Source of the DNA: Rhodospirillales bacterium 69-11
GTDB taxonomy: Bacteria > Pseudomonadota > Alphaproteobacteria > Acetobacterales > Acetobacteraceae
Direction: 5' to 3'
NCBI GenBank assembly: GCA_001898425.1
Contig: MKTV01000029.1
Coordinates: 1-46,270 of the forward strand
Length of the DNA stretch: 46,270 bases
Made by a program: the position numbers and the translations under genes. Of the stretch, positions 1-46,270 are shown in pieces. Position 1 is the first letter of the stretch; the number at the start of each line of letters is the position of its first letter. The notes under the pieces were generated by a model, which saw only the letters and a list, made by a program, of their open reading frames with translations, made no database searches and was not told the origin of the DNA.

Positions 1-79
1 CAGGATCAGGCCCAATTCCAATGGGCGTGACGAACCGGACAGCCGTGGGTCGGGCCCGGCGATGACGGTCGTGGACGAC

Positions 80-300
80 GATGCCACCGGCCGGGCGGGT
101 TGGAGCCGGACGACGATGCCGCGGGACGACGGTGGGGTGGGGCCGGCCGTGGATGCCGCGGGACGACGGTGGGATGGATCCGGACGTGGATGCCACCGGC
201 TGGGCGGGTTGGAGCCGGACGACGATGCCACCGGCCGGGCGGGATGGAGCCGGACGTGGATGCCGCGGGACGACGGTGGCTGGGGCCGGCCGGCGATGCG
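80..300. repeat. degenerate tandem array, period about 36 bp
   Basis: Six imperfect units begin with GATGCC at about 80, 115, 152, 189, 224 and 259, and a partial unit starts at 294. Two unit types alternate, one continuing ACCGGC and the other GCGGGACGACGG. The open frames across the array come from the repeat composition and have no start site or codon pattern of a real gene. Nothing else is recognisable in 1-421 except a palindromic repeat at 340-385. Confidence 0.75.
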
Positions 301-339
301 GTGCCGCACCAGCCCTGATCCGGCGCCGCACCATCCCCA

Positions 340-385
340 CCGTCATCCGCGGGCTCGACCCGCGGATCCCCACCGGCACCCAGCC
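340..385. repeat. palindromic repeat of the GGCCGGG family, diverged copy
   Basis: The stretch reads CGTCATCCGCGGGCTCGACC followed by CGCGGATCCCCACCGGCACC. It has the layout of the repeats at 17139-17522 and 42611-43056: GTCATGGCCGG, a short loop, CCGGCCAT, then CCCCACCGGCAC. It lies just beyond the 3' end of the secreted-protein gene on the opposite strand. Confidence 0.6.
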
Positions 386-421
386 TCGTCCGGCAACCCG
401 CTCGGCGCGCCAGCCCGAGCT

Positions 422-1135
422 TTAGCTCTTCACCAGGTCCTTGCCGGTGACCACGAAGAACGTCTCATTGCTCTTGTGGGCCTGCACGACCTGCGTGTCG
501 TCCAGCATCCTGAGGTTGCTGAGCTTCGCCTTATCGAAGGCGCTCCGCATTTTGGCGTCGGCGAAGTTGAAGTTGCCGCCGTCCGCAGTCAGGTCCTTGT
601 CGCCGATGATCATGTAGACCGTCTTGCCGTCGGAGGTCTGCGCGCTCGCGAGCTTGCCCTTGAACGTGCTCTCCTCGTTCATGCCCGCCGACTTCAGCTT
701 GTCTTTGAACTGGCTCTTCTTCAGATCCGATCCAGATTTGTCGCTGCTGAAGTTGACGCCGGAGACCGCCAGGACGCCCTCATTGTCATTGTCCTTGTCG
801 TCCAGGACGCCCTTCACCAACTTGCTGTCGTTCACGGATTGAACGTTCTTCATCCCGGCCTTCGTCAGCAAGGATTGGGCGGTCTTCCCGTCGGGCATGG
901 TCCCGATGAAGGATTTCGGCACGACCACCACGAAGGCGGGTGCCCCGTCACTTGTCTCGGCCGTGTAGACCTTGCCGTTGACTGTCGTTGCCTTGGTAGC
1001 CCCAGCCGCTTCCATGGTGCTGAGCAACTGGCTGTGGGCGCCTGTCACCGTGGTGACAGGAGAATGCGAGCTTTGTGCAAAAGCAGGAGCGACCATCAGC
1101 GCCACTAGAGCCGCAGACGTTGCGAACGCCTTCAT
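422..1135 (-). CDS. secreted protein of unknown function with four internal repeats
   Basis: The product has 237 residues. Residues 1-20 form a Sec signal peptide (MKAF, a hydrophobic core, then AFA before Gln21), so it should be periplasmic or exported. I do not recognise the family. The mature part seems to contain four related segments of about 35-42 residues (roughly 37-76, 88-129, 145-182 and 198-234). Each has a helix-like start, then a strand pattern such as 'TSDG..VYMIIGDKDL', 'ETFFVVTGKDL' or 'GVLAVSGVNF'. There are no cysteines, and Lys and Ser are frequent. The ATG at 1135 was chosen because it starts the signal peptide and has GGGAG just upstream; a longer frame runs to 1252 but adds no plausible leader. 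It stands alone, with the PaiB-like gene 185 bp upstream on the same strand. Confidence 0.75.
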   Translation of the reverse strand: MKAFATSAALVALMVAPAFAQSSHSPVTTVTGAHSQLLSTMEAAGATKATTVNGKVYTAETSDGAPAFVVVVPKSFIGTMPDGKTAQSLLTKAGMKNVQSVNDSKLVKGVLDDKDNDNEGVLAVSGVNFSSDKSGSDLKKSQFKDKLKSAGMNEESTFKGKLASAQTSDGKTVYMIIGDKDLTADGGNFNFADAKMRSAFDKAKLSNLRMLDDTQVVQAHKSNETFFVVTGKDLVKS

Positions 1136-1320
1136 TGCTATCTCCCGATGATTGGAAAGGGTCTTGCCAAACAACGTGCAGACGGCCAAGCAGTTTAGTT
1201 GAGCAGTATTACAACCCGTCCACGGTCGTGCTTGTTCCAGGGGGCGCCGCACCGCGGCGTGCTGCAGGCGCTGCCGTCGGGGGTCACCTCGATGTGCCGG
1301 GTTCTAGGTATCAGGCAGCC

Positions 1321-1950
1321 TCAGCCCGCCGCCGCGGCGCGGACCGCCTCGGACAGGCCCGGCTTCCCATCCGCCGCGAGGCCGGCGATCACGCCGTCCC
1401 GATCGGCTGCGGGCCGGTTCTGCGACATCTTCACCTTGCCCTCGAGCCGCGCGATCGGGATCTCGAACCCGACGATCCCGCGCAGCATACCCGCAACGAA
1501 ATCGGCGGGCGCGTCGCTCACCGCCCAGGGCGCCGCGCGTTCGGCCTCATGCCGGTCGGTCAGGCGCGTGACGACGTCGAGCAGCGCCTCCGCCTCGTCG
1601 AAGAACCGGATTGGTCCATAGGCATGGACCGCGGCGTAGTTCCAGGTTGGGACCACTTTGCCGGTCTCGCGCTTGGTCGCGTAGTAGGAGGGCGTGATGT
1701 AGCCCTCTTCGCCCTGGAAGATCACCAGCGCCTGCACCGCCGCGTCCGCGTCCTTGGCCTGCGGGTTGGGCCGCGCGAGATGCCCCCGCAGCGTGCCGAA
1801 CGGCCCCGGATCAGGGTCGAGCAGCAGCGGGACGTGGCTCGCCACCAGCCCCTCGGCCGTCAGCGTCACCAGGGTCGCGAGCCCGCACGCCCGCATGTGG
1901 GCATGCATGGCCTCGACCCGCTCTTCCTTGAAATGCGCCGGAACGTACAT
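1321..1950 (-). CDS. PaiB-family FMN-binding protein (putative transcriptional regulator)
   Basis: The 209-residue product has the usual length and sequence of the PaiB family, which adopts an FMN-binding split-barrel fold. Recognisable parts are the start MYVPAHF, the segment LVTLTAEGLVASHVPLLL, the motif GYITPSYYATK, then VVPTWNYAAVHAYG, and the C-terminal segment KVKMSQNRP. In Bacillus, PaiB is linked to control of sporulation and protease genes; in proteobacteria the role is mostly unknown and the regulator label is historical. The ATG at 1950 has GGAGG five bases upstream. Its neighbours give no functional clue. Confidence 0.88.
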   Translation of the reverse strand: MYVPAHFKEERVEAMHAHMRACGLATLVTLTAEGLVASHVPLLLDPDPGPFGTLRGHLARPNPQAKDADAAVQALVIFQGEEGYITPSYYATKRETGKVVPTWNYAAVHAYGPIRFFDEAEALLDVVTRLTDRHEAERAAPWAVSDAPADFVAGMLRGIVGFEIPIARLEGKVKMSQNRPAADRDGVIAGLAADGKPGLSEAVRAAAAG

Positions 1951-2117
1951 CGGGGGCCTCCGTCATCCTGAGCCGGCAGCTACCGACGAACGGACTGATG
2001 CACCAGGGTCGATTGCGGGTGTTCCATATGGACCAATCGGTGCCGGGGAGGCTCGGGAGGCTTACGATCGTGGGCGTGGGTACGTCGTCCGGCTCCGTCC
2101 GAGCGGGCTGGTCGAGC

Positions 2118-2468
2118 CTTGATTCAACACAGAGGAAGAAGGGAGAGCCACGGAGGGCACGGAGGGGTCACGGACCCGGGCACGGACGGAGCGTTCGACG
2201 CAAGGTGGATGATGCGGCGCATGCTGCCGTAAGACCTCCCGCCAAGCATTGCTGGCGAGCCAAACGGTCAGACGGGGAGGGAGGCACGGGCCGCCAAACC
2301 TCTCGGCGCCAGCCAAATGAAAGCGCTTCGCGCCGCTCGAACCGAGCGCCTGGGCCCTCAGGCGGTCGAACCTTCTTCTCGCCCGAGTTCTCCCCGTCGG
2401 TCACGACCGTTCGGTCTCTCCGTGTCCTCTGTGGTCCTCCCTTGAACTCTGTGTGAATCCACAGCTTT
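2118..2468. repeat. about 350 bp element with terminal inverted repeats, copy 1
   Basis: The left arm (2118-2174) reads TTGATTCAACACAGAGG and then a CACGGAGG-rich stretch. The right arm (2405-2468) is its approximate reverse complement, ending in TTGAACTCTGTGTGAATCCA. A core at 2321-2342 containing GCGCTTCGCGCCGCTCGAAC recurs once, inverted, at 9421-9440, inside a second element with the same arms. No transposase frame is present. The rest of the 690 bp gap 1951-2641 shows nothing else I can name. Confidence 0.6.
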
Positions 2469-2641
2469 GGGGCCCAGCACGAACCCAGCACGGCGACGCA
2501 GGATCGACCCAACCCGCCTCTCACCAGAGAACGCACGATCAAACCAGCCCGCCTCCCGCGGGAACGCACGACCCAACCGGCAGGGCCTCTCGCGCCGGAG
2601 ACGCACCGGCAAGTGCGCCTCGGAGCCTCCAGACCTCCCGC

Positions 2642-4270
2642 TCAGGCAGCCGCGCGGATCGCCACCGCGCGGACGTCGTCGCCGACACCGGCCTCGAACG
2701 CTGCGAAGTTCGCCTCGAACCGCTTCACCAGTTCCTTGGCCATCCGGTCGTAGGCGTCCTTGTCCGCCCAGGTCTGGCGCGGATCCAGCACCTCGTCCGG
2801 CACGCCCGGCACGTGCTCCGGGATCGACAGGCCGAAATGCGGGTCCCGGCGGAACTTCGCCTTGGAAAGTGAGCCGTCCAGCGCGGCGCGCAGCAGCGCG
2901 CGGGTGTGGCGGATGCTCATGCGGTGGCCGACGCCATACTGCCCGCCGCTCCAGCCCGTGTTCACCAGCCAGCAATCCGCGTCGTAGCGGGCGATCAGTT
3001 CGGACAGCATGCGCCCGTACACCTCGGGGCGCCGCGGCAGGAAGGGTGCGCCGAAGCAGGTGCTGAACGTCGCCTGCGGCTCCGCGCCCATGCCCTTCTC
3101 GGTGCCGGCGACGCGGGCGGTGTAGCCCGACAGGAAGTGGTACATCGCCTGCGCGGGCGTCAGCCGGGAGATCGGCGGCAGCACGCCGAACGCGTCTGCC
3201 GTCAGCATCACCACGTTCTTCGGCTGGCCGCCGCGGCCCGACAGTTCGACGTTGGGGATGAACTCGACCGGGTAGCAGGCGCGGGTGTTCTCGGTCAGGC
3301 TCTTGTCGGCCAGGTCGACGCGGCCGTGATGGTCGCCCACCACGTTCTCGAGCACGGTGCCGAACCGGTGGGAGGCGGCGTAAATCTCCGGCTCCGCCTC
3401 TTTCGAGAGGTTGATCACCTTCGCGTAGCAGCCGCCCTCGAAATTGAAGACGCCGTTCTCGCCCCAGCCATGCTCGTCATCGCCGATCAGCCGGCGGTGC
3501 GGGTCGGAGGAGAGGGTGGTCTTGCCCGTCCCGGACAGGCCGAAGAACAGCGCGACGTCGTCCTCCGGGCCGATATTGGCGCTGCAATGCATCGGCAGCA
3601 CGCCGCGCTCGGGCAGCAGCCAGTTCATCACCGTGAAGATCGACTTCTTGATCTCGCCCGCATACTCGGAGCCGGCGATCACGATCAGCTTCTGCTCGAA
3701 GGACAGCGCGATCGCGGTGCTGGTGCGCACACCGTCGACCGCCGGATCGGCCTGGAACAGCGGGGCGTGCAGGATGACGTAGTCGGGCTCGAACCCGGCC
3801 AGGTCTTCCGCGGGCGGGCGGATGAACATGTTGCGCGCGAACAAGGCGGCCCAGGCATAGGTCGTGACCAGCCGCACCCGCACCCGGTTCGCCGGGTCGG
3901 CGCCCGCATACAGGTCCTGGGTGAACAGCGTCTGCCCCTGCAGATAGGCCTGCACGCGCGCCTTCAGGACCGCGAACTTCTCGGGGGAATACCGCTGGTT
4001 GATCTTGCCCCAGGCGATGTCGGCGCTCACCGACGGCTCGTCCACCACGAACTTGTCCTGCACCGAACGGCCGGTATGCACGCCGGTCGCGACCATCAGC
4101 GCGCCTTCGGCCGACAGCCGGCCCTCGTCGCGGCGGAGGGATTCGGCCACCAGCGCGGCCGGGGAGAGATTGGCATGCACCGGCGAACCGGCATGCACGC
4201 CCGTTCCTGACAACGCCTCTGCGGCAAAGCTTTTCCAGGTCTTGTGCTCGGCGTGGGCAGAGGCTGTCAC
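2642..4270 (-). CDS. pckA: phosphoenolpyruvate carboxykinase (ATP)
   Basis: This cytosolic enzyme converts oxaloacetate and ATP to PEP, CO2 and ADP, the first committed step of gluconeogenesis. The 542 residues match the ATP-type family. Visible motifs are the P-loop GLSGTGKT (residues 244-251, Lys250), the metal/kinase-1a segment LIGDDEHGW (261-269), the oxaloacetate-binding region around ATGVHTGRS (61-69), and [12 protein letters not shown] (201-212). The GTG at 4270 is preferred: it has AGGAG about nine bases upstream and gives the usual family length. An ATG 35 codons earlier would add an atypical leader. The gene is divergent from trpB, and the 205 bp between them carries a 17 bp palindrome at 4330-4346 that may be an operator. 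Confidence 0.96.
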
Positions 4271-4329
4271 GGATGGAGGCTCCTGATGAGGCGGGCGGAT
4301 TGGGCCGGCATGCCGGTGTACTCTATCAA

Positions 4330-4346
4330 ACCGATTACTAAACGGT
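4330..4346. promoter_or_regulatory. 17 bp near-perfect palindrome between pckA and trpB
   Basis: ACCGATTACTAAACGGT has half-sites ACCGATTA and TAAACGGT around a central base, with seven of eight pairs matching. It lies in the least GC-rich part of the divergent pckA/trpB intergenic region, 59 bp upstream of the pckA start. The ACCG...CGGT layout is common for dimeric helix-turn-helix repressors, for example of the TetR type. No regulator gene is adjacent, so the binding protein is unknown. Confidence 0.45.
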
Positions 4347-4475
4347 AGCACTCGTATTCCACGCGGCGGCGCCATCGTCCAGCCCGACCGGATCGCATGA
4401 CCGGGGCGTGACCGGCCGCTCGGCCTGGGCTAGAAGCGCCGTTTGCCGCAGGGCGGCACACAGCGGAGCGTTGAT

Positions 4476-5717
4476 GTGAACAAGGCGGTTCCTCCCCAAG
4501 GTCTCGACGGCGGTCGCAACAGCCTGCGCACCGGCCCCAACGAACGCGGCCGGTTCGGCGAGTTCGGCGGACGGTTCGTCGCCGAGACCCTGATGCCGCT
4601 GATCCTGGAGGTCGAACGCGCCTATAATGAGGCAAAGGCCGACCCGGCCTTCCAGGCCGATCTCGACCGGCACATGACGCATTACGTGGGCCGCCCCAGC
4701 CCGCTGTGGTTCGCGGAGCGGCTGACGCAGCATCTCGGCGGCGCCAAGATCTACTTCAAGCGCGACGAGCTGAACCACACGGGCAGCCACAAGGCCAACA
4801 ACTGCATGGGCCAGATCCTGCTGGCCCGCCGCATGGGCAAGACCCGCATCATCGCCGAGACGGGTGCCGGCCAGCACGGCGTCGCGACCGCAACCATGTG
4901 CGCGCTGTTTGGCCTGCCCTGCACCGTCTACATGGGCGCGACCGACGTGGAGCGGCAGGCGCCCAACGTGTTCCGCATGAAGCTGCTGGGCGCCGAGGTG
5001 AAGCCCGTGACCTCGGGCGCCGGCACGCTGAAGGACGCGATGAACGAGGCGCTGCGCGACTGGGTCGCGAACGTGCGCGACACCTATTACCTGATCGGCA
5101 CCGTCGCCGGCCCGCATCCGTATCCGATGATGGTCCGCGACTTCCAGTCGGTGATCGGGGAGGAAGCGAAGCGGCAGATGCAGGAAGCCGAAGGCCGCCT
5201 GCCCGACGCCGCGGTCGCCTGCATCGGCGGCGGGTCCAACGCGATGGGGCTGTTCCACCCGTTCCTCGACGACACCTCGGTCCGCTTGATCGGCGTCGAG
5301 GCCGGCGGGCACGGGATCGAGACGGGCCAGCACGCGGCGAGCCTGACCGGCGGCCGCCCCGGCGTGCTGCACGGCAACCGCACCTACCTGCTGCAGGACG
5401 ACGACGGCCAGATCACCGAGGCGCATTCGATCAGCGCCGGCCTCGATTATCCCGGCATCGGGCCGGAGCATTCCTGGCTGCACGACATCAAGCGCGTGGA
5501 ATACGTCTCGGCCACCGACCAGGAGGCGCTGGCCGCCTTCCAGCTCTGCACGAGGACGGAGGGCATCATCCCGGCGCTCGAGCCCGCCCACGCGCTGGCG
5601 CACGTGACCAAGCTCGCGCCCAAGATGGACAAGGACGAGATCGTCCTGATGAATCTGTGCGGCCGCGGCGACAAGGACATCTTCACGGTCGCCGGCCATT
5701 TGGGCGTGAAGCTGTGA
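4476..5717 (+). CDS. trpB: tryptophan synthase beta subunit
   Basis: The PLP-dependent beta subunit condenses indole with serine to give tryptophan and works in an alpha2-beta2 complex with TrpA. The product has 413 residues. The PLP lysine is Lys106 in [10 protein letters not shown], the catalytic acid is Glu128 in AETGAGQHG, and the phosphate-binding loop is GGGSNAMG. The C-terminal LCGRGDKD is also typical. The GTG at 4476 is chosen because GGAG lies seven bases upstream and the protein starts just before the conserved [10 protein letters not shown]; an upstream TTG adds only 11 residues without support. trpF, which often precedes trpB in alphaproteobacteria, is absent here. trpA follows after a 256 bp repeat-filled gap. 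Confidence 0.97.
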
Positions 5718-5737
5718 CCTGCCGAGGGGCGATGAGA

Positions 5738-5895
5738 ATTCCCCCCCTCCCCCTGCGGGAGGGGGCCGGGGGGAGGGGGTCTACTCTCCATGGGAGGGGG
5801 TCTTCTCTCGGGGGGAGGGGGCGCCACGCCCTGTCCCCGGGACCGCACGCACCACCCCCGCCCCCTGACCCCCTCCCGCGAGGGGAGGGGGGACG
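5738..5895. repeat. GC-rich palindrome doublet (REPIN/BIME-like), copy A
   Basis: The left unit at 5739-5782 (CTCCCCCTGCGGGAGGGGG followed by a GGGGGAGGGGG tail) and the right unit at 5848-5895 (CCCCCTCCCGCGAGGGGAGG preceded by ACCCCCGCCCC) are inverted relative to each other, with about 65 bp between them. The same doublet occurs at 13857-14034. Each unit can form a strong hairpin in RNA. It fills most of the trpB-trpA gap (5718-5973), where no promoter is obvious. Confidence 0.75.
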
Positions 5896-5973
5896 GTCTG
5901 CACGCTCCGCCTTCTCCCCTGCACGCTCTTCCTGCCCACCTGCACGCTCCTTCTTCACACAGGACCCACGCGC

Positions 5974-6804
5974 ATGAGCCGCATCGCCGCCCGCTTCGCC
6001 CATCTGAAGCGTGAGAGACGGGGCGCCCTGATCCCGTTCCTGGAAGCCTGGGACCCGGATGGCCCGACCTCCACGGCGCTGCTGCGCGGCATGCCGGGGG
6101 CGGGGGCCGACCTGATCGAGATCGGCATGCCCTTCACCGATCCGATGGCCGACGGCCCGATCGTCCAGGCGGCCGGCAAGCGCGCCCTCGATGCCGGCGT
6201 CAAGATGACCGACGTCCTCGGCATGGTGCGCGATTTCCGCGCCGGCGACGACGCGACGCCGATCGTGCTGATGGGCTACCTCAACCCGATCCTGTCCTAC
6301 GGGCCCGAACGCTTCTGCCAGGACGCCGCGAAGGCCGGGGTGGACGGGCTGATCGTCGTCGACCTACCGACGGAGGAGGCGGACATGCTGCTGCCCTTCG
6401 TCACCGCGAACGGGCTCGACTTCATCCGCCTGGTCGCCCCCACGACGGACGATGCCCGCCTCTCCCACGTGCTGAGCGGCAGTTCGGGCTTCGTCTACTA
6501 CGTGGCGATCACCGGCATCACCGGCACGCGCAGCGCCAGCTCCGACGACCTCGCCGAGGCGATCCCGCGGGTCCGCCGCGCGACCGACCTGCCGGTCGCG
6601 ATCGGCTTCGGCGTGCGCACGCCCGCCCAGGCGGCGGACGCCGTGCGCATCGCCGACGCGGCGGTGGTGGGGTCGGCGCTGCTCGACACGCTGGCCGCCA
6701 ATCTCGACGAACACGGGCGCGCCAGGCCGGGTGCCGTCGACAAGGTGCTCGACCAGGTGCGCGCGCTGGCCGAGGGCATCCGCAACGCGAAGGTGGCGGC
6801 ATGA
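5974..6804 (+). CDS. trpA: tryptophan synthase alpha subunit
   Basis: This is the TIM-barrel alpha subunit, which cleaves indole-3-glycerol phosphate to indole and glyceraldehyde 3-phosphate and passes indole to TrpB. The 276-residue length is normal. The catalytic acids fall at their canonical numbers: Glu49 in LIEIGMPF and Asp60 in TDPMADGP. GVDGLIVVDLPTEE and the glycine-rich SGFVYYVAITGITGTR loop are clear. The motif near residue 25 reads EAWDPD where most family members have TAGDPD, a mild oddity next to the active site. It overlaps accD by the four bases ATGA, which suggests translational coupling. Confidence 0.96.
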   Translation: MSRIAARFAHLKRERRGALIPFLEAWDPDGPTSTALLRGMPGAGADLIEIGMPFTDPMADGPIVQAAGKRALDAGVKMTDVLGMVRDFRAGDDATPIVLMGYLNPILSYGPERFCQDAAKAGVDGLIVVDLPTEEADMLLPFVTANGLDFIRLVAPTTDDARLSHVLSGSSGFVYYVAITGITGTRSASSDDLAEAIPRVRRATDLPVAIGFGVRTPAQAADAVRIADAAVVGSALLDTLAANLDEHGRARPGAVDKVLDQVRALAEGIRNAKVAA

Positions 6805-7667
6805 GCTGGCTTACGGAATACGTCCGACCCAAGATCCGCACGCTGTTCTCGCGGCGGGACGTGCCCGAGAACCTCTGGCACCAGTGCCCCGCCTGCCAGC
6901 AGATGATCTTCCATCGCGACCTGCTCGCGAACCTGAAGGTCTGCACGCATTGCGGCCACCACATGCGGGCGACGGTCGCCGAACGCCTGGCCTGGACCTT
7001 CGACGAGACCGGTTTCACCCGGATCGAGCTGCCCAAGGTCGCCGCCGATCCGCTGCGCTTCCGTGACAGCAAGCGCTACTCCGACCGGCTGAAGGAGGCG
7101 CGTGAGAAGGCCCATGCCGAGGACGCGATCGCGGTCGCGCACGGCATGGTCGATGGCGCCAAGACCGTGGTCGCGGTGATGGATTTCGACTTCATCGGTG
7201 GCTCCATGGGAGCGGCGGTGGGGGAGGGGCTGGTCGCCGCCGCGCGCCTCGCGACCCTGCAGGAAGCGCCGCTGGTCGTGTTCACCGCCTCGGGCGGCGC
7301 GCGCATGCAGGAAGGCGCGATCAGCCTGATGCAGATGCCGCGCAGCGTACTGGCGACGCGCATCGTGAAGGATGCCGGCCTGCCCTACATCGTGGTGCTG
7401 ACCGACCCCACCACCGGCGGCGTGACCGCGAGCTTCGCCATGCTGGGCGACATCCAGATCGCCGAACCGGGCGCGCTGATCGGCTTCGCCGGCGCCCGCG
7501 TGATCGAGCAGACGGTGCGCGAGAAGCTGCCCGACGGGTTCCAGCGTGCCGAATACCTGCTGGAGCACGGCATCATCGACATGGTGGTGAAGCGGACCGA
7601 GATGCGCGCTACGCTGGGCCGGGTGATCTCCCTCCTGCGCACCAAGGAGCTGCCGGCCGCGGCATGA
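6801..7667 (+). CDS. accD: acetyl-CoA carboxylase carboxyltransferase beta subunit
   Basis: AccD is the zinc-containing beta half of the carboxyltransferase that makes malonyl-CoA for fatty acid synthesis; AccA is not in the window. The 288-residue product has the N-terminal zinc ribbon Cys29-x2-Cys32 and Cys48-x2-Cys51 (CPAC...CTHC), followed by the crotonase-like core with GGSMGAAVGEG, the acyl-CoA-binding loop TASGGARMQEG, and TDPTTGGVTASFAMLGD. It starts within the end of trpA and ends with an ATGA overlap into folC, so the three genes form a tightly coupled operon, an arrangement common in alphaproteobacteria. Confidence 0.97.
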   Translation: MSWLTEYVRPKIRTLFSRRDVPENLWHQCPACQQMIFHRDLLANLKVCTHCGHHMRATVAERLAWTFDETGFTRIELPKVAADPLRFRDSKRYSDRLKEAREKAHAEDAIAVAHGMVDGAKTVVAVMDFDFIGGSMGAAVGEGLVAAARLATLQEAPLVVFTASGGARMQEGAISLMQMPRSVLATRIVKDAGLPYIVVLTDPTTGGVTASFAMLGDIQIAEPGALIGFAGARVIEQTVREKLPDGFQRAEYLLEHGIIDMVVKRTEMRATLGRVISLLRTKELPAAA

Positions 7668-9091
7668 GCAGCCGGATCGAGGGGCTGGTCGCCCGGCTGC
7701 ACGGGCTGCACCCGCGGGTGATCGACCTCAGCCTCGAGCGGCTGCAGGCGCTGCTCGACAAGCTGGGCAACCCCGAACGCCGCCTGCCGCCCGTGATCCA
7801 CGTCGCCGGCACCAACGGCAAGGGCAGCACCTGCGCCTTCCTCCGCGCGATCGGCGAGTCGGCGGGCATGCGCGTCCACGTCTACACCTCCCCGCATCTG
7901 GTGCGGTTCAACGAGCGGATCCGGCTCGCCGGGGAACTGGTCGACGACGAACGGCTGGCCGGCGCGCTCGAGCACCTGGAGGCGGTGAACGCCGGCGCCC
8001 CGATCACCGTGTTCGAGATGATCACCGCGGTCGCCTTCCATTTGTTCGCCGAGACGCCGGCCGATCTGTGCGTGATCGAGGTCGGTCTGGGCGGGCGGTT
8101 CGACGCGACCAACGTGATCGCGCCGCCGGTGGCGACCGCGATCACCTCGATCTCGCTCGATCACCGGGAGTTCCTGGGCGACACGCTGACCGCGATCGCC
8201 GGCGAGAAGGCGGGCATCATGAAGCCGGCCGTGCCCGTCGCGATCGGGCGTCAGCCGCAGGAGGTCATGGCGGTGCTGGCCGCGGAAGCCGCCGCGGTCG
8301 GTGCGCGCATGTGCTGCCGCGACGAGGCCTGGACCATCGCGCCGCACGAGCCCGCCCCGTCGGACCGATCGGTCCTGGCGGCGCCGCCGATCTCGGCGCC
8401 GTCGGCCTCGGTGCTATCGGCTCCGGCTCTGGCCTCGGCGCTGGCTCCGGCTGCGGCTCTGGCCTCGGCGCTGGCGGGGGCGGGCCTGCGCTACCAGGAC
8501 GCCGCCGGCGTGCTCGACCTGCCGCCGCCCGCGCTGATCGGCCCGCACCAATACGACAATGCCGGCATCGCCATCGCCGCCCTGCGCGCCTCGGGCCTGG
8601 CGGTGCCGGAGCGGGCCTATGCGGAGGGGCTGGCGCGGGCGGAATGGCCGGCCCGCATGCAGCGCCTGACCGGGCGGCTCTGTCGCCTGCTGCCCCGCGG
8701 CTTCGAGCTCTGGCTGGATGGCGGCCACAACCCCGGGGCCGGGGTGGTGCTGGCGGAGCAACTCCGCATGTGGTCGGACCGGCCGGTCCATCTGGTGGTC
8801 GGCATGAAGCAGGCGAAGGACACCGCGTCGTTCCTCGCCCCGCTGCTCCCCCTGGCGCGTTCGGTCTGGGCCGTCGCGGAACCGGAGCAGCATCTGGCCC
8901 TGCCGGTAGAGGCCATCGTCGCAGCCTCGGGCGGCGTCGCACGTCCGGGCCCCCGGATCGCCGACGCGCTTGCCGCCATCCCCGCGGGGGAAGCGCAGGG
9001 GCGGGTGCTGATCTGCGGCAGCCTCTACCTCGCCGGCGAGGTGCTCAAACTCGACGGGGAGATGAGGGAGGGTGACGGGGAGGGGCCGTAG
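7664..9091 (+). CDS. folC: bifunctional folylpolyglutamate synthase / dihydrofolate synthase
   Basis: FolC adds glutamate to dihydropteroate and to folates, using ATP, in the cytosol. The product has 475 residues. Visible are the P-loop HVAGTNGKGS (47-55, Lys53), the Mur-ligase motif YTSPHLVRFNERIR (74-87), VIEVGLGGRFDATN (137-150), SLDHREFLG (164-172), and the C-terminal domain start LDGGHNPGAG. Residues about 228-272 form a low-complexity Ala/Ser/Pro insert coded by short direct repeats of GGCTCTGGCCTCGGCGCTGG (about 8354-8480). It lies between the two domains and makes the protein longer than usual. The start overlaps accD by ATGA. It is convergent with trxA across an 834 bp repeat-rich gap. 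Confidence 0.95.
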   Translation: MSSRIEGLVARLHGLHPRVIDLSLERLQALLDKLGNPERRLPPVIHVAGTNGKGSTCAFLRAIGESAGMRVHVYTSPHLVRFNERIRLAGELVDDERLAGALEHLEAVNAGAPITVFEMITAVAFHLFAETPADLCVIEVGLGGRFDATNVIAPPVATAITSISLDHREFLGDTLTAIAGEKAGIMKPAVPVAIGRQPQEVMAVLAAEAAAVGARMCCRDEAWTIAPHEPAPSDRSVLAAPPISAPSASVLSAPALASALAPAAALASALAGAGLRYQDAAGVLDLPPPALIGPHQYDNAGIAIAALRASGLAVPERAYAEGLARAEWPARMQRLTGRLCRLLPRGFELWLDGGHNPGAGVVLAEQLRMWSDRPVHLVVGMKQAKDTASFLAPLLPLARSVWAVAEPEQHLALPVEAIVAASGGVARPGPRIADALAAIPAGEAQGRVLICGSLYLAGEVLKLDGEMREGDGEGP

Positions 9092-9103
9092 TCGGCCTTC
9101 CAC

Positions 9104-9175
9104 CCGTGTCATGACCCTCCGCCGTGCCCCCGTGTCATGACCGGCGGCGGCCGGCCATCCACGACTGCCTGACCT
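9104..9175. repeat. GTGTCATGACC / GGCCGGCCATCCACGACTGC repeat, truncated copy
   Basis: Two copies of CCGTGTCATGACC (around 9105 and 9129) precede GGCCGGCCATCCACGACTGC. The same end sequence (CGGCCATCCACGACTGC) recurs at 36908-36924 in the hyfG-hyfI gap. The stretch lies just downstream of folC and could act as a 3' hairpin boundary, but there is no T-tract typical of an intrinsic terminator. Confidence 0.5.
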
Positions 9176-9230
9176 CGCCAACCCGCTCTCCCCGCAGCGC
9201 GGCCGCGCCATGCTCCGTGGAGCCCGTGCA

Positions 9231-9657
9231 GCACGCACGAGCTTTGATTCAGCACAGAGTTTGAAGACGAGTGAGGGAGGACACAGAGGGACCGAACGGA
9301 CCAGACCGTCGGGGGGCACTCACGGAGAGCCGCACCATCCGGTGCCGCGACTTCGGAATGATCGCCCACCGCGTGAGCATCACGGGCAGCAAGACCGAGC
9401 GCCGGAGCCCCCGCTCGCCCGTTCAAGCGGCGCGAAGCGCAATGATGAGAATGGAACCGGACCGCTCGCCGATGCGTGCCGGAATCAATGCCGATCACCC
9501 GTCGAGACCGCTCGCCGCTCCTCTCGCATGCGCCCAGGCACCCCACCCAGCATGACCGGCCGAGCGAGAGCACGCGCGCCGGGACCAAGGTCCGATCCCC
9601 TCCGTGTCCTCTCTCACTCGTCTTCAAACTCTGTGCTGAATCAAAGCGCGTGCGTGC
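9231..9657. repeat. about 427 bp element with long terminal inverted repeats, copy 2
   Basis: The left arm (9231-9300) begins GCACGCACGAGCTTTGATTC and the right arm (9591-9657) ends GAATCAAAGCGCGTGCGTGC. Over about 60 bp the arms are nearly perfect reverse complements. The core GTTCAAGCGGCGCGAAGCGC at 9421-9440 is the inverse of that in copy 1. GACCGAACGG just inside the left arm also matches the inverted right arm of copy 1, so the two copies are in opposite orientation. No protein-coding gene inside is credible. Confidence 0.65.
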
Positions 9658-9704
9658 CGCACGGAGTCCACCCAGGTGCGCACGGACGCCGCTCGTGAGC
9701 GCAC

Positions 9705-9823
9705 GGAGTCCCGAACTGGACGGAGTCCCGAACGGGACGGGCTCCCGAACGGGCGAACTCCTGAACTGGACGGGCTCCCCAACGGGGCGAACTCCCGAAC
9801 TGGACCGACTGCCGAACCGCACA
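9705..9823. repeat. tandem array of about seven 16-17 bp units
   Basis: Units follow the pattern GGAGTCCCGAACTGGAC, alternating GGAG/GGGC/GAAC starts and TGAACTGG/CGAACGGG middles, from 9705 to 9823. The remaining part of the folC-trxA gap (9824-9925) shows no other feature. Confidence 0.7.
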
Positions 9824-9925
9824 GACTCCGCCTGTCAGCGCAGGAACCCAGGCACCGCTCTCAGGTAATGCCCGCCCCCATGCCAAGCCCCCAAGCCCGG
9901 CACGAGAGCAGACCTCCCCTCCAGC

Positions 9926-10258
9926 TCAGATGTTGCTCGACACCCAGTCCTTCAGCCGGCTCTTGGGAAGCGCGCCCACCTGGGTCGCGGCCGGCTTGCC
10001 GTCCTTGAACAGGATCAGCGTCGGGATGCCCCGCACCGCGTATTCGTTCGGCGTCATCGGATTGTCGTCGATGTTCACCTTCGCGACGGTCAGCTTCCCG
10101 GCCATCTCACCGGCGATCTCCTCGAGCGCCGGCCCGATCATCTTGCAGGGCCCGCACCACTCGGCCCAGAAATCGACCAGCACCGGACCCTCGCTGCTCG
10201 CGGCCACCACGTCGGTGGCGAAGCTCTGGTCGGTGACGGGTTTCGTGTTCTCGCTCAT
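9926..10258 (-). CDS. trxA: thioredoxin
   Basis: This 110-residue cytosolic disulfide reductase donates electrons to ribonucleotide reductase, peroxiredoxins and others. The active site is Trp34-Cys35-Gly-Pro-Cys38 in [14 protein letters not shown], and the cis-proline is Pro79 in RGIPTLILF. The ATG at 10258 follows a short GAG-rich stretch and gives the normal thioredoxin length, although the frame is open much further upstream into addA. It is the last gene of the minus-strand series addB-addA-trxA, 68 bp after addA, an order commonly seen in alphaproteobacteria. Confidence 0.96.
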
Positions 10259-10326
10259 CTCTCGTGGCCTCTCGCTGCGGGCGCCATCGGCCCTGGCGCC
10301 GTGAGGTGGGGTCGGACCGGCGGCGA

Positions 10327-13300
10327 TCAATCCGCCGCCGGCGCATGGCTGGGGTCGGAGCCCCGGATCTCCAACCCGCCGGGGGCGTGCGGATCGAGCA
10401 CGTCGTCCGGCAGCATGACGACCTCCGCCGACCGGGTCCAGACCAGCGCGCAGCGCACCGGCCGATCGGGGAAAATCGCTCGCAGGACAGCGCGGTAGCT
10501 CGCCATCTGGCGGAGGTACAGCACCGGCGTCGCGGCGACCGAGTCGGGCGGGACGCGGTTCGTCTTGTAGTCCGCGACCAGCACGCGGTCCGGCAGCACC
10601 GCCAGCCGGTCCACGAGGCCGCCCACCACCGCATCCCCGATCAGGCCGGTCAGGGGCATCTCCGCGCGGCCCTCCGGCCCGAACAGCGGCGCGAGCTCCG
10701 GGTGATCGAGGATCGCCAGCACCTCGGCGACCACCTCCTCCACCGTCTCCGGCGCGATGCCCTGGCCGGGCCGCGCCAACCAGCGCCGCGCCGCCCCGGC
10801 GCGATCGGGGGACGGGACGGCCGGCAGGTGCTGCAGCAGCGCGTGGATCGCCTGGCCGCGGCGGAAGCGGTCGCCGCCGTCCCGCGCCGCCAGCGGCGAC
10901 GCCGCCTGCGGCACCGACCCGTCCGCCACGCCCTCCGGCCGGCTGGGCGCGAGCGGCAGCGGGCGCGGCGGTTCGGCCGGCGGCGGAGCCGCGCGCCAGC
11001 CGGGATCGGAGCCCAGCCAGGACGGTGGTGGCGGCGGCGGTTCGGTGGGCGCGACCAGAGCCCCCCGCTCGATCGGGCCGGTCTGGCCCGTCGCGTGCGA
11101 CAGGACCTCGCCCTCCCACGGGTCGAAGGGGACCGGCTCCGCGCCCAGCGCCGCGAACCCGCCGGCGATCAGGTTGTACCAGCAGGCCGGGTCCGGGCCG
11201 CGGCGGGTCTGCCAGCCGCAGACCAGCAGCCGGTCCTCCGCGCGGGTCAGCGCGACGTAGAGCAGGCGGTTGTGCTCCTGCATCCGCTTGCGCTTGAGGT
11301 CGTCACGCAGCCGCTGCGCCGCGATGCAGCGGAACTCCTTCCGCGGCGCCCAAAGGGGCACCAGGGGGGGCACCATCGGGCGTGACGGCACCTGCGGCGG
11401 CCCATCCGGGGCCGGCCGGCTCGCCGGGTCCTCGGCCCACAGCAGGGTGCCCTCGTCGGGCGGCAGCGCCGTCGTGTCGGGCAGGATCACCAGCGGCGCC
11501 TGCAGCCCCTTCGCCCCGTGGACCGTCATGACGCGCACCAGGTTGCCGGCGGCGTCCGGCTCGCGCTTCACCTCGGCGCCCGACCGGCGCAGCCAGTGCA
11601 GGAACCCCTGCAGCGAGGGCGGGTGCAGCCTTCCATAGGTCAGCGCCGCCTGCAGCAGCTCGTCGATCGGCTCCGCCGCCTCCGCCCCCAGCCGCGCGAA
11701 CAGCCGCGCGCGGCCACCGAGCGGTCCCAGCGCCTCGACCAGCAGGGCGTAGGGGGACACGTAGTCGACCCGCGCCAGCAGCGCCGCGAAGAACCGCCAG
11801 GCCGCGTCCCAGTGCGCCCGTTCGGCGGCGCGGTCGCGCAGCGTCTCCCACAATGGCCCCGCACGGCCGATCGCGAGGTCCATCAGGTCATCGTCGGTCA
11901 GCCCGCCGAGCGGCGAGGTGAGCAGGCAGGCGAAGGTCAGGTCGTCCTGCGGCAGCAGCAGCGCGTCGCACAGCGCGAGCAGGTCCTGCACCGCCGGCGG
12001 CTCCGTCAGCACGAGCCGGTCGAGCCCGGCCACCGGCACGCCGCGGGTCTTCAGCGCGCGGACCAGCGCGTGCGCGAACGCGTTGCGCCGCCGGACCAGC
12101 ACCATGACGTCGCCGGGCGCGAGCGGGCGGCCCTTGCTCTCCAGCCTCACGCCGCCGCCGGTCTGGTCGCGGATCCAGTCGGCCAGCGTCTCCGCCAGAT
12201 GCTGCGGCGCCGATCGCAGGCCCTGGTTCTGTTCGGGCACCTGCCAGGGTTCGAGTGGGGTCGCGTCGGGCAGCGGCGTCAGCGGCCAGAGTTCGACCCG
12301 TCCGGCCTGGAGCACGCGGTCGGAGTAGTGGGTCAGCCGCTCCCCCGCCTCGACCACGCCATCCCCGGCCGCCGGCTGCGCGAACACCGCGTCCACCAGC
12401 GCCAGCACCGGGGCGGTGGAGCGGAACGAGACGTCGAGGCCGGTGTCGCGCCACGGCTGGCCGGCACGCTCGACCCGCGTGCGCAGCAGGGCGCGGGAGC
12501 GGTCGAACTCCTCCGCATCCGCGCCCTGGAAGGAGTAGATCGACTGCTTGCGGTCGCCCACCGCGAACACCGTGCGCACCGCGTCCGAGGCGCCCGCGCC
12601 GGCGAAGAACTCCGCGGTCAGCGCATGCGCGATCTTCCATTGCGCGGGGGCGGTGTCCTGCACCTCGTCCAGCAGCAGGTGGTCGAGCCCGCCATCCAGC
12701 TTGTACAGCACCCAGGCGGCGCCCGGATCGACCAGCAGGTCGGAGGTGCGTCCGATCAGGTCGTCGTAGTCGACCAGCCCGGTCGCCTGCTTGTGCCGCG
12801 CATAGGCCTGCAGCACCGGGGCGGCGAGCGTCACCAGCGCCGCCGAGATCGCCGCGAGCTCCAGCGCGCGGCAGCGGTCGTCCGCCTCCTCGATGCGCGC
12901 GGCCTCGGCCTGGAAAGCGGGCAGCAGGTCGGGGTCGGTCTTGTCCAGCTTGGCGTTGACGAAGGCGGTGTCGCCCCGCACCACCCCCGCCTGGGTGAAG
13001 AAGCACGTCCGCCACGCATCCCAATGCGCCGCGCGATCCTCCGCCGGAAGGCTCAGCCAGCCGAGGATCTCGGCCGCCCGCTCCGCCACCTTGGGCGCGC
13101 CCTGCGCCTGGACGCGCCGCGCCGCCTCGCGCAGGTTGGGCTCCGCCTGCCAGTTCACCGCCGCAGCGACGATTTCGGCCCCGCTCGCCGCGTCAACCCC
13201 GAGCGCTCGGCGCTGCGCGGCTTCGAGCGCGGGGCCGAGGGCGAGCGCGCCGGCCAGCCGCTGCCGGTCCGCCTGCAGCGCCGCGACGTGCCGGCCGAAC

Positions 13301-14052
13301 TGATCCGCCGTGGCGAGTCCCGCCAGCCGTTCCAGCGCCGCCCGCAATGCGGGCGTGTTGGCGGTGGCGAGCATGTCCTCCCGCGCCTCGGCCAGCGCAT
13401 CCTCGGCATCGCGGTCGTCCACGAGCTGGAAATGCGGCGACAGCGCCGCCTCGAGCGGGAAGCGGCGGAGCAGGGACTGGCAGAAGGCGTGGATCGTGCC
13501 GATGCGCATGCCGCCCGGCAGGTCGAGCACCGTCGCGAACAGCGCGCGGGCGCGCATTCGAGTGTCGTCGGTGGGTTCCACCTGCAGGCGGCGGAGTTCC
13601 TCGTCGAGCGCCGCGTCCGCCAGCGTCACCCAGCGCCCGAGGGTCCGCTGCAGCCGCAGCGCCATCTCCGAGGCGGCGGCCTTGGTGAAGGTCAGGCACT
13701 GGATGCGCTCCGGCTGCGCGCCCGCGAGCATCAGCCGCAGCAGCCGGTCGGTCAGCAGCTTCGTCTTCCCCGACCCGGCCGAGGCCGCCACGAAGGCCGA
13801 GACGCCGGGATCCGACGCATCCAGCTGTGCCCGATTCGCCCGCACCCGAGGCGACGACTCTCCCTCCCCCCGCGCGGGGGAGGGCCGGGGTGGGGGGGCG
13901 TCCGGGGCGTGAGCGACGGCGATCGGGTCGGGCGGCGGAGCGGCGGCGGGGGCTGCATCCTCCGCCACCCCACCGGCCGGGGCCGACGCACCGCCCCCGC
14001 CCCCCATCCCCCTCCCGCGAGGGGAGGGGGGGCGTTGCCGGGGGGCGGTCAT
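10327..14052 (-). CDS. addA: AddA, ATP-dependent helicase/nuclease subunit A (double-strand break repair)
   Basis: AddA is the UvrD-like helicase and nuclease subunit of the AddAB complex, the alphaproteobacterial counterpart of RecBCD. The product has 1241 residues. Motifs in order: Walker [10 protein letters not shown] (89-97), [11 protein letters not shown], the DExx motif [55 protein letters not shown], and a C-terminal RecB-type nuclease with the DYKTNR signature. The ATG at 14052 overlaps the addB stop (ATGA) and has GGAG seven bases upstream. Its first ~70 residues are Pro/Gly/Ala-rich and are coded by the palindrome doublet at 13857-14034. A GTG at 13845 would give a conventional N-terminus but lacks a clear ribosome site. 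Confidence 0.95.
13857..14034. repeat. GC-rich palindrome doublet (REPIN/BIME-like), copy B, inside the 5' end of addA
   Basis: The left unit at 13857-13900 (CCTCCCCCCGCGCGGGGGAG followed by GGTGGGGGGGCG) and the right unit at 13988-14034 (CCCCCTCCCGCGAGGGGAGG preceded by ACCGCCCCCGCCCCCC) are inverted with about 87 bp between them. This is the organisation seen at 5738-5895. Unlike that copy, this one lies in frame within a translated region. Confidence 0.75.
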
Positions 14053-17006
14053 GCGTCGTCTCCGGCGGCCGACCATTCCGCGACGCGGGCGAGCTGCGCG
14101 TAGTCCGAGAACCGCGGCGCGCGGTCGGGATGCGGCTGCGCCAGGTAGCAGCGGTCGGGGTGGTCGAAATCGTCGATCAGCCGGCTCAGCCTCTCGGCGG
14201 CGTCCAGGGTCGCGGCCTTCACCTCGTCGGTCTTGCCCTTGAACAGCACGTGCGCGCTGCCCGGGACGAAGCCGCCGGTCAGGTGCCAGTAGACCAGCTC
14301 CACCGCCGTCCCCTCGACCTTGGGCCCGAAGCCGCCCGTGCGCGCCATCGCCGCTTCCAGCAGCAATTGCGGCGCGAGCCCGGCCTCCACCTCCTGCTGC
14401 GTGGGCGGCGTGCCGGTCTTGTAGTCCAGGATCGCGAGGTCGCCGTCGCGCCGGCGCTCGATCCGGTCGGCGCGGCCGACCAGCAGGAACGGCCCGCCAT
14501 GCCGCTCCAGCCGCAGCTCGCCCGCGAGTTCCGTCGCGATCTCGGCCGGCGGGTGGTCCGCGCGGCGCGCGGTCTCGGTCTCCGCCACCCAGTCGGCGAT
14601 GCGTCCCAGCCGCGGCGCCCACCAGGTGGCGAGCGCCTCCCGCAGGCCGGCATTGCCGAGGGCGATCTCCATGAAGCGGCGGAGCTGCGCCGCGGCGTCG
14701 GGCGGCCACCGCGTGCCCCATTCGGCCAGGAACCGGTGCAGCCCGTCATGCACGAGCGAGCCGTAATCCGCTGCATCCGTCGCCTCGTCGAGCGGCCGGA
14801 GCGCGTGCAGGTCCAGAACGTGCCGCGCATAGATCGCATACGGATCGCGCAGCCAGGTCTCGATCTCGGTGACGCTGAGGCGGCGCGGACGATGCGCCAG
14901 CGCGGGACGCGGGCGCGGCGGCGCGACCGGATGCGGCCCGTCCGCCGGCAGGTCGAGCGCGCGGACCCAGCGCGCCGCCGGATGTTCGGGCAGCGTCAGC
15001 GCGTGTCCCAGCAGCAGCATGTCGAGCCGCGTCAGCCAGCGCGCCGGCACCGCGGGGGCGGCCTCACGGCGCAGCGGGCAGCTCAGCACCACCTCCGGTG
15101 CGGCGCAGGCCGCGGCGAGGAAGTCGTGCGCGGCCTGGCCCACCGCCTCCTCGGGCGCGGGCAGGCCGACCTTGCGGCGCATCGGGCGGGACAGCCATGG
15201 GCCGGGATCGGGCGTGGGCGGCCAGACGCCCTCCGCGAGCCCGCCCAGCACGATCCGCTCCACCGATTGCAGCCGCGCTTCAAGCAGGCCCCAGATGAAC
15301 ACGCGCGGGTGCTCGACCGTGCCGGCCGCCTGGCCCCGCAACGCCCGCCGGCTGCGCACCGCGACCCCTTGCAGCACCGCGTCCAGCAGCCCCGGCAACA
15401 CGGCGCGCCGCTGCGGCGGAAGCGCGGGCAGGGCGCCCTGCACCGCGGCGAGCTGGGCGGCGAGCGCCTCGCCCTCCTCTCCGGCCCAGAGCCGCGCGGG
15501 ACCGGTCTCCCGGTCGGTGGCGGCCAGCGCCTCGGCGGCGGCGATCAGCCCGGCCAGCGCCTCGTCCGGCGCCACCTCGACCGCGCTCGCGATCCGCAGG
15601 GTGGCCGCGAGGCAGGCTTCCACGCGCGCCACGAAGTCTCGGAGTTCCGGAGCTTTCCGATCCACGGTTCGGCGCAGGTTCTCGATCCGCGGCGCGGGCC
15701 GCGGTCCCCGCAAGGCGCGCATTTCCAGCCGACGTGCGAACGCGCGGCAGGCGGCCGGCGCCATCCCGGCCGCGGCGAGCGGGTGCTTCAGCAGGGCGAG
15801 CAGCGGGACCGGGGCCAGCTCTTCCGCGACGGCGGTGGTGAGCAGGCGCAGGAAGACCGCGGGCGGGGTCTCGGCCAGCGGCTCGCCGGCGCTGTCGTCC
15901 GCGACGATGCCGAAGCGGCGCAGCTCCGCGGCGACCCGTCCGGCCAGGTCGCGGTCGGGGGTCACCAGAGCGGCGCGGGCGTTCGGCGTCTCCAGCGTCT
16001 CGCGCAGCACCAGCGCGATCGCCGCGGCCTCCTCCTGCTGGTCGGCGGGGGCGAGGCGGCGAAGCCCGTCCAGCACGAAGGGCGGCGGAGCGTGCCAGGC
16101 GCCCAGCCCGTCGGCCGGCAGCAGCGCCGTGGTGAGCGTGGTGAACCGGCCGGGCGGCACGGCGGAGGGCGGCGCCGCGGGCCAGGGCCGCACGTCGCCG
16201 CGCGTGGCGCCGAGGTCGGCGAGCAGCCGCGCCAGTCCGGCCTGCGGATGGCCGGGCGCCAGCGTGGTCCACTGCGCCTCCGGCATCTCCAGGTCGAGCG
16301 CGGGCAGCACCACCGCGCCGGCCGGAAGCGCGGCGACGACCCGCAGCAGGCGGGCGACGGCGGGAATCCCGGCGGTGGTGCCGGCGATCAGCACCGGGTC
16401 GGCCGGCGGATCGGCCGTCCAGGCGGCGGCCTGGGCGTCGAGCAGGGCGACCTGCCGCGCGGCCGGGTTCATCAGCCCGTTCTCCCGCAGGTGCGCGGGC
16501 CAGGCCTCGGTGACGATGCGCAGGAAGGCGAGCGTTTCGGCCCAATGCGCCGCGAAGGCGGGGTCGGCCGCATCGGGCAGGCTGGCGGCGAGGTCGATCT
16601 CGGCGCGTTCCGCCTCGTCCATCAGCGCGGCGAGATCCGTGGCGAGCAGCCAGGCGCGGTCGGCGGTCTGCGGCGCGCCGGCGCGCCCGCCGAGGGCCAG
16701 GATCAGCCGGGCGAGGGCGGCGAGGCGCTGGGTGGGCTCGATCGCGGGCGCGAGGTCGAGCGCGCCGGCGAGCGTGAGTGGCGCTTCGTCGAGCGCACCG
16801 AGCGCGGTGATGCGGGGGAGGAGGAGGGGCCGGCCGTTGGCGCGGCGCAGGAAGGCTTCGGCCAGCGCGCGGGCGGCGCGGCGGGTCGGCAGCAGGATGA
16901 GGCCCCGCGCGCGCTGCAGCGGGTCGTCGCTGCGCGCGAGCCACGCATCGGCGATGGCGTCGAGGAACGGGACATGCGGCGGGACCGCGAACAGGGCGGG
17001 GGTCAT
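14049..17006 (-). CDS. addB: AddB, helicase-nuclease subunit B (double-strand break repair)
   Basis: AddB pairs with AddA to resect double-strand breaks. The 985-residue product starts MTPALFAVPPHVPFLDAIAD and has the inactive-helicase segment LILLPTRRAARALAEAFL (about 36-53), the region IVLGGLAEGVWPPTPDPGPW, LSCPLRREAAPAVPARWL, and a C-terminal nuclease domain with LAILDYKTGTPPTQQEV and QLLLEAAM. It lacks the iron-sulfur cysteines of firmicute AddB, as expected for the alphaproteobacterial type. The ATG at 17006 is preferred; the frame stays open to 17426 only because it runs through a 63 bp tandem repeat. The stop overlaps the addA start by ATGA. Confidence 0.94.
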   Translation of the reverse strand: MTPALFAVPPHVPFLDAIADAWLARSDDPLQRARGLILLPTRRAARALAEAFLRRANGRPLLLPRITALGALDEAPLTLAGALDLAPAIEPTQRLAALARLILALGGRAGAPQTADRAWLLATDLAALMDEAERAEIDLAASLPDAADPAFAAHWAETLAFLRIVTEAWPAHLRENGLMNPAARQVALLDAQAAAWTADPPADPVLIAGTTAGIPAVARLLRVVAALPAGAVVLPALDLEMPEAQWTTLAPGHPQAGLARLLADLGATRGDVRPWPAAPPSAVPPGRFTTLTTALLPADGLGAWHAPPPFVLDGLRRLAPADQQEEAAAIALVLRETLETPNARAALVTPDRDLAGRVAAELRRFGIVADDSAGEPLAETPPAVFLRLLTTAVAEELAPVPLLALLKHPLAAAGMAPAACRAFARRLEMRALRGPRPAPRIENLRRTVDRKAPELRDFVARVEACLAATLRIASAVEVAPDEALAGLIAAAEALAATDRETGPARLWAGEEGEALAAQLAAVQGALPALPPQRRAVLPGLLDAVLQGVAVRSRRALRGQAAGTVEHPRVFIWGLLEARLQSVERIVLGGLAEGVWPPTPDPGPWLSRPMRRKVGLPAPEEAVGQAAHDFLAAACAAPEVVLSCPLRREAAPAVPARWLTRLDMLLLGHALTLPEHPAARWVRALDLPADGPHPVAPPRPRPALAHRPRRLSVTEIETWLRDPYAIYARHVLDLHALRPLDEATDAADYGSLVHDGLHRFLAEWGTRWPPDAAAQLRRFMEIALGNAGLREALATWWAPRLGRIADWVAETETARRADHPPAEIATELAGELRLERHGGPFLLVGRADRIERRRDGDLAILDYKTGTPPTQQEVEAGLAPQLLLEAAMARTGGFGPKVEGTAVELVYWHLTGGFVPGSAHVLFKGKTDEVKAATLDAAERLSRLIDDFDHPDRCYLAQPHPDRAPRFSDYAQLARVAEWSAAGDDA

Positions 17007-17138
17007 GGGATGCCGGCCATGGCGGTGGGGGGCCGCTCGCTCATCGCCACGGCCATTGGGCCGCACTGCCTGAAGGGCGCCAGCCGACAGGACCCCACCG
17101 TCATGGCAGGCCTTCGAGCCGGCCTTCCCCGAGGCAGG

Positions 17139-17433
17139 GTGCCGGTCGGGATGGCCGGCTCGACGGCCGGCCAGGACGGTGAAGCGGTGCCGGCGGGGGC
17201 GGTGCCGGTTGGGATGGCCGGCTCGACGGCCGGCCAGGACGGTGGAGCGGTGCCGGCGGGGGCGGTGCCGGTTGGGATGGCCGGCTCGACGGCCGGCCAT
17301 GACGGTGAAGCGGTGCCGACGGGGGCGGTGCCGGTTGGGATGGCCGGCTCGACGGCCGGCCAGGACGGTGAAGCGGTGCCGGCGGGGGCGGTGCCGGTTG
17401 GGATGGCCGGCGCGACGGCCGGCCATGACGGCA
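17139..17433. repeat. tandem array of 63 bp units (four full plus one partial)
   Basis: Units start at 17139, 17202, 17265, 17328 and 17391, each exactly 63 bp, beginning GTGCCGGTTGGGATGGCCGG, followed by TCGACGGCCGGCCA and GACGGTGAAGCGG. The copies differ at only a few positions. Each unit contains the GGCCGGC...GCCGGCC palindrome. Since 63 is a multiple of three, reading frames stay open on both strands, which extends the apparent addB frame. The array lies between murU and addB. Confidence 0.9.
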
Positions 17434-17477
17434 GAGGGCGAGAGGGCGGCTCCCCCGCAGCGGTGGACGGCACACCC

Positions 17478-17522
17478 CCCTCGTCATGGCCGGCCGTCGA
17501 GCCGGCCATCCCCACCGGCACC
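17478..17522. repeat. single inverted copy of the GGCCGGC palindromic repeat
   Basis: CCCTCGTCATGGCCGGCCGT followed by CGAGCCGGCCATCCCCACCGGCACC is the reverse of the 63 bp array unit. A degenerate copy is also seen at about 17098-17128. Together with the array these fill the 562 bp between murU and addB; no gene is visible there. Confidence 0.65.
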
Positions 17523-17568
17523 CTGCCGCCAAGGCGCGGCCGCACCTCCCGATCCATCGCCCAGGCGC

Positions 17569-18312
17569 TCATCGCCAGGGCCAGCGCGCGTCGCCGGTGA
17601 CGCGGGCCTGCAGGATCTCCTCCGCCTCGGCGAGGTCCGCCGGGGTCGAGAGGTGGAACCAGATCCCGTCATGCACCACCGCGCGCAGCCGCCCCGCTTC
17701 GATCGCGCGGTCCCAGGCCAGGTTCATGCTGAACCGCCCCTCCGGCGTGCCGTCCAGCAGCGACGGGCGCATCAGATGCACCCCGGCATAGATGTAGGGC
17801 ACGATCTCCCGTTCCTGCCGGCGGCGGATCATGCCCCATTTGTCGACGGCGAAATCGCCGAAGCCGACCTCGGCATGCACCTGGAAGGTGCGGTGCACCA
17901 GCAGCACGGCGTCGACCGACTCGTCGAACGCTTCGGCCACCCGGTCGAGCGCCGGATGCGGCCCGTCCAGCCAGAACGCATCGCCGTTGACCACGAAGAA
18001 CGGGTCGGGCCCCAGCAGCGGCAGCGCCGCCTTCACCCCGCCGCCGGTCTCCAGCAGCGTCGTCTCGCGCCGCAACGTCACGCGCGGCGGCGGCACGCGG
18101 CCGGCGAGATGCGCGGCGACCCGGTCGGCCTGCCAGAACGCGTTGACCACCACATGCGCCACCCCGGCCGCGGAGAGCCGGTCGATCGCGTGGTCCAGCA
18201 GGGTCGTGCCGCCCAGGGTGAGCAGCGGCTTGGCGGTCTCGTCGGTCAGCGGCCGCATCCGCGTGGCGAGCCCCGCGGCGAGGATCATGGCGGAATGCGG
18301 TCGAACGGTCAT
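17569..18312 (-). CDS. murU: N-acetylmuramate alpha-1-phosphate uridylyltransferase (MurU-like nucleotidyltransferase)
   Basis: The 247-residue product belongs to the sugar-nucleotidyltransferase family. It starts with MILAAGLATRMRPLTDETAK (residues 9-28), the nucleotide-binding loop. VVNGDAFWL supplies the metal-binding aspartate, and FHLSTPADLAEAE closes the fold. In Pseudomonas, MurU forms UDP-MurNAc from MurNAc-1-phosphate in the fosfomycin-resistance recycling pathway, after AmgK makes MurNAc-1-P. Here it follows an AmgK-like kinase domain by four bases, so the same pathway is inferred. A general sugar-1-P nucleotidyltransferase cannot be excluded on sequence alone. Confidence 0.88.
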   Translation of the reverse strand: MTVRPHSAMILAAGLATRMRPLTDETAKPLLTLGGTTLLDHAIDRLSAAGVAHVVVNAFWQADRVAAHLAGRVPPPRVTLRRETTLLETGGGVKAALPLLGPDPFFVVNGDAFWLDGPHPALDRVAEAFDESVDAVLLVHRTFQVHAEVGFGDFAVDKWGMIRRRQEREIVPYIYAGVHLMRPSLLDGTPEGRFSMNLAWDRAIEAGRLRAVVHDGIWFHLSTPADLAEAEEILQARVTGDARWPWR

Positions 18313-18316
18313 GCGG

Positions 18317-19771
18317 TCAGTCCTGGCTTGCAGTCAGTCCCGGCGGGTTGGCGCGGCGATCGCGGGGGACCCAGCGATCGAGCGCGGCGGCGAGAGGTGC
18401 TGCGGCGGGCTCCGCCAGCGCCTCCTCGAGCAGGTGCCAGGTCCGGGGACCGAACGCCAGATAGGCCGGCCGGTGGTCGCGCAGCGCGAGCCGCACCCAT
18501 TGGCAGGCGACCCGCAAATGCCGCTGCGCGGCGCAGATCGCGTAGGCGGCGCGGAACGCGGCAGCATCGAGCTCCGGCCGCGCCGCCAGGTAGCGCGCGA
18601 CACCGCGCGCGGCCAGGGACGGATCGATGTCACGCCGCGCGTCCTGCAGCAGGGAGACGAGGTCGTAGGCCGGGTGGCCGATCGCCGCGGTCTGGAAGTC
18701 GATCACGCCGACCCGGCGGATCCCCGCGCGGTCGGGGAGCCAGAGCAGGTTGCCGGCGAACCAGTCGCGATGGACGAAGACGTGCGGGCCGGCGGCGAGC
18801 GGGGCCAGCATCTCGGCGAGCGCGGCGCCCACTTCCTGCCGCGCCGCCTCTGGCGCGGGTCCGCCGAAAGCCGCGGGCCACCACCAGTCGAACAGGGTGC
18901 CCAGCGCGGTGGCGCGCATCTCGCGCGGCCCCCAGTCGGGCAGCCCCGGCGGCGGGGCGGCGCGCTGGATCGCGACCAGCGTGTCGATCGCGGCATCGAA
19001 CAGCGTCTCCTGCGTGCCGGGTGCGAGCAGCGTCGGGAACAGCGCGTCGCCCAGGTCTTCCTCGAGCACGATGCCCGCCTCCGGATCGGCGGCGATGATC
19101 TCCGGCACGGAGAGGCCGAGGCCGGCGAGATGGGTGCCGATATGCAGGAAGGGGCGCACGTCCTCGGGCGGCGGCGCGTCCATCAGCACGGCCGGCCGAG
19201 GTCCGCCGGTCAGGCGGAGGTAGCGGCGGAAGCTCGCATCCTGGGCGAGCGGCGCGGCGCGGGCGGCGCCGAACCCGGACTTGGCGAGGAACGCCGCGAG
19301 CCGGGGCGACAGCAGCGCGTCCTGCGCCGCGTCCCCCGGCCAGGCGGTGACCTCGGCGGTGCGCGTCTCGCCCTCGCCCAGCGCGAGGCGCAAGGTCACG
19401 GCGCCGGCGGGGCGCTGGTTCCCAAGCCGTTCGGGCCATTCGACCAGGGCGATTTCCTGCAGCGCGTCGTCCCAGCCGAGTTCCACCAGGGCCGCGGGAC
19501 CGTCGAGCCGCCAGAGATCGTAATGGTGCACGGGCCCGGCCGGCGTGTCGTAGCTCTGCACCAGGGTGAAGCTGGGGCTGGGCACCTCGAGCGCGGGGTC
19601 GCCGGTCAGCGCGCGCAGGAAGGCGCGGGCGAACGCGCTCTTCCCGGCGCCCAGCGGACCTTCCAGCAGCACCAGCAGCGGGGGACGTGCGCGCTGGGCC
19701 AGCGCCTCGGCGAGGCGCTGGGTGGCGGCGAGATCGGGGAGGACGAGGCGCTGTGGCGCGGCCGGCGGCAT
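18317..19771 (-). CDS. fusion of TsaE (tRNA t6A synthesis ATPase) and AmgK-type aminoglycoside-phosphotransferase-fold kinase
   Basis: The product has 484 residues and two domains. Residues 1-150 are TsaE: Walker A GPLGAGKS (38-45), VPSPSFTLVQSY (63-74), HHYDLWRL and the EWPERL motif (111-116). TsaE drives the cycle of the complex that makes N6-threonylcarbamoyladenosine on tRNA. Residues about 165-484 are a kinase of the APH fold: HRDWFAGNLLW (His334, catalytic Asp336, Asn341) and the metal aspartate Asp358 in VIDFQTA. Being coupled to murU, this half is most likely a MurNAc/GlcNAc anomeric kinase like AmgK. Such fusions are known in alphaproteobacteria. The ATG at 19771 starts just before the conserved N-terminus; an upstream TTG would add 12 residues. 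Confidence 0.92.
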   Translation of the reverse strand: MPPAAPQRLVLPDLAATQRLAEALAQRARPPLLVLLEGPLGAGKSAFARAFLRALTGDPALEVPSPSFTLVQSYDTPAGPVHHYDLWRLDGPAALVELGWDDALQEIALVEWPERLGNQRPAGAVTLRLALGEGETRTAEVTAWPGDAAQDALLSPRLAAFLAKSGFGAARAAPLAQDASFRRYLRLTGGPRPAVLMDAPPPEDVRPFLHIGTHLAGLGLSVPEIIAADPEAGIVLEEDLGDALFPTLLAPGTQETLFDAAIDTLVAIQRAAPPPGLPDWGPREMRATALGTLFDWWWPAAFGGPAPEAARQEVGAALAEMLAPLAAGPHVFVHRDWFAGNLLWLPDRAGIRRVGVIDFQTAAIGHPAYDLVSLLQDARRDIDPSLAARGVARYLAARPELDAAAFRAAYAICAAQRHLRVACQWVRLALRDHRPAYLAFGPRTWHLLEEALAEPAAAPLAAALDRWVPRDRRANPPGLTASQD

Positions 19772-19923
19772 GGGCCGAGTGTGTAGCAGGGCCGGAGTCG
19801 CGGACAACCGGGGGGCCGTATCGCGGTAGCCGGCGCGGTCCCTGCGTGGTCCCGGGTCGCCGCCCGGTCGACCTGCATCGCCCCGGCTTGCGGGCGCGGC
19901 GGCGCGGGGGTACGCGGTGCGGC

Positions 19924-20940
19924 ATGACGGAGCATCTCACCACCGACGTGGCCATCGTCGGCGCCGGCCCGGTGGGCCTGTTCGCCGTGTTCGAGCTGGG
20001 CATGCTGAAGATCGACGCCGTGCTGATCGACGCCCTGGGCGAGGTCGGCGGGCAATGCGCGGCGCTGTATCCCGAGAAGCCGATCTACGACATCCCCGCC
20101 CACCCGGCGATCGAGGCGGCGGCGCTGATCGACCGGCTCGAGCTGCAGATCGCGCCCTTCCGCACGAAGCGGCTGCTGGGCCGGGTGGTGCAGGGCCTGT
20201 CCGGCCAGGCCGGCGATTTCGTGCTGACGACAGACCAGGGCGACACGGTGCGGGCGAAGGCGGTGGTGATCGCCGCCGGCGCCGGGGCGTTCGGGCCGAA
20301 CCGCCCGCCGCTCGATGGCCTGCCCGCCTACGAGGCGACCGGCGCGGTGCAGTACTACGTCCGCCGGCGGGAGGATCTGCGCGGCAAGCGCGTGGTGATC
20401 GCCGGCGGCGGGGATTCGGCGGTCGACTGGGCGCTGTCGCTCAAGGACATCGCGCGGGTCTCGGTCGTGCACCGGCGGCCCAAGTTCCGCGCCGCCCCCG
20501 AGACCGCGGCGCGGCTCGCCGCCGCGGCGGAGGCCGGGGAGGTCGAGATGGTCATCCCCTACCAGCTCCATGCGCTGCACGGCGCGGACGGGGCGCTCGC
20601 CGAGGTGGAGGTCGCGACCCTGCAGGGCGAGACGAAGCGGCTGCCGGCCGACGTGCTGCTGCCGTTCTTCGGCCTGTCGATGGATCTGGGCCCGATCGCC
20701 GCCTGGGGGCTGGACCGCACGCAGCACCACGTGGCGGTGACCCCGGCGACCTGCGAGACGAGCATCCCGGGCGTGTTCGCGATCGGCGACGTGGCAACCT
20801 ATCCGGGCAAGCTGAAGCTGATCCTGCAGGGGTTCAGCGAGGCGGCGATGACGGCGCATGCCATCCACCCGCTGGTGCATCCCGACCAGGCGCTGCATTT
20901 CGAGTATTCGACGTCGAAGGGCGTTCCTGGGTCCGCCTGA
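19924..20940 (+). CDS. ferredoxin/flavodoxin-NADP+ reductase, thioredoxin-reductase-like type
   Basis: The product is a 338-residue FAD- and NADPH-binding flavoprotein of the YumC-like class. The FAD site is VAIVGAGPVGLFAVFELG near the N-terminus. GQCAALYPEKPIYDIPA marks this class. The NADPH site is VVIAGGGDSAVDWALSL, and the second FAD motif is GVFAIGDVATYPGKLKLI. The CxxC redox pair of thioredoxin reductase is missing, which argues for a ferredoxin or flavodoxin partner. The ATG at 19924 is the first start before the conserved N-terminus. It is divergent from the tsaE fusion with 152 bp between starts. No ferredoxin gene is adjacent. Confidence 0.93.
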   Translation: MTEHLTTDVAIVGAGPVGLFAVFELGMLKIDAVLIDALGEVGGQCAALYPEKPIYDIPAHPAIEAAALIDRLELQIAPFRTKRLLGRVVQGLSGQAGDFVLTTDQGDTVRAKAVVIAAGAGAFGPNRPPLDGLPAYEATGAVQYYVRRREDLRGKRVVIAGGGDSAVDWALSLKDIARVSVVHRRPKFRAAPETAARLAAAAEAGEVEMVIPYQLHALHGADGALAEVEVATLQGETKRLPADVLLPFFGLSMDLGPIAAWGLDRTQHHVAVTPATCETSIPGVFAIGDVATYPGKLKLILQGFSEAAMTAHAIHPLVHPDQALHFEYSTSKGVPGSA

Positions 20941-21092
20941 CCGCGTCGCGACCGGCTGACGGCGTCCCTGTGGGGGGGATGCGAAGCTACTTGCCTGATC
21001 CCGTGATCGCCGCGCGCGTCGGATCATGTTGCACTGCACAAACTCGTTGCCTACTATCGTTCGTATTCAAACGAGCGTCGGAGGGTGACGCG

Positions 21093-21566
21093 ATGCGTCG
21101 ACACGATCAGCGATCCTCGAACCACGAGAGTGCGCTTGCGATCTGGGGGCCGGTGATGGTCGCGGCCGGCATCATGGTCACGGGCTTTCTCGGCACGCTC
21201 GCGGTGCTGCAGATGGATGCGTTCCGTCCGCACCTGGGCGACATGGTCGTCTTCCGTCCCCGCGGGCCGGATGCCGATCCCTGGCAGATCCGGGTGACGG
21301 CGACCGAGGTCGCGGGCCGCGCGGGCGACGCCACCTGCACGCTGAAGCCGCAGGTCATGGCGACGGCCGGTGGCAGCCTGGTCGTCGAAGCGCGGCGGGA
21401 GACCTCGCCGCCGCTGTATCGCCTGCACTGGGCCGGGACGCGGACGGAGGAAGGGCCGGGCGACTGCGGCTCCGCGGCGGATTTCACCTTGACGCGGAGG
21501 GACCTGCAGAAGGTGGCGAACGCCGCCGGCGGCTTCGGCCTGCACACCGGTGCCGCCGCACCCTGA
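21093..21566 (+). CDS. small membrane-anchored protein of unknown function
   Basis: The product has 157 residues. One transmembrane segment spans about 16-40 (AIWGPVMVAAGIMVTGFLGT), and the rest is probably periplasmic, mostly beta-like, with two cysteines (Cys82 and Cys125) that could form a disulfide. I do not recognise the family. The ATG at 21093 has GGAGGG eight bases upstream, a strong site, which makes it credible as a gene. It follows the ferredoxin-NADP reductase by 152 bp and faces hisC. Confidence 0.7.
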   Translation: MRRHDQRSSNHESALAIWGPVMVAAGIMVTGFLGTLAVLQMDAFRPHLGDMVVFRPRGPDADPWQIRVTATEVAGRAGDATCTLKPQVMATAGGSLVVEARRETSPPLYRLHWAGTRTEEGPGDCGSAADFTLTRRDLQKVANAAGGFGLHTGAAAP

Positions 21567-21600
21567 CGTTTCCCGCCGGCCGCCCCCGGGATCGGCGTTT

Positions 21601-21648
21601 CCCTGGATCGGTCGCGCCCTGGATCGGCCGAGCCCTGGATCGGCCGTG
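21601..21648. repeat. three 16 bp tandem units
   Basis: CCCTGGATCGGTCGCG, CCCTGGATCGGCCGAG and CCCTGGATCGGCCGTG follow each other directly in the convergent gap between the small membrane protein and hisC. A fourth, diverged unit (CCCGGGATCGGCG) precedes them at about 21585. Confidence 0.75.
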
Positions 21649-21667
21649 ACCTGAACCGCGTAGCCGG

Positions 21668-22723
21668 TCATTTCATGCCGCGGAGCGTCTCCACGAGCCG
21701 CGCGCACTCGGCGTCGGTGCCGACCGTGATCCGCAGCCAGTCCTCGATGCGCTTCGTCCTGAAGTGCCGGACGAGCACGCCGCGGCTGCGCAGGCCGGCC
21801 GCGAGGTCCGCCCCGGCCCGCGCGGGATGCCGCGCGAAGACGAAGTTGGCGGCGGACGGCAGGACCTCGAACCCAAGCCCGCCGAGCGCCTCGGTGAGCC
21901 AGGCGCGGGAGGCGACGATGCGGTCGCGGCTTTGCACGAACCACGCCTCGTCCCTGATCGCGGCGGTGGCGCCGGCCTGGGCCAGCCGGTCGAGCGGGTA
22001 GGAATTGAAGCTGTCCTTGACGCGCTCCAGCCCCTCGATCAGCGGGCGCTGGCCGATCGCGAAGCCGACCCGCAGCCCGGCGAGAGCGCGGGACTTGGAC
22101 AGGGTCTGGATTACCAGCAGGTTCTCGTACCGGGCGACCAGGGGGATCGCGCTCTCGGCGCCGAAATCGACATAGGCCTCGTCGATCACCACCACCTGGT
22201 CGGGGTGGTCGCGCAGCAGCGTCTCGATGTCGGCGAGCGGCAGGGCGATCCCGGTCGGCGCGTTCGGGTTGGGCAGGATGATCCCGCCGCAGGGCCGGCG
22301 GTACTCCGCCACCCGGACCTGCATGGCATCGTCCAGCGGCACCGCGTCATGCGGAATGCCATACAATCCGCAATACACGGGGTAGAAGCTGTAGGTGATG
22401 TCGGGCGTCAGCAGCGGTGCGTCGTGCTGCAGCAGCGCATGGAAGGTGTGCGCCAGCACCTCGTCCGATCCGTTGCCCACGAAGACCTGCTCGCCCCCCA
22501 CCCCATGACGCTCCGCGATCGCGGTGCGCAGCGTGGTGGACAGCGGGTCCGGATAGAGCCGCAGCCCCTCATGCGTCTCCGCCGCGATGGCGGCGAGCAC
22601 GGCGGGGGAGGGCCCGTACGGGTTCTCGTTCGTGTTCAGCTTCAGCAGCGTGCCCTGCTTCGGCTGCTCGCCGGGGACGTAGGGGGACAGGCCGGCGACC
22701 ACCGGACTCCAGAACCGGCTCAT
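21668..22723 (-). CDS. hisC: histidinol-phosphate aminotransferase
   Basis: HisC is a fold-type I PLP enzyme that transaminates imidazole-acetol phosphate with glutamate in histidine synthesis; related enzymes also act on aromatic amino acids. The 351-residue product has [14 protein letters not shown] (27-40), the segment [27 protein letters not shown] (179-187), and the PLP lysine Lys210 in [14 protein letters not shown]. The ATG at 22723 overlaps the stop of the upstream isomerase-like gene (ATGA), so both are probably co-translated. No other his gene is nearby, so an additional or aromatic-specific role is possible. Confidence 0.93.
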
Positions 22724-23340
22724 GCCGAAAGCCTCGCTTCGAGTTCGGGAAGATGCTCGCGGCCCCAGAACAGCTCGCCGTCCAGCACGTAGCTGGGCAC
22801 GCCGAAAACGCCGTCCGCCTCCGCCGCGCGGGAGATCGCGTCGACCTCGGCGAGCAGGGCCGGTGCCGCGTCGGCGAACCCGTCCGGCGCCCCCGCCTCG
22901 GCCAACACCCCGGCCAGGACCGCCGGATCCTCGATGTCCAGCGCGCGTTGCCAGAAGCGCTCGAACACACGGTCGTGGTAGCGGCGGAACACGTCCTCCC
23001 CGGCCGCCTGCGCATGCAGCATCCCGGCCGCGGCCAGGCGCGAGTCCCAGATCTTCTGCGTGCCGCGGATGGTCAGGCCGCGCTTCCGCGCCTCCCGCCG
23101 GCAATCCATGTAGCTGTAGCGGACCCGTCGCCACTGATGGGCGTTGCGGTCCTCCTGCAGCACCCGTCCCGCCGCGTCCACCGACGCCGATCCCAGGTAG
23201 CTGGGGATGTCCAGGATGTACGGGCGCCAGACGAGCCGCACCGGCACCCGCGCCGCCAGCTCGGTGGTGAGGTCCTTCGCGAGATAGGCGTAGGGGCTCT
23301 TGTAGTCGGTATAGACCGTCAGGGTAGGGGCGGCGCTCAT
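22720..23340 (-). CDS. DsbA-fold protein, 2-hydroxychromene-2-carboxylate isomerase family
   Basis: The 206-residue product belongs to the thioredoxin-fold DsbA/GST-kappa group that includes HCCA isomerase of naphthalene breakdown. The N-terminal motif [10 protein letters not shown] carries the serine that replaces the DsbA cysteine. The C-terminal motif is [24 protein letters not shown] isomerases use glutathione, but no aromatic-degradation genes are here, so the real substrate is unknown. The ATG at 23340 gives the normal family length. It is the first gene of a two-gene unit with hisC and is divergent from the lone receiver gene. Confidence 0.88.
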
Positions 23341-23481
23341 GGCGCCGGACGGTAGAGCAGAACCGCACCGGACGGAACATGGTGCGGACCCTCCGCTCGG
23401 GTCGCGCGCGTCCCGCCCCATTAGGGAAATCTCAATCCGCCGGCCATAGCGTGTGCCGTCCCTCGGCACAGGCAGAGAGCG

Positions 23482-23919
23482 ATGCTGGAAGACCGGATCG
23501 AGCAGACCGTCATCGTCGCCGACAACGATACGATGGTGCGGGGCCTGATCCGCTCGATCCTGGAGCAGCCGGGCCGCGCGATGCTGCTGGCGGGCGACGG
23601 GGACGAGGCGATCGCCCATGCCGCCCAGGTTCAGGCCGCGCTGGTGCTGCTCGACCTGCGCATGCCACGCGTGGACGGCATCACCGCCTGCCGCCGCATC
23701 CGGGAGCTGCCGAACTACCGGGAGATCCCGATCGCGATCCTGACCCTGTTCGACGGGGACCGCGTGCGGCGGGAGGCGCGGCGCGCCGGCGCCACCGCCT
23801 TCTTCGCCAAGCCGTTCACGACGGACGGGCTACGCCGCGGGCTCGAGCCGCTGATTGCGGCCGGCCAGGCCGCCGCGGCGCGGGTGGCCCCGCCGGAGAT
23901 GTCCAACCTGCTGTTCTGA
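23482..23919 (+). CDS. single-domain response regulator (CheY-like receiver)
   Basis: The 145-residue product is a receiver domain with no output domain. The phosphoacceptor is Asp58 in LVLLDLRMPR, with Thr88 in AILTLF, Lys110 in FFAKPF, and the acidic pair in ADND (14, 16). It may pass phosphate between kinases or act by protein contact. The C-terminal tail after 125 is short and Ala-rich. No kinase gene is adjacent on the same strand; the OmpR-type pair starts 333 bp downstream. Confidence 0.9.
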   Translation: MLEDRIEQTVIVADNDTMVRGLIRSILEQPGRAMLLAGDGDEAIAHAAQVQAALVLLDLRMPRVDGITACRRIRELPNYREIPIAILTLFDGDRVRREARRAGATAFFAKPFTTDGLRRGLEPLIAAGQAAAARVAPPEMSNLLF

Positions 23920-23925
23920 CCGGCG

Positions 23926-23997
23926 GGCGCCCCGGGTCTCCGGGGCCGCCCCCGGCGCGTCTCCGATCGACAGGCGCCCCGGGTCTCCGGGGCCGCC
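23926..23997. repeat. two 25 bp copies of a hairpin-forming repeat
   Basis: GGCGCCCCGGGTCTCCGGGG followed by CCGCC occurs at 23926-23950 and identically at 23973-23997. Each contains the inverted pair CCCCGG/CCGGGG with a four-base loop. The first copy begins seven bases after the receiver-gene stop and may limit read-through. The rest of the 333 bp gap to 24252 shows no other clear feature. Confidence 0.7.
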
Positions 23998-24252
23998 ATC
24001 CCGGTTCGCGCGCTCGCCGCGCGTGCGCTTGCGGATTGGCAAATCCCAACCTCCCGTCCAACGCCTCGCAACCATGCCTCCGTCATGCGTGCGGCCGACC
24101 GCGCGGACGGGGCCGATCGACGAGCGCCCTCGCCCCCGCCCGGGATTGGGAAACGGTATCCTGCAGCCCCGCTCCTCCCAATCTCGGTGGCGGCAAGATG
24201 ATGGTCGGCGGCAGGCAGGCAGCCTCCGCGACATGGATCGGAAGGGAGAGGC

Positions 24253-24942
24253 ATGAAGGTCCTGTTGGTGGAAGACGACCAGGAGAGCGCGGCCTATGTC
24301 GCGCGGGGCCTGCGGGAGCAGGGCCATGTCGTCGACGTGGCCGCGACCGGGCGCGATGGCCTGTTCCTCGCCACCGACGGCGGCCATGACGTGCTGATCG
24401 TCGACCGCATGCTGCCGGACCTGAACGGGGTCGGGCTCGTGCAGGCCCTGCGTGCGTCGGGGGTCAAGACCCCCGTGCTCTTCCTCACCGCCCTCGCCGG
24501 CGTCGGCGATCGCGTGCGCGGCCTGGACGCGGGCGGCGACGACTATCTCGTCAAGCCCTTCGCCTTCGCCGAACTGCTGGCACGGCTGAACGCGCTCGCG
24601 CGCCGGCCGCCGCTCTCGGACGTGCCGACCGCCCTGCGCGTCGGGGATCTCGAGATGGACCTGCTGAAACGGAGCGTGACGCGCGGCGGGCGGACGGTCG
24701 AGCTGCAACCCCGCGAGTTCCAGCTGCTCGAATACCTGATGCGCCACGCCGACCGTGTCGTCACGCGCACCATGCTGCTCGAAGCGGTCTGGGACTTCCA
24801 TTTCGACCCGCGCACGAACATCGTCGAGACGCATATGAGCCGCCTGCGCGCCAAGCTCGCGCAATCCGGCGGCGGCGAGCTGATCCACACGGTGCGCGGC
24901 GCGGGCTACTCCCTGCGGACGCCCGGCACGAGCGCTGCATGA
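24253..24942 (+). CDS. OmpR/PhoB-family DNA-binding response regulator
   Basis: The 229-residue product has a receiver domain with phosphoacceptor Asp51 in LIVDRMLPD, Thr79 in FLTA and Lys101 in YLVKPF. A winged-helix output domain starts at about 130 (LQPREFQLLEYLMRH, LEAVWDFHFDPRTNIVETHM, IHTVRGAGYSLR). This sequence type is close to the CusR/IrlR group, which often senses metals, but the signal cannot be read from sequence. The start has GGGAGAGG upstream. It overlaps the kinase gene by ATGA and likely controls itself and the DUF347 gene downstream. Confidence 0.94.
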   Translation: MKVLLVEDDQESAAYVARGLREQGHVVDVAATGRDGLFLATDGGHDVLIVDRMLPDLNGVGLVQALRASGVKTPVLFLTALAGVGDRVRGLDAGGDDYLVKPFAFAELLARLNALARRPPLSDVPTALRVGDLEMDLLKRSVTRGGRTVELQPREFQLLEYLMRHADRVVTRTMLLEAVWDFHFDPRTNIVETHMSRLRAKLAQSGGGELIHTVRGAGYSLRTPGTSAA

Positions 24943-26354
24943 GGCCGATCACCGTCCCCCGCGTGTTCAGGGCGGTCAGCTTCCGGTTCGCGGCCCTCTA
25001 CGTCGTCCTCTTCGCCATGTCGGCCATCATTCTGGGCGTCGTGGTGTTCGCCGAGGCGCGATCCGCCCTGCGCGAGCAGATGCAGTCCCGCATCGAAACC
25101 GAGACGGCGTTCCTTGGCGAGGAGTTCCGGGCGGATGGGCTGGATCACCTGGTCGAGGTGATCACGGCGCGTGGGCGAGGCACGACGGCGCTCGACTACC
25201 TGCTTCAGGATCCGTCGGGCCGGCATCTGGTCGGCGAGGTGCCGGCGCAGCCCGGTCTCCGGCCCGGCTGGACGACCATCGACGTGCCGCAGGCCTGGGA
25301 GGATGGTGGCCGGCCGGAACGCATCCGCGCGCTGGTCACCGACCTGGGCGATGGGTTGCGCCTCGTCGTCGGCAGCGATCTCAGGACGATCGGCGATCTG
25401 GAGGAAGCGGTCGCCACCGCCTTCCTCTGGACGATCGGACTCGCGGCGGTGCTCGGCATCACCGGCGGGCTGCTGCTGAGCCGCGCCTTCCTGCGTCGCG
25501 TGGATGCTGTCACCCGCACGGCCGAAGCGATCATCGAGGGAGATCTCTCCCGGCGCATCCCGATGCACGGGACCGGCGACGATCTCGATCATCTCGCGGC
25601 GACCCTGAACCGGATGCTCGACCGGATCGGCACGCTCATGGACAGTCTGCGGCAGGTCAGCAGCGACGTCGCCCATGACCTGAGGACGCCTCTGACACGC
25701 CTCTACCACCGCCTGGAGGAGGCGCGGCTGCGCGCCCGTTCGGGCGAGGCGCATGAGGCTTTGATCGAGGGCGCGATCGCCGAGGCCCAGGGTCTGCTCG
25801 CCACCTTCTCGGCCCTGCTGCGGATCGCGCAGGTCGAGGGCGTGTCGTCGCGGGCCGGCTTCGGCGAGGTCGATGTCAGCGCGCTCGCGGAGACCGTCGC
25901 CGATGCCTACCGCCCCGACGCGGAGGACGCCGGCTACCGGCTCGTCGGCGCCATCGGCCCGGACCTCGGCATCCAGGGGGATCGGGAACTCCTGACCCAG
26001 GCGCTGGCGAACCTCGTGGAGAACGCGCTGCGGCACACGCCGCCCGGAACCCGGATCAGGATCTTTGGGCAGCGTGCCGGCCCGAGCGCGGTGTGTTTCG
26101 GGGTGGAGGATGACGGCCCCGGTGTCGCCGCGGAGGAGCTGCCGCGCCTCACCGAACGCTTCTATCGCAGCGAACGAAGTCGCACCGCATCCGGCAACGG
26201 CCTCGGCCTGAGCTTCGTCGCTGCCGTCGCCGACCTGCACGGCGCGCGCCTGCAGCTCGAACGGCTGAACCCCGGGCTGCGCTGCGGGATGTGCATCTCC
26301 CGGCGCGAGGCGCACGTCGCGCTCATCGACCGCGCGAAGCCGGTCACCCGCTGA
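24939..26354 (+). CDS. sensor histidine kinase
   Basis: This 471-residue inner-membrane kinase is the partner of the preceding regulator. Transmembrane segments lie at about 17-38 and 158-181, flanking a periplasmic domain of about 120 residues that has no recognisable ligand motif. HAMP spans about 182-235. The phosphorylated residue is His246 in SSDVAHDLRTPL. The ATP domain has the N-box NLVENALRHTP (Asn362), the G1 box VEDDGPGV and the G2 box GNGLGLS. The HDLRTP form fits kinases paired with OmpR-type regulators. Confidence 0.94.
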   Translation: MRPITVPRVFRAVSFRFAALYVVLFAMSAIILGVVVFAEARSALREQMQSRIETETAFLGEEFRADGLDHLVEVITARGRGTTALDYLLQDPSGRHLVGEVPAQPGLRPGWTTIDVPQAWEDGGRPERIRALVTDLGDGLRLVVGSDLRTIGDLEEAVATAFLWTIGLAAVLGITGGLLLSRAFLRRVDAVTRTAEAIIEGDLSRRIPMHGTGDDLDHLAATLNRMLDRIGTLMDSLRQVSSDVAHDLRTPLTRLYHRLEEARLRARSGEAHEALIEGAIAEAQGLLATFSALLRIAQVEGVSSRAGFGEVDVSALAETVADAYRPDAEDAGYRLVGAIGPDLGIQGDRELLTQALANLVENALRHTPPGTRIRIFGQRAGPSAVCFGVEDDGPGVAAEELPRLTERFYRSERSRTASGNGLGLSFVAAVADLHGARLQLERLNPGLRCGMCISRREAHVALIDRAKPVTR

Positions 26355-26377
26355 TCTGAAACGGAGACGGAAAACCC

Positions 26378-27166
26378 ATGCATCACGCGACACGAGCGGG
26401 CCGCGCCAGCAAGGTGCCGGAGGTCACGCTGGCATTCTGGATCATCAAGATCGCCGCCACCACACTCGGAGAGACCGGCGGCGACACGGTGACGATGACG
26501 CTGAATTGGGGCTACCTCGCCGGCACCGTCCTGTTCATGGCCATCCTGGTGCTGCTCGTCATCGCGCAGATCCGCGCGCGGCGTTTCCATCCGGTTCTCT
26601 ACTGGGCGACGATCGTGGCTTCGACGACGTTCGGCACCACGATGGCGGATTTCGCCGATCGCTCGCTGGGCATCGGCTACACGGGCGGATCGAGCCTGCT
26701 CTTCGTCTCGCTGATCGGCGTCCTGGGCCTGTGGTACCTGTCGCAGGGCACCGTCTCGGTGAATACCGTCGCGACGCCGAAGGTCGAGGCGTTCTACTGG
26801 GCGGCGATCACCTGCTCCCAGACGCTGGGCACCGCCCTCGGCGATTGGCTGGCCGATACCGGCGGCCTGGGATACGAGGGAGGTGCGCTCGTGTTCGGTG
26901 CCGCCCTGGCCGTCGTCGCCGGCCTCTACGCCTGGACCGGAACGTCGCGGGTGCTGCTGTTCTGGGCGGCCTTCATCCTGACGCGACCGCTGGGCGCGAC
27001 CGTCGGCGATTACCTCGACAAGCCCGTGGCTGATGGCGGACTGGCGCTCAGCCGGCCGCTCGCGTCGGCGGTGATCGCCGTCTTCATCGTCGCGTGCCTG
27101 CTGGTGCTCCGGCAGCGCCCCGGCCGGCATCCCGGGGAGGCGCCCGCCACCGTCTCGGGAGATTGA
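26378..27166 (+). CDS. membrane protein with four DUF347-type repeats
   Basis: The 262-residue product is an integral membrane protein with about eight hydrophobic segments. A motif recurs four times, near residues 24-37 (KIAATTLGETGGD), 76-91 (ending TTFGTTMAD), 141-156 (ending QTLGTALGD) and 196-211 (ending RPLGATVGD). This is the pattern of the DUF347 family (COG4705). The first repeat alone carries a Glu (GETGGD). The acidic residues in or near the membrane could bind a cation, but the function is not established. It starts 23 bp after the kinase gene, so it is the likely third gene of the two-component operon and perhaps its output. Confidence 0.85.
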   Translation: MHHATRAGRASKVPEVTLAFWIIKIAATTLGETGGDTVTMTLNWGYLAGTVLFMAILVLLVIAQIRARRFHPVLYWATIVASTTFGTTMADFADRSLGIGYTGGSSLLFVSLIGVLGLWYLSQGTVSVNTVATPKVEAFYWAAITCSQTLGTALGDWLADTGGLGYEGGALVFGAALAVVAGLYAWTGTSRVLLFWAAFILTRPLGATVGDYLDKPVADGGLALSRPLASAVIAVFIVACLLVLRQRPGRHPGEAPATVSGD

Positions 27167-27196
27167 GTCTGCCGCGCCAGGCGCAGGCCCTTCCGC

Positions 27197-29776
27197 TCAG
27201 GGTGGGGCGGGGGACAGTTCCTCCGCGACCACGTACTGGCGCAACTGACCGAGGCTGCGCTCCGCCAGGGCGATCAGCGCCGGGTTGTCGAACACCTCCC
27301 GCCGCACCGCGTCCCGCAGCGCCGCCGACAGCGCGAGGAAGCCCATCAGCCCCGCAGCGCCGGCGGTGTCGTGCGCGTGGTCGAGCAGGGCATCCTGGTC
27401 GGGGTCCGGGCCCGCGCGCAGCAATCCGATCAGCGTCTCGATCCGCGCGGCCAGGGTCTGGACGTGCTCCCCGAAGCCGGCCGGCCCGACCGTTCGCGCG
27501 ACGTCGGCGAACATCGCCTGGTCGAGCAGCGGGGGTGGTCCGGCCGCCGGCCCGGAGCGTGGCGCCGCAGCGGCAGGGGACCGTTCGGCACCCTCCACCC
27601 CGACGCCGCCGCCCGGGGCGCTGGGTTTCGCCCGCACCAGGCCCGCACCCGCCGGCGGCCACGGATCGGACCCGGTGCCCACCGGTTCGATCGGCTGGCG
27701 GGGGCCGGCCACGCGACGGATCGCCGCCATCAGGTCCGCGCGGCCAAAGGGCTTGGTCAGCACCAGGTCGATCTCGGCCGCGGCGAAGCCGGGTGCGCGG
27801 CGGACCAGCGCGTCCGCCGTCAGCAGCAGGATCGGCGCGCGGCCGCGGGCGCCGGGCAGGGCGCGGATCGCCGCCGCCAGCGCGAGCCCGTCCATCCGCG
27901 GCATGCGCAAATCCGTCACCACTACGTCCGCCCCGGACTCGGCCATGACCTGCAGCGCCGCGCGGCCGTCGCCCACCGCCGTGACCGCGTGGCCACCCTG
28001 GCGCAGGAACCGCGTGATCAGGTCGCGATTGATCGGGTTGTCCTCCACCAGCAGGACGGAGAGCGGCGGGCCGGTCTCGGACGGGTCCGGCGCGTCGGGG
28101 GCGGGTGCGGGGGCGGCGACCGCGGTGACCGGGACCTCCACCCAGAACACGCTGCCGCCGCCGGGTGCGTTCTCATGCCCGATCGTGCCGCCCATGCCGC
28201 GCACCAGCCGCGCCGCGATGGCAAGCCCGAGGCCACTTCCGCCGGCCGGGGGCAGCGGCGCATCGAGCCGGTCGTAGGCGCGGAACAGCCGCGCCCGCAG
28301 CGCCGCCGGGATGCCGGTGCCGGTATCCGCGACCTCGCAGCGTAGCCGGTCCGCGCTGCCCGACAGGCGCAGCGTCACCGCCCCCTGGCGCGTGTATTTC
28401 GCGGCATTCGCCAGCAGGTTGATCAGCACGAGGCAGAGCTGGCGCGAATCGACCGAGACGGCGCGCGGCAGTGCCGGGTCCACCTCCCAGCGCAGGTCGA
28501 GCCCGCGGGAGGTGGTCTCCGGCTCGATCACCAGCCGGCATTGCGCCACGAGGTCGCCGAGGAGCACGGGGGCGGGGTGTGGCGGCATGTCGAGCGGCCG
28601 GTCGCGCGTGATGTCGATCACCCGGTCGATCACGTCGCGCATATGCGCGCCCGAGGCGATCAGGGCCGCGAGCAGGCCGGTCTGCTCGGGCCGCAGCGTC
28701 TCGTCGCCCGCCAGCAACTCGGCATAGCCGAGAACCGCGGTCAGGGGGGTGCGCAGTTCGTGGCTCATGGTGGCGAGCAGGCGCGCGCGGGCGGCGGCCG
28801 AGTCTCGCGCATCGGCCTCCGCGCGGGCCTGGCGCGCGGCGGCGCGGGCACCGAACCGCAGCAGCAGGAGCTGCAGCAGGCACAGGGCGAGCGCCGCGGC
28901 GCCGAACCAGGCGGCGCGGGTCTGCCAGGGCGCGTCGACCCCGGCGGTCGCGAGACCCACGGCGATGGTGAGCGGCCAGGTGCCGACCGGACGGTAGGCG
29001 GTCAGGCGCGCGACGGCGTCGAGCGGATCGGGGCCCTCGTTCATGGCGCGATGCAGGAACGCCCCGGCGCGCGGCGGCGCGGCACGGCCGATCGCGTTCG
29101 GATCGGGCGGGAGCCGCCCCAGGACGATGCCGTCGTCCCGCAGCAAGGTCAGGCTGCCGTTCGGGCCGGGGTCGAAGCGGCTCAGCAGATCCTGGACGGA
29201 ACCGAGCCGGAGACTGCCGACGACGACGCCGGCGAAGGTGCCGTCGGCGCGGGAGAGGCGGCGGCTGAGCGGCAGCAGGGCCGGCTGGTTGGGCCCGGTC
29301 AGGACCGGGCGGGCGACGTAGAGCTGGTCCCTGGGGTTGCGCCGATGCTCCTGGAAATAGTCGCGGCCGGCCCAGTTTCCCGGCCGCGGCGTTGCGGCGT
29401 GCAGGTCGGCGATGACCTCGCCCTGGGCATCGAGCACGTTCAGGAAGCCGAAGGGCGGGCCCGCCGCGGTGCGGTCGAACAAAACCATCTGCCGCAGGTC
29501 GGGCGCGAGATCCCACAGCCCCGGCAGCTGCAACCCCTGCGCGACGGCCTGCAACGACAGGTCGTACTGGCTGATCGCACGGCCGAGGTCCTGCGCGATG
29601 GCGGCCGCGATCGTCTCGGCGGTATGGGCGGCCTGCGCGCGGGCTGCGGTGCGGTCCTGCAGGATCACGGCGCTGCAGAGCAGGGCGAAGCCGACCGTGA
29701 CCAGGGCGCTGAGGATCAGCAGCGTCCGCACGGCTGGCTGACGCCCTGAGCCGACGGGGAAGCGGAGCGGGCGCAT
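27197..29776 (-). CDS. hybrid sensor histidine kinase with receiver and HPt domains
   Basis: The 859-residue product begins with TM1 (16-39), a periplasmic sensor region (about 40-285) resembling a Cache-type domain (GRDYFQEHRR at 137-146, VARPVLTGPNQPALL), and TM2 (288-308). A HisKA domain follows with His339 in SHELRTP, then an ATPase domain with Asn457 in LINLLANAAKYT, ADTGTGIP and GSGLGLAIA. The receiver (572-690) has Asp622 in TDLRMPRMDG and Lys675 in LTKPF. After a Pro/Ala linker comes a C-terminal HPt with His802 in HAHDTAGAAG, where the lysine usual after HPt histidines is replaced by Ala. This suggests a multistep phosphorelay; the target regulator is unknown. It is divergent from the XRE gene before the Hyf-like operon. 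Confidence 0.92.
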   Translation of the reverse strand: MRPLRFPVGSGRQPAVRTLLILSALVTVGFALLCSAVILQDRTAARAQAAHTAETIAAAIAQDLGRAISQYDLSLQAVAQGLQLPGLWDLAPDLRQMVLFDRTAAGPPFGFLNVLDAQGEVIADLHAATPRPGNWAGRDYFQEHRRNPRDQLYVARPVLTGPNQPALLPLSRRLSRADGTFAGVVVGSLRLGSVQDLLSRFDPGPNGSLTLLRDDGIVLGRLPPDPNAIGRAAPPRAGAFLHRAMNEGPDPLDAVARLTAYRPVGTWPLTIAVGLATAGVDAPWQTRAAWFGAAALALCLLQLLLLRFGARAAARQARAEADARDSAAARARLLATMSHELRTPLTAVLGYAELLAGDETLRPEQTGLLAALIASGAHMRDVIDRVIDITRDRPLDMPPHPAPVLLGDLVAQCRLVIEPETTSRGLDLRWEVDPALPRAVSVDSRQLCLVLINLLANAAKYTRQGAVTLRLSGSADRLRCEVADTGTGIPAALRARLFRAYDRLDAPLPPAGGSGLGLAIAARLVRGMGGTIGHENAPGGGSVFWVEVPVTAVAAPAPAPDAPDPSETGPPLSVLLVEDNPINRDLITRFLRQGGHAVTAVGDGRAALQVMAESGADVVVTDLRMPRMDGLALAAAIRALPGARGRAPILLLTADALVRRAPGFAAAEIDLVLTKPFGRADLMAAIRRVAGPRQPIEPVGTGSDPWPPAGAGLVRAKPSAPGGGVGVEGAERSPAAAAPRSGPAAGPPPLLDQAMFADVARTVGPAGFGEHVQTLAARIETLIGLLRAGPDPDQDALLDHAHDTAGAAGLMGFLALSAALRDAVRREVFDNPALIALAERSLGQLRQYVVAEELSPAPP

Positions 29777-29944
29777 GGGCTGGGTCTCGATGCCTGCGCG
29801 GCAGCCTAAGCCGGGAGAGGTGAGGATTCGCTTAACGCCGGCATCGTCGTGGGCGGCGCGGGTGAGGCCGCGCTGCCTGGGAAACGCATATACCCGTTTG
29901 GTGCTTGCTTCGTGCGGGAATTTGGCGCACTTCTGGTGGTGAAA

Positions 29945-29984
29945 CGTCGATAAAAGATATATCAGATATGAGTTTTTGCTCATG
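29945..29984 (+). promoter_or_regulatory. AT-rich leader with inverted repeat over the start codon of the XRE gene
   Basis: This is one of the few AT-rich spots in the window. It has the palindrome GATATATC (29956-29963), a repeated AGATAT, and the inverted pair ATGAG-N6-CTCAT at 29968-29983 that overlaps the ATG at 29982. No Shine-Dalgarno sequence is visible. It may be a promoter/operator for self-control by the XRE protein, or a leaderless or hairpin-controlled start. Clear -35/-10 boxes could not be assigned. Confidence 0.4.
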
Positions 29985-30236
29985 ATCACCGCCGGCCAGA
30001 TGCGCGCCGCCCGGGCCCTGCTGGGGATCGACCAGCGGCGCCTGGCCGAACTGTCCACCCTGTCGCTGCCCACCATCCAGCGCATGGAGGCGAGCGGCGA
30101 CGTCGTGCGCGGCAACGTCGACTCGCTGGTGAAGCTGGTGCGGGCGCTGCGCGGAGCCGGGGTCGAGCTGATCGACGAGGGCGCGGCTTCGGCCGCCGGC
30201 GGCCGCGGCGTGCGGCTGATCGGACGCCCGGCGTGA
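29982..30236 (+). CDS. small XRE-type helix-turn-helix regulator
   Basis: The 84-residue product has one helix-turn-helix: MITAGQMRAARALLGIDQRR, LAELSTLSLPTIQRMEASGD, and then the C-terminal extension LRGAGVELIDEG...RGVRLI. This layout is typical of small alphaproteobacterial XRE regulators, in which the C-terminal GVEFID/GVRL strands form a short tail. The ATG at 29982 begins the conserved MITAGQ. It ends 37 bp before the Hyf-like operon and runs in the same direction, so it is a plausible local regulator; direct evidence is lacking. Confidence 0.88.
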   Translation: MITAGQMRAARALLGIDQRRLAELSTLSLPTIQRMEASGDVVRGNVDSLVKLVRALRGAGVELIDEGAASAAGGRGVRLIGRPA

Positions 30237-30273
30237 CACGCGCCCCTGCCGCCCGCGACCGCCGGCGCGCGTG

Positions 30274-32271
30274 ATGGCGCTGATCGGGCCGGCTTTCGGG
30301 AGCTTCGCCCTGCTCGCCGCGCTTGGCGTCGTGCTGGGGCGGCACGCGGCGGGGCGATGGCTGGTCTATGGCGGCAGCCTGCTCGCCTGCCTCCTGCTGC
30401 TGGCTACCGGGATCGGGGCGCTGGACGCCCCGCCCGAGACGCTGGTGCTGCCGGTCGGGCTGCCCTGGACCGGGGCGCATCTCAGGCTCGATCCGCTCTC
30501 CGGGGCGTTCCTCGCGCTGATCGGGATCGGGGGCGCGGGCGCCTCCCTGTTCGCGGTCGGCTATGGCCGGGACGAGCATGCGCCGCAGCGCGTGCTGCCC
30601 TTCTATCCGGCCTTCCTGGCCGGCATGACGCTGGTCGTGCTGGCCGACGACGCGTTCAGCTTCCTGTTCGCGTGGGAACTGATGTCGCTCGCCTCCTGGG
30701 CGCTGGTCATGGCCGACCATCGGCCGGACGCGACGGCGCGCGCGGGCTACGTGTACCTGCTCATGGCGACGTTCAGCGGGATGACGCTGCTGCTCGCCTT
30801 CGGGCTGCTGGCCGGGACCGGGGGCGGCTACGCCTTCGCACAGATGCGGGCGGCGCAGCCTGCGCCGTTTATCGCCGGCCTCGCCTTCGCGCTCGCCCTG
30901 ATCGGCACCGGCGCCAAGGCCGGGCTGGTGCCGCTGCAGGTCTGGCTGCCGCTCGCCCATCCCGCCGCGCCCAGCCACGTCTCCGCGCTGATGAGCGGGG
31001 TGATGACCAAGGTCGCGATCTACGGCTTCCTGCGCATCGTGCTCGACCTGCTGGGCGCCGCCGCCTGGTGGCAGGCGGTCGTGGTGCTGGCCCTGGGCGG
31101 CATCACCGCGGTGTTCGGCGTGCTGCAGGCGGTGATGGAGCGCGACCTCAAGCGCCTGCTCGCCTGCTCCACGATCGAGAATGTCGGCATCGTCTTCGTC
31201 GCGATCGGGCTGGCCATGGCGTTCCGCGCCAACGGCATCGCCGGTGGGGCGGCGCTGGCGCTGACCGCGGCGCTGTTCCACTGCCTCAACCACACGCTGT
31301 TCAAGTCGCTGCTGTTCCAGGTGTCGGGCGCGGTGCTGGTCGCGACCGGGACGCGCGACCTGGAGCGGCTGGGCGGGCTGATCCACCGCCTGCCGGTCAC
31401 CGCGATAGCGGCGCTGGTCGGCTGCGCCGCGATCGCCGCGCTGCCGCCGCTCAACGGGTTCGCCTCGGAATGGCTGATCTTCCAGGCCGTGCTGCTGCGC
31501 CCGGACCTGCCGCAATGGGGGCTCAAGCTGATGCTGCCGGTCGACGGCGCGCTGCTCGCCCTGGCCGCGGCACTGGCGGCGGCGTGCTTCGTGCGGGCCT
31601 ACGGCATCGTCTTCCTGGGGCGCCCGCGCAGCGAGGCCGCGGCGGTGGCGCAGGAGGTGGACCCGGTCTCCCGCGCGGCCATGCTGATCTTCGCGGCGCT
31701 CTGTGCGCTGGCCGGCCTGTTCCCCGGCGTGGTGATCGACGCGCTGGCTCCGGTCGTGCAGCCCTTCGCGGGCGGGCGCATGCCGGTGCAACTGGGCGAG
31801 GACTGGCTGACCGTGGTGCCGGTCGACGCCGCGCGGGGCACCTATAACGGCCTGCTGGTCGGCGTGTTCATCCTGGGCTCCGCCGCGCTCGCCGCCGCTG
31901 CGGTGCACCGGCTGGGCTCGCGCGCGGTGCGGCGCGGGCCGGCCTGGGATTGCGGCTTCCCCGATCCGCGGCCGATCACGCAGTACGGCGGCGATTCCTT
32001 CGCCCAGCCGCTGCGGCGGGTGTTCGGCTCCGTCGTCTTCCAGACGCAGGAGCAGGTCGACATGCCCCGGCCGGGCGAGATGCGCGCCGCGGCCATCGTG
32101 AAATCCATCCGCGATCCCGTCTGGGACCTGCTCTACGTGCCGCTCGGTGGCTTCGTCGCGCGCCTGTCGGACCGCATGAACGGCCTGCAGTTCCTCACCA
32201 TCCGCCGCTACCTCGGCTTCGTGTTCGCGATGCTGATCGTGCTGCTGCTCGCGCTGACGGTGACGCAGTGA
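30274..32271 (+). CDS. hyfB: hydrogenase-4 subunit B-like, Mrp/NuoL-type antiporter subunit
   Basis: The 665-residue integral membrane protein belongs to the proton-antiporter family (NuoL/M/N, HyfB, HycC). About 14-16 hydrophobic helices are present. Key features are the acidic helix AWELMSLASWALVM (Glu), LIGTGAKAGLVPLQVWLPLA with its membrane lysine, MSGVMTKVAIYGFLR, and ERDLKRLLACSTIENVGIVF. The C-terminal DCGFPDPRPITQYGGDSF is characteristic of HyfB/HycC rather than of complex I subunits. It should form an ion-translocating part of the complex. The GTG at 30271 directly before the ATG is an equal alternative start. It overlaps the next gene by GTGA. Confidence 0.93.
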   Translation: MALIGPAFGSFALLAALGVVLGRHAAGRWLVYGGSLLACLLLLATGIGALDAPPETLVLPVGLPWTGAHLRLDPLSGAFLALIGIGGAGASLFAVGYGRDEHAPQRVLPFYPAFLAGMTLVVLADDAFSFLFAWELMSLASWALVMADHRPDATARAGYVYLLMATFSGMTLLLAFGLLAGTGGGYAFAQMRAAQPAPFIAGLAFALALIGTGAKAGLVPLQVWLPLAHPAAPSHVSALMSGVMTKVAIYGFLRIVLDLLGAAAWWQAVVVLALGGITAVFGVLQAVMERDLKRLLACSTIENVGIVFVAIGLAMAFRANGIAGGAALALTAALFHCLNHTLFKSLLFQVSGAVLVATGTRDLERLGGLIHRLPVTAIAALVGCAAIAALPPLNGFASEWLIFQAVLLRPDLPQWGLKLMLPVDGALLALAAALAAACFVRAYGIVFLGRPRSEAAAVAQEVDPVSRAAMLIFAALCALAGLFPGVVIDALAPVVQPFAGGRMPVQLGEDWLTVVPVDAARGTYNGLLVGVFILGSAALAAAAVHRLGSRAVRRGPAWDCGFPDPRPITQYGGDSFAQPLRRVFGSVVFQTQEQVDMPRPGEMRAAAIVKSIRDPVWDLLYVPLGGFVARLSDRMNGLQFLTIRRYLGFVFAMLIVLLLALTVTQ

Positions 32272-33263
32272 ACGGGATCGCGCTCGCCGGCGCGGGATGG
32301 GGCGGACAGGGCCTGCTCGCGGCGCTGCTGATCCAGGCCGGGCAGATGGCGCTGGTGCTCCTGGCCGCGCCGCTGCTGGTCGGGATCGTGCGCAAGGCGA
32401 AGGCGCGGCTGCAGCGACGCCGCGGCGCGTCCGTGCTGCAGCCCTATCGCGACCTGCGCCGGCTGCTGGGCAAGGAGGTCGTGCTGGCCGAGAACGCCTC
32501 CTGGCTGTTCCGCACCGCGCCCTACGCGATCTTCGCCGCGACCTGGGTCGCGGCGGCGCTGGTGCCCACCTTCGCGACGGGGCTGATCTTCTCCTGGACC
32601 GGCGACCTGATCGTGATCACGGCGCTGCTGGGCGGCGCGCGGTTCGCGCTGGCGCTGGCGGGCATGGATATCGGCACGAGCTTCGGCGGCCTCGGCGCCT
32701 CGCGCGAGGTCATGATCGCCTCGCTCGCCGAACCCGCGATGCTGATGCTGGTGTTCTGCGTCGCGATCGTCGCGGGATCGACGCAGCTCTCCTCCGTCGC
32801 CGCCTACATGCTGACCCAGCCGGTGGGCCTGCGGGTCTCCCTCGCGCTCGCGCTGGTCGCGCTGTGCATCGTGGCGGTGGCCGAGAACGGGCGCGTGCCG
32901 GTCGACAACCCGGCGACGCATCTCGAGCTCACGATGGTGCACGAGGCGATGGTGCTGGAATATTCCGGCCGCCATCTCGCGATGATCGAGCTCGCCTCCG
33001 CGCTGAAGCTGCTGCTGTTCGCGTCCCTGATCGGCTGCCTGTTCTTCCCCTTCGGCCTCGCACACGCCGGCAGCGCGTGGACCGGGTACCTGCTGGCGAT
33101 CGGATTGTGGTGCGGCAAGCTGCTGGTCATGGCCGGGCTGCTGGGCACGCTCGAGCTGTCGATCGCCAAGATGCGCGTCTTCCGCGTGCCCAACTTCCTC
33201 GGCGCCGCCTTCATGTTCGGGCTGCTGGGCGTGCTGCTGCTGTTCGTCTCACGGGGGATGTGA
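32268..33263 (+). CDS. hyfC: hydrogenase-4 subunit C-like, NuoH-type membrane anchor subunit
   Basis: The 331-residue membrane protein is homologous to HyfC/HycD and complex I NuoH. RRRGASVLQPYRDLRRLLGKE lies in the first cytoplasmic loop. The conserved VAENGRVPVDNPATHLELTM and VHEAMVLEYSG form the loop that in complex I lines the quinone channel. It links the membrane arm to the large and small subunits. The GTG start at 32268 overlaps the hyfB stop. About eight transmembrane helices are visible. Confidence 0.93.
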   Translation: MNGIALAGAGWGGQGLLAALLIQAGQMALVLLAAPLLVGIVRKAKARLQRRRGASVLQPYRDLRRLLGKEVVLAENASWLFRTAPYAIFAATWVAAALVPTFATGLIFSWTGDLIVITALLGGARFALALAGMDIGTSFGGLGASREVMIASLAEPAMLMLVFCVAIVAGSTQLSSVAAYMLTQPVGLRVSLALALVALCIVAVAENGRVPVDNPATHLELTMVHEAMVLEYSGRHLAMIELASALKLLLFASLIGCLFFPFGLAHAGSAWTGYLLAIGLWCGKLLVMAGLLGTLELSIAKMRVFRVPNFLGAAFMFGLLGVLLLFVSRGM

Positions 33264-33265
33264 GC

Positions 33266-33928
33266 ATGCACGGCCTGTCCTTCGACATCGCGCATATGCT
33301 GGCCGGCTCGCTGGTGCTGGTCAGCTTCCTGATGCTCTACCAGGTGCGGCTGACCGCGCTGCTGCACGTGCTGGCGCTGCACGCGCTGGTGCTGGCGGCC
33401 TCGGTCGCGTGGCAGGCGCACATCCAGGATGCGCCGCATCTCTACGTCACGGCGGCGATGGCGCTGGGCTTCAAGGCGCTGCTCATTCCCTGGGCGCTGC
33501 GCCGCATCGTCTTCCGCCTGGGCATCCATCGGGAGATCGAGACGGTGGGCGGGATCGGCCTGACCATGCTGGGCGGCATGGCGCTGGTCGCGCTGTCGCT
33601 GCAGGTGATGCTGCCGGTCACCGCGATGTCCGATCCGGTGGCGCGGGAGGATATCGCCCTCGCGCTCTCGGTCGTGCTGATCGGGCTGCTGATGATGGTC
33701 ACGCGCCGCAACGCGGTCAGCCAGGTGGTCGGCTTCCTGTCGCTGGAGAACGGCATCATCCTGGCGGCGACCGGCGCGCGCGGCATGCCGCTGGTGGTGG
33801 AGATCAGCGTCGCCTTCTCGGTGCTGATCGCCTTCATCGTCGTCGGCATCTTCCTGTTCCGCATCCGGGAGCGCTTCGACACGGTCGACGTGGGCGCGCT
33901 CGACGAAGTCCGCGGGGGGCGCGCGTGA
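33266..33928 (+). CDS. hyfE: hydrogenase-4 subunit E-like membrane protein
   Basis: The 220-residue product has the length and sequence of HyfE, which resembles NuoK-like parts of the antiporter module. About six to seven hydrophobic helices are present. The segment RRNAVSQVVGFLSLENGIIL contains the membrane glutamate expected for proton transfer. The ATG at 33266 follows the hyfC stop by two bases. Its stop overlaps the GTG of the next gene. E. coli HyfE has the same neighbours except that HyfD is missing here. Confidence 0.92.
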   Translation: MHGLSFDIAHMLAGSLVLVSFLMLYQVRLTALLHVLALHALVLAASVAWQAHIQDAPHLYVTAAMALGFKALLIPWALRRIVFRLGIHREIETVGGIGLTMLGGMALVALSLQVMLPVTAMSDPVAREDIALALSVVLIGLLMMVTRRNAVSQVVGFLSLENGIILAATGARGMPLVVEISVAFSVLIAFIVVGIFLFRIRERFDTVDVGALDEVRGGRA

Positions 33929-35361
33929 TCGATCCCGTTGTTCTCGTGCTGCTGATCCCGCTGGCGGCGACGGCGCTGCTGGCGGCAATCCCGAACTACC
34001 GGCTGGGCGCGGCGCTGAACGCGGCCGCCTGCCTGGCGACGTTCGGCGCGTCCGTCGGCCTGCTGCTGCACCGGCCCGCCGCGGGCGCCTACCTGCTAGT
34101 CGACGACCTGAACGTCGTGTTCGTGGTGCTGAACGGGTTCGTCGCCGCGACCACCAGCCTGTTCAGCGCGTCCTATGTCGGCCACGAGCTCGCGACCGGC
34201 CGGCTCACGCCGCGGCACCTGCGGTTCTACCACGCGATGTTCCAGCTCATGCTGTTCGGCATGAACCTCGCCCTCGTCGCCAACAACATCGGGCTGATGT
34301 GGGTGGCCGTCGAACTGGCGACGCTGACCACGGTGCTGATGGTGGGGCTCTATCGCACGCCGGAGGCGCTGGAGGCGGCGTGGAAATACTTCATCCTGGG
34401 AAGCGTCGGCATCGCGCTCGCGCTGTTCGGGACGATCCTCGTCTACCTCGCGGCGCGGCCGGTGGTGGGGGAGGGGCTGGACGCGATGGTCTGGACCACG
34501 CTGCTCGCCCATGCCCGCGACTTCGACGCGCCGCTGCTGAACATCGCCTTCGTGTTCCTGCTGCTGGGCTACGGCACGAAGGTCGGGCTGGTGCCGCTGC
34601 ACGCGTGGCTCCCGGACGCGCATGCCGAGGGGCCGACGCCGATCTCCGCCGTGCTCTCGGGCCTGCTGCTCAACGTCGCGCTCTACGCGCTGCTGCGCTT
34701 CAAGATGCTGCTTGCCGCCAACCCGCTCGCCCTCGCCCCCGGCCCGCTGATGATCGCGCTCGGACTCCTCACCGTGCTGTTCGCCGGCGTGATGCTGTAC
34801 CGGCGACGCGACGTGAAGCGGCTGTTCGCCTACTCCTCGATCGAGCACATGGGGATCATCGTCTTCGCGTTCGGGCTTGCCGGGCCGATCGGCAACTTCG
34901 CCGGCCTGCTGCAGATGGCGATGCACAGCCTGACCAAGTCGGCGATCTTCTTCTCGGTCGGCCATCTCGCGCAGGTGAAGGGGACGCAGCGCATCGCCGA
35001 GATCGGCGGCGTGACGGAGACGCACCCGCTGCTGGGCTGGGGCCTCGTCGCCGGCGTCTCGGCGATCGTCGGGCTGCCGCCCTTCGGCGTGTTCGCCGCG
35101 GAGTTCCTCGTGGTGACCTCGGCCTTCGCGCAGCACCCGCTGCTGGCGGTGGGGCTGGTGGTGGGCCTGTTGCTCGCCTTCGGGGCGCTGCTGCTGCGCC
35201 TGACGCAGGTGGCGTTCGGGGCGGTGCGCGGGCCTTTGCAGCCGGTGCGGGCGTCGCACCTGCCGATGCTCGCGCACCTCGCGCTGGTGCTGGTGGCGGG
35301 CGTGTGGCTGCCGCCGCCCATGGTCGCCTGGTTCCAGCACGTCGCGGAGCTGCTGGGATGA
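33925..35361 (+). CDS. hyfF: hydrogenase-4 subunit F-like, NuoL/M-type antiporter subunit
   Basis: The 478-residue product is a second antiporter-like subunit with about 14 helices. VAVELATLTTVLMVGLY carries the conserved Glu. LLLGYGTKVGLVPLHAWLPDAHAEGPTPISAVLSG contains the conserved Lys and the PLHAWLPDAHAEGP signature. RRDVKRLFAYSSIEHMGII and MHSLTKSAIFFSVGH follow. The GTG at 33925 overlaps the hyfE stop, and the stop overlaps the next start by ATGA. Two antiporter-type subunits (B and F) in one operon suggest more than one ion channel per complex. Confidence 0.93.
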   Translation: MIDPVVLVLLIPLAATALLAAIPNYRLGAALNAAACLATFGASVGLLLHRPAAGAYLLVDDLNVVFVVLNGFVAATTSLFSASYVGHELATGRLTPRHLRFYHAMFQLMLFGMNLALVANNIGLMWVAVELATLTTVLMVGLYRTPEALEAAWKYFILGSVGIALALFGTILVYLAARPVVGEGLDAMVWTTLLAHARDFDAPLLNIAFVFLLLGYGTKVGLVPLHAWLPDAHAEGPTPISAVLSGLLLNVALYALLRFKMLLAANPLALAPGPLMIALGLLTVLFAGVMLYRRRDVKRLFAYSSIEHMGIIVFAFGLAGPIGNFAGLLQMAMHSLTKSAIFFSVGHLAQVKGTQRIAEIGGVTETHPLLGWGLVAGVSAIVGLPPFGVFAAEFLVVTSAFAQHPLLAVGLVVGLLLAFGALLLRLTQVAFGAVRGPLQPVRASHLPMLAHLALVLVAGVWLPPPMVAWFQHVAELLG

Positions 35362-36821
35362 GCGCGCACTATCGCCGCACGCAGGTCGACGCGGCCGCTT
35401 GGGAAGAGGCGGCCGACGCCTTGGTTGCGGGCGAAACCACGCTGCTCAGCCTGTGGGCGGAGATCGGCTGCGTCCACATGGCGGTGCTGGACGAGACCGG
35501 CCCCGATGCCGCCGCGGGCGGAGGGAGGATCGCGATCCTCAGCCTCGACTGCCCGGACGCGTGCTTCCCCTCGGTCGGGCGCCGCCATCCGCCGGCGATC
35601 CGGCTGGAACGCGCGGTGCGCGACCTGTTCGGCCTTGTGCCCGAGGGGCTGCCGGATACCCGCCCCTGGCTGGACCATGGCCGCTGGGGGGAGGAGAGCG
35701 TGCCGGCCGCCGCCTATCCGTTCCTGCCGGTCGAGGGGGACGGGCTGCACCAGATCCCCGTCGGCCCGGTCCATGCCGGCATCATCGAGCCCGGGCATTT
35801 CCGCTTCACCTGCGATGGCGAGACGGTCGTGCGGCTGGAGGAGCGGCTGGGCTACGTGCACAAGGGCATCGACCACCTGCTGGCCGGCGCGCCGCTGCCG
35901 GCCGCGGCGCGGATCGCCGCGCGCGTGTCGGGCGACAGCACGGTCGCCTGTTCGCTGGGCTTCGCGCGGGCGGTCGAGCAGGGCCTGGACATCGCGCCGC
36001 CGCTCCGCGCGGTCTGGCTGCGCGCCGTCATGGCGGAAGTGGAGCGGCTCGCGAACCATCTCGGCGACTGGGGCGCGATCTGCAACGACGCGGCGTTCAG
36101 CCTGATGCTCGCGCATTGCGGCGTGCTGCGCGAACGGGTGCTGCGGACCGCGGCGACGTGCTTCGGGCACCGGCTGATGATGGATCGCGTGGTGCCGGGG
36201 GGCGTGGCGGTGGACCTCGACGCGGCGGGTCTCGCGGCCCTGCACGACCTGGTCGCGCTGCTGCGTGCGCGCGTGCCGCCGCTGGTGAAGCTCTACGACG
36301 ACACGGCGTCGCTGCAGGACCGCACCGTGGGCACGGGCCGCGTCAGCCCGGCGCTGGTCGCGCAGTTCGGCGCGGGCGGGTTCGTGGGCCGCGCGGCGGG
36401 ACGCGCCTTCGACGCACGGCGCGCGATCGGTGACGCGCCCTACGACGCGCTGAGCTTCGAGGTGCCGGTGCTGCAGGCGGGCGACGTCAACGCACGCGTC
36501 TGGGTGCGCATCCGCGAGATCGAGCAGAGCCTGTCGCTGCTGGAGCAGCTCCTGCGCGGCCTGCCCACCGGCCCGCTGCGCATTCCGGACGACGACCTGC
36601 CGCGCGGATCGGGCGAGGGCCTCGCGCTGGTCGAGGCGTTCCGCGGCGACCTGTTCGTATGGGTCCGCCTGGAGGCGGGCCAGGTGCGGCGCTGCCACCT
36701 GCGCGACGCGTCCTGGTTCCAATGGCCGCTGCTGGAAGCGGCAATCGAAGGCAACATCGTCGCGGACTTCCCGCTGTGCAACAAGAGTTTCAACTGTTCC
36801 TATTCGGGGCACGACCTGTGA
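35358..36821 (+). CDS. hydrogenase-4 large-subunit-like protein (NuoC/NuoD fusion) lacking [NiFe] ligands
   Basis: The 487-residue product is built like HyfG/HycE: an N-terminal NuoC-like part (1-130) joined to a NuoD/large-subunit part (LEERLGYVHKGIDHL, MAEVERLANHLGDWG, VWVRIREIEQSLSLLEQLL). Catalytic large subunits have RxCGxC after about residue 188; here the place reads RVSGDSTVACS, with Ser191 and Ser194 where the two cysteines should be. The C-terminal DPCxxC is replaced by PLCNKSFNCSYSG (Cys474 and Cys480, five residues between them). It therefore cannot hold a normal [NiFe] centre. It belongs with the energy-converting-hydrogenase-related (Ehr) proteins, whose chemistry is unknown. 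Such proteins are often mislabelled as hydrogenase expression proteins or hydrogenases. Confidence 0.9.
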   Translation: MSAHYRRTQVDAAAWEEAADALVAGETTLLSLWAEIGCVHMAVLDETGPDAAAGGGRIAILSLDCPDACFPSVGRRHPPAIRLERAVRDLFGLVPEGLPDTRPWLDHGRWGEESVPAAAYPFLPVEGDGLHQIPVGPVHAGIIEPGHFRFTCDGETVVRLEERLGYVHKGIDHLLAGAPLPAAARIAARVSGDSTVACSLGFARAVEQGLDIAPPLRAVWLRAVMAEVERLANHLGDWGAICNDAAFSLMLAHCGVLRERVLRTAATCFGHRLMMDRVVPGGVAVDLDAAGLAALHDLVALLRARVPPLVKLYDDTASLQDRTVGTGRVSPALVAQFGAGGFVGRAAGRAFDARRAIGDAPYDALSFEVPVLQAGDVNARVWVRIREIEQSLSLLEQLLRGLPTGPLRIPDDDLPRGSGEGLALVEAFRGDLFVWVRLEAGQVRRCHLRDASWFQWPLLEAAIEGNIVADFPLCNKSFNCSYSGHDL

Positions 36822-37083
36822 GAGGGGCATTGTGCCGGGGCTTGGCCCGTCCCCCTGTGTCATGGCCGGGCTTGGCCCGCCCCCCTGTGTCATGGCCGGG
36901 CGTGGCCCGGCCATCCACGACTGCTCCCGTTCCGTACCTCGAAGTCGTGGATGGCCGGCACAAGGCCGGCCATGACACGGGGACCGGCGGCGGTGCCGGG
37001 CATGACACGGGGCGCGGTGGCGGTGCCGGCCATGACACGGGCGGCCGAACCAAGCTCCGCCGCCGCACGCGGACCGCGCGCCC
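36822..37083. repeat. palindrome cluster with long inverted repeat inside the Hyf-like operon
   Basis: Copies of GTCATGGCCGGGC-TGGCCCG occur at about 36858-36880 and 36889-36915. A 33 bp arm starting TCATGGCCGGGCGTGGCCCG and ending ATCCACGACT (36890-36922) pairs with its imperfect reverse complement at 36942-36974, starting AGTCGTGGATGGCCGGCACA; about 28 of 33 positions match. Further GTGCCGGCCATGACACGGG units follow to about 37040. No gene is present, and the RNA would form a large hairpin between the large- and small-subunit genes. Confidence 0.8.
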
Positions 37084-37611
37084 ATGCTGAAGCATCTTCT
37101 CCAGGGCCTCCGCCGCCCGCTCACCGAGGCCGCGCCGGACGCCGACCCCGCTCTCGCCGACCTCGCCGCGACCCTCGACGCCACTGCCCGCCGCCGGCTT
37201 GGGCGCTCGCTCGCGATCCGCCAGGTCGATGCCGGCTCCTGCAACGGGTGCGAGCTCGAGATCCACGCGCTGAGCAACGCGCTCTACGACCTCGAGCGCT
37301 TCGGCCTGCACGTCGTCGCCTCGCCCCGGCATGCCGACGTGCTGCTGGTCACCGGGCCCGTCACGAAGAACATGCGGGAGGCGCTGGAGCGCACGTGGCG
37401 CGCGACCCCCGATCCGAAATGGGTGGTGGCGGTCGGCGATTGCGGCGCCGATGGCGGCGTGTTCAAGGGCAGCTACGCGGTCGAGGGCGGGGTCGCCGCG
37501 GCGATCCCGGTCGACCTCGTCATCCGCGGCTGCCCGCCCACGCCGACGCAGCTCCTGCAGGGGCTGCTCGCGCTGCTCACTCCGCCGGAACCGCCGCCCT
37601 CCGCCGGGTGA
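37084..37611 (+). CDS. hyfI: hydrogenase-4 small-subunit-like protein (NuoB type, one [4Fe-4S] cluster)
   Basis: The 175-residue product is homologous to HyfI/HycG/NuoB. All four cluster ligands are present: Cys53 and Cys56 in GSCNGCELE, Cys120 in VGDCGADGG, and Cys150 in RGCPPTP. The cluster nearest the active site or quinone site should therefore be intact, unlike the large-subunit ligands. The ATG at 37084 has no clear ribosome site and follows 262 bp of repeats. Its 3' end overlaps the convergent symporter gene by 35 bp. No HyfH/NuoI two-cluster ferredoxin gene follows. Confidence 0.92.
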   Translation: MLKHLLQGLRRPLTEAAPDADPALADLAATLDATARRRLGRSLAIRQVDAGSCNGCELEIHALSNALYDLERFGLHVVASPRHADVLLVTGPVTKNMREALERTWRATPDPKWVVAVGDCGADGGVFKGSYAVEGGVAAAIPVDLVIRGCPPTPTQLLQGLLALLTPPEPPPSAG

Positions 37612-39037
37612 CCGCGCTCACCACCGTGAGCGCCACCAGGTTCAGCACCAGTGCGATGATGCCGATGTTGAGGTCGCGCACGCCCTCGGGCCAGGTCGGG
37701 AACAAGGTCGCGAAGCTGGTGTGCGTGAGCGAGGTCGCGGCCACTGTCGCCACGCCCACGCAGATGCCGGCGATCGCGCCCTCGCGCGTCACCGGGTTGT
37801 GCGGCAGCAGGCTCGCCACCAGGCAGGGGAAGAGCTGCGTGACGAAGGCGTAGCCCATCAGCAGCAGCGCGACGATCGTCGTCCCGCCGCTCAGCGTGAA
37901 CCACACCGCGACCAGCGCCACGACCGGAACCAGGCCGCGGGCGAGGTTCGTCACCGTCCGATCCTCGGCATCCGGCCGGAACGCGCGATACAGGTTGTTC
38001 GCGAGCAACGTCGCCGACGACATCAGGATCATCGAGCCCGGCACCAGCGCGGTCAGCACGCCGGCCGCGCCGATCACGCCGATGAACCACGGGTCGAAAT
38101 GCTGCAGCGACAGGCGGAACAGCGCGAGGTCGATGTCGCCGCCGGTCAGCCCCGGGACCTTCAGGATCGCCGCGAACCCCACGAAGAACACGAACAGCAG
38201 GATGAGCTGGTACAGCGGCAGCAGCGCCGCGTTGCGGCGGAACGCGCGCTCCTCCTTCGCGGTGTAGAGCGAGCCGAACGTGTGCGGCCAGCAGTAGAAT
38301 CCGAGCCCGGTCAGCAGTACGGTGGAGTCGAACCAGGCGATGCTCTCGCCGGTGGGACGCAGCGCGAGAAAGCCGGGCTTGGCGGCCTCGATCGCGGTGA
38401 ACATGGCCGTGTAGCCGCCATATTCCTTCAGCGGCAGGTAGATGCCGAGGAACAGCACCACGGCGAGGATCAGCGTGTCCTTCACCACCGCCGTCCAGGC
38501 GGAGCCGTGCACGCCGGAGACCATCACATAGGCGGTCACCACCGCGGCGCCAATCCAGATCGCCGGCGTGGAGCCGATCGAACCGTAGGATGCGGTCGCG
38601 ACGATGATGCCGAGGCCCTTCAGCTGCAGCACGAGATAGGGGATCAGCGCGACGATCCCGACCACTGCCACCAGCACGCCCAGCGCGGAGCTGTCGTATT
38701 TGCGCGCGAAGAAATCGGGCTGGGAGATCAGCCGGTGCTGCTTGGCGTAGCGCCAGATCGGCGGCAGCAGCCAGTAGGAGATGATGTAGGCGAGGCAGCC
38801 GTAGCTCAGGATGTAGAAGGCGGGACCGCCATGGCCGTAGGCGTAGCCGGAGCCGCCGAGGAAGGTGAAGGTCGTGTAGATCTCGCCCGCCATCAGCACG
38901 AAGACCAGGATTGTGCCGAAGCCGCGGCCGCCGACGCTCCACTGCTCGAGGTCCATGTCCTTGCCGCGGCGCGCCCTGAGGCCGAGGAGCAGGGCGCCGA
39001 GGGCGGTGAGGGCGATGATGAGGAGGGCGGCGTTCAT
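37577..39037 (-). CDS. sodium:solute symporter (SSS family, monocarboxylate-transporter-like)
   Basis: The 486-residue product has about 13 hydrophobic helices. Family features include SVGGRGFGTILVFVLMAGEIYTTFTFLG near the N-terminus, IPYLVLQLKGLGIIV, MVSGVHGSAWTAVVKDTLIL, and LVPGSMILMSSATLLANNLYR with the Ser/Thr-rich sodium-site helix. The sequence resembles MctP-like permeases for short monocarboxylates, and the substrate is inferred from that alone. It is translationally coupled (ATGA) to the small DUF3311 gene, a common pairing. It is convergent with hyfI and overlaps its end. Confidence 0.92.
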   Translation of the reverse strand: MNAALLIIALTALGALLLGLRARRGKDMDLEQWSVGGRGFGTILVFVLMAGEIYTTFTFLGGSGYAYGHGGPAFYILSYGCLAYIISYWLLPPIWRYAKQHRLISQPDFFARKYDSSALGVLVAVVGIVALIPYLVLQLKGLGIIVATASYGSIGSTPAIWIGAAVVTAYVMVSGVHGSAWTAVVKDTLILAVVLFLGIYLPLKEYGGYTAMFTAIEAAKPGFLALRPTGESIAWFDSTVLLTGLGFYCWPHTFGSLYTAKEERAFRRNAALLPLYQLILLFVFFVGFAAILKVPGLTGGDIDLALFRLSLQHFDPWFIGVIGAAGVLTALVPGSMILMSSATLLANNLYRAFRPDAEDRTVTNLARGLVPVVALVAVWFTLSGGTTIVALLLMGYAFVTQLFPCLVASLLPHNPVTREGAIAGICVGVATVAATSLTHTSFATLFPTWPEGVRDLNIGIIALVLNLVALTVVSAVTRRRAAVPAE

Positions 39038-39246
39038 CGGGGCGTCCGCCGCGCGGGCTCATCCGCGTTCGCCGGGTCGCATTGGTAGATGATCGTCATG
39101 ATGGCCGCCGTCAGCAGGATCCACAGCACGATCCATGCGAGCAGCAGCGGCATGCCGAACACCAGCGGCGTCACGCGATTGAAGAAGAACACGCCGCCCA
39201 GCAGCCCCAGGAAGGGGAGGGCGGCCAGATACCTGACCCACGCCAT
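39034..39246 (-). CDS. DUF3311 family small membrane protein
   Basis: The 70-residue product has two transmembrane helices: YLAALPFLGLLGGVFFF, the linker NRVTPLVFGMP, then LLLAWIVLWILLTAAIMTIIY. Size, layout and position directly before an SSS symporter match DUF3311, which is thought to be an accessory subunit of these transporters. The ATG at 39246 begins MAWVRYLAALP; earlier in-frame codons lead into unrelated sequence. It is divergent from the molybdoenzyme gene across 203 bp. Confidence 0.88.
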   Translation of the reverse strand: MAWVRYLAALPFLGLLGGVFFFNRVTPLVFGMPLLLAWIVLWILLTAAIMTIIYQCDPANADEPARRTPR

Positions 39247-39449
39247 TTTCGTTCTGCCACTCTCGTCCGGTGTCGTTCGACACGTTCCAGGTTCACGCCC
39301 GGTCGGTGGCCGCACGCCGCGGCGGACGAGGCATTTGCCGCCGCGCCGCCGACCCCCGATCCGACCGGCAACGCGCGGATGCGGGCAGAGTTGCCGAACG
39401 GGCACATCGGAACTTGCGAGTGACGCTGCGGTGCAACACTCTGGGTGGC

Positions 39450-41770
39450 ATGAACGACCTCGACCCGACCGATCTCCGCCGGATGGACCTTCGCCAGAAC
39501 GCCTCGCACTGGGGGGCATTCACCGCCGCGGTCCGGGAGGGCCGCATCACCGACATCCGGCCGTTCGCGGCCGATCCCGACCCGTCGCCGATCATCTACG
39601 GCACGGCCGAGGCGGTGCATGGCCGCCTGCGCATCGATCGCCCTCATGTCCGCAAGGGCTGGCTGGAGGGCGATCGCGCCGGCGGCACGCTGCGTGCGCG
39701 GGAGCCGTTCGTGCCGGTGGACTGGGACACGGCGACGCGGCTGGTGGCGGGCGAGCTCACCCGCGTGCGCGACGGGTTCGGACCGGCCAGCATCTATGGC
39801 GGGTCCTACGGCTGGTCCTCGGCCGGGCGGTTCCACCACGCCAAGACGCAGCTCCAGCGCATGCTGGCGGTCGCGGGCGGGTTCACCACCAGCCTCATGA
39901 GCTACTCCTACGCAGCCGGCCAGGCGATCATGCCCCACATCCTGGGTGACATGAGCAGCGTGGTCGGGCCGGTGACCGATTGGCGCGCCATCGCCCGCAT
40001 GCGCGGGTGATGCTGTGCTTCGGCGGCGTCCCGCTGCGCAACGGTCAGATCATCAATGGCGGCGGCGGCGAGCACGACATGGGTCCGTGGCTGCGCCATG
40101 CCGCCAAGGCGGGCGTGCGGCTGATCAACATCTCGCCCGTGAAGGCGGACATGCCGGAGGACGTGCCGGCCGAGTGGATCCCGATCCGGCCCACCACCGA
40201 TACCGCGCTGATGCTGGCGCTCGCCCATGTGCTGATCACCGAGGACCGGGTCGACCACGCGTTCCTCGACCGCTGCACCAGCGGCTACGACCGGTTGCGC
40301 GCCTATGTGCTGGGCGAGACCGACGGCACGCCCAAGACACCCGACTGGGCGGCGGCCGAGACCGGCATCCCGGTCGATCGGATCGTGACGCTGGCGCGGG
40401 AGGTCGCGGGCGCGCCCACCATGCTGACCGCCGCCTGGTCCTTGCAGCGCGCGGAGTATGGGGAGCAGCCGTTCTGGATGCTGGCGGCGCTCGCGGCTCT
40501 GCTGGGCAGCATCGGCAAGCCGGGCCTGGGCGTGGGGTTCGGCCACGGCTCGATCGCCGGCATGGGCACGATCCGGGGCGACTTCCCGACCGTCGGCATG
40601 TCGGCCTTTCCGAACCGCGCCAACAGCATCATCCCGGTCGCCCGCATCACCGACATGCTGGAGAACCCCGGCGCCGAGTACGACTACAACGGCCGCCGGC
40701 TGCGCTATCCCGACACGCGGCTGATCTACTGGGCGGGCGGCAATCCGTTCCACCACCACCAGGATCTCAACCGGTTCCGCCGCGCCTGGGCACGCGCGGA
40801 GACGATCGTGGTGCACGAGCCGCGGTGGACCTCCGCCGCGCGCCATGCGGATATCGTGCTGCCCGCCACCACGACGCTGGAGCGCGACGACATCGCCTCC
40901 TCCGCGCGGGACCGGTTCGTGCTGGCGATGAAGCAGGTCGTGCCGCCGCAGGGCCAGGCGCGCGACGACTATGCGATCTGCGCCGACATCCTGGATGCGA
41001 TGGGCTTGCGCGAGCGTTTCACCGAACAGCGTGACGTCGATGCCTGGCTGCGCTTCCTCTACGGCCGCTGGCACGACCAGATGGGCAGGATCGGCCACCC
41101 CGTGCCGGATTTCGACGCGTTCTGGGCGGAGGGACGGGTCGAGCTGCCGGAGCGGGCGGACGACGTCGTGCCGCTCGCCGAGTTCGTGCGCGACCCGGAG
41201 CGCCACCGGCTCAACACCGGCAGCGGCCGGATCGAGCTGTTCTCCGAGACGATCGCCGGCTTCGGCTACGACGATTGTCCGGGCCACCCGACCTGGTTCA
41301 CGCCCCGCGAGTATCTGGGCGCCCCGCGCGCGGCGCAGTACCCGCTGCACCTGCTGACGGCGCAGCCCGCGACTCGGCTGCACAGCCAGATGGACGCGGT
41401 GGGCGTGAGCCGCGACAGTAAGGTCCGGGGCCGCGAGCCGATCTGGCTGCATGCGGACGACGCCGCCGCGCGCGGCCTGGCCGACGGTGACGTCGTGCGG
41501 GTGTTCAACGATCGCGGCGCCTGCCTCGCCGGCGTCCGGCTGACCCGGGACCAGTTGCCGGGCGTGGCCGTGCTGCCGACCGGCGCCTGGTACGACCCGC
41601 AGGACGCGCTGTGCGTGCACGGCAATCCGAACGTGCTGACGCAGGATATCGGCACCTCGAAGCTGGGGCAGGGACCCGTGGCGCAGAGCTGCCTCGTCGA
41701 GGTCGAGCGGTTCGACGGTCCGTTGCCGCAGGTGACGGTGCACGCACCACCCGCGACCACGGAGGGATGA
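39450..41770 (+). pseudogene. BisC/DMSO-reductase-family molybdopterin oxidoreductase, frameshifted
   Basis: The two parts together would give a normal-length (about 773 residues) cluster-free reductase of the BisC/TorA/DorA type, which reduces S- or N-oxides using a bis-MGD cofactor. The first part (39450-40010) begins MNDLDPTDLRRMDLR and contains YGGSYGWSSAGRFHH, which has the molybdenum-ligand serine. It ends at TGA after DWRAIARMRG. The second part (readable from 39980 to 41770) continues with HARVMLCFGGVPLRNGQI in a frame one base off. Motifs after the break are intact (WAGGNPFHHHQDLNRFRRAW, PATTTLERDDI, LTAQPATRLHSQMD). There is no twin-arginine signal or Fe-S motif at the start. One missing base near 40000 explains it: either a real mutation or a sequencing error. 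Confidence 0.85.
39990..40012 (+). other. frameshift site in the molybdoenzyme gene
   Basis: The expected protein runs ...DWRAIA-x-HARVMLCFGG. The bases between the GCC of IA and the CAT of H are only CG, so one base is missing. The run GCGCCATCGCCCGCATGCGC is GC-rich and self-complementary, the kind of stretch that causes sequencing or replication slips. No X-XXY-YYZ slippery heptamer is visible, so programmed frameshifting is unlikely. Confidence 0.75.
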
Positions 41771-42525
41771 TGGCCGCGCCCCTGCTCTCGGTCCGCAATC
41801 TCGCGGTCCGCTACGGCGATCTGGTCGGTCTGGCGGACGTCACGCTCGCCGTGCCGGCGGGGTCGGTGGTGGCGCTGCTGGGGTCGAACGGTGCCGGCAA
41901 GACCACGACGCTGAACGCGATCGCCGGGTTGGTGCCGACGGCGGGCGGCCAGGTCACGTGGGACGGTGCGGACATCACCGGCCAGCCCGCCTATGCGGTG
42001 GTGGGACGCGGGCTGGCGCTCGCGCCCGAGGGATGGCGCCTCTTCGTGCAGCAGACCGTCGAGCAGAACCTGCGGCTGGGGGCCACGGTGCTGCGCGACG
42101 GGTCCCGCGTGCCGGCGCTGCTGGAGCGGGTGTTCGCGCTGTTTCCCCGGCTGAAGGAGCGGCGGCGGCAGCGGGCGGGCACCTTGTCGGGCGGGGAGCG
42201 GCAGATGCTGGCCATGGGGCGCGCGCTGATGAGCGACCCGAAGCTGCTGATGCTGGACGAACCGAGCCTGGGGCTGGCGCCGGCGGTGGTGGAGGCGATG
42301 TATGAGACGCTGGGCCGGCTGCGGCGGGAGGGACTGACCCTGCTGCTCGCCGAACAGGCAGTGGAGCTGGCGCTGGAGGTCGCGGACTACGCCTACGTGC
42401 TGCAGACCGGACGGACGGTGCTGGAGGGCAAGGCGTCCGACCTGGCGGACGATGCGGACGTGCAGCGGATCTATCTCGGGCTGGAGACGTCCGGCGCAGA
42501 GGGGGCGACCTCCGGGGTTCCGTGA
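41770..42525 (+). CDS. branched-chain amino acid-type ABC transporter ATPase (LivF-like)
   Basis: The 251-residue product has Walker A GSNGAGKT (38-45), signature LSGGERQ (139-145), Walker B LLMLDEPS (159-166), and the LivF-typical GLALAPEGWRLF, where LivG differs. It should power import of branched-chain amino acids or similar amides, but no LivG, LivH, LivM or binding protein gene is adjacent in the window. An ATG at 41767 overlaps the molybdoenzyme stop and is the alternative start. The one at 41770 has better spacing (four bases) from GGAGG. Confidence 0.92.
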   Translation: MAAPLLSVRNLAVRYGDLVGLADVTLAVPAGSVVALLGSNGAGKTTTLNAIAGLVPTAGGQVTWDGADITGQPAYAVVGRGLALAPEGWRLFVQQTVEQNLRLGATVLRDGSRVPALLERVFALFPRLKERRRQRAGTLSGGERQMLAMGRALMSDPKLLMLDEPSLGLAPAVVEAMYETLGRLRREGLTLLLAEQAVELALEVADYAYVLQTGRTVLEGKASDLADDADVQRIYLGLETSGAEGATSGVP

Positions 42526-42578
42526 TTCGTCGTGGCATGATCCGTCATGGCATGATCCGTCATGGCATGATCCGTGTT
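42524..42578. repeat. 15 bp tandem repeat (about 3.7 units)
   Basis: GATTCGTCGTGGCAT, then GATCCGTCATGGCAT twice, then GATCCGTGTT. The array begins at the last bases of the LivF-like gene. Confidence 0.85.
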
Positions 42579-42610
42579 ACGAAATCCGTCATGGCGGCGC
42601 CCCCTATGGG

Positions 42611-43056
42611 ACGCGCACGTCATGGCCGGGCTTGACCCGGCCACCCCCACCGGCACGGCGCGGCGACGGCGCTCCCAACCCGGGACGGCGCCCCCGATGG
42701 GACGCGCACGTCATGGCCGGGCTTAACCCGGCCACCCCCACTGGCACGACGCAGTGAGGCTCGCTGGACCGAACCCGGCCTCGCAGCAGTGCCTAGGGAC
42801 GCGTGGCTGGACAGGTGCCGGTGGGGGTGGCCGGGTCAAGCCCGGCCATGACGAAAAGGGGAGAGCCGGGGCGAGCCTGGCCATGACGGTGCGGCTGGGG
42901 AGAGCCGGGTCGACCCCGGCCATGATGTGAGCGATGACGGTGCGGCTAGGGTGGCCGGGTCAAGCCCGGCCATGACGAAGGGGGAGAGCCGGGATGAGCC
43001 CGGCCATCACGTGGACCATGACGAAGCGGGGAACCGGGTCGACCCCGGCCACCACG
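42611..43056. repeat. array of GGCCGGG-type palindromes in both orientations
   Basis: Forward copies of ACGCGCACGTCATGGCCGGG, then CTTGACCCGGCCACCCCCAC, lie at 42611-42656 and 42701-42748. Inverted copies (GGCCGGGTCAAGCCCGGCCA then TGACG) lie at about 42828-42853, 42862-42888, 42901-42925, 42952-42977, 42985-43010 and 43031-43053. Forward copies precede inverted ones, so the array is roughly a large inverted repeat. No gene is visible between 42526 and 43079. Confidence 0.85.
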
Positions 43057-43079
43057 AAGAGCGGTGCCGCTCACGCTCC

Positions 43080-44462
43080 TCAGTGCGTCAGCGGGATCGC
43101 GTGGCCGGTGTCGTAGGCGGTGATCGTCACGGAGCCCGACGGCGTGCCGGCCAGGTTGTCGGTGACATACAGCGCCGACTGGCCGGCAATGTGCAGATCG
43201 CCCACCAGCGTCGAGCCGTTGTAGAGGAACATCTCCCCGACGGTCGGCGCGCTCATCTTGAACACCGCGCTCGTCGCCTGGGTGCTGTCGAGCGTGATGC
43301 TGCTCGACGCCCCGAACCCCGTCACCGGCGCCATGAACGACATCGCCGTGCTCGGGCGCGCCGCACCGTCACCGATCTCCAGATGCGCGGAGGTGAGCTG
43401 GATCGTCTCGCTCGTCGGCGCGCTGGCCAGCACCAGGTTGCTGTTGCCGGTCGCCACGATCGTGCCGGTGCCGGTCAGGGCCCCGGCGGTCAGGGCGGCC
43501 CCGTTCAGCGTCATGGTGGAATCGTTCTCCAGCCGGCCATGCGGCAGCCCCGCCGTGCCGGTGGTCTGCACGGTCAGGCTCGATCCCGCGTTCAGCGTGC
43601 TGGGACCGCCCACCAGCAGATAGCTGCCCGATCCGGTGAACTCGCCCACATACAGCGCGCCCGACAGGTTGAGCCCGGTCGTGCGCACCACGTCCTGCTG
43701 CTGCGGGTAGCCGAGATAGAGCGACCCGGATCCGCTGATCCCGCCCAAGGAGAACGTGCCCGCCTGGGTGAATTGCAGCGTCCCGCCATTCAGCACCATC
43801 GCGACGCCCGTCGCGTCGCCAGCGGCGACCGAGACCTGGCCGAGGCTGCCGATCACCGCGGTGTCGCCGGCCTGCGGCACGCCCATCGGCGACCAGGCGC
43901 CCTGGGTGGCGAAGCTGCCCGCGGTGCCGGTCCAGCTGCGCGTCACGTGCAGCACGGGGCTCGCGGTGCCGGCGGCCTTCCACGTGTCGGACGGCTTCGC
44001 CTTGCTCCACCATAGGTGATCGGCGTTCTCCTGCCAGATGCGGCCGTTCGCGTAGGCGATCTCGACGACCCGCGCGCTGGACATGTCGGTGACGCCGTTC
44101 AGCGTCACATGCCCGGCCGAGATGCCCCAGAAATTGCCGCTCGCATCCATGACGGTGCTGGCCGAACCGGCCACCACCACGCTGCCGGAGAGCGAGGCAT
44201 GCTGGTTGGGAATCGGGTCGATCGCGGTGCCGGTCGGCGGATACCAGGCCGCGCCAAGGGACGTCTTGCCCCACCAGAGGTTATCGGCGTTCTTCTGCCA
44301 AACCGTTCCGTTCTCGTAGGCCATTTCGATGACGTTGGACGTTCCGGCATCGACCACGCCGTTGACGGCAACGCGGCCGCCGACGATCGTCCAGACATTT
44401 CCGTTTGAATCGGTGATGGATTGGCCAGGACGAGAAATGATCGTGTTGTTCGGAGATGACAT
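43080..44462 (-). CDS. surface-type repeat protein with duplicated N-terminal modules and beta-helix-like body
   Basis: The 460-residue product has two tandem modules of about 85 residues at the N-terminus (about 6-85 and 88-170). Each has the pattern SxTVxDxxGNxWxIxxGxVxxN, GVxDxxSxxVxExAYxNGxxWQxNADxLWW. The rest is rich in Gly, Ser, Thr and Asn with short strand repeats (GTLQFTQAGTFSLGGISGSG, ALTAGALTGTGTIVATGNSN), as in right-handed beta-helix passengers of adhesins. There is no Sec signal and no visible beta-barrel, so export by a type I system is possible but not shown. The ATG at 44462 has GGAAG four bases upstream. Codon use looks less GC-biased than in neighbours, which may point to transfer. 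Confidence 0.75.
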   Translation of the reverse strand: MSSPNNTIISRPGQSITDSNGNVWTIVGGRVAVNGVVDAGTSNVIEMAYENGTVWQKNADNLWWGKTSLGAAWYPPTGTAIDPIPNQHASLSGSVVVAGSASTVMDASGNFWGISAGHVTLNGVTDMSSARVVEIAYANGRIWQENADHLWWSKAKPSDTWKAAGTASPVLHVTRSWTGTAGSFATQGAWSPMGVPQAGDTAVIGSLGQVSVAAGDATGVAMVLNGGTLQFTQAGTFSLGGISGSGSLYLGYPQQQDVVRTTGLNLSGALYVGEFTGSGSYLLVGGPSTLNAGSSLTVQTTGTAGLPHGRLENDSTMTLNGAALTAGALTGTGTIVATGNSNLVLASAPTSETIQLTSAHLEIGDGAARPSTAMSFMAPVTGFGASSSITLDSTQATSAVFKMSAPTVGEMFLYNGSTLVGDLHIAGQSALYVTDNLAGTPSGSVTITAYDTGHAIPLTH

Positions 44463-44540
44463 GTTGCTTCCGCCGATTGCTACAAATGCAAGTCGTTACG
44501 GAGGGTCTAATGTAGTCACGCGTGTGGACGCGCTCACGAC
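44463..44540 (-). promoter_or_regulatory. AT-richer upstream region of the surface-type protein gene
   Basis: The 60 bp before the ATG at 44462 are clearly less GC-rich than the surroundings. On the coding strand they contain TACATTAGACC and TTGCATTTGTAGCAATC, where promoter elements could lie. Exact -35/-10 boxes cannot be fixed. The rest of the gap to 44745 shows only a GC-rich hairpin next to the aminotransferase stop. Confidence 0.3.
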
Positions 44541-44709
44541 GGAGTGAGCAAAATCCTTGTGAAGGGAAGTTGGCCACGCGCCCATTCCATTACACAACCA
44601 GCATAGCCGCGCGGTCGCGCGAGGCGCCGGGCCGGGGCGGATCAGGGCAGGGGATTTGCGGCCGAGGCCGCGGAGCGGGGCGATACGGCGTCGGGGCCGC
44701 TCGGCGGAA

Positions 44710-44739
44710 CGCCCCCTCCCCAGCGCGGGAAGGGGGCGG
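44710..44739 (-). terminator. GC-rich hairpin just downstream of the aminotransferase gene
   Basis: On the coding strand CCGCCCCCTTCCC pairs with GGGGAGGGGGCG around a short loop, seven bases after the stop codon. It resembles a single unit of the palindrome doublets at 5738 and 13857. There is no T-tract, so it may be a 3' stabilising repeat rather than a true terminator. Confidence 0.4.
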
Positions 44740-44745
44740 ACACGG

Positions 44746-46155
44746 TCAGCGGACGACGGCGATCTGCTCGCGGCGGACCTGGACGGTCAGCTCGTCGAGC
44801 GCCTTGCCGACTCGGTCGAGCATTTCACCGATTTCGGCCTTGGTGATGATCAGCGGCGGGCTGAAGCACAGCGCGTCGTTGACCACGGAGCGCGCGATCA
44901 CGCCGTGCTGCTCGCACAGCTTGGTCAGGCGCGCGCCGACCTTGGCGGCGGGGTCAAAGTTCTTGTGCGCCGCCTTGTCGGCGACGACCTCGACCGCGGC
45001 GATCAGGCCGGTGCCGCGGACTTCACCCACCAGCTCATGGTCGGCGAAGCGGCGCCGCAGCTCGCTCTGCAGGTAGCCGCCCACCTCGGCGACGTGGCTG
45101 CCCATGTCGAGGTCGTCGTAGATCTTCAGCGTCTCGACCGCGACCGCGGCGGGCACCGGGTGGCCGGAATAGGTGAAGCCGTGGCCGAACGTGCCGATCT
45201 CGTGGCTCTGCTTGGACAGGCCCTCGAACACCGTCTCGTTCACCATCACCGCGCTGATCGGCAGGTAGGAGGACGACAGCGCCTTGGCGCAGCTGATTAT
45301 GTCCGGCTTGATGTCCATGGTCTGGCTGCCCCAGTAGTTGCCGGTGCGCCAGAACCCGCAGATCACCTCGTCGGCGACCAGCAGGATGTCGTACTTCTTC
45401 AGGACCGCCTGGATCTTCGGGTAGTAGCCCTTCGGCGGGATGATCACGCCGCCGGCGCCCAGGATGGGTTCCGCCCACATCGCGGCGATCGTCTCCGGGC
45501 CTTCGGCCAGGATCAGCTTCTCGAGCTCGTCGGCGCAGCGCGTCGCGAACGCTTCCTCCGACTCGCCGGCCACCGCCTCATGGTAGTGGTGCGGCGTCAT
45601 CGTATGGATGAAGCCCGGCAACGGCACGTCGAAGGCGCGGTGGTTGACCGGCAGGCCGGTCAACGAGGCGGAGCCGATGGTGATGCCGTGATAGCCCTTG
45701 CGACGCCCGATGATCTTCTTCTTCTGCGGCCGGCCATGGGCGTTGTTGTAGTACCAGACCATCTTGATGGCGCTGTCGTTCGCTTCCGACCCGGAGTTCG
45801 CGAAGAACACCTTGCTCATGGGCACGGGCGCGCGCTGGATCAGCATCTCGGCCAGCTCGATCATCGGCTCGTGCGACTTCGCCGCGAACGAGTGATAGAA
45901 CGGCAGCTTGCGCATCTGGTCGGTGGCGGCCTTCACCAGACGCTCGTTGTCGAAGCCGAGGGCGGCGCACCACAGGCCGGCGATGCTCTCGATGTATTCC
46001 TTGCCGGTGTCGTCCCACACCCGCACGCCCTTGCCGTGGGTGATCACCACCGGGCCGACTTCGAGATGGGCCTTCAGGTCGGTGTAGGGGTGCAGCACGT
46101 TCGCGATGTCGCGGGCGGCGGCGGAATTCGCGCCGGAGGGCGGGGGCGGTGCCAT
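44746..46155 (-). CDS. class III PLP-dependent aminotransferase (omega-amino acid/diamine:pyruvate type)
   Basis: The 469-residue product is a fold-type I class III transaminase. FANSGSEANDSAIKM (118-132) binds the cofactor phosphate, GYHGITIGS follows, Asp262 in VADEVICGFWRTG contacts the PLP nitrogen, and Lys291 in SCAKALSSSYLPISA forms the Schiff base. The length and the start (VLHPYTDLKAH, GKGVRVWDDTGKEYIESIAGLWC) match transaminases acting on beta-alanine, taurine or putrescine with pyruvate; the exact substrate cannot be read from sequence. The ATG at 46155 has GGAGG eight bases upstream. No operon partner lies in the window. Confidence 0.93.
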   Translation of the reverse strand: MAPPPPSGANSAAARDIANVLHPYTDLKAHLEVGPVVITHGKGVRVWDDTGKEYIESIAGLWCAALGFDNERLVKAATDQMRKLPFYHSFAAKSHEPMIELAEMLIQRAPVPMSKVFFANSGSEANDSAIKMVWYYNNAHGRPQKKKIIGRRKGYHGITIGSASLTGLPVNHRAFDVPLPGFIHTMTPHHYHEAVAGESEEAFATRCADELEKLILAEGPETIAAMWAEPILGAGGVIIPPKGYYPKIQAVLKKYDILLVADEVICGFWRTGNYWGSQTMDIKPDIISCAKALSSSYLPISAVMVNETVFEGLSKQSHEIGTFGHGFTYSGHPVPAAVAVETLKIYDDLDMGSHVAEVGGYLQSELRRRFADHELVGEVRGTGLIAAVEVVADKAAHKNFDPAAKVGARLTKLCEQHGVIARSVVNDALCFSPPLIITKAEIGEMLDRVGKALDELTVQVRREQIAVVR

Positions 46156-46270
46156 GATCTGGCCTCCTGGTGAGTAGTCCCGGAAAGCCGGACTGTAGGC
46201 CCTTCCAACCGATGACGGGAAGGGGAGGCGGGGGGTGTGGCACGCCGGCTCCGGACCAATTCGCGCGGCC

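Follow-up and report, generated by a model that had tools for sequence, protein, structure and literature searches.

Six genes of Rhodospirillales bacterium 69-11 encode a relative of the hydrogenase-4 membrane complex whose large subunit has lost all four cysteines that bind the nickel and iron of the active site. Judging from sequence, it is somewhat probable that they specify an ion-translocating membrane oxidoreductase of the energy-converting-hydrogenase-related (Ehr) type, with one [4Fe-4S] cluster and a HyfG pocket rebuilt for a reaction other than that of H2. The operon belongs to a known and common family, and its six-gene set is already in print. The window referred to below is the whole stretch of DNA that was analysed, 46,270 nucleotides of contig MKTV01000029.1.

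Gene content and surroundings of the operon

The following features were delineated in the window.

29982..30236, + strand: h, XRE-like helix-turn-helix (HTH) protein of 84 aa, adjoining hyfB upstream (HTH_3 20.5 bits, short of the cut-off of 23 bits; E 5e-4)
30274..32271, + strand: hyfB homologue, antiporter-like (PF00361 166 bits; NCBIfam hydrogenase 4 subunit B 828.5 bits, above cut-off)
32268..33263, + strand: hyfC homologue of the NuoH/HycD type, GTG start (PF00146, NADHdh, 127.6 bits; aligned with HyfC, HycD and NuoH)
33266..33928, + strand: hyfE homologue, C-terminal part NuoK-like (by alignment; 79.9 bits with the NCBIfam model of the hydrogenase 4 membrane subunit, whose cut-off of 136 is not reached; no match in a Pfam search)
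33925..35361, + strand: hyfF homologue, second antiporter-like subunit, GTG start (PF00361 176 bits; NCBIfam hydrogenase 4 subunit F 839 bits, above cut-off)
35358..36821, + strand: hyfG homologue, NuoC-NuoD-type fusion (Complex1_30kDa and Complex1_49kDa)
36822..37083, no strand: interspersed palindromic repeat with direct and inverted repeats, between hyfG and hyfI
37084..37611, + strand: hyfI homologue, small subunit (PF01058, Oxidored_q6, 115 bits; best solved relative HycG)

An earlier note on this DNA had described a hydrogenase-4-like set of HyfB, C, E, F, G and I homologues forming one operon. The set itself is confirmed by the coordinates and by the Pfam and NCBIfam matches, Proton_antipo_M being the Pfam family of both HyfB and HyfF. 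The order is B-C-E-F-G-I, all on the + strand between positions 30274 and 37611. Because a repeat-bearing gap of 262 bp precedes hyfI, a single transcript extending through this gene is no more than presumed; the median gap at 136 loci, among which are five true hydrogenases, is 12 bp. The repeat has at least 102 matching pieces in its own genome, a number that covers 40 scored candidates out of 415. The dN/dS values of all six genes against the congener L186 range from 0.07 to 0.41, which indicates that the operon is under purifying selection and not decaying. A GTG lies at 30271, next to the hyfB start at 30274.

At 40 of 112 loci a same-strand homologue of the HTH gene was found immediately 5' of hyfB, and 20 of these 40 gene pairs overlap by 4 nt. 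A role of the HTH gene in regulating the operon is probable. The widest neighbour cluster after this gene consists of ABC-type ATPases (19 of 141 loci), and several Roseomonas-like loci have, as judged by eye, an apparent TRAP transporter set that is divergent and upstream. No redox partner gene adjoining the operon was found among its neighbours. Genes for HyfA, HyfH, HyfJ, HycB, HycH and HycI were found beside the operon at none of 140 Ehr loci, control loci being positive; at the same 140 loci the search for HycF gave one weak match (L112) and no NuoF, NuoG or NuoI was found. Matches to a hyfD query landed only on the B and F genes. The adjoining accessory genes that characterize formate hydrogenlyase and hydrogenase-4 are, accordingly, not part of this locus.

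Loss of the [NiFe] site in HyfG

Alignment with E. coli HycE places RVSGDSTVA of HyfG against RVCGICGFA, so that Ser191 and Ser194 stand in place of the N-terminal CxxC, as had been proposed. At the second ligand pair SFNCSYSG of HyfG faces SLDPCYSC, leaving Ser481 and Gly484 and confirming the reported absence of the C-terminal DPCxxC; neither of the two motifs expected of a group 4 [NiFe] hydrogenase is therefore present. The 32-aa C-terminal tail of HycE is missing, the canopy residue Asp529 of HycE is Asn479 in HyfG, and the Pfam family NiFeSe_Hases matches HyfG with merely 19 bits, under its cut-off of 25.8. These replacements are widespread: among 140 Ehr HyfG rows (138 distinct, with close relatives of the window over-represented) the ligand columns hold Ser191 in 132, Ser194 in 121, Ser481 in 132 and Gly484 in 139. 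HypD was searched in 80 of 105 listed Ehr-positive genomes and had no match in 64, so that no [NiFe] cofactor is expected in those 64. The genome of Rhodospirillales bacterium 69-11 is itself HypD-positive, and it also bears a separate [NiFe] hydrogenase cluster. The loss of the [NiFe] site is thus supported by the alignment, the missing tail and the HypD survey, and H2 is not involved in the reaction of this complex.

Residues retained around the lost site

The description of the complex as catalytically inactive went too far, since, with H2 chemistry lost, the ligands of the cluster and the residues that form the proton path of formate hydrogenlyase (FHL) remain, which suggests another chemistry. 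HyfI has Cys53, Cys56, Cys120 and Cys150, the expected ligands of one [4Fe-4S] cluster, and 129 of 131 Ehr rows have all four. The residues corresponding to those of HycE to which proton-path roles are assigned in PMC9474812 are nearly invariant in the 140 HyfG rows (E144 in 137, R429 in 139, and H234, E387 and R345 each in 140). HyfB retains the antiporter residues E135, K215, K246 and E399, HyfF has E130, K219, N250 and E393 at the antiporter positions, and these are present in 112-114 of the 115 rows for HyfB and in 128-130 of the 130 rows for HyfF. The antiporter-type subunits and the four-cysteine small subunit are accordingly intact, as first read; ion pumping, for which these key antiporter residues are the sole basis, may be expected from them.

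Relationship to known complexes

Ehr complexes are described in the literature as kin of group 4 hydrogenases without Ni- and Fe-binding residues, and the assignment of the operon to them fits the printed descriptions: a large subunit of the group 4 type that lacks the Ni/Fe-coordinating cysteines is combined, within one gene cluster, with a small subunit and Mrp/antiporter-like membrane subunits. By the descriptions available, the Ehrs of Geobacter sulfurreducens (GSU0739-0745) and Methylacidiphilum (ehrABCDLS) are alike in their ligand-free group 4-like large subunit and small subunit and, as here, in having HyfE-like and antiporter-like membrane subunits. The six genes hyfBCEFGI have also been described, as an incomplete hyf operon, from other hosts, namely Cupriavidus metallidurans CH34 and C. 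eutrophus (necator) H16; the passage concerned in PMC2864759 says nothing of a loss of ligands. A pairing of formate dehydrogenase (FDH) with Ehr has been proposed in print for some anaerobic lineages; unlike that published pairing, operons of the window type have none of the tested accessory subunits alongside, bar the weak HycF match. E. coli hydrogenase-4 (hyfABCDEFGHIJ) and formate hydrogenlyase-1 (hyc) have homologous subunits, and the HycE proton-path residues are kept here, but the window is without hyfA, hyfH and hyfJ and all four Ni/Fe cysteines are lost. Likeness to respiratory complex I extends over HyfG (NuoC-NuoD), HyfI (NuoB), HyfC (NuoH) and HyfB/F (NuoL/M/N); unlike complex I, the operon has no NuoF/G/I nearby and the quinone His and Tyr are replaced.

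In a tree of 130 HyfG rows, from which 18 rows were omitted as duplicates, short rows or by thinning, 123 rows without the CxxC pairs stand apart from HycE/HyfG with SH-aLRT 100, a grouping that includes the very long L182 and carries a long-branch warning. At a profile threshold of E<=1e-60, where the lowest scorers are true hydrogenases or divergent members, HyfG matches occurred in 36 of 385 genomes of the class and 76 of 398 of the phylum (overlapping samples). The annotations given to Ehr genes include NADH-quinone oxidoreductase and nickel-dependent hydrogenase. As to function, the open PMC papers provide descriptions, and no mutant was found in them; one proteome association with formate is reported for Geobacter in PMC7894505.

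Proposed function and alternatives

In the reading preferred here, electrons would pass between a soluble partner on one side and, on the other, a small redox substrate or cofactor bound in the rebuilt HyfG pocket, with the single HyfI cluster as their putative route. Protonation within the pocket (E144, R429 and H234/E387/R345) would be coupled, by way of HyfC, to a movement of H+ or Na+ within HyfE, HyfF and HyfB, the complex either building up or consuming the ion gradient. A point against this reading is that, no NuoI/HyfH-type subunit lying nearby, electron entry would be direct or via a distant gene. In its favour, besides the retained residues, is G466, a reduced genome (0.9 Mb, 33% GC) in which the Ehr frames are open, with a contig break inside hyfC, while the nuo genes are relics; of the pocket positions of HyfG, the 23 that were listed are identical in G466 and the window. 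Since G466 also has other menaquinone-linked enzymes (GlpA/GlpC and PyrD homologues), however, respiratory electrons need not run through its Ehr.

A menaquinone or ubiquinone oxidoreductase with a complex I-like quinone pocket and a soluble electron donor is rather unlikely, although HyfG is homologous to NuoD, has D244 in common with E. coli NuoCD (Phe in HycE) and carries N233, where E. coli NuoCD has Ser but mitochondrial NDUFS2, according to the literature, the same residue (N185). Against these likenesses, the quinone His and Tyr of complex I are replaced by Ile143 (133 of 140 Ehr rows) and Gly192 (137 of 140), and the reaction is probably not quinone reduction of the complex I type. H139 of HyfG was considered as counterpart of the quinone His and ruled out, the alignment placing that His at I143. 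The genomic argument for quinone chemistry also comes from G466, which carries a fumarate reductase together with genes of the MenA and MenG types, with no match to E. coli queries for NuoA, NuoE-K, Ndh-2, Rnf/Rsx, Cyo or Cyd. Such absences were judged by E. coli queries or single families, which divergent genes may escape: E. coli UbiA and FrdC/FrdD queries were empty where family models found MenA and the fumarate reductase cytochrome b. Moreover, the GlpA/GlpC and PyrD homologues of G466 could themselves reduce menaquinone, and for this reason the idea that Ehr is its sole possible quinone reductase was rejected.

It is equally doubtful that the complex is a redox-silent cation/H+ antiporter for pH or ion balance, with the hydrogenase arm as mere scaffold. 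Two intact Mrp-type subunits and the electron-input subunits not found beside the operon would suit this, as would the role in pH homeostasis suggested in print for a Methylacidiphilum Ehr and the further loss of pocket residues (A191, A194, D144) in a second Ehr operon of the own genome. A scaffold, however, would need neither the four cysteines of HyfI nor the proton-path residues, which are kept as almost everywhere in the family.

Less probable still is a new metal or cluster site in place of [NiFe], formed by Cys242, Cys474 and Cys480 with Asp193/Asp244. Cys474 and Cys480 adjoin the lost second ligand motif, and the three cysteines are widespread (C242 in 126, C474 in 122 and C480 in 116 of 148 HyfG rows) and seldom change: on a 127-row tree, additionally without L178, L182 and L183, changes numbered 8, 7 and 8, respectively, compared with 15-21 for four other cysteine columns. 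HycE, however, also has Cys at 242, and in many rows one of the three is missing (among them L039, L040, L075, L138, L151, L157 and L163). The test for correlated change found no significant pair among those listed and was too weak to reach significance. The HyfG structure prediction (75-row alignment; mean pLDDT 84.6, pTM 0.89) falls below a pLDDT of 50 in 469-487 and most of 120-167, and because it is unreliable exactly there, no cysteine distances were taken from it. In favour of the proposal, some Ehrs are without all three cysteines, having Gly/Ile/Leu (L086, L087, L088, L092 and L094), Ala/Ile/Gly (L053 and L076) or Leu/Leu/Pro (L085); against it, the rows with Gly/Ile/Leu cluster together in the tree and may therefore reflect a single event.

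That the complex has remained a hydrogenase, its functional cysteines lying at other places of the large subunit, is scarcely credible, for the hydrogenase 4 names of B and F and the HypD and other [NiFe] hydrogenase cluster of the own genome are set against the absence of CxxC at both ligand pairs and of the C-terminal tail, and against the 64 HypD-negative genomes.

Significance for the family

With low confidence, it may be proposed that Ehr is a second, [NiFe]-free energy coupler of the complex I superfamily, able to outlive complex I, that it is the main redox-linked ion pump in G466, where F1 ATPase genes remain besides the fumarate reductase and the MenA/MenG-type genes, and that its active site is perhaps a new centre of Cys242/Cys474/Cys480 and Asp193. 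G466 offers a natural setting for narrowing down the role of Ehr, and the residue map records what remains conserved once [NiFe] is lost. Ehr-type operons being common, this presumed energy-coupling complex is present in a large number of soil and plant-associated bacteria.

The operon and its family assignment

The six genes lie where the earlier note had placed them (30274-37611), all on the plus strand, with a small helix-turn-helix (HTH) gene directly in front:

29982-30236, plus strand, HTH gene, 37 nt from hyfB, sub-threshold HTH_3 match
start 30274, plus strand, hyfB
start 32268, plus strand, hyfC
start 33266, plus strand, hyfE
start 33925, plus strand, hyfF
start 35358, plus strand, hyfG
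start 37084, plus strand, hyfI

Pfam and NCBIfam place the operon genes in the complex I/hydrogenase-4 superfamily, HyfB and HyfF scoring above the NCBIfam hydrogenase 4 cut-offs and HyfE below, while phmmer against solved chains gives as best relatives HycE for HyfG and HycG for HyfI, the large and small subunits of E. coli formate hydrogenlyase-1 (FHL). Published work describes energy-converting-hydrogenase-related (Ehr) complexes as group 4-like without metal ligands (PMC6349859, PMC10284858, PMC6688271, PMC7894505, PMC8691401), and a hyfBCEFGI six-gene set in Cupriavidus metallidurans CH34 and C. eutrophus (necator) H16 (PMC2864759); the operon therefore belongs to an already described kind. 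It is not a relic, and dN/dS between the window and one congener is 0.27 for hyfB, 0.17 for hyfC, 0.07 for hyfE, 0.12 for hyfF, 0.18 for hyfG and 0.41 for hyfI.

The hyfG-hyfI gap (36822-37083) holds an interspersed palindromic repeat, with 102 matching pieces in the same genome (40 of 415 candidates scored). The window hyfI (37084-37611) is 88% identical to that of locus L042 and just 73% to that of L186, to which the remaining genes are nearer, and the L186 hyfI (L186:10208-10714) equals that of L014, a locus from another genus, over 169 residues; recombination, transfer or assembly mixing may account for this mismatch.

Active-site positions lost and kept

HyfG was aligned in 148 rows, comprising 140 Ehr sequences (138 distinct) and eight others (E. 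coli HyfG, HycE and NuoCD; L179-L183), and mapped onto the HycE active-site residues named in the FHL structure paper (PMC9474812). This alignment confirms the reported change of the first CxxC to SxxS (Ser191, Ser194) and the absence of the second cysteine motif, the four HycE ligands C241, C244, C531 and C534 corresponding to S191, S194, S481 and G484. Among the Ehr rows these positions are Ser in 132, Ser in 121, Ser in 132 and Gly in 139, respectively; Cys occurs at position 191 alone in two, and both N-terminal cysteines are found in only six of the 148 rows, all hydrogenases.

The residues that conduct protons to the active site of FHL are kept in the Ehr rows (E144 in 137, R429 in 139, H234, E387 and R345 in all 140), and Asn479 takes the place of the HycE and E. 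coli NuoCD canopy Asp in 135. Asp193 (139/140), His271 (137/140) and Asp276 (139/140) are conserved in Ehr, whereas E. coli HycE, HyfG and NuoCD carry other residues there. Ehr also differs from complex I, whose quinone-site His is replaced by Ile143 in 133 of 140 rows and whose quinone-site Tyr is replaced by Gly192 in 137. HyfG ends in a column shared by 143 of the 148 rows, in contrast to five HycE/HyfG-type hydrogenases with 32 extra C-terminal residues; the missing tail alone is no proof, because L183 has a CxxC yet lacks the tail.

Three cysteines of HyfG are widespread, namely Cys242 (126/148), Cys474 (122/148) and Cys480 (116/148), and on a 127-row tree built without the seven Cys columns they changed 8, 7 and 8 times, against 15-21 for the four other Cys columns. 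They are replaced by Gly, Ile and Leu in L086, L087, L088, L092 and L094, which form a single tree group, and are all absent, separately, in L053, L076 and L085, while L039, L040, L075, L138, L151, L157 and L163 lack only one. HycE shares the Cys at 242. A new metal site at Cys242/Cys474/Cys480 stays conjecture, since the predicted HyfG structure is unreliable at the C-terminus.

The small and antiporter-type subunits look intact, as the earlier note had said: all four HyfI cysteines are kept in 137 of the 139 rows aligned, among them 129 of the 131 from Ehr (exceptions L041 and L071), HyfB retains E135, K215, K246 and E399, and HyfF retains E130, K219, N250 and E393.

HypD gave no match in 64 of the 80 Ehr genomes searched (listed as 94-100% complete) and a match in the other 16, the window's own included. 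Since HypD is annotated in databases as the assembly scaffold for the Fe(CN)2CO group, a [NiFe] cofactor would not be expected in those 64 genomes.

Neighbourhood and electron input

Gene order is B-C-E-F-G-I wherever clustering recognised the subunits, with extra frames called within the operon in a few loci (L050, L065, L123); hyfI went unrecognised in several loci and no HyfG cluster member was called in 7 of 141. Searches of the 140 Ehr loci (E<=1e-4; 2.50 Mb, some loci short) returned no HyfA, HyfH, HyfJ, HycB, HycH or HycI, and no NuoI, NuoG, NuoF, NuoJ or NuoA, with a single weak HycF match (L112); HyfD matches fell exclusively on B/F-type stretches, and control loci were positive. Thus, no electron-input arm is encoded nearby, which leaves three options: the single HyfI cluster does the job, the arm comes from a gene far from the operon, or electron entry does not occur.

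The neighbour that recurs on the operon strand is a small HTH gene, lying directly 5' of hyfB in 40 of the 112 loci in which a long hyfB is preceded by 600 nt or more of sequence, and overlapping it by 4 nt in 20 of these 40. In the Roseomonas-like loci L049-L053, L167 and L172 a divergent TRAP-transporter-like set, recognised by eye, lies upstream of the operon. In the window, an MctP-like sodium/solute symporter (238 bits, cut-off 625) followed by a DUF3311 gene runs convergently with the operon (37577-39246, minus strand). The molybdopterin oxidoreductase at 39450-41770 is split into frames 39450-40010 and 40010-41770 covering successive parts of one Pfam domain, possibly through a frameshift or a sequencing error. 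A DUF347 repeat protein (26378-27166) lies 3' of a response regulator/histidine kinase pair (24253-26354).

Range among genomes

In the window's order, 295 of 299 genomes have some match at E<=1e-20, which is no count of Ehr because NuoD also matches at this threshold. A HyfG profile (10 rows, E<=1e-60) is matched by 36 of 385 genomes in a class sample and 76 of 398 in an overlapping phylum sample, the weakest matches including the true hydrogenases L179-L181 and L183, each with a CxxC, as well as L182, a highly divergent member. Named genomes hold at least 574 relatives, the best 80 of them from Bradyrhizobium, Mesorhizobium, Rhizobium, Azospirillum, Rhodopseudomonas, Acetobacteraceae and others, and a relative is found on 59 plasmid records. 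On the tree, the window's closest rows belong to its own genus and Acetobacteraceae.

The window's own genome also carries a normal NuoD, a [NiFe] hydrogenase cluster that lies apart and includes HypD (contig C62), and another, more diverged Ehr operon of six genes (contig C60; L036:8540-15380, minus strand), a short stretch of which reads N. Its HyfG has also lost the SGDS motif (A191, A192, A194) and has kept H234, R272, D276, R345, E387 and R429.

A reduced genome that lost complex I

Of the 50 Ehr genomes examined for NuoD, 49 have it, the sole exception being G466, a 0.9-Mb genome listed as 100% complete (905,706 bases examined, GC 0.333). Its nuoB, nuoC and nuoD have been reduced to fragments within a single stretch (L191:4860-6400, minus strand) with 21, 25 and 46 stops in the three frames and a longest open run of at most 107 codons; E. 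coli NuoA and NuoE-K found no match, and NuoL/M/N matches are confined to L191 and L074, which are Ehr loci. The Ehr operon itself has open frames of 665 (B), 226 (E), 499 (F), 500 (G) and 184 (I) codons, hyfC being interrupted by a contig break, and 23 listed HyfG positions are identical in the window, in G466 and in L069 and L149, two relatives on the tree. Ehr has therefore been retained in G466 where complex I was lost, although only one genome shows this, an entire operon can persist by chance, and the function of Ehr is not thereby revealed.

Further genes of G466 include a fumarate reductase set of a type known from Wolinella (part of FrdA and FrdB above NCBIfam cut-offs, cytochrome b below), MenA- and MenG-type genes, AtpA/D/G, FumA, and GlpA, GlpC and PyrD homologues. 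Dld, PflA and AtpB match only weakly. E. coli queries for HypA-E, PflB, AceE/F, Lpd, PntA/B, Rsx, Ndh-2, Cyo, Cyd, GltA, SucA-C, FdnG/H/I, Mqo and AtpE gave no match, nor did PF01855 and PF02906.

Concluding remarks

The residue map, the HypD count and the G466 case were not seen in the open-access literature searched. The interpretation as an Ehr-type complex stands as regards the lost [NiFe] ligands and the group 4-like character, but to call the complex catalytically inactive overstates the case, the kept residues suggesting a different chemistry. Judged from sequence, the likeliest reading is an oxidoreductase that translocates ions and uses the old hydrogenase pocket for a reaction other than that of a hydrogenase.
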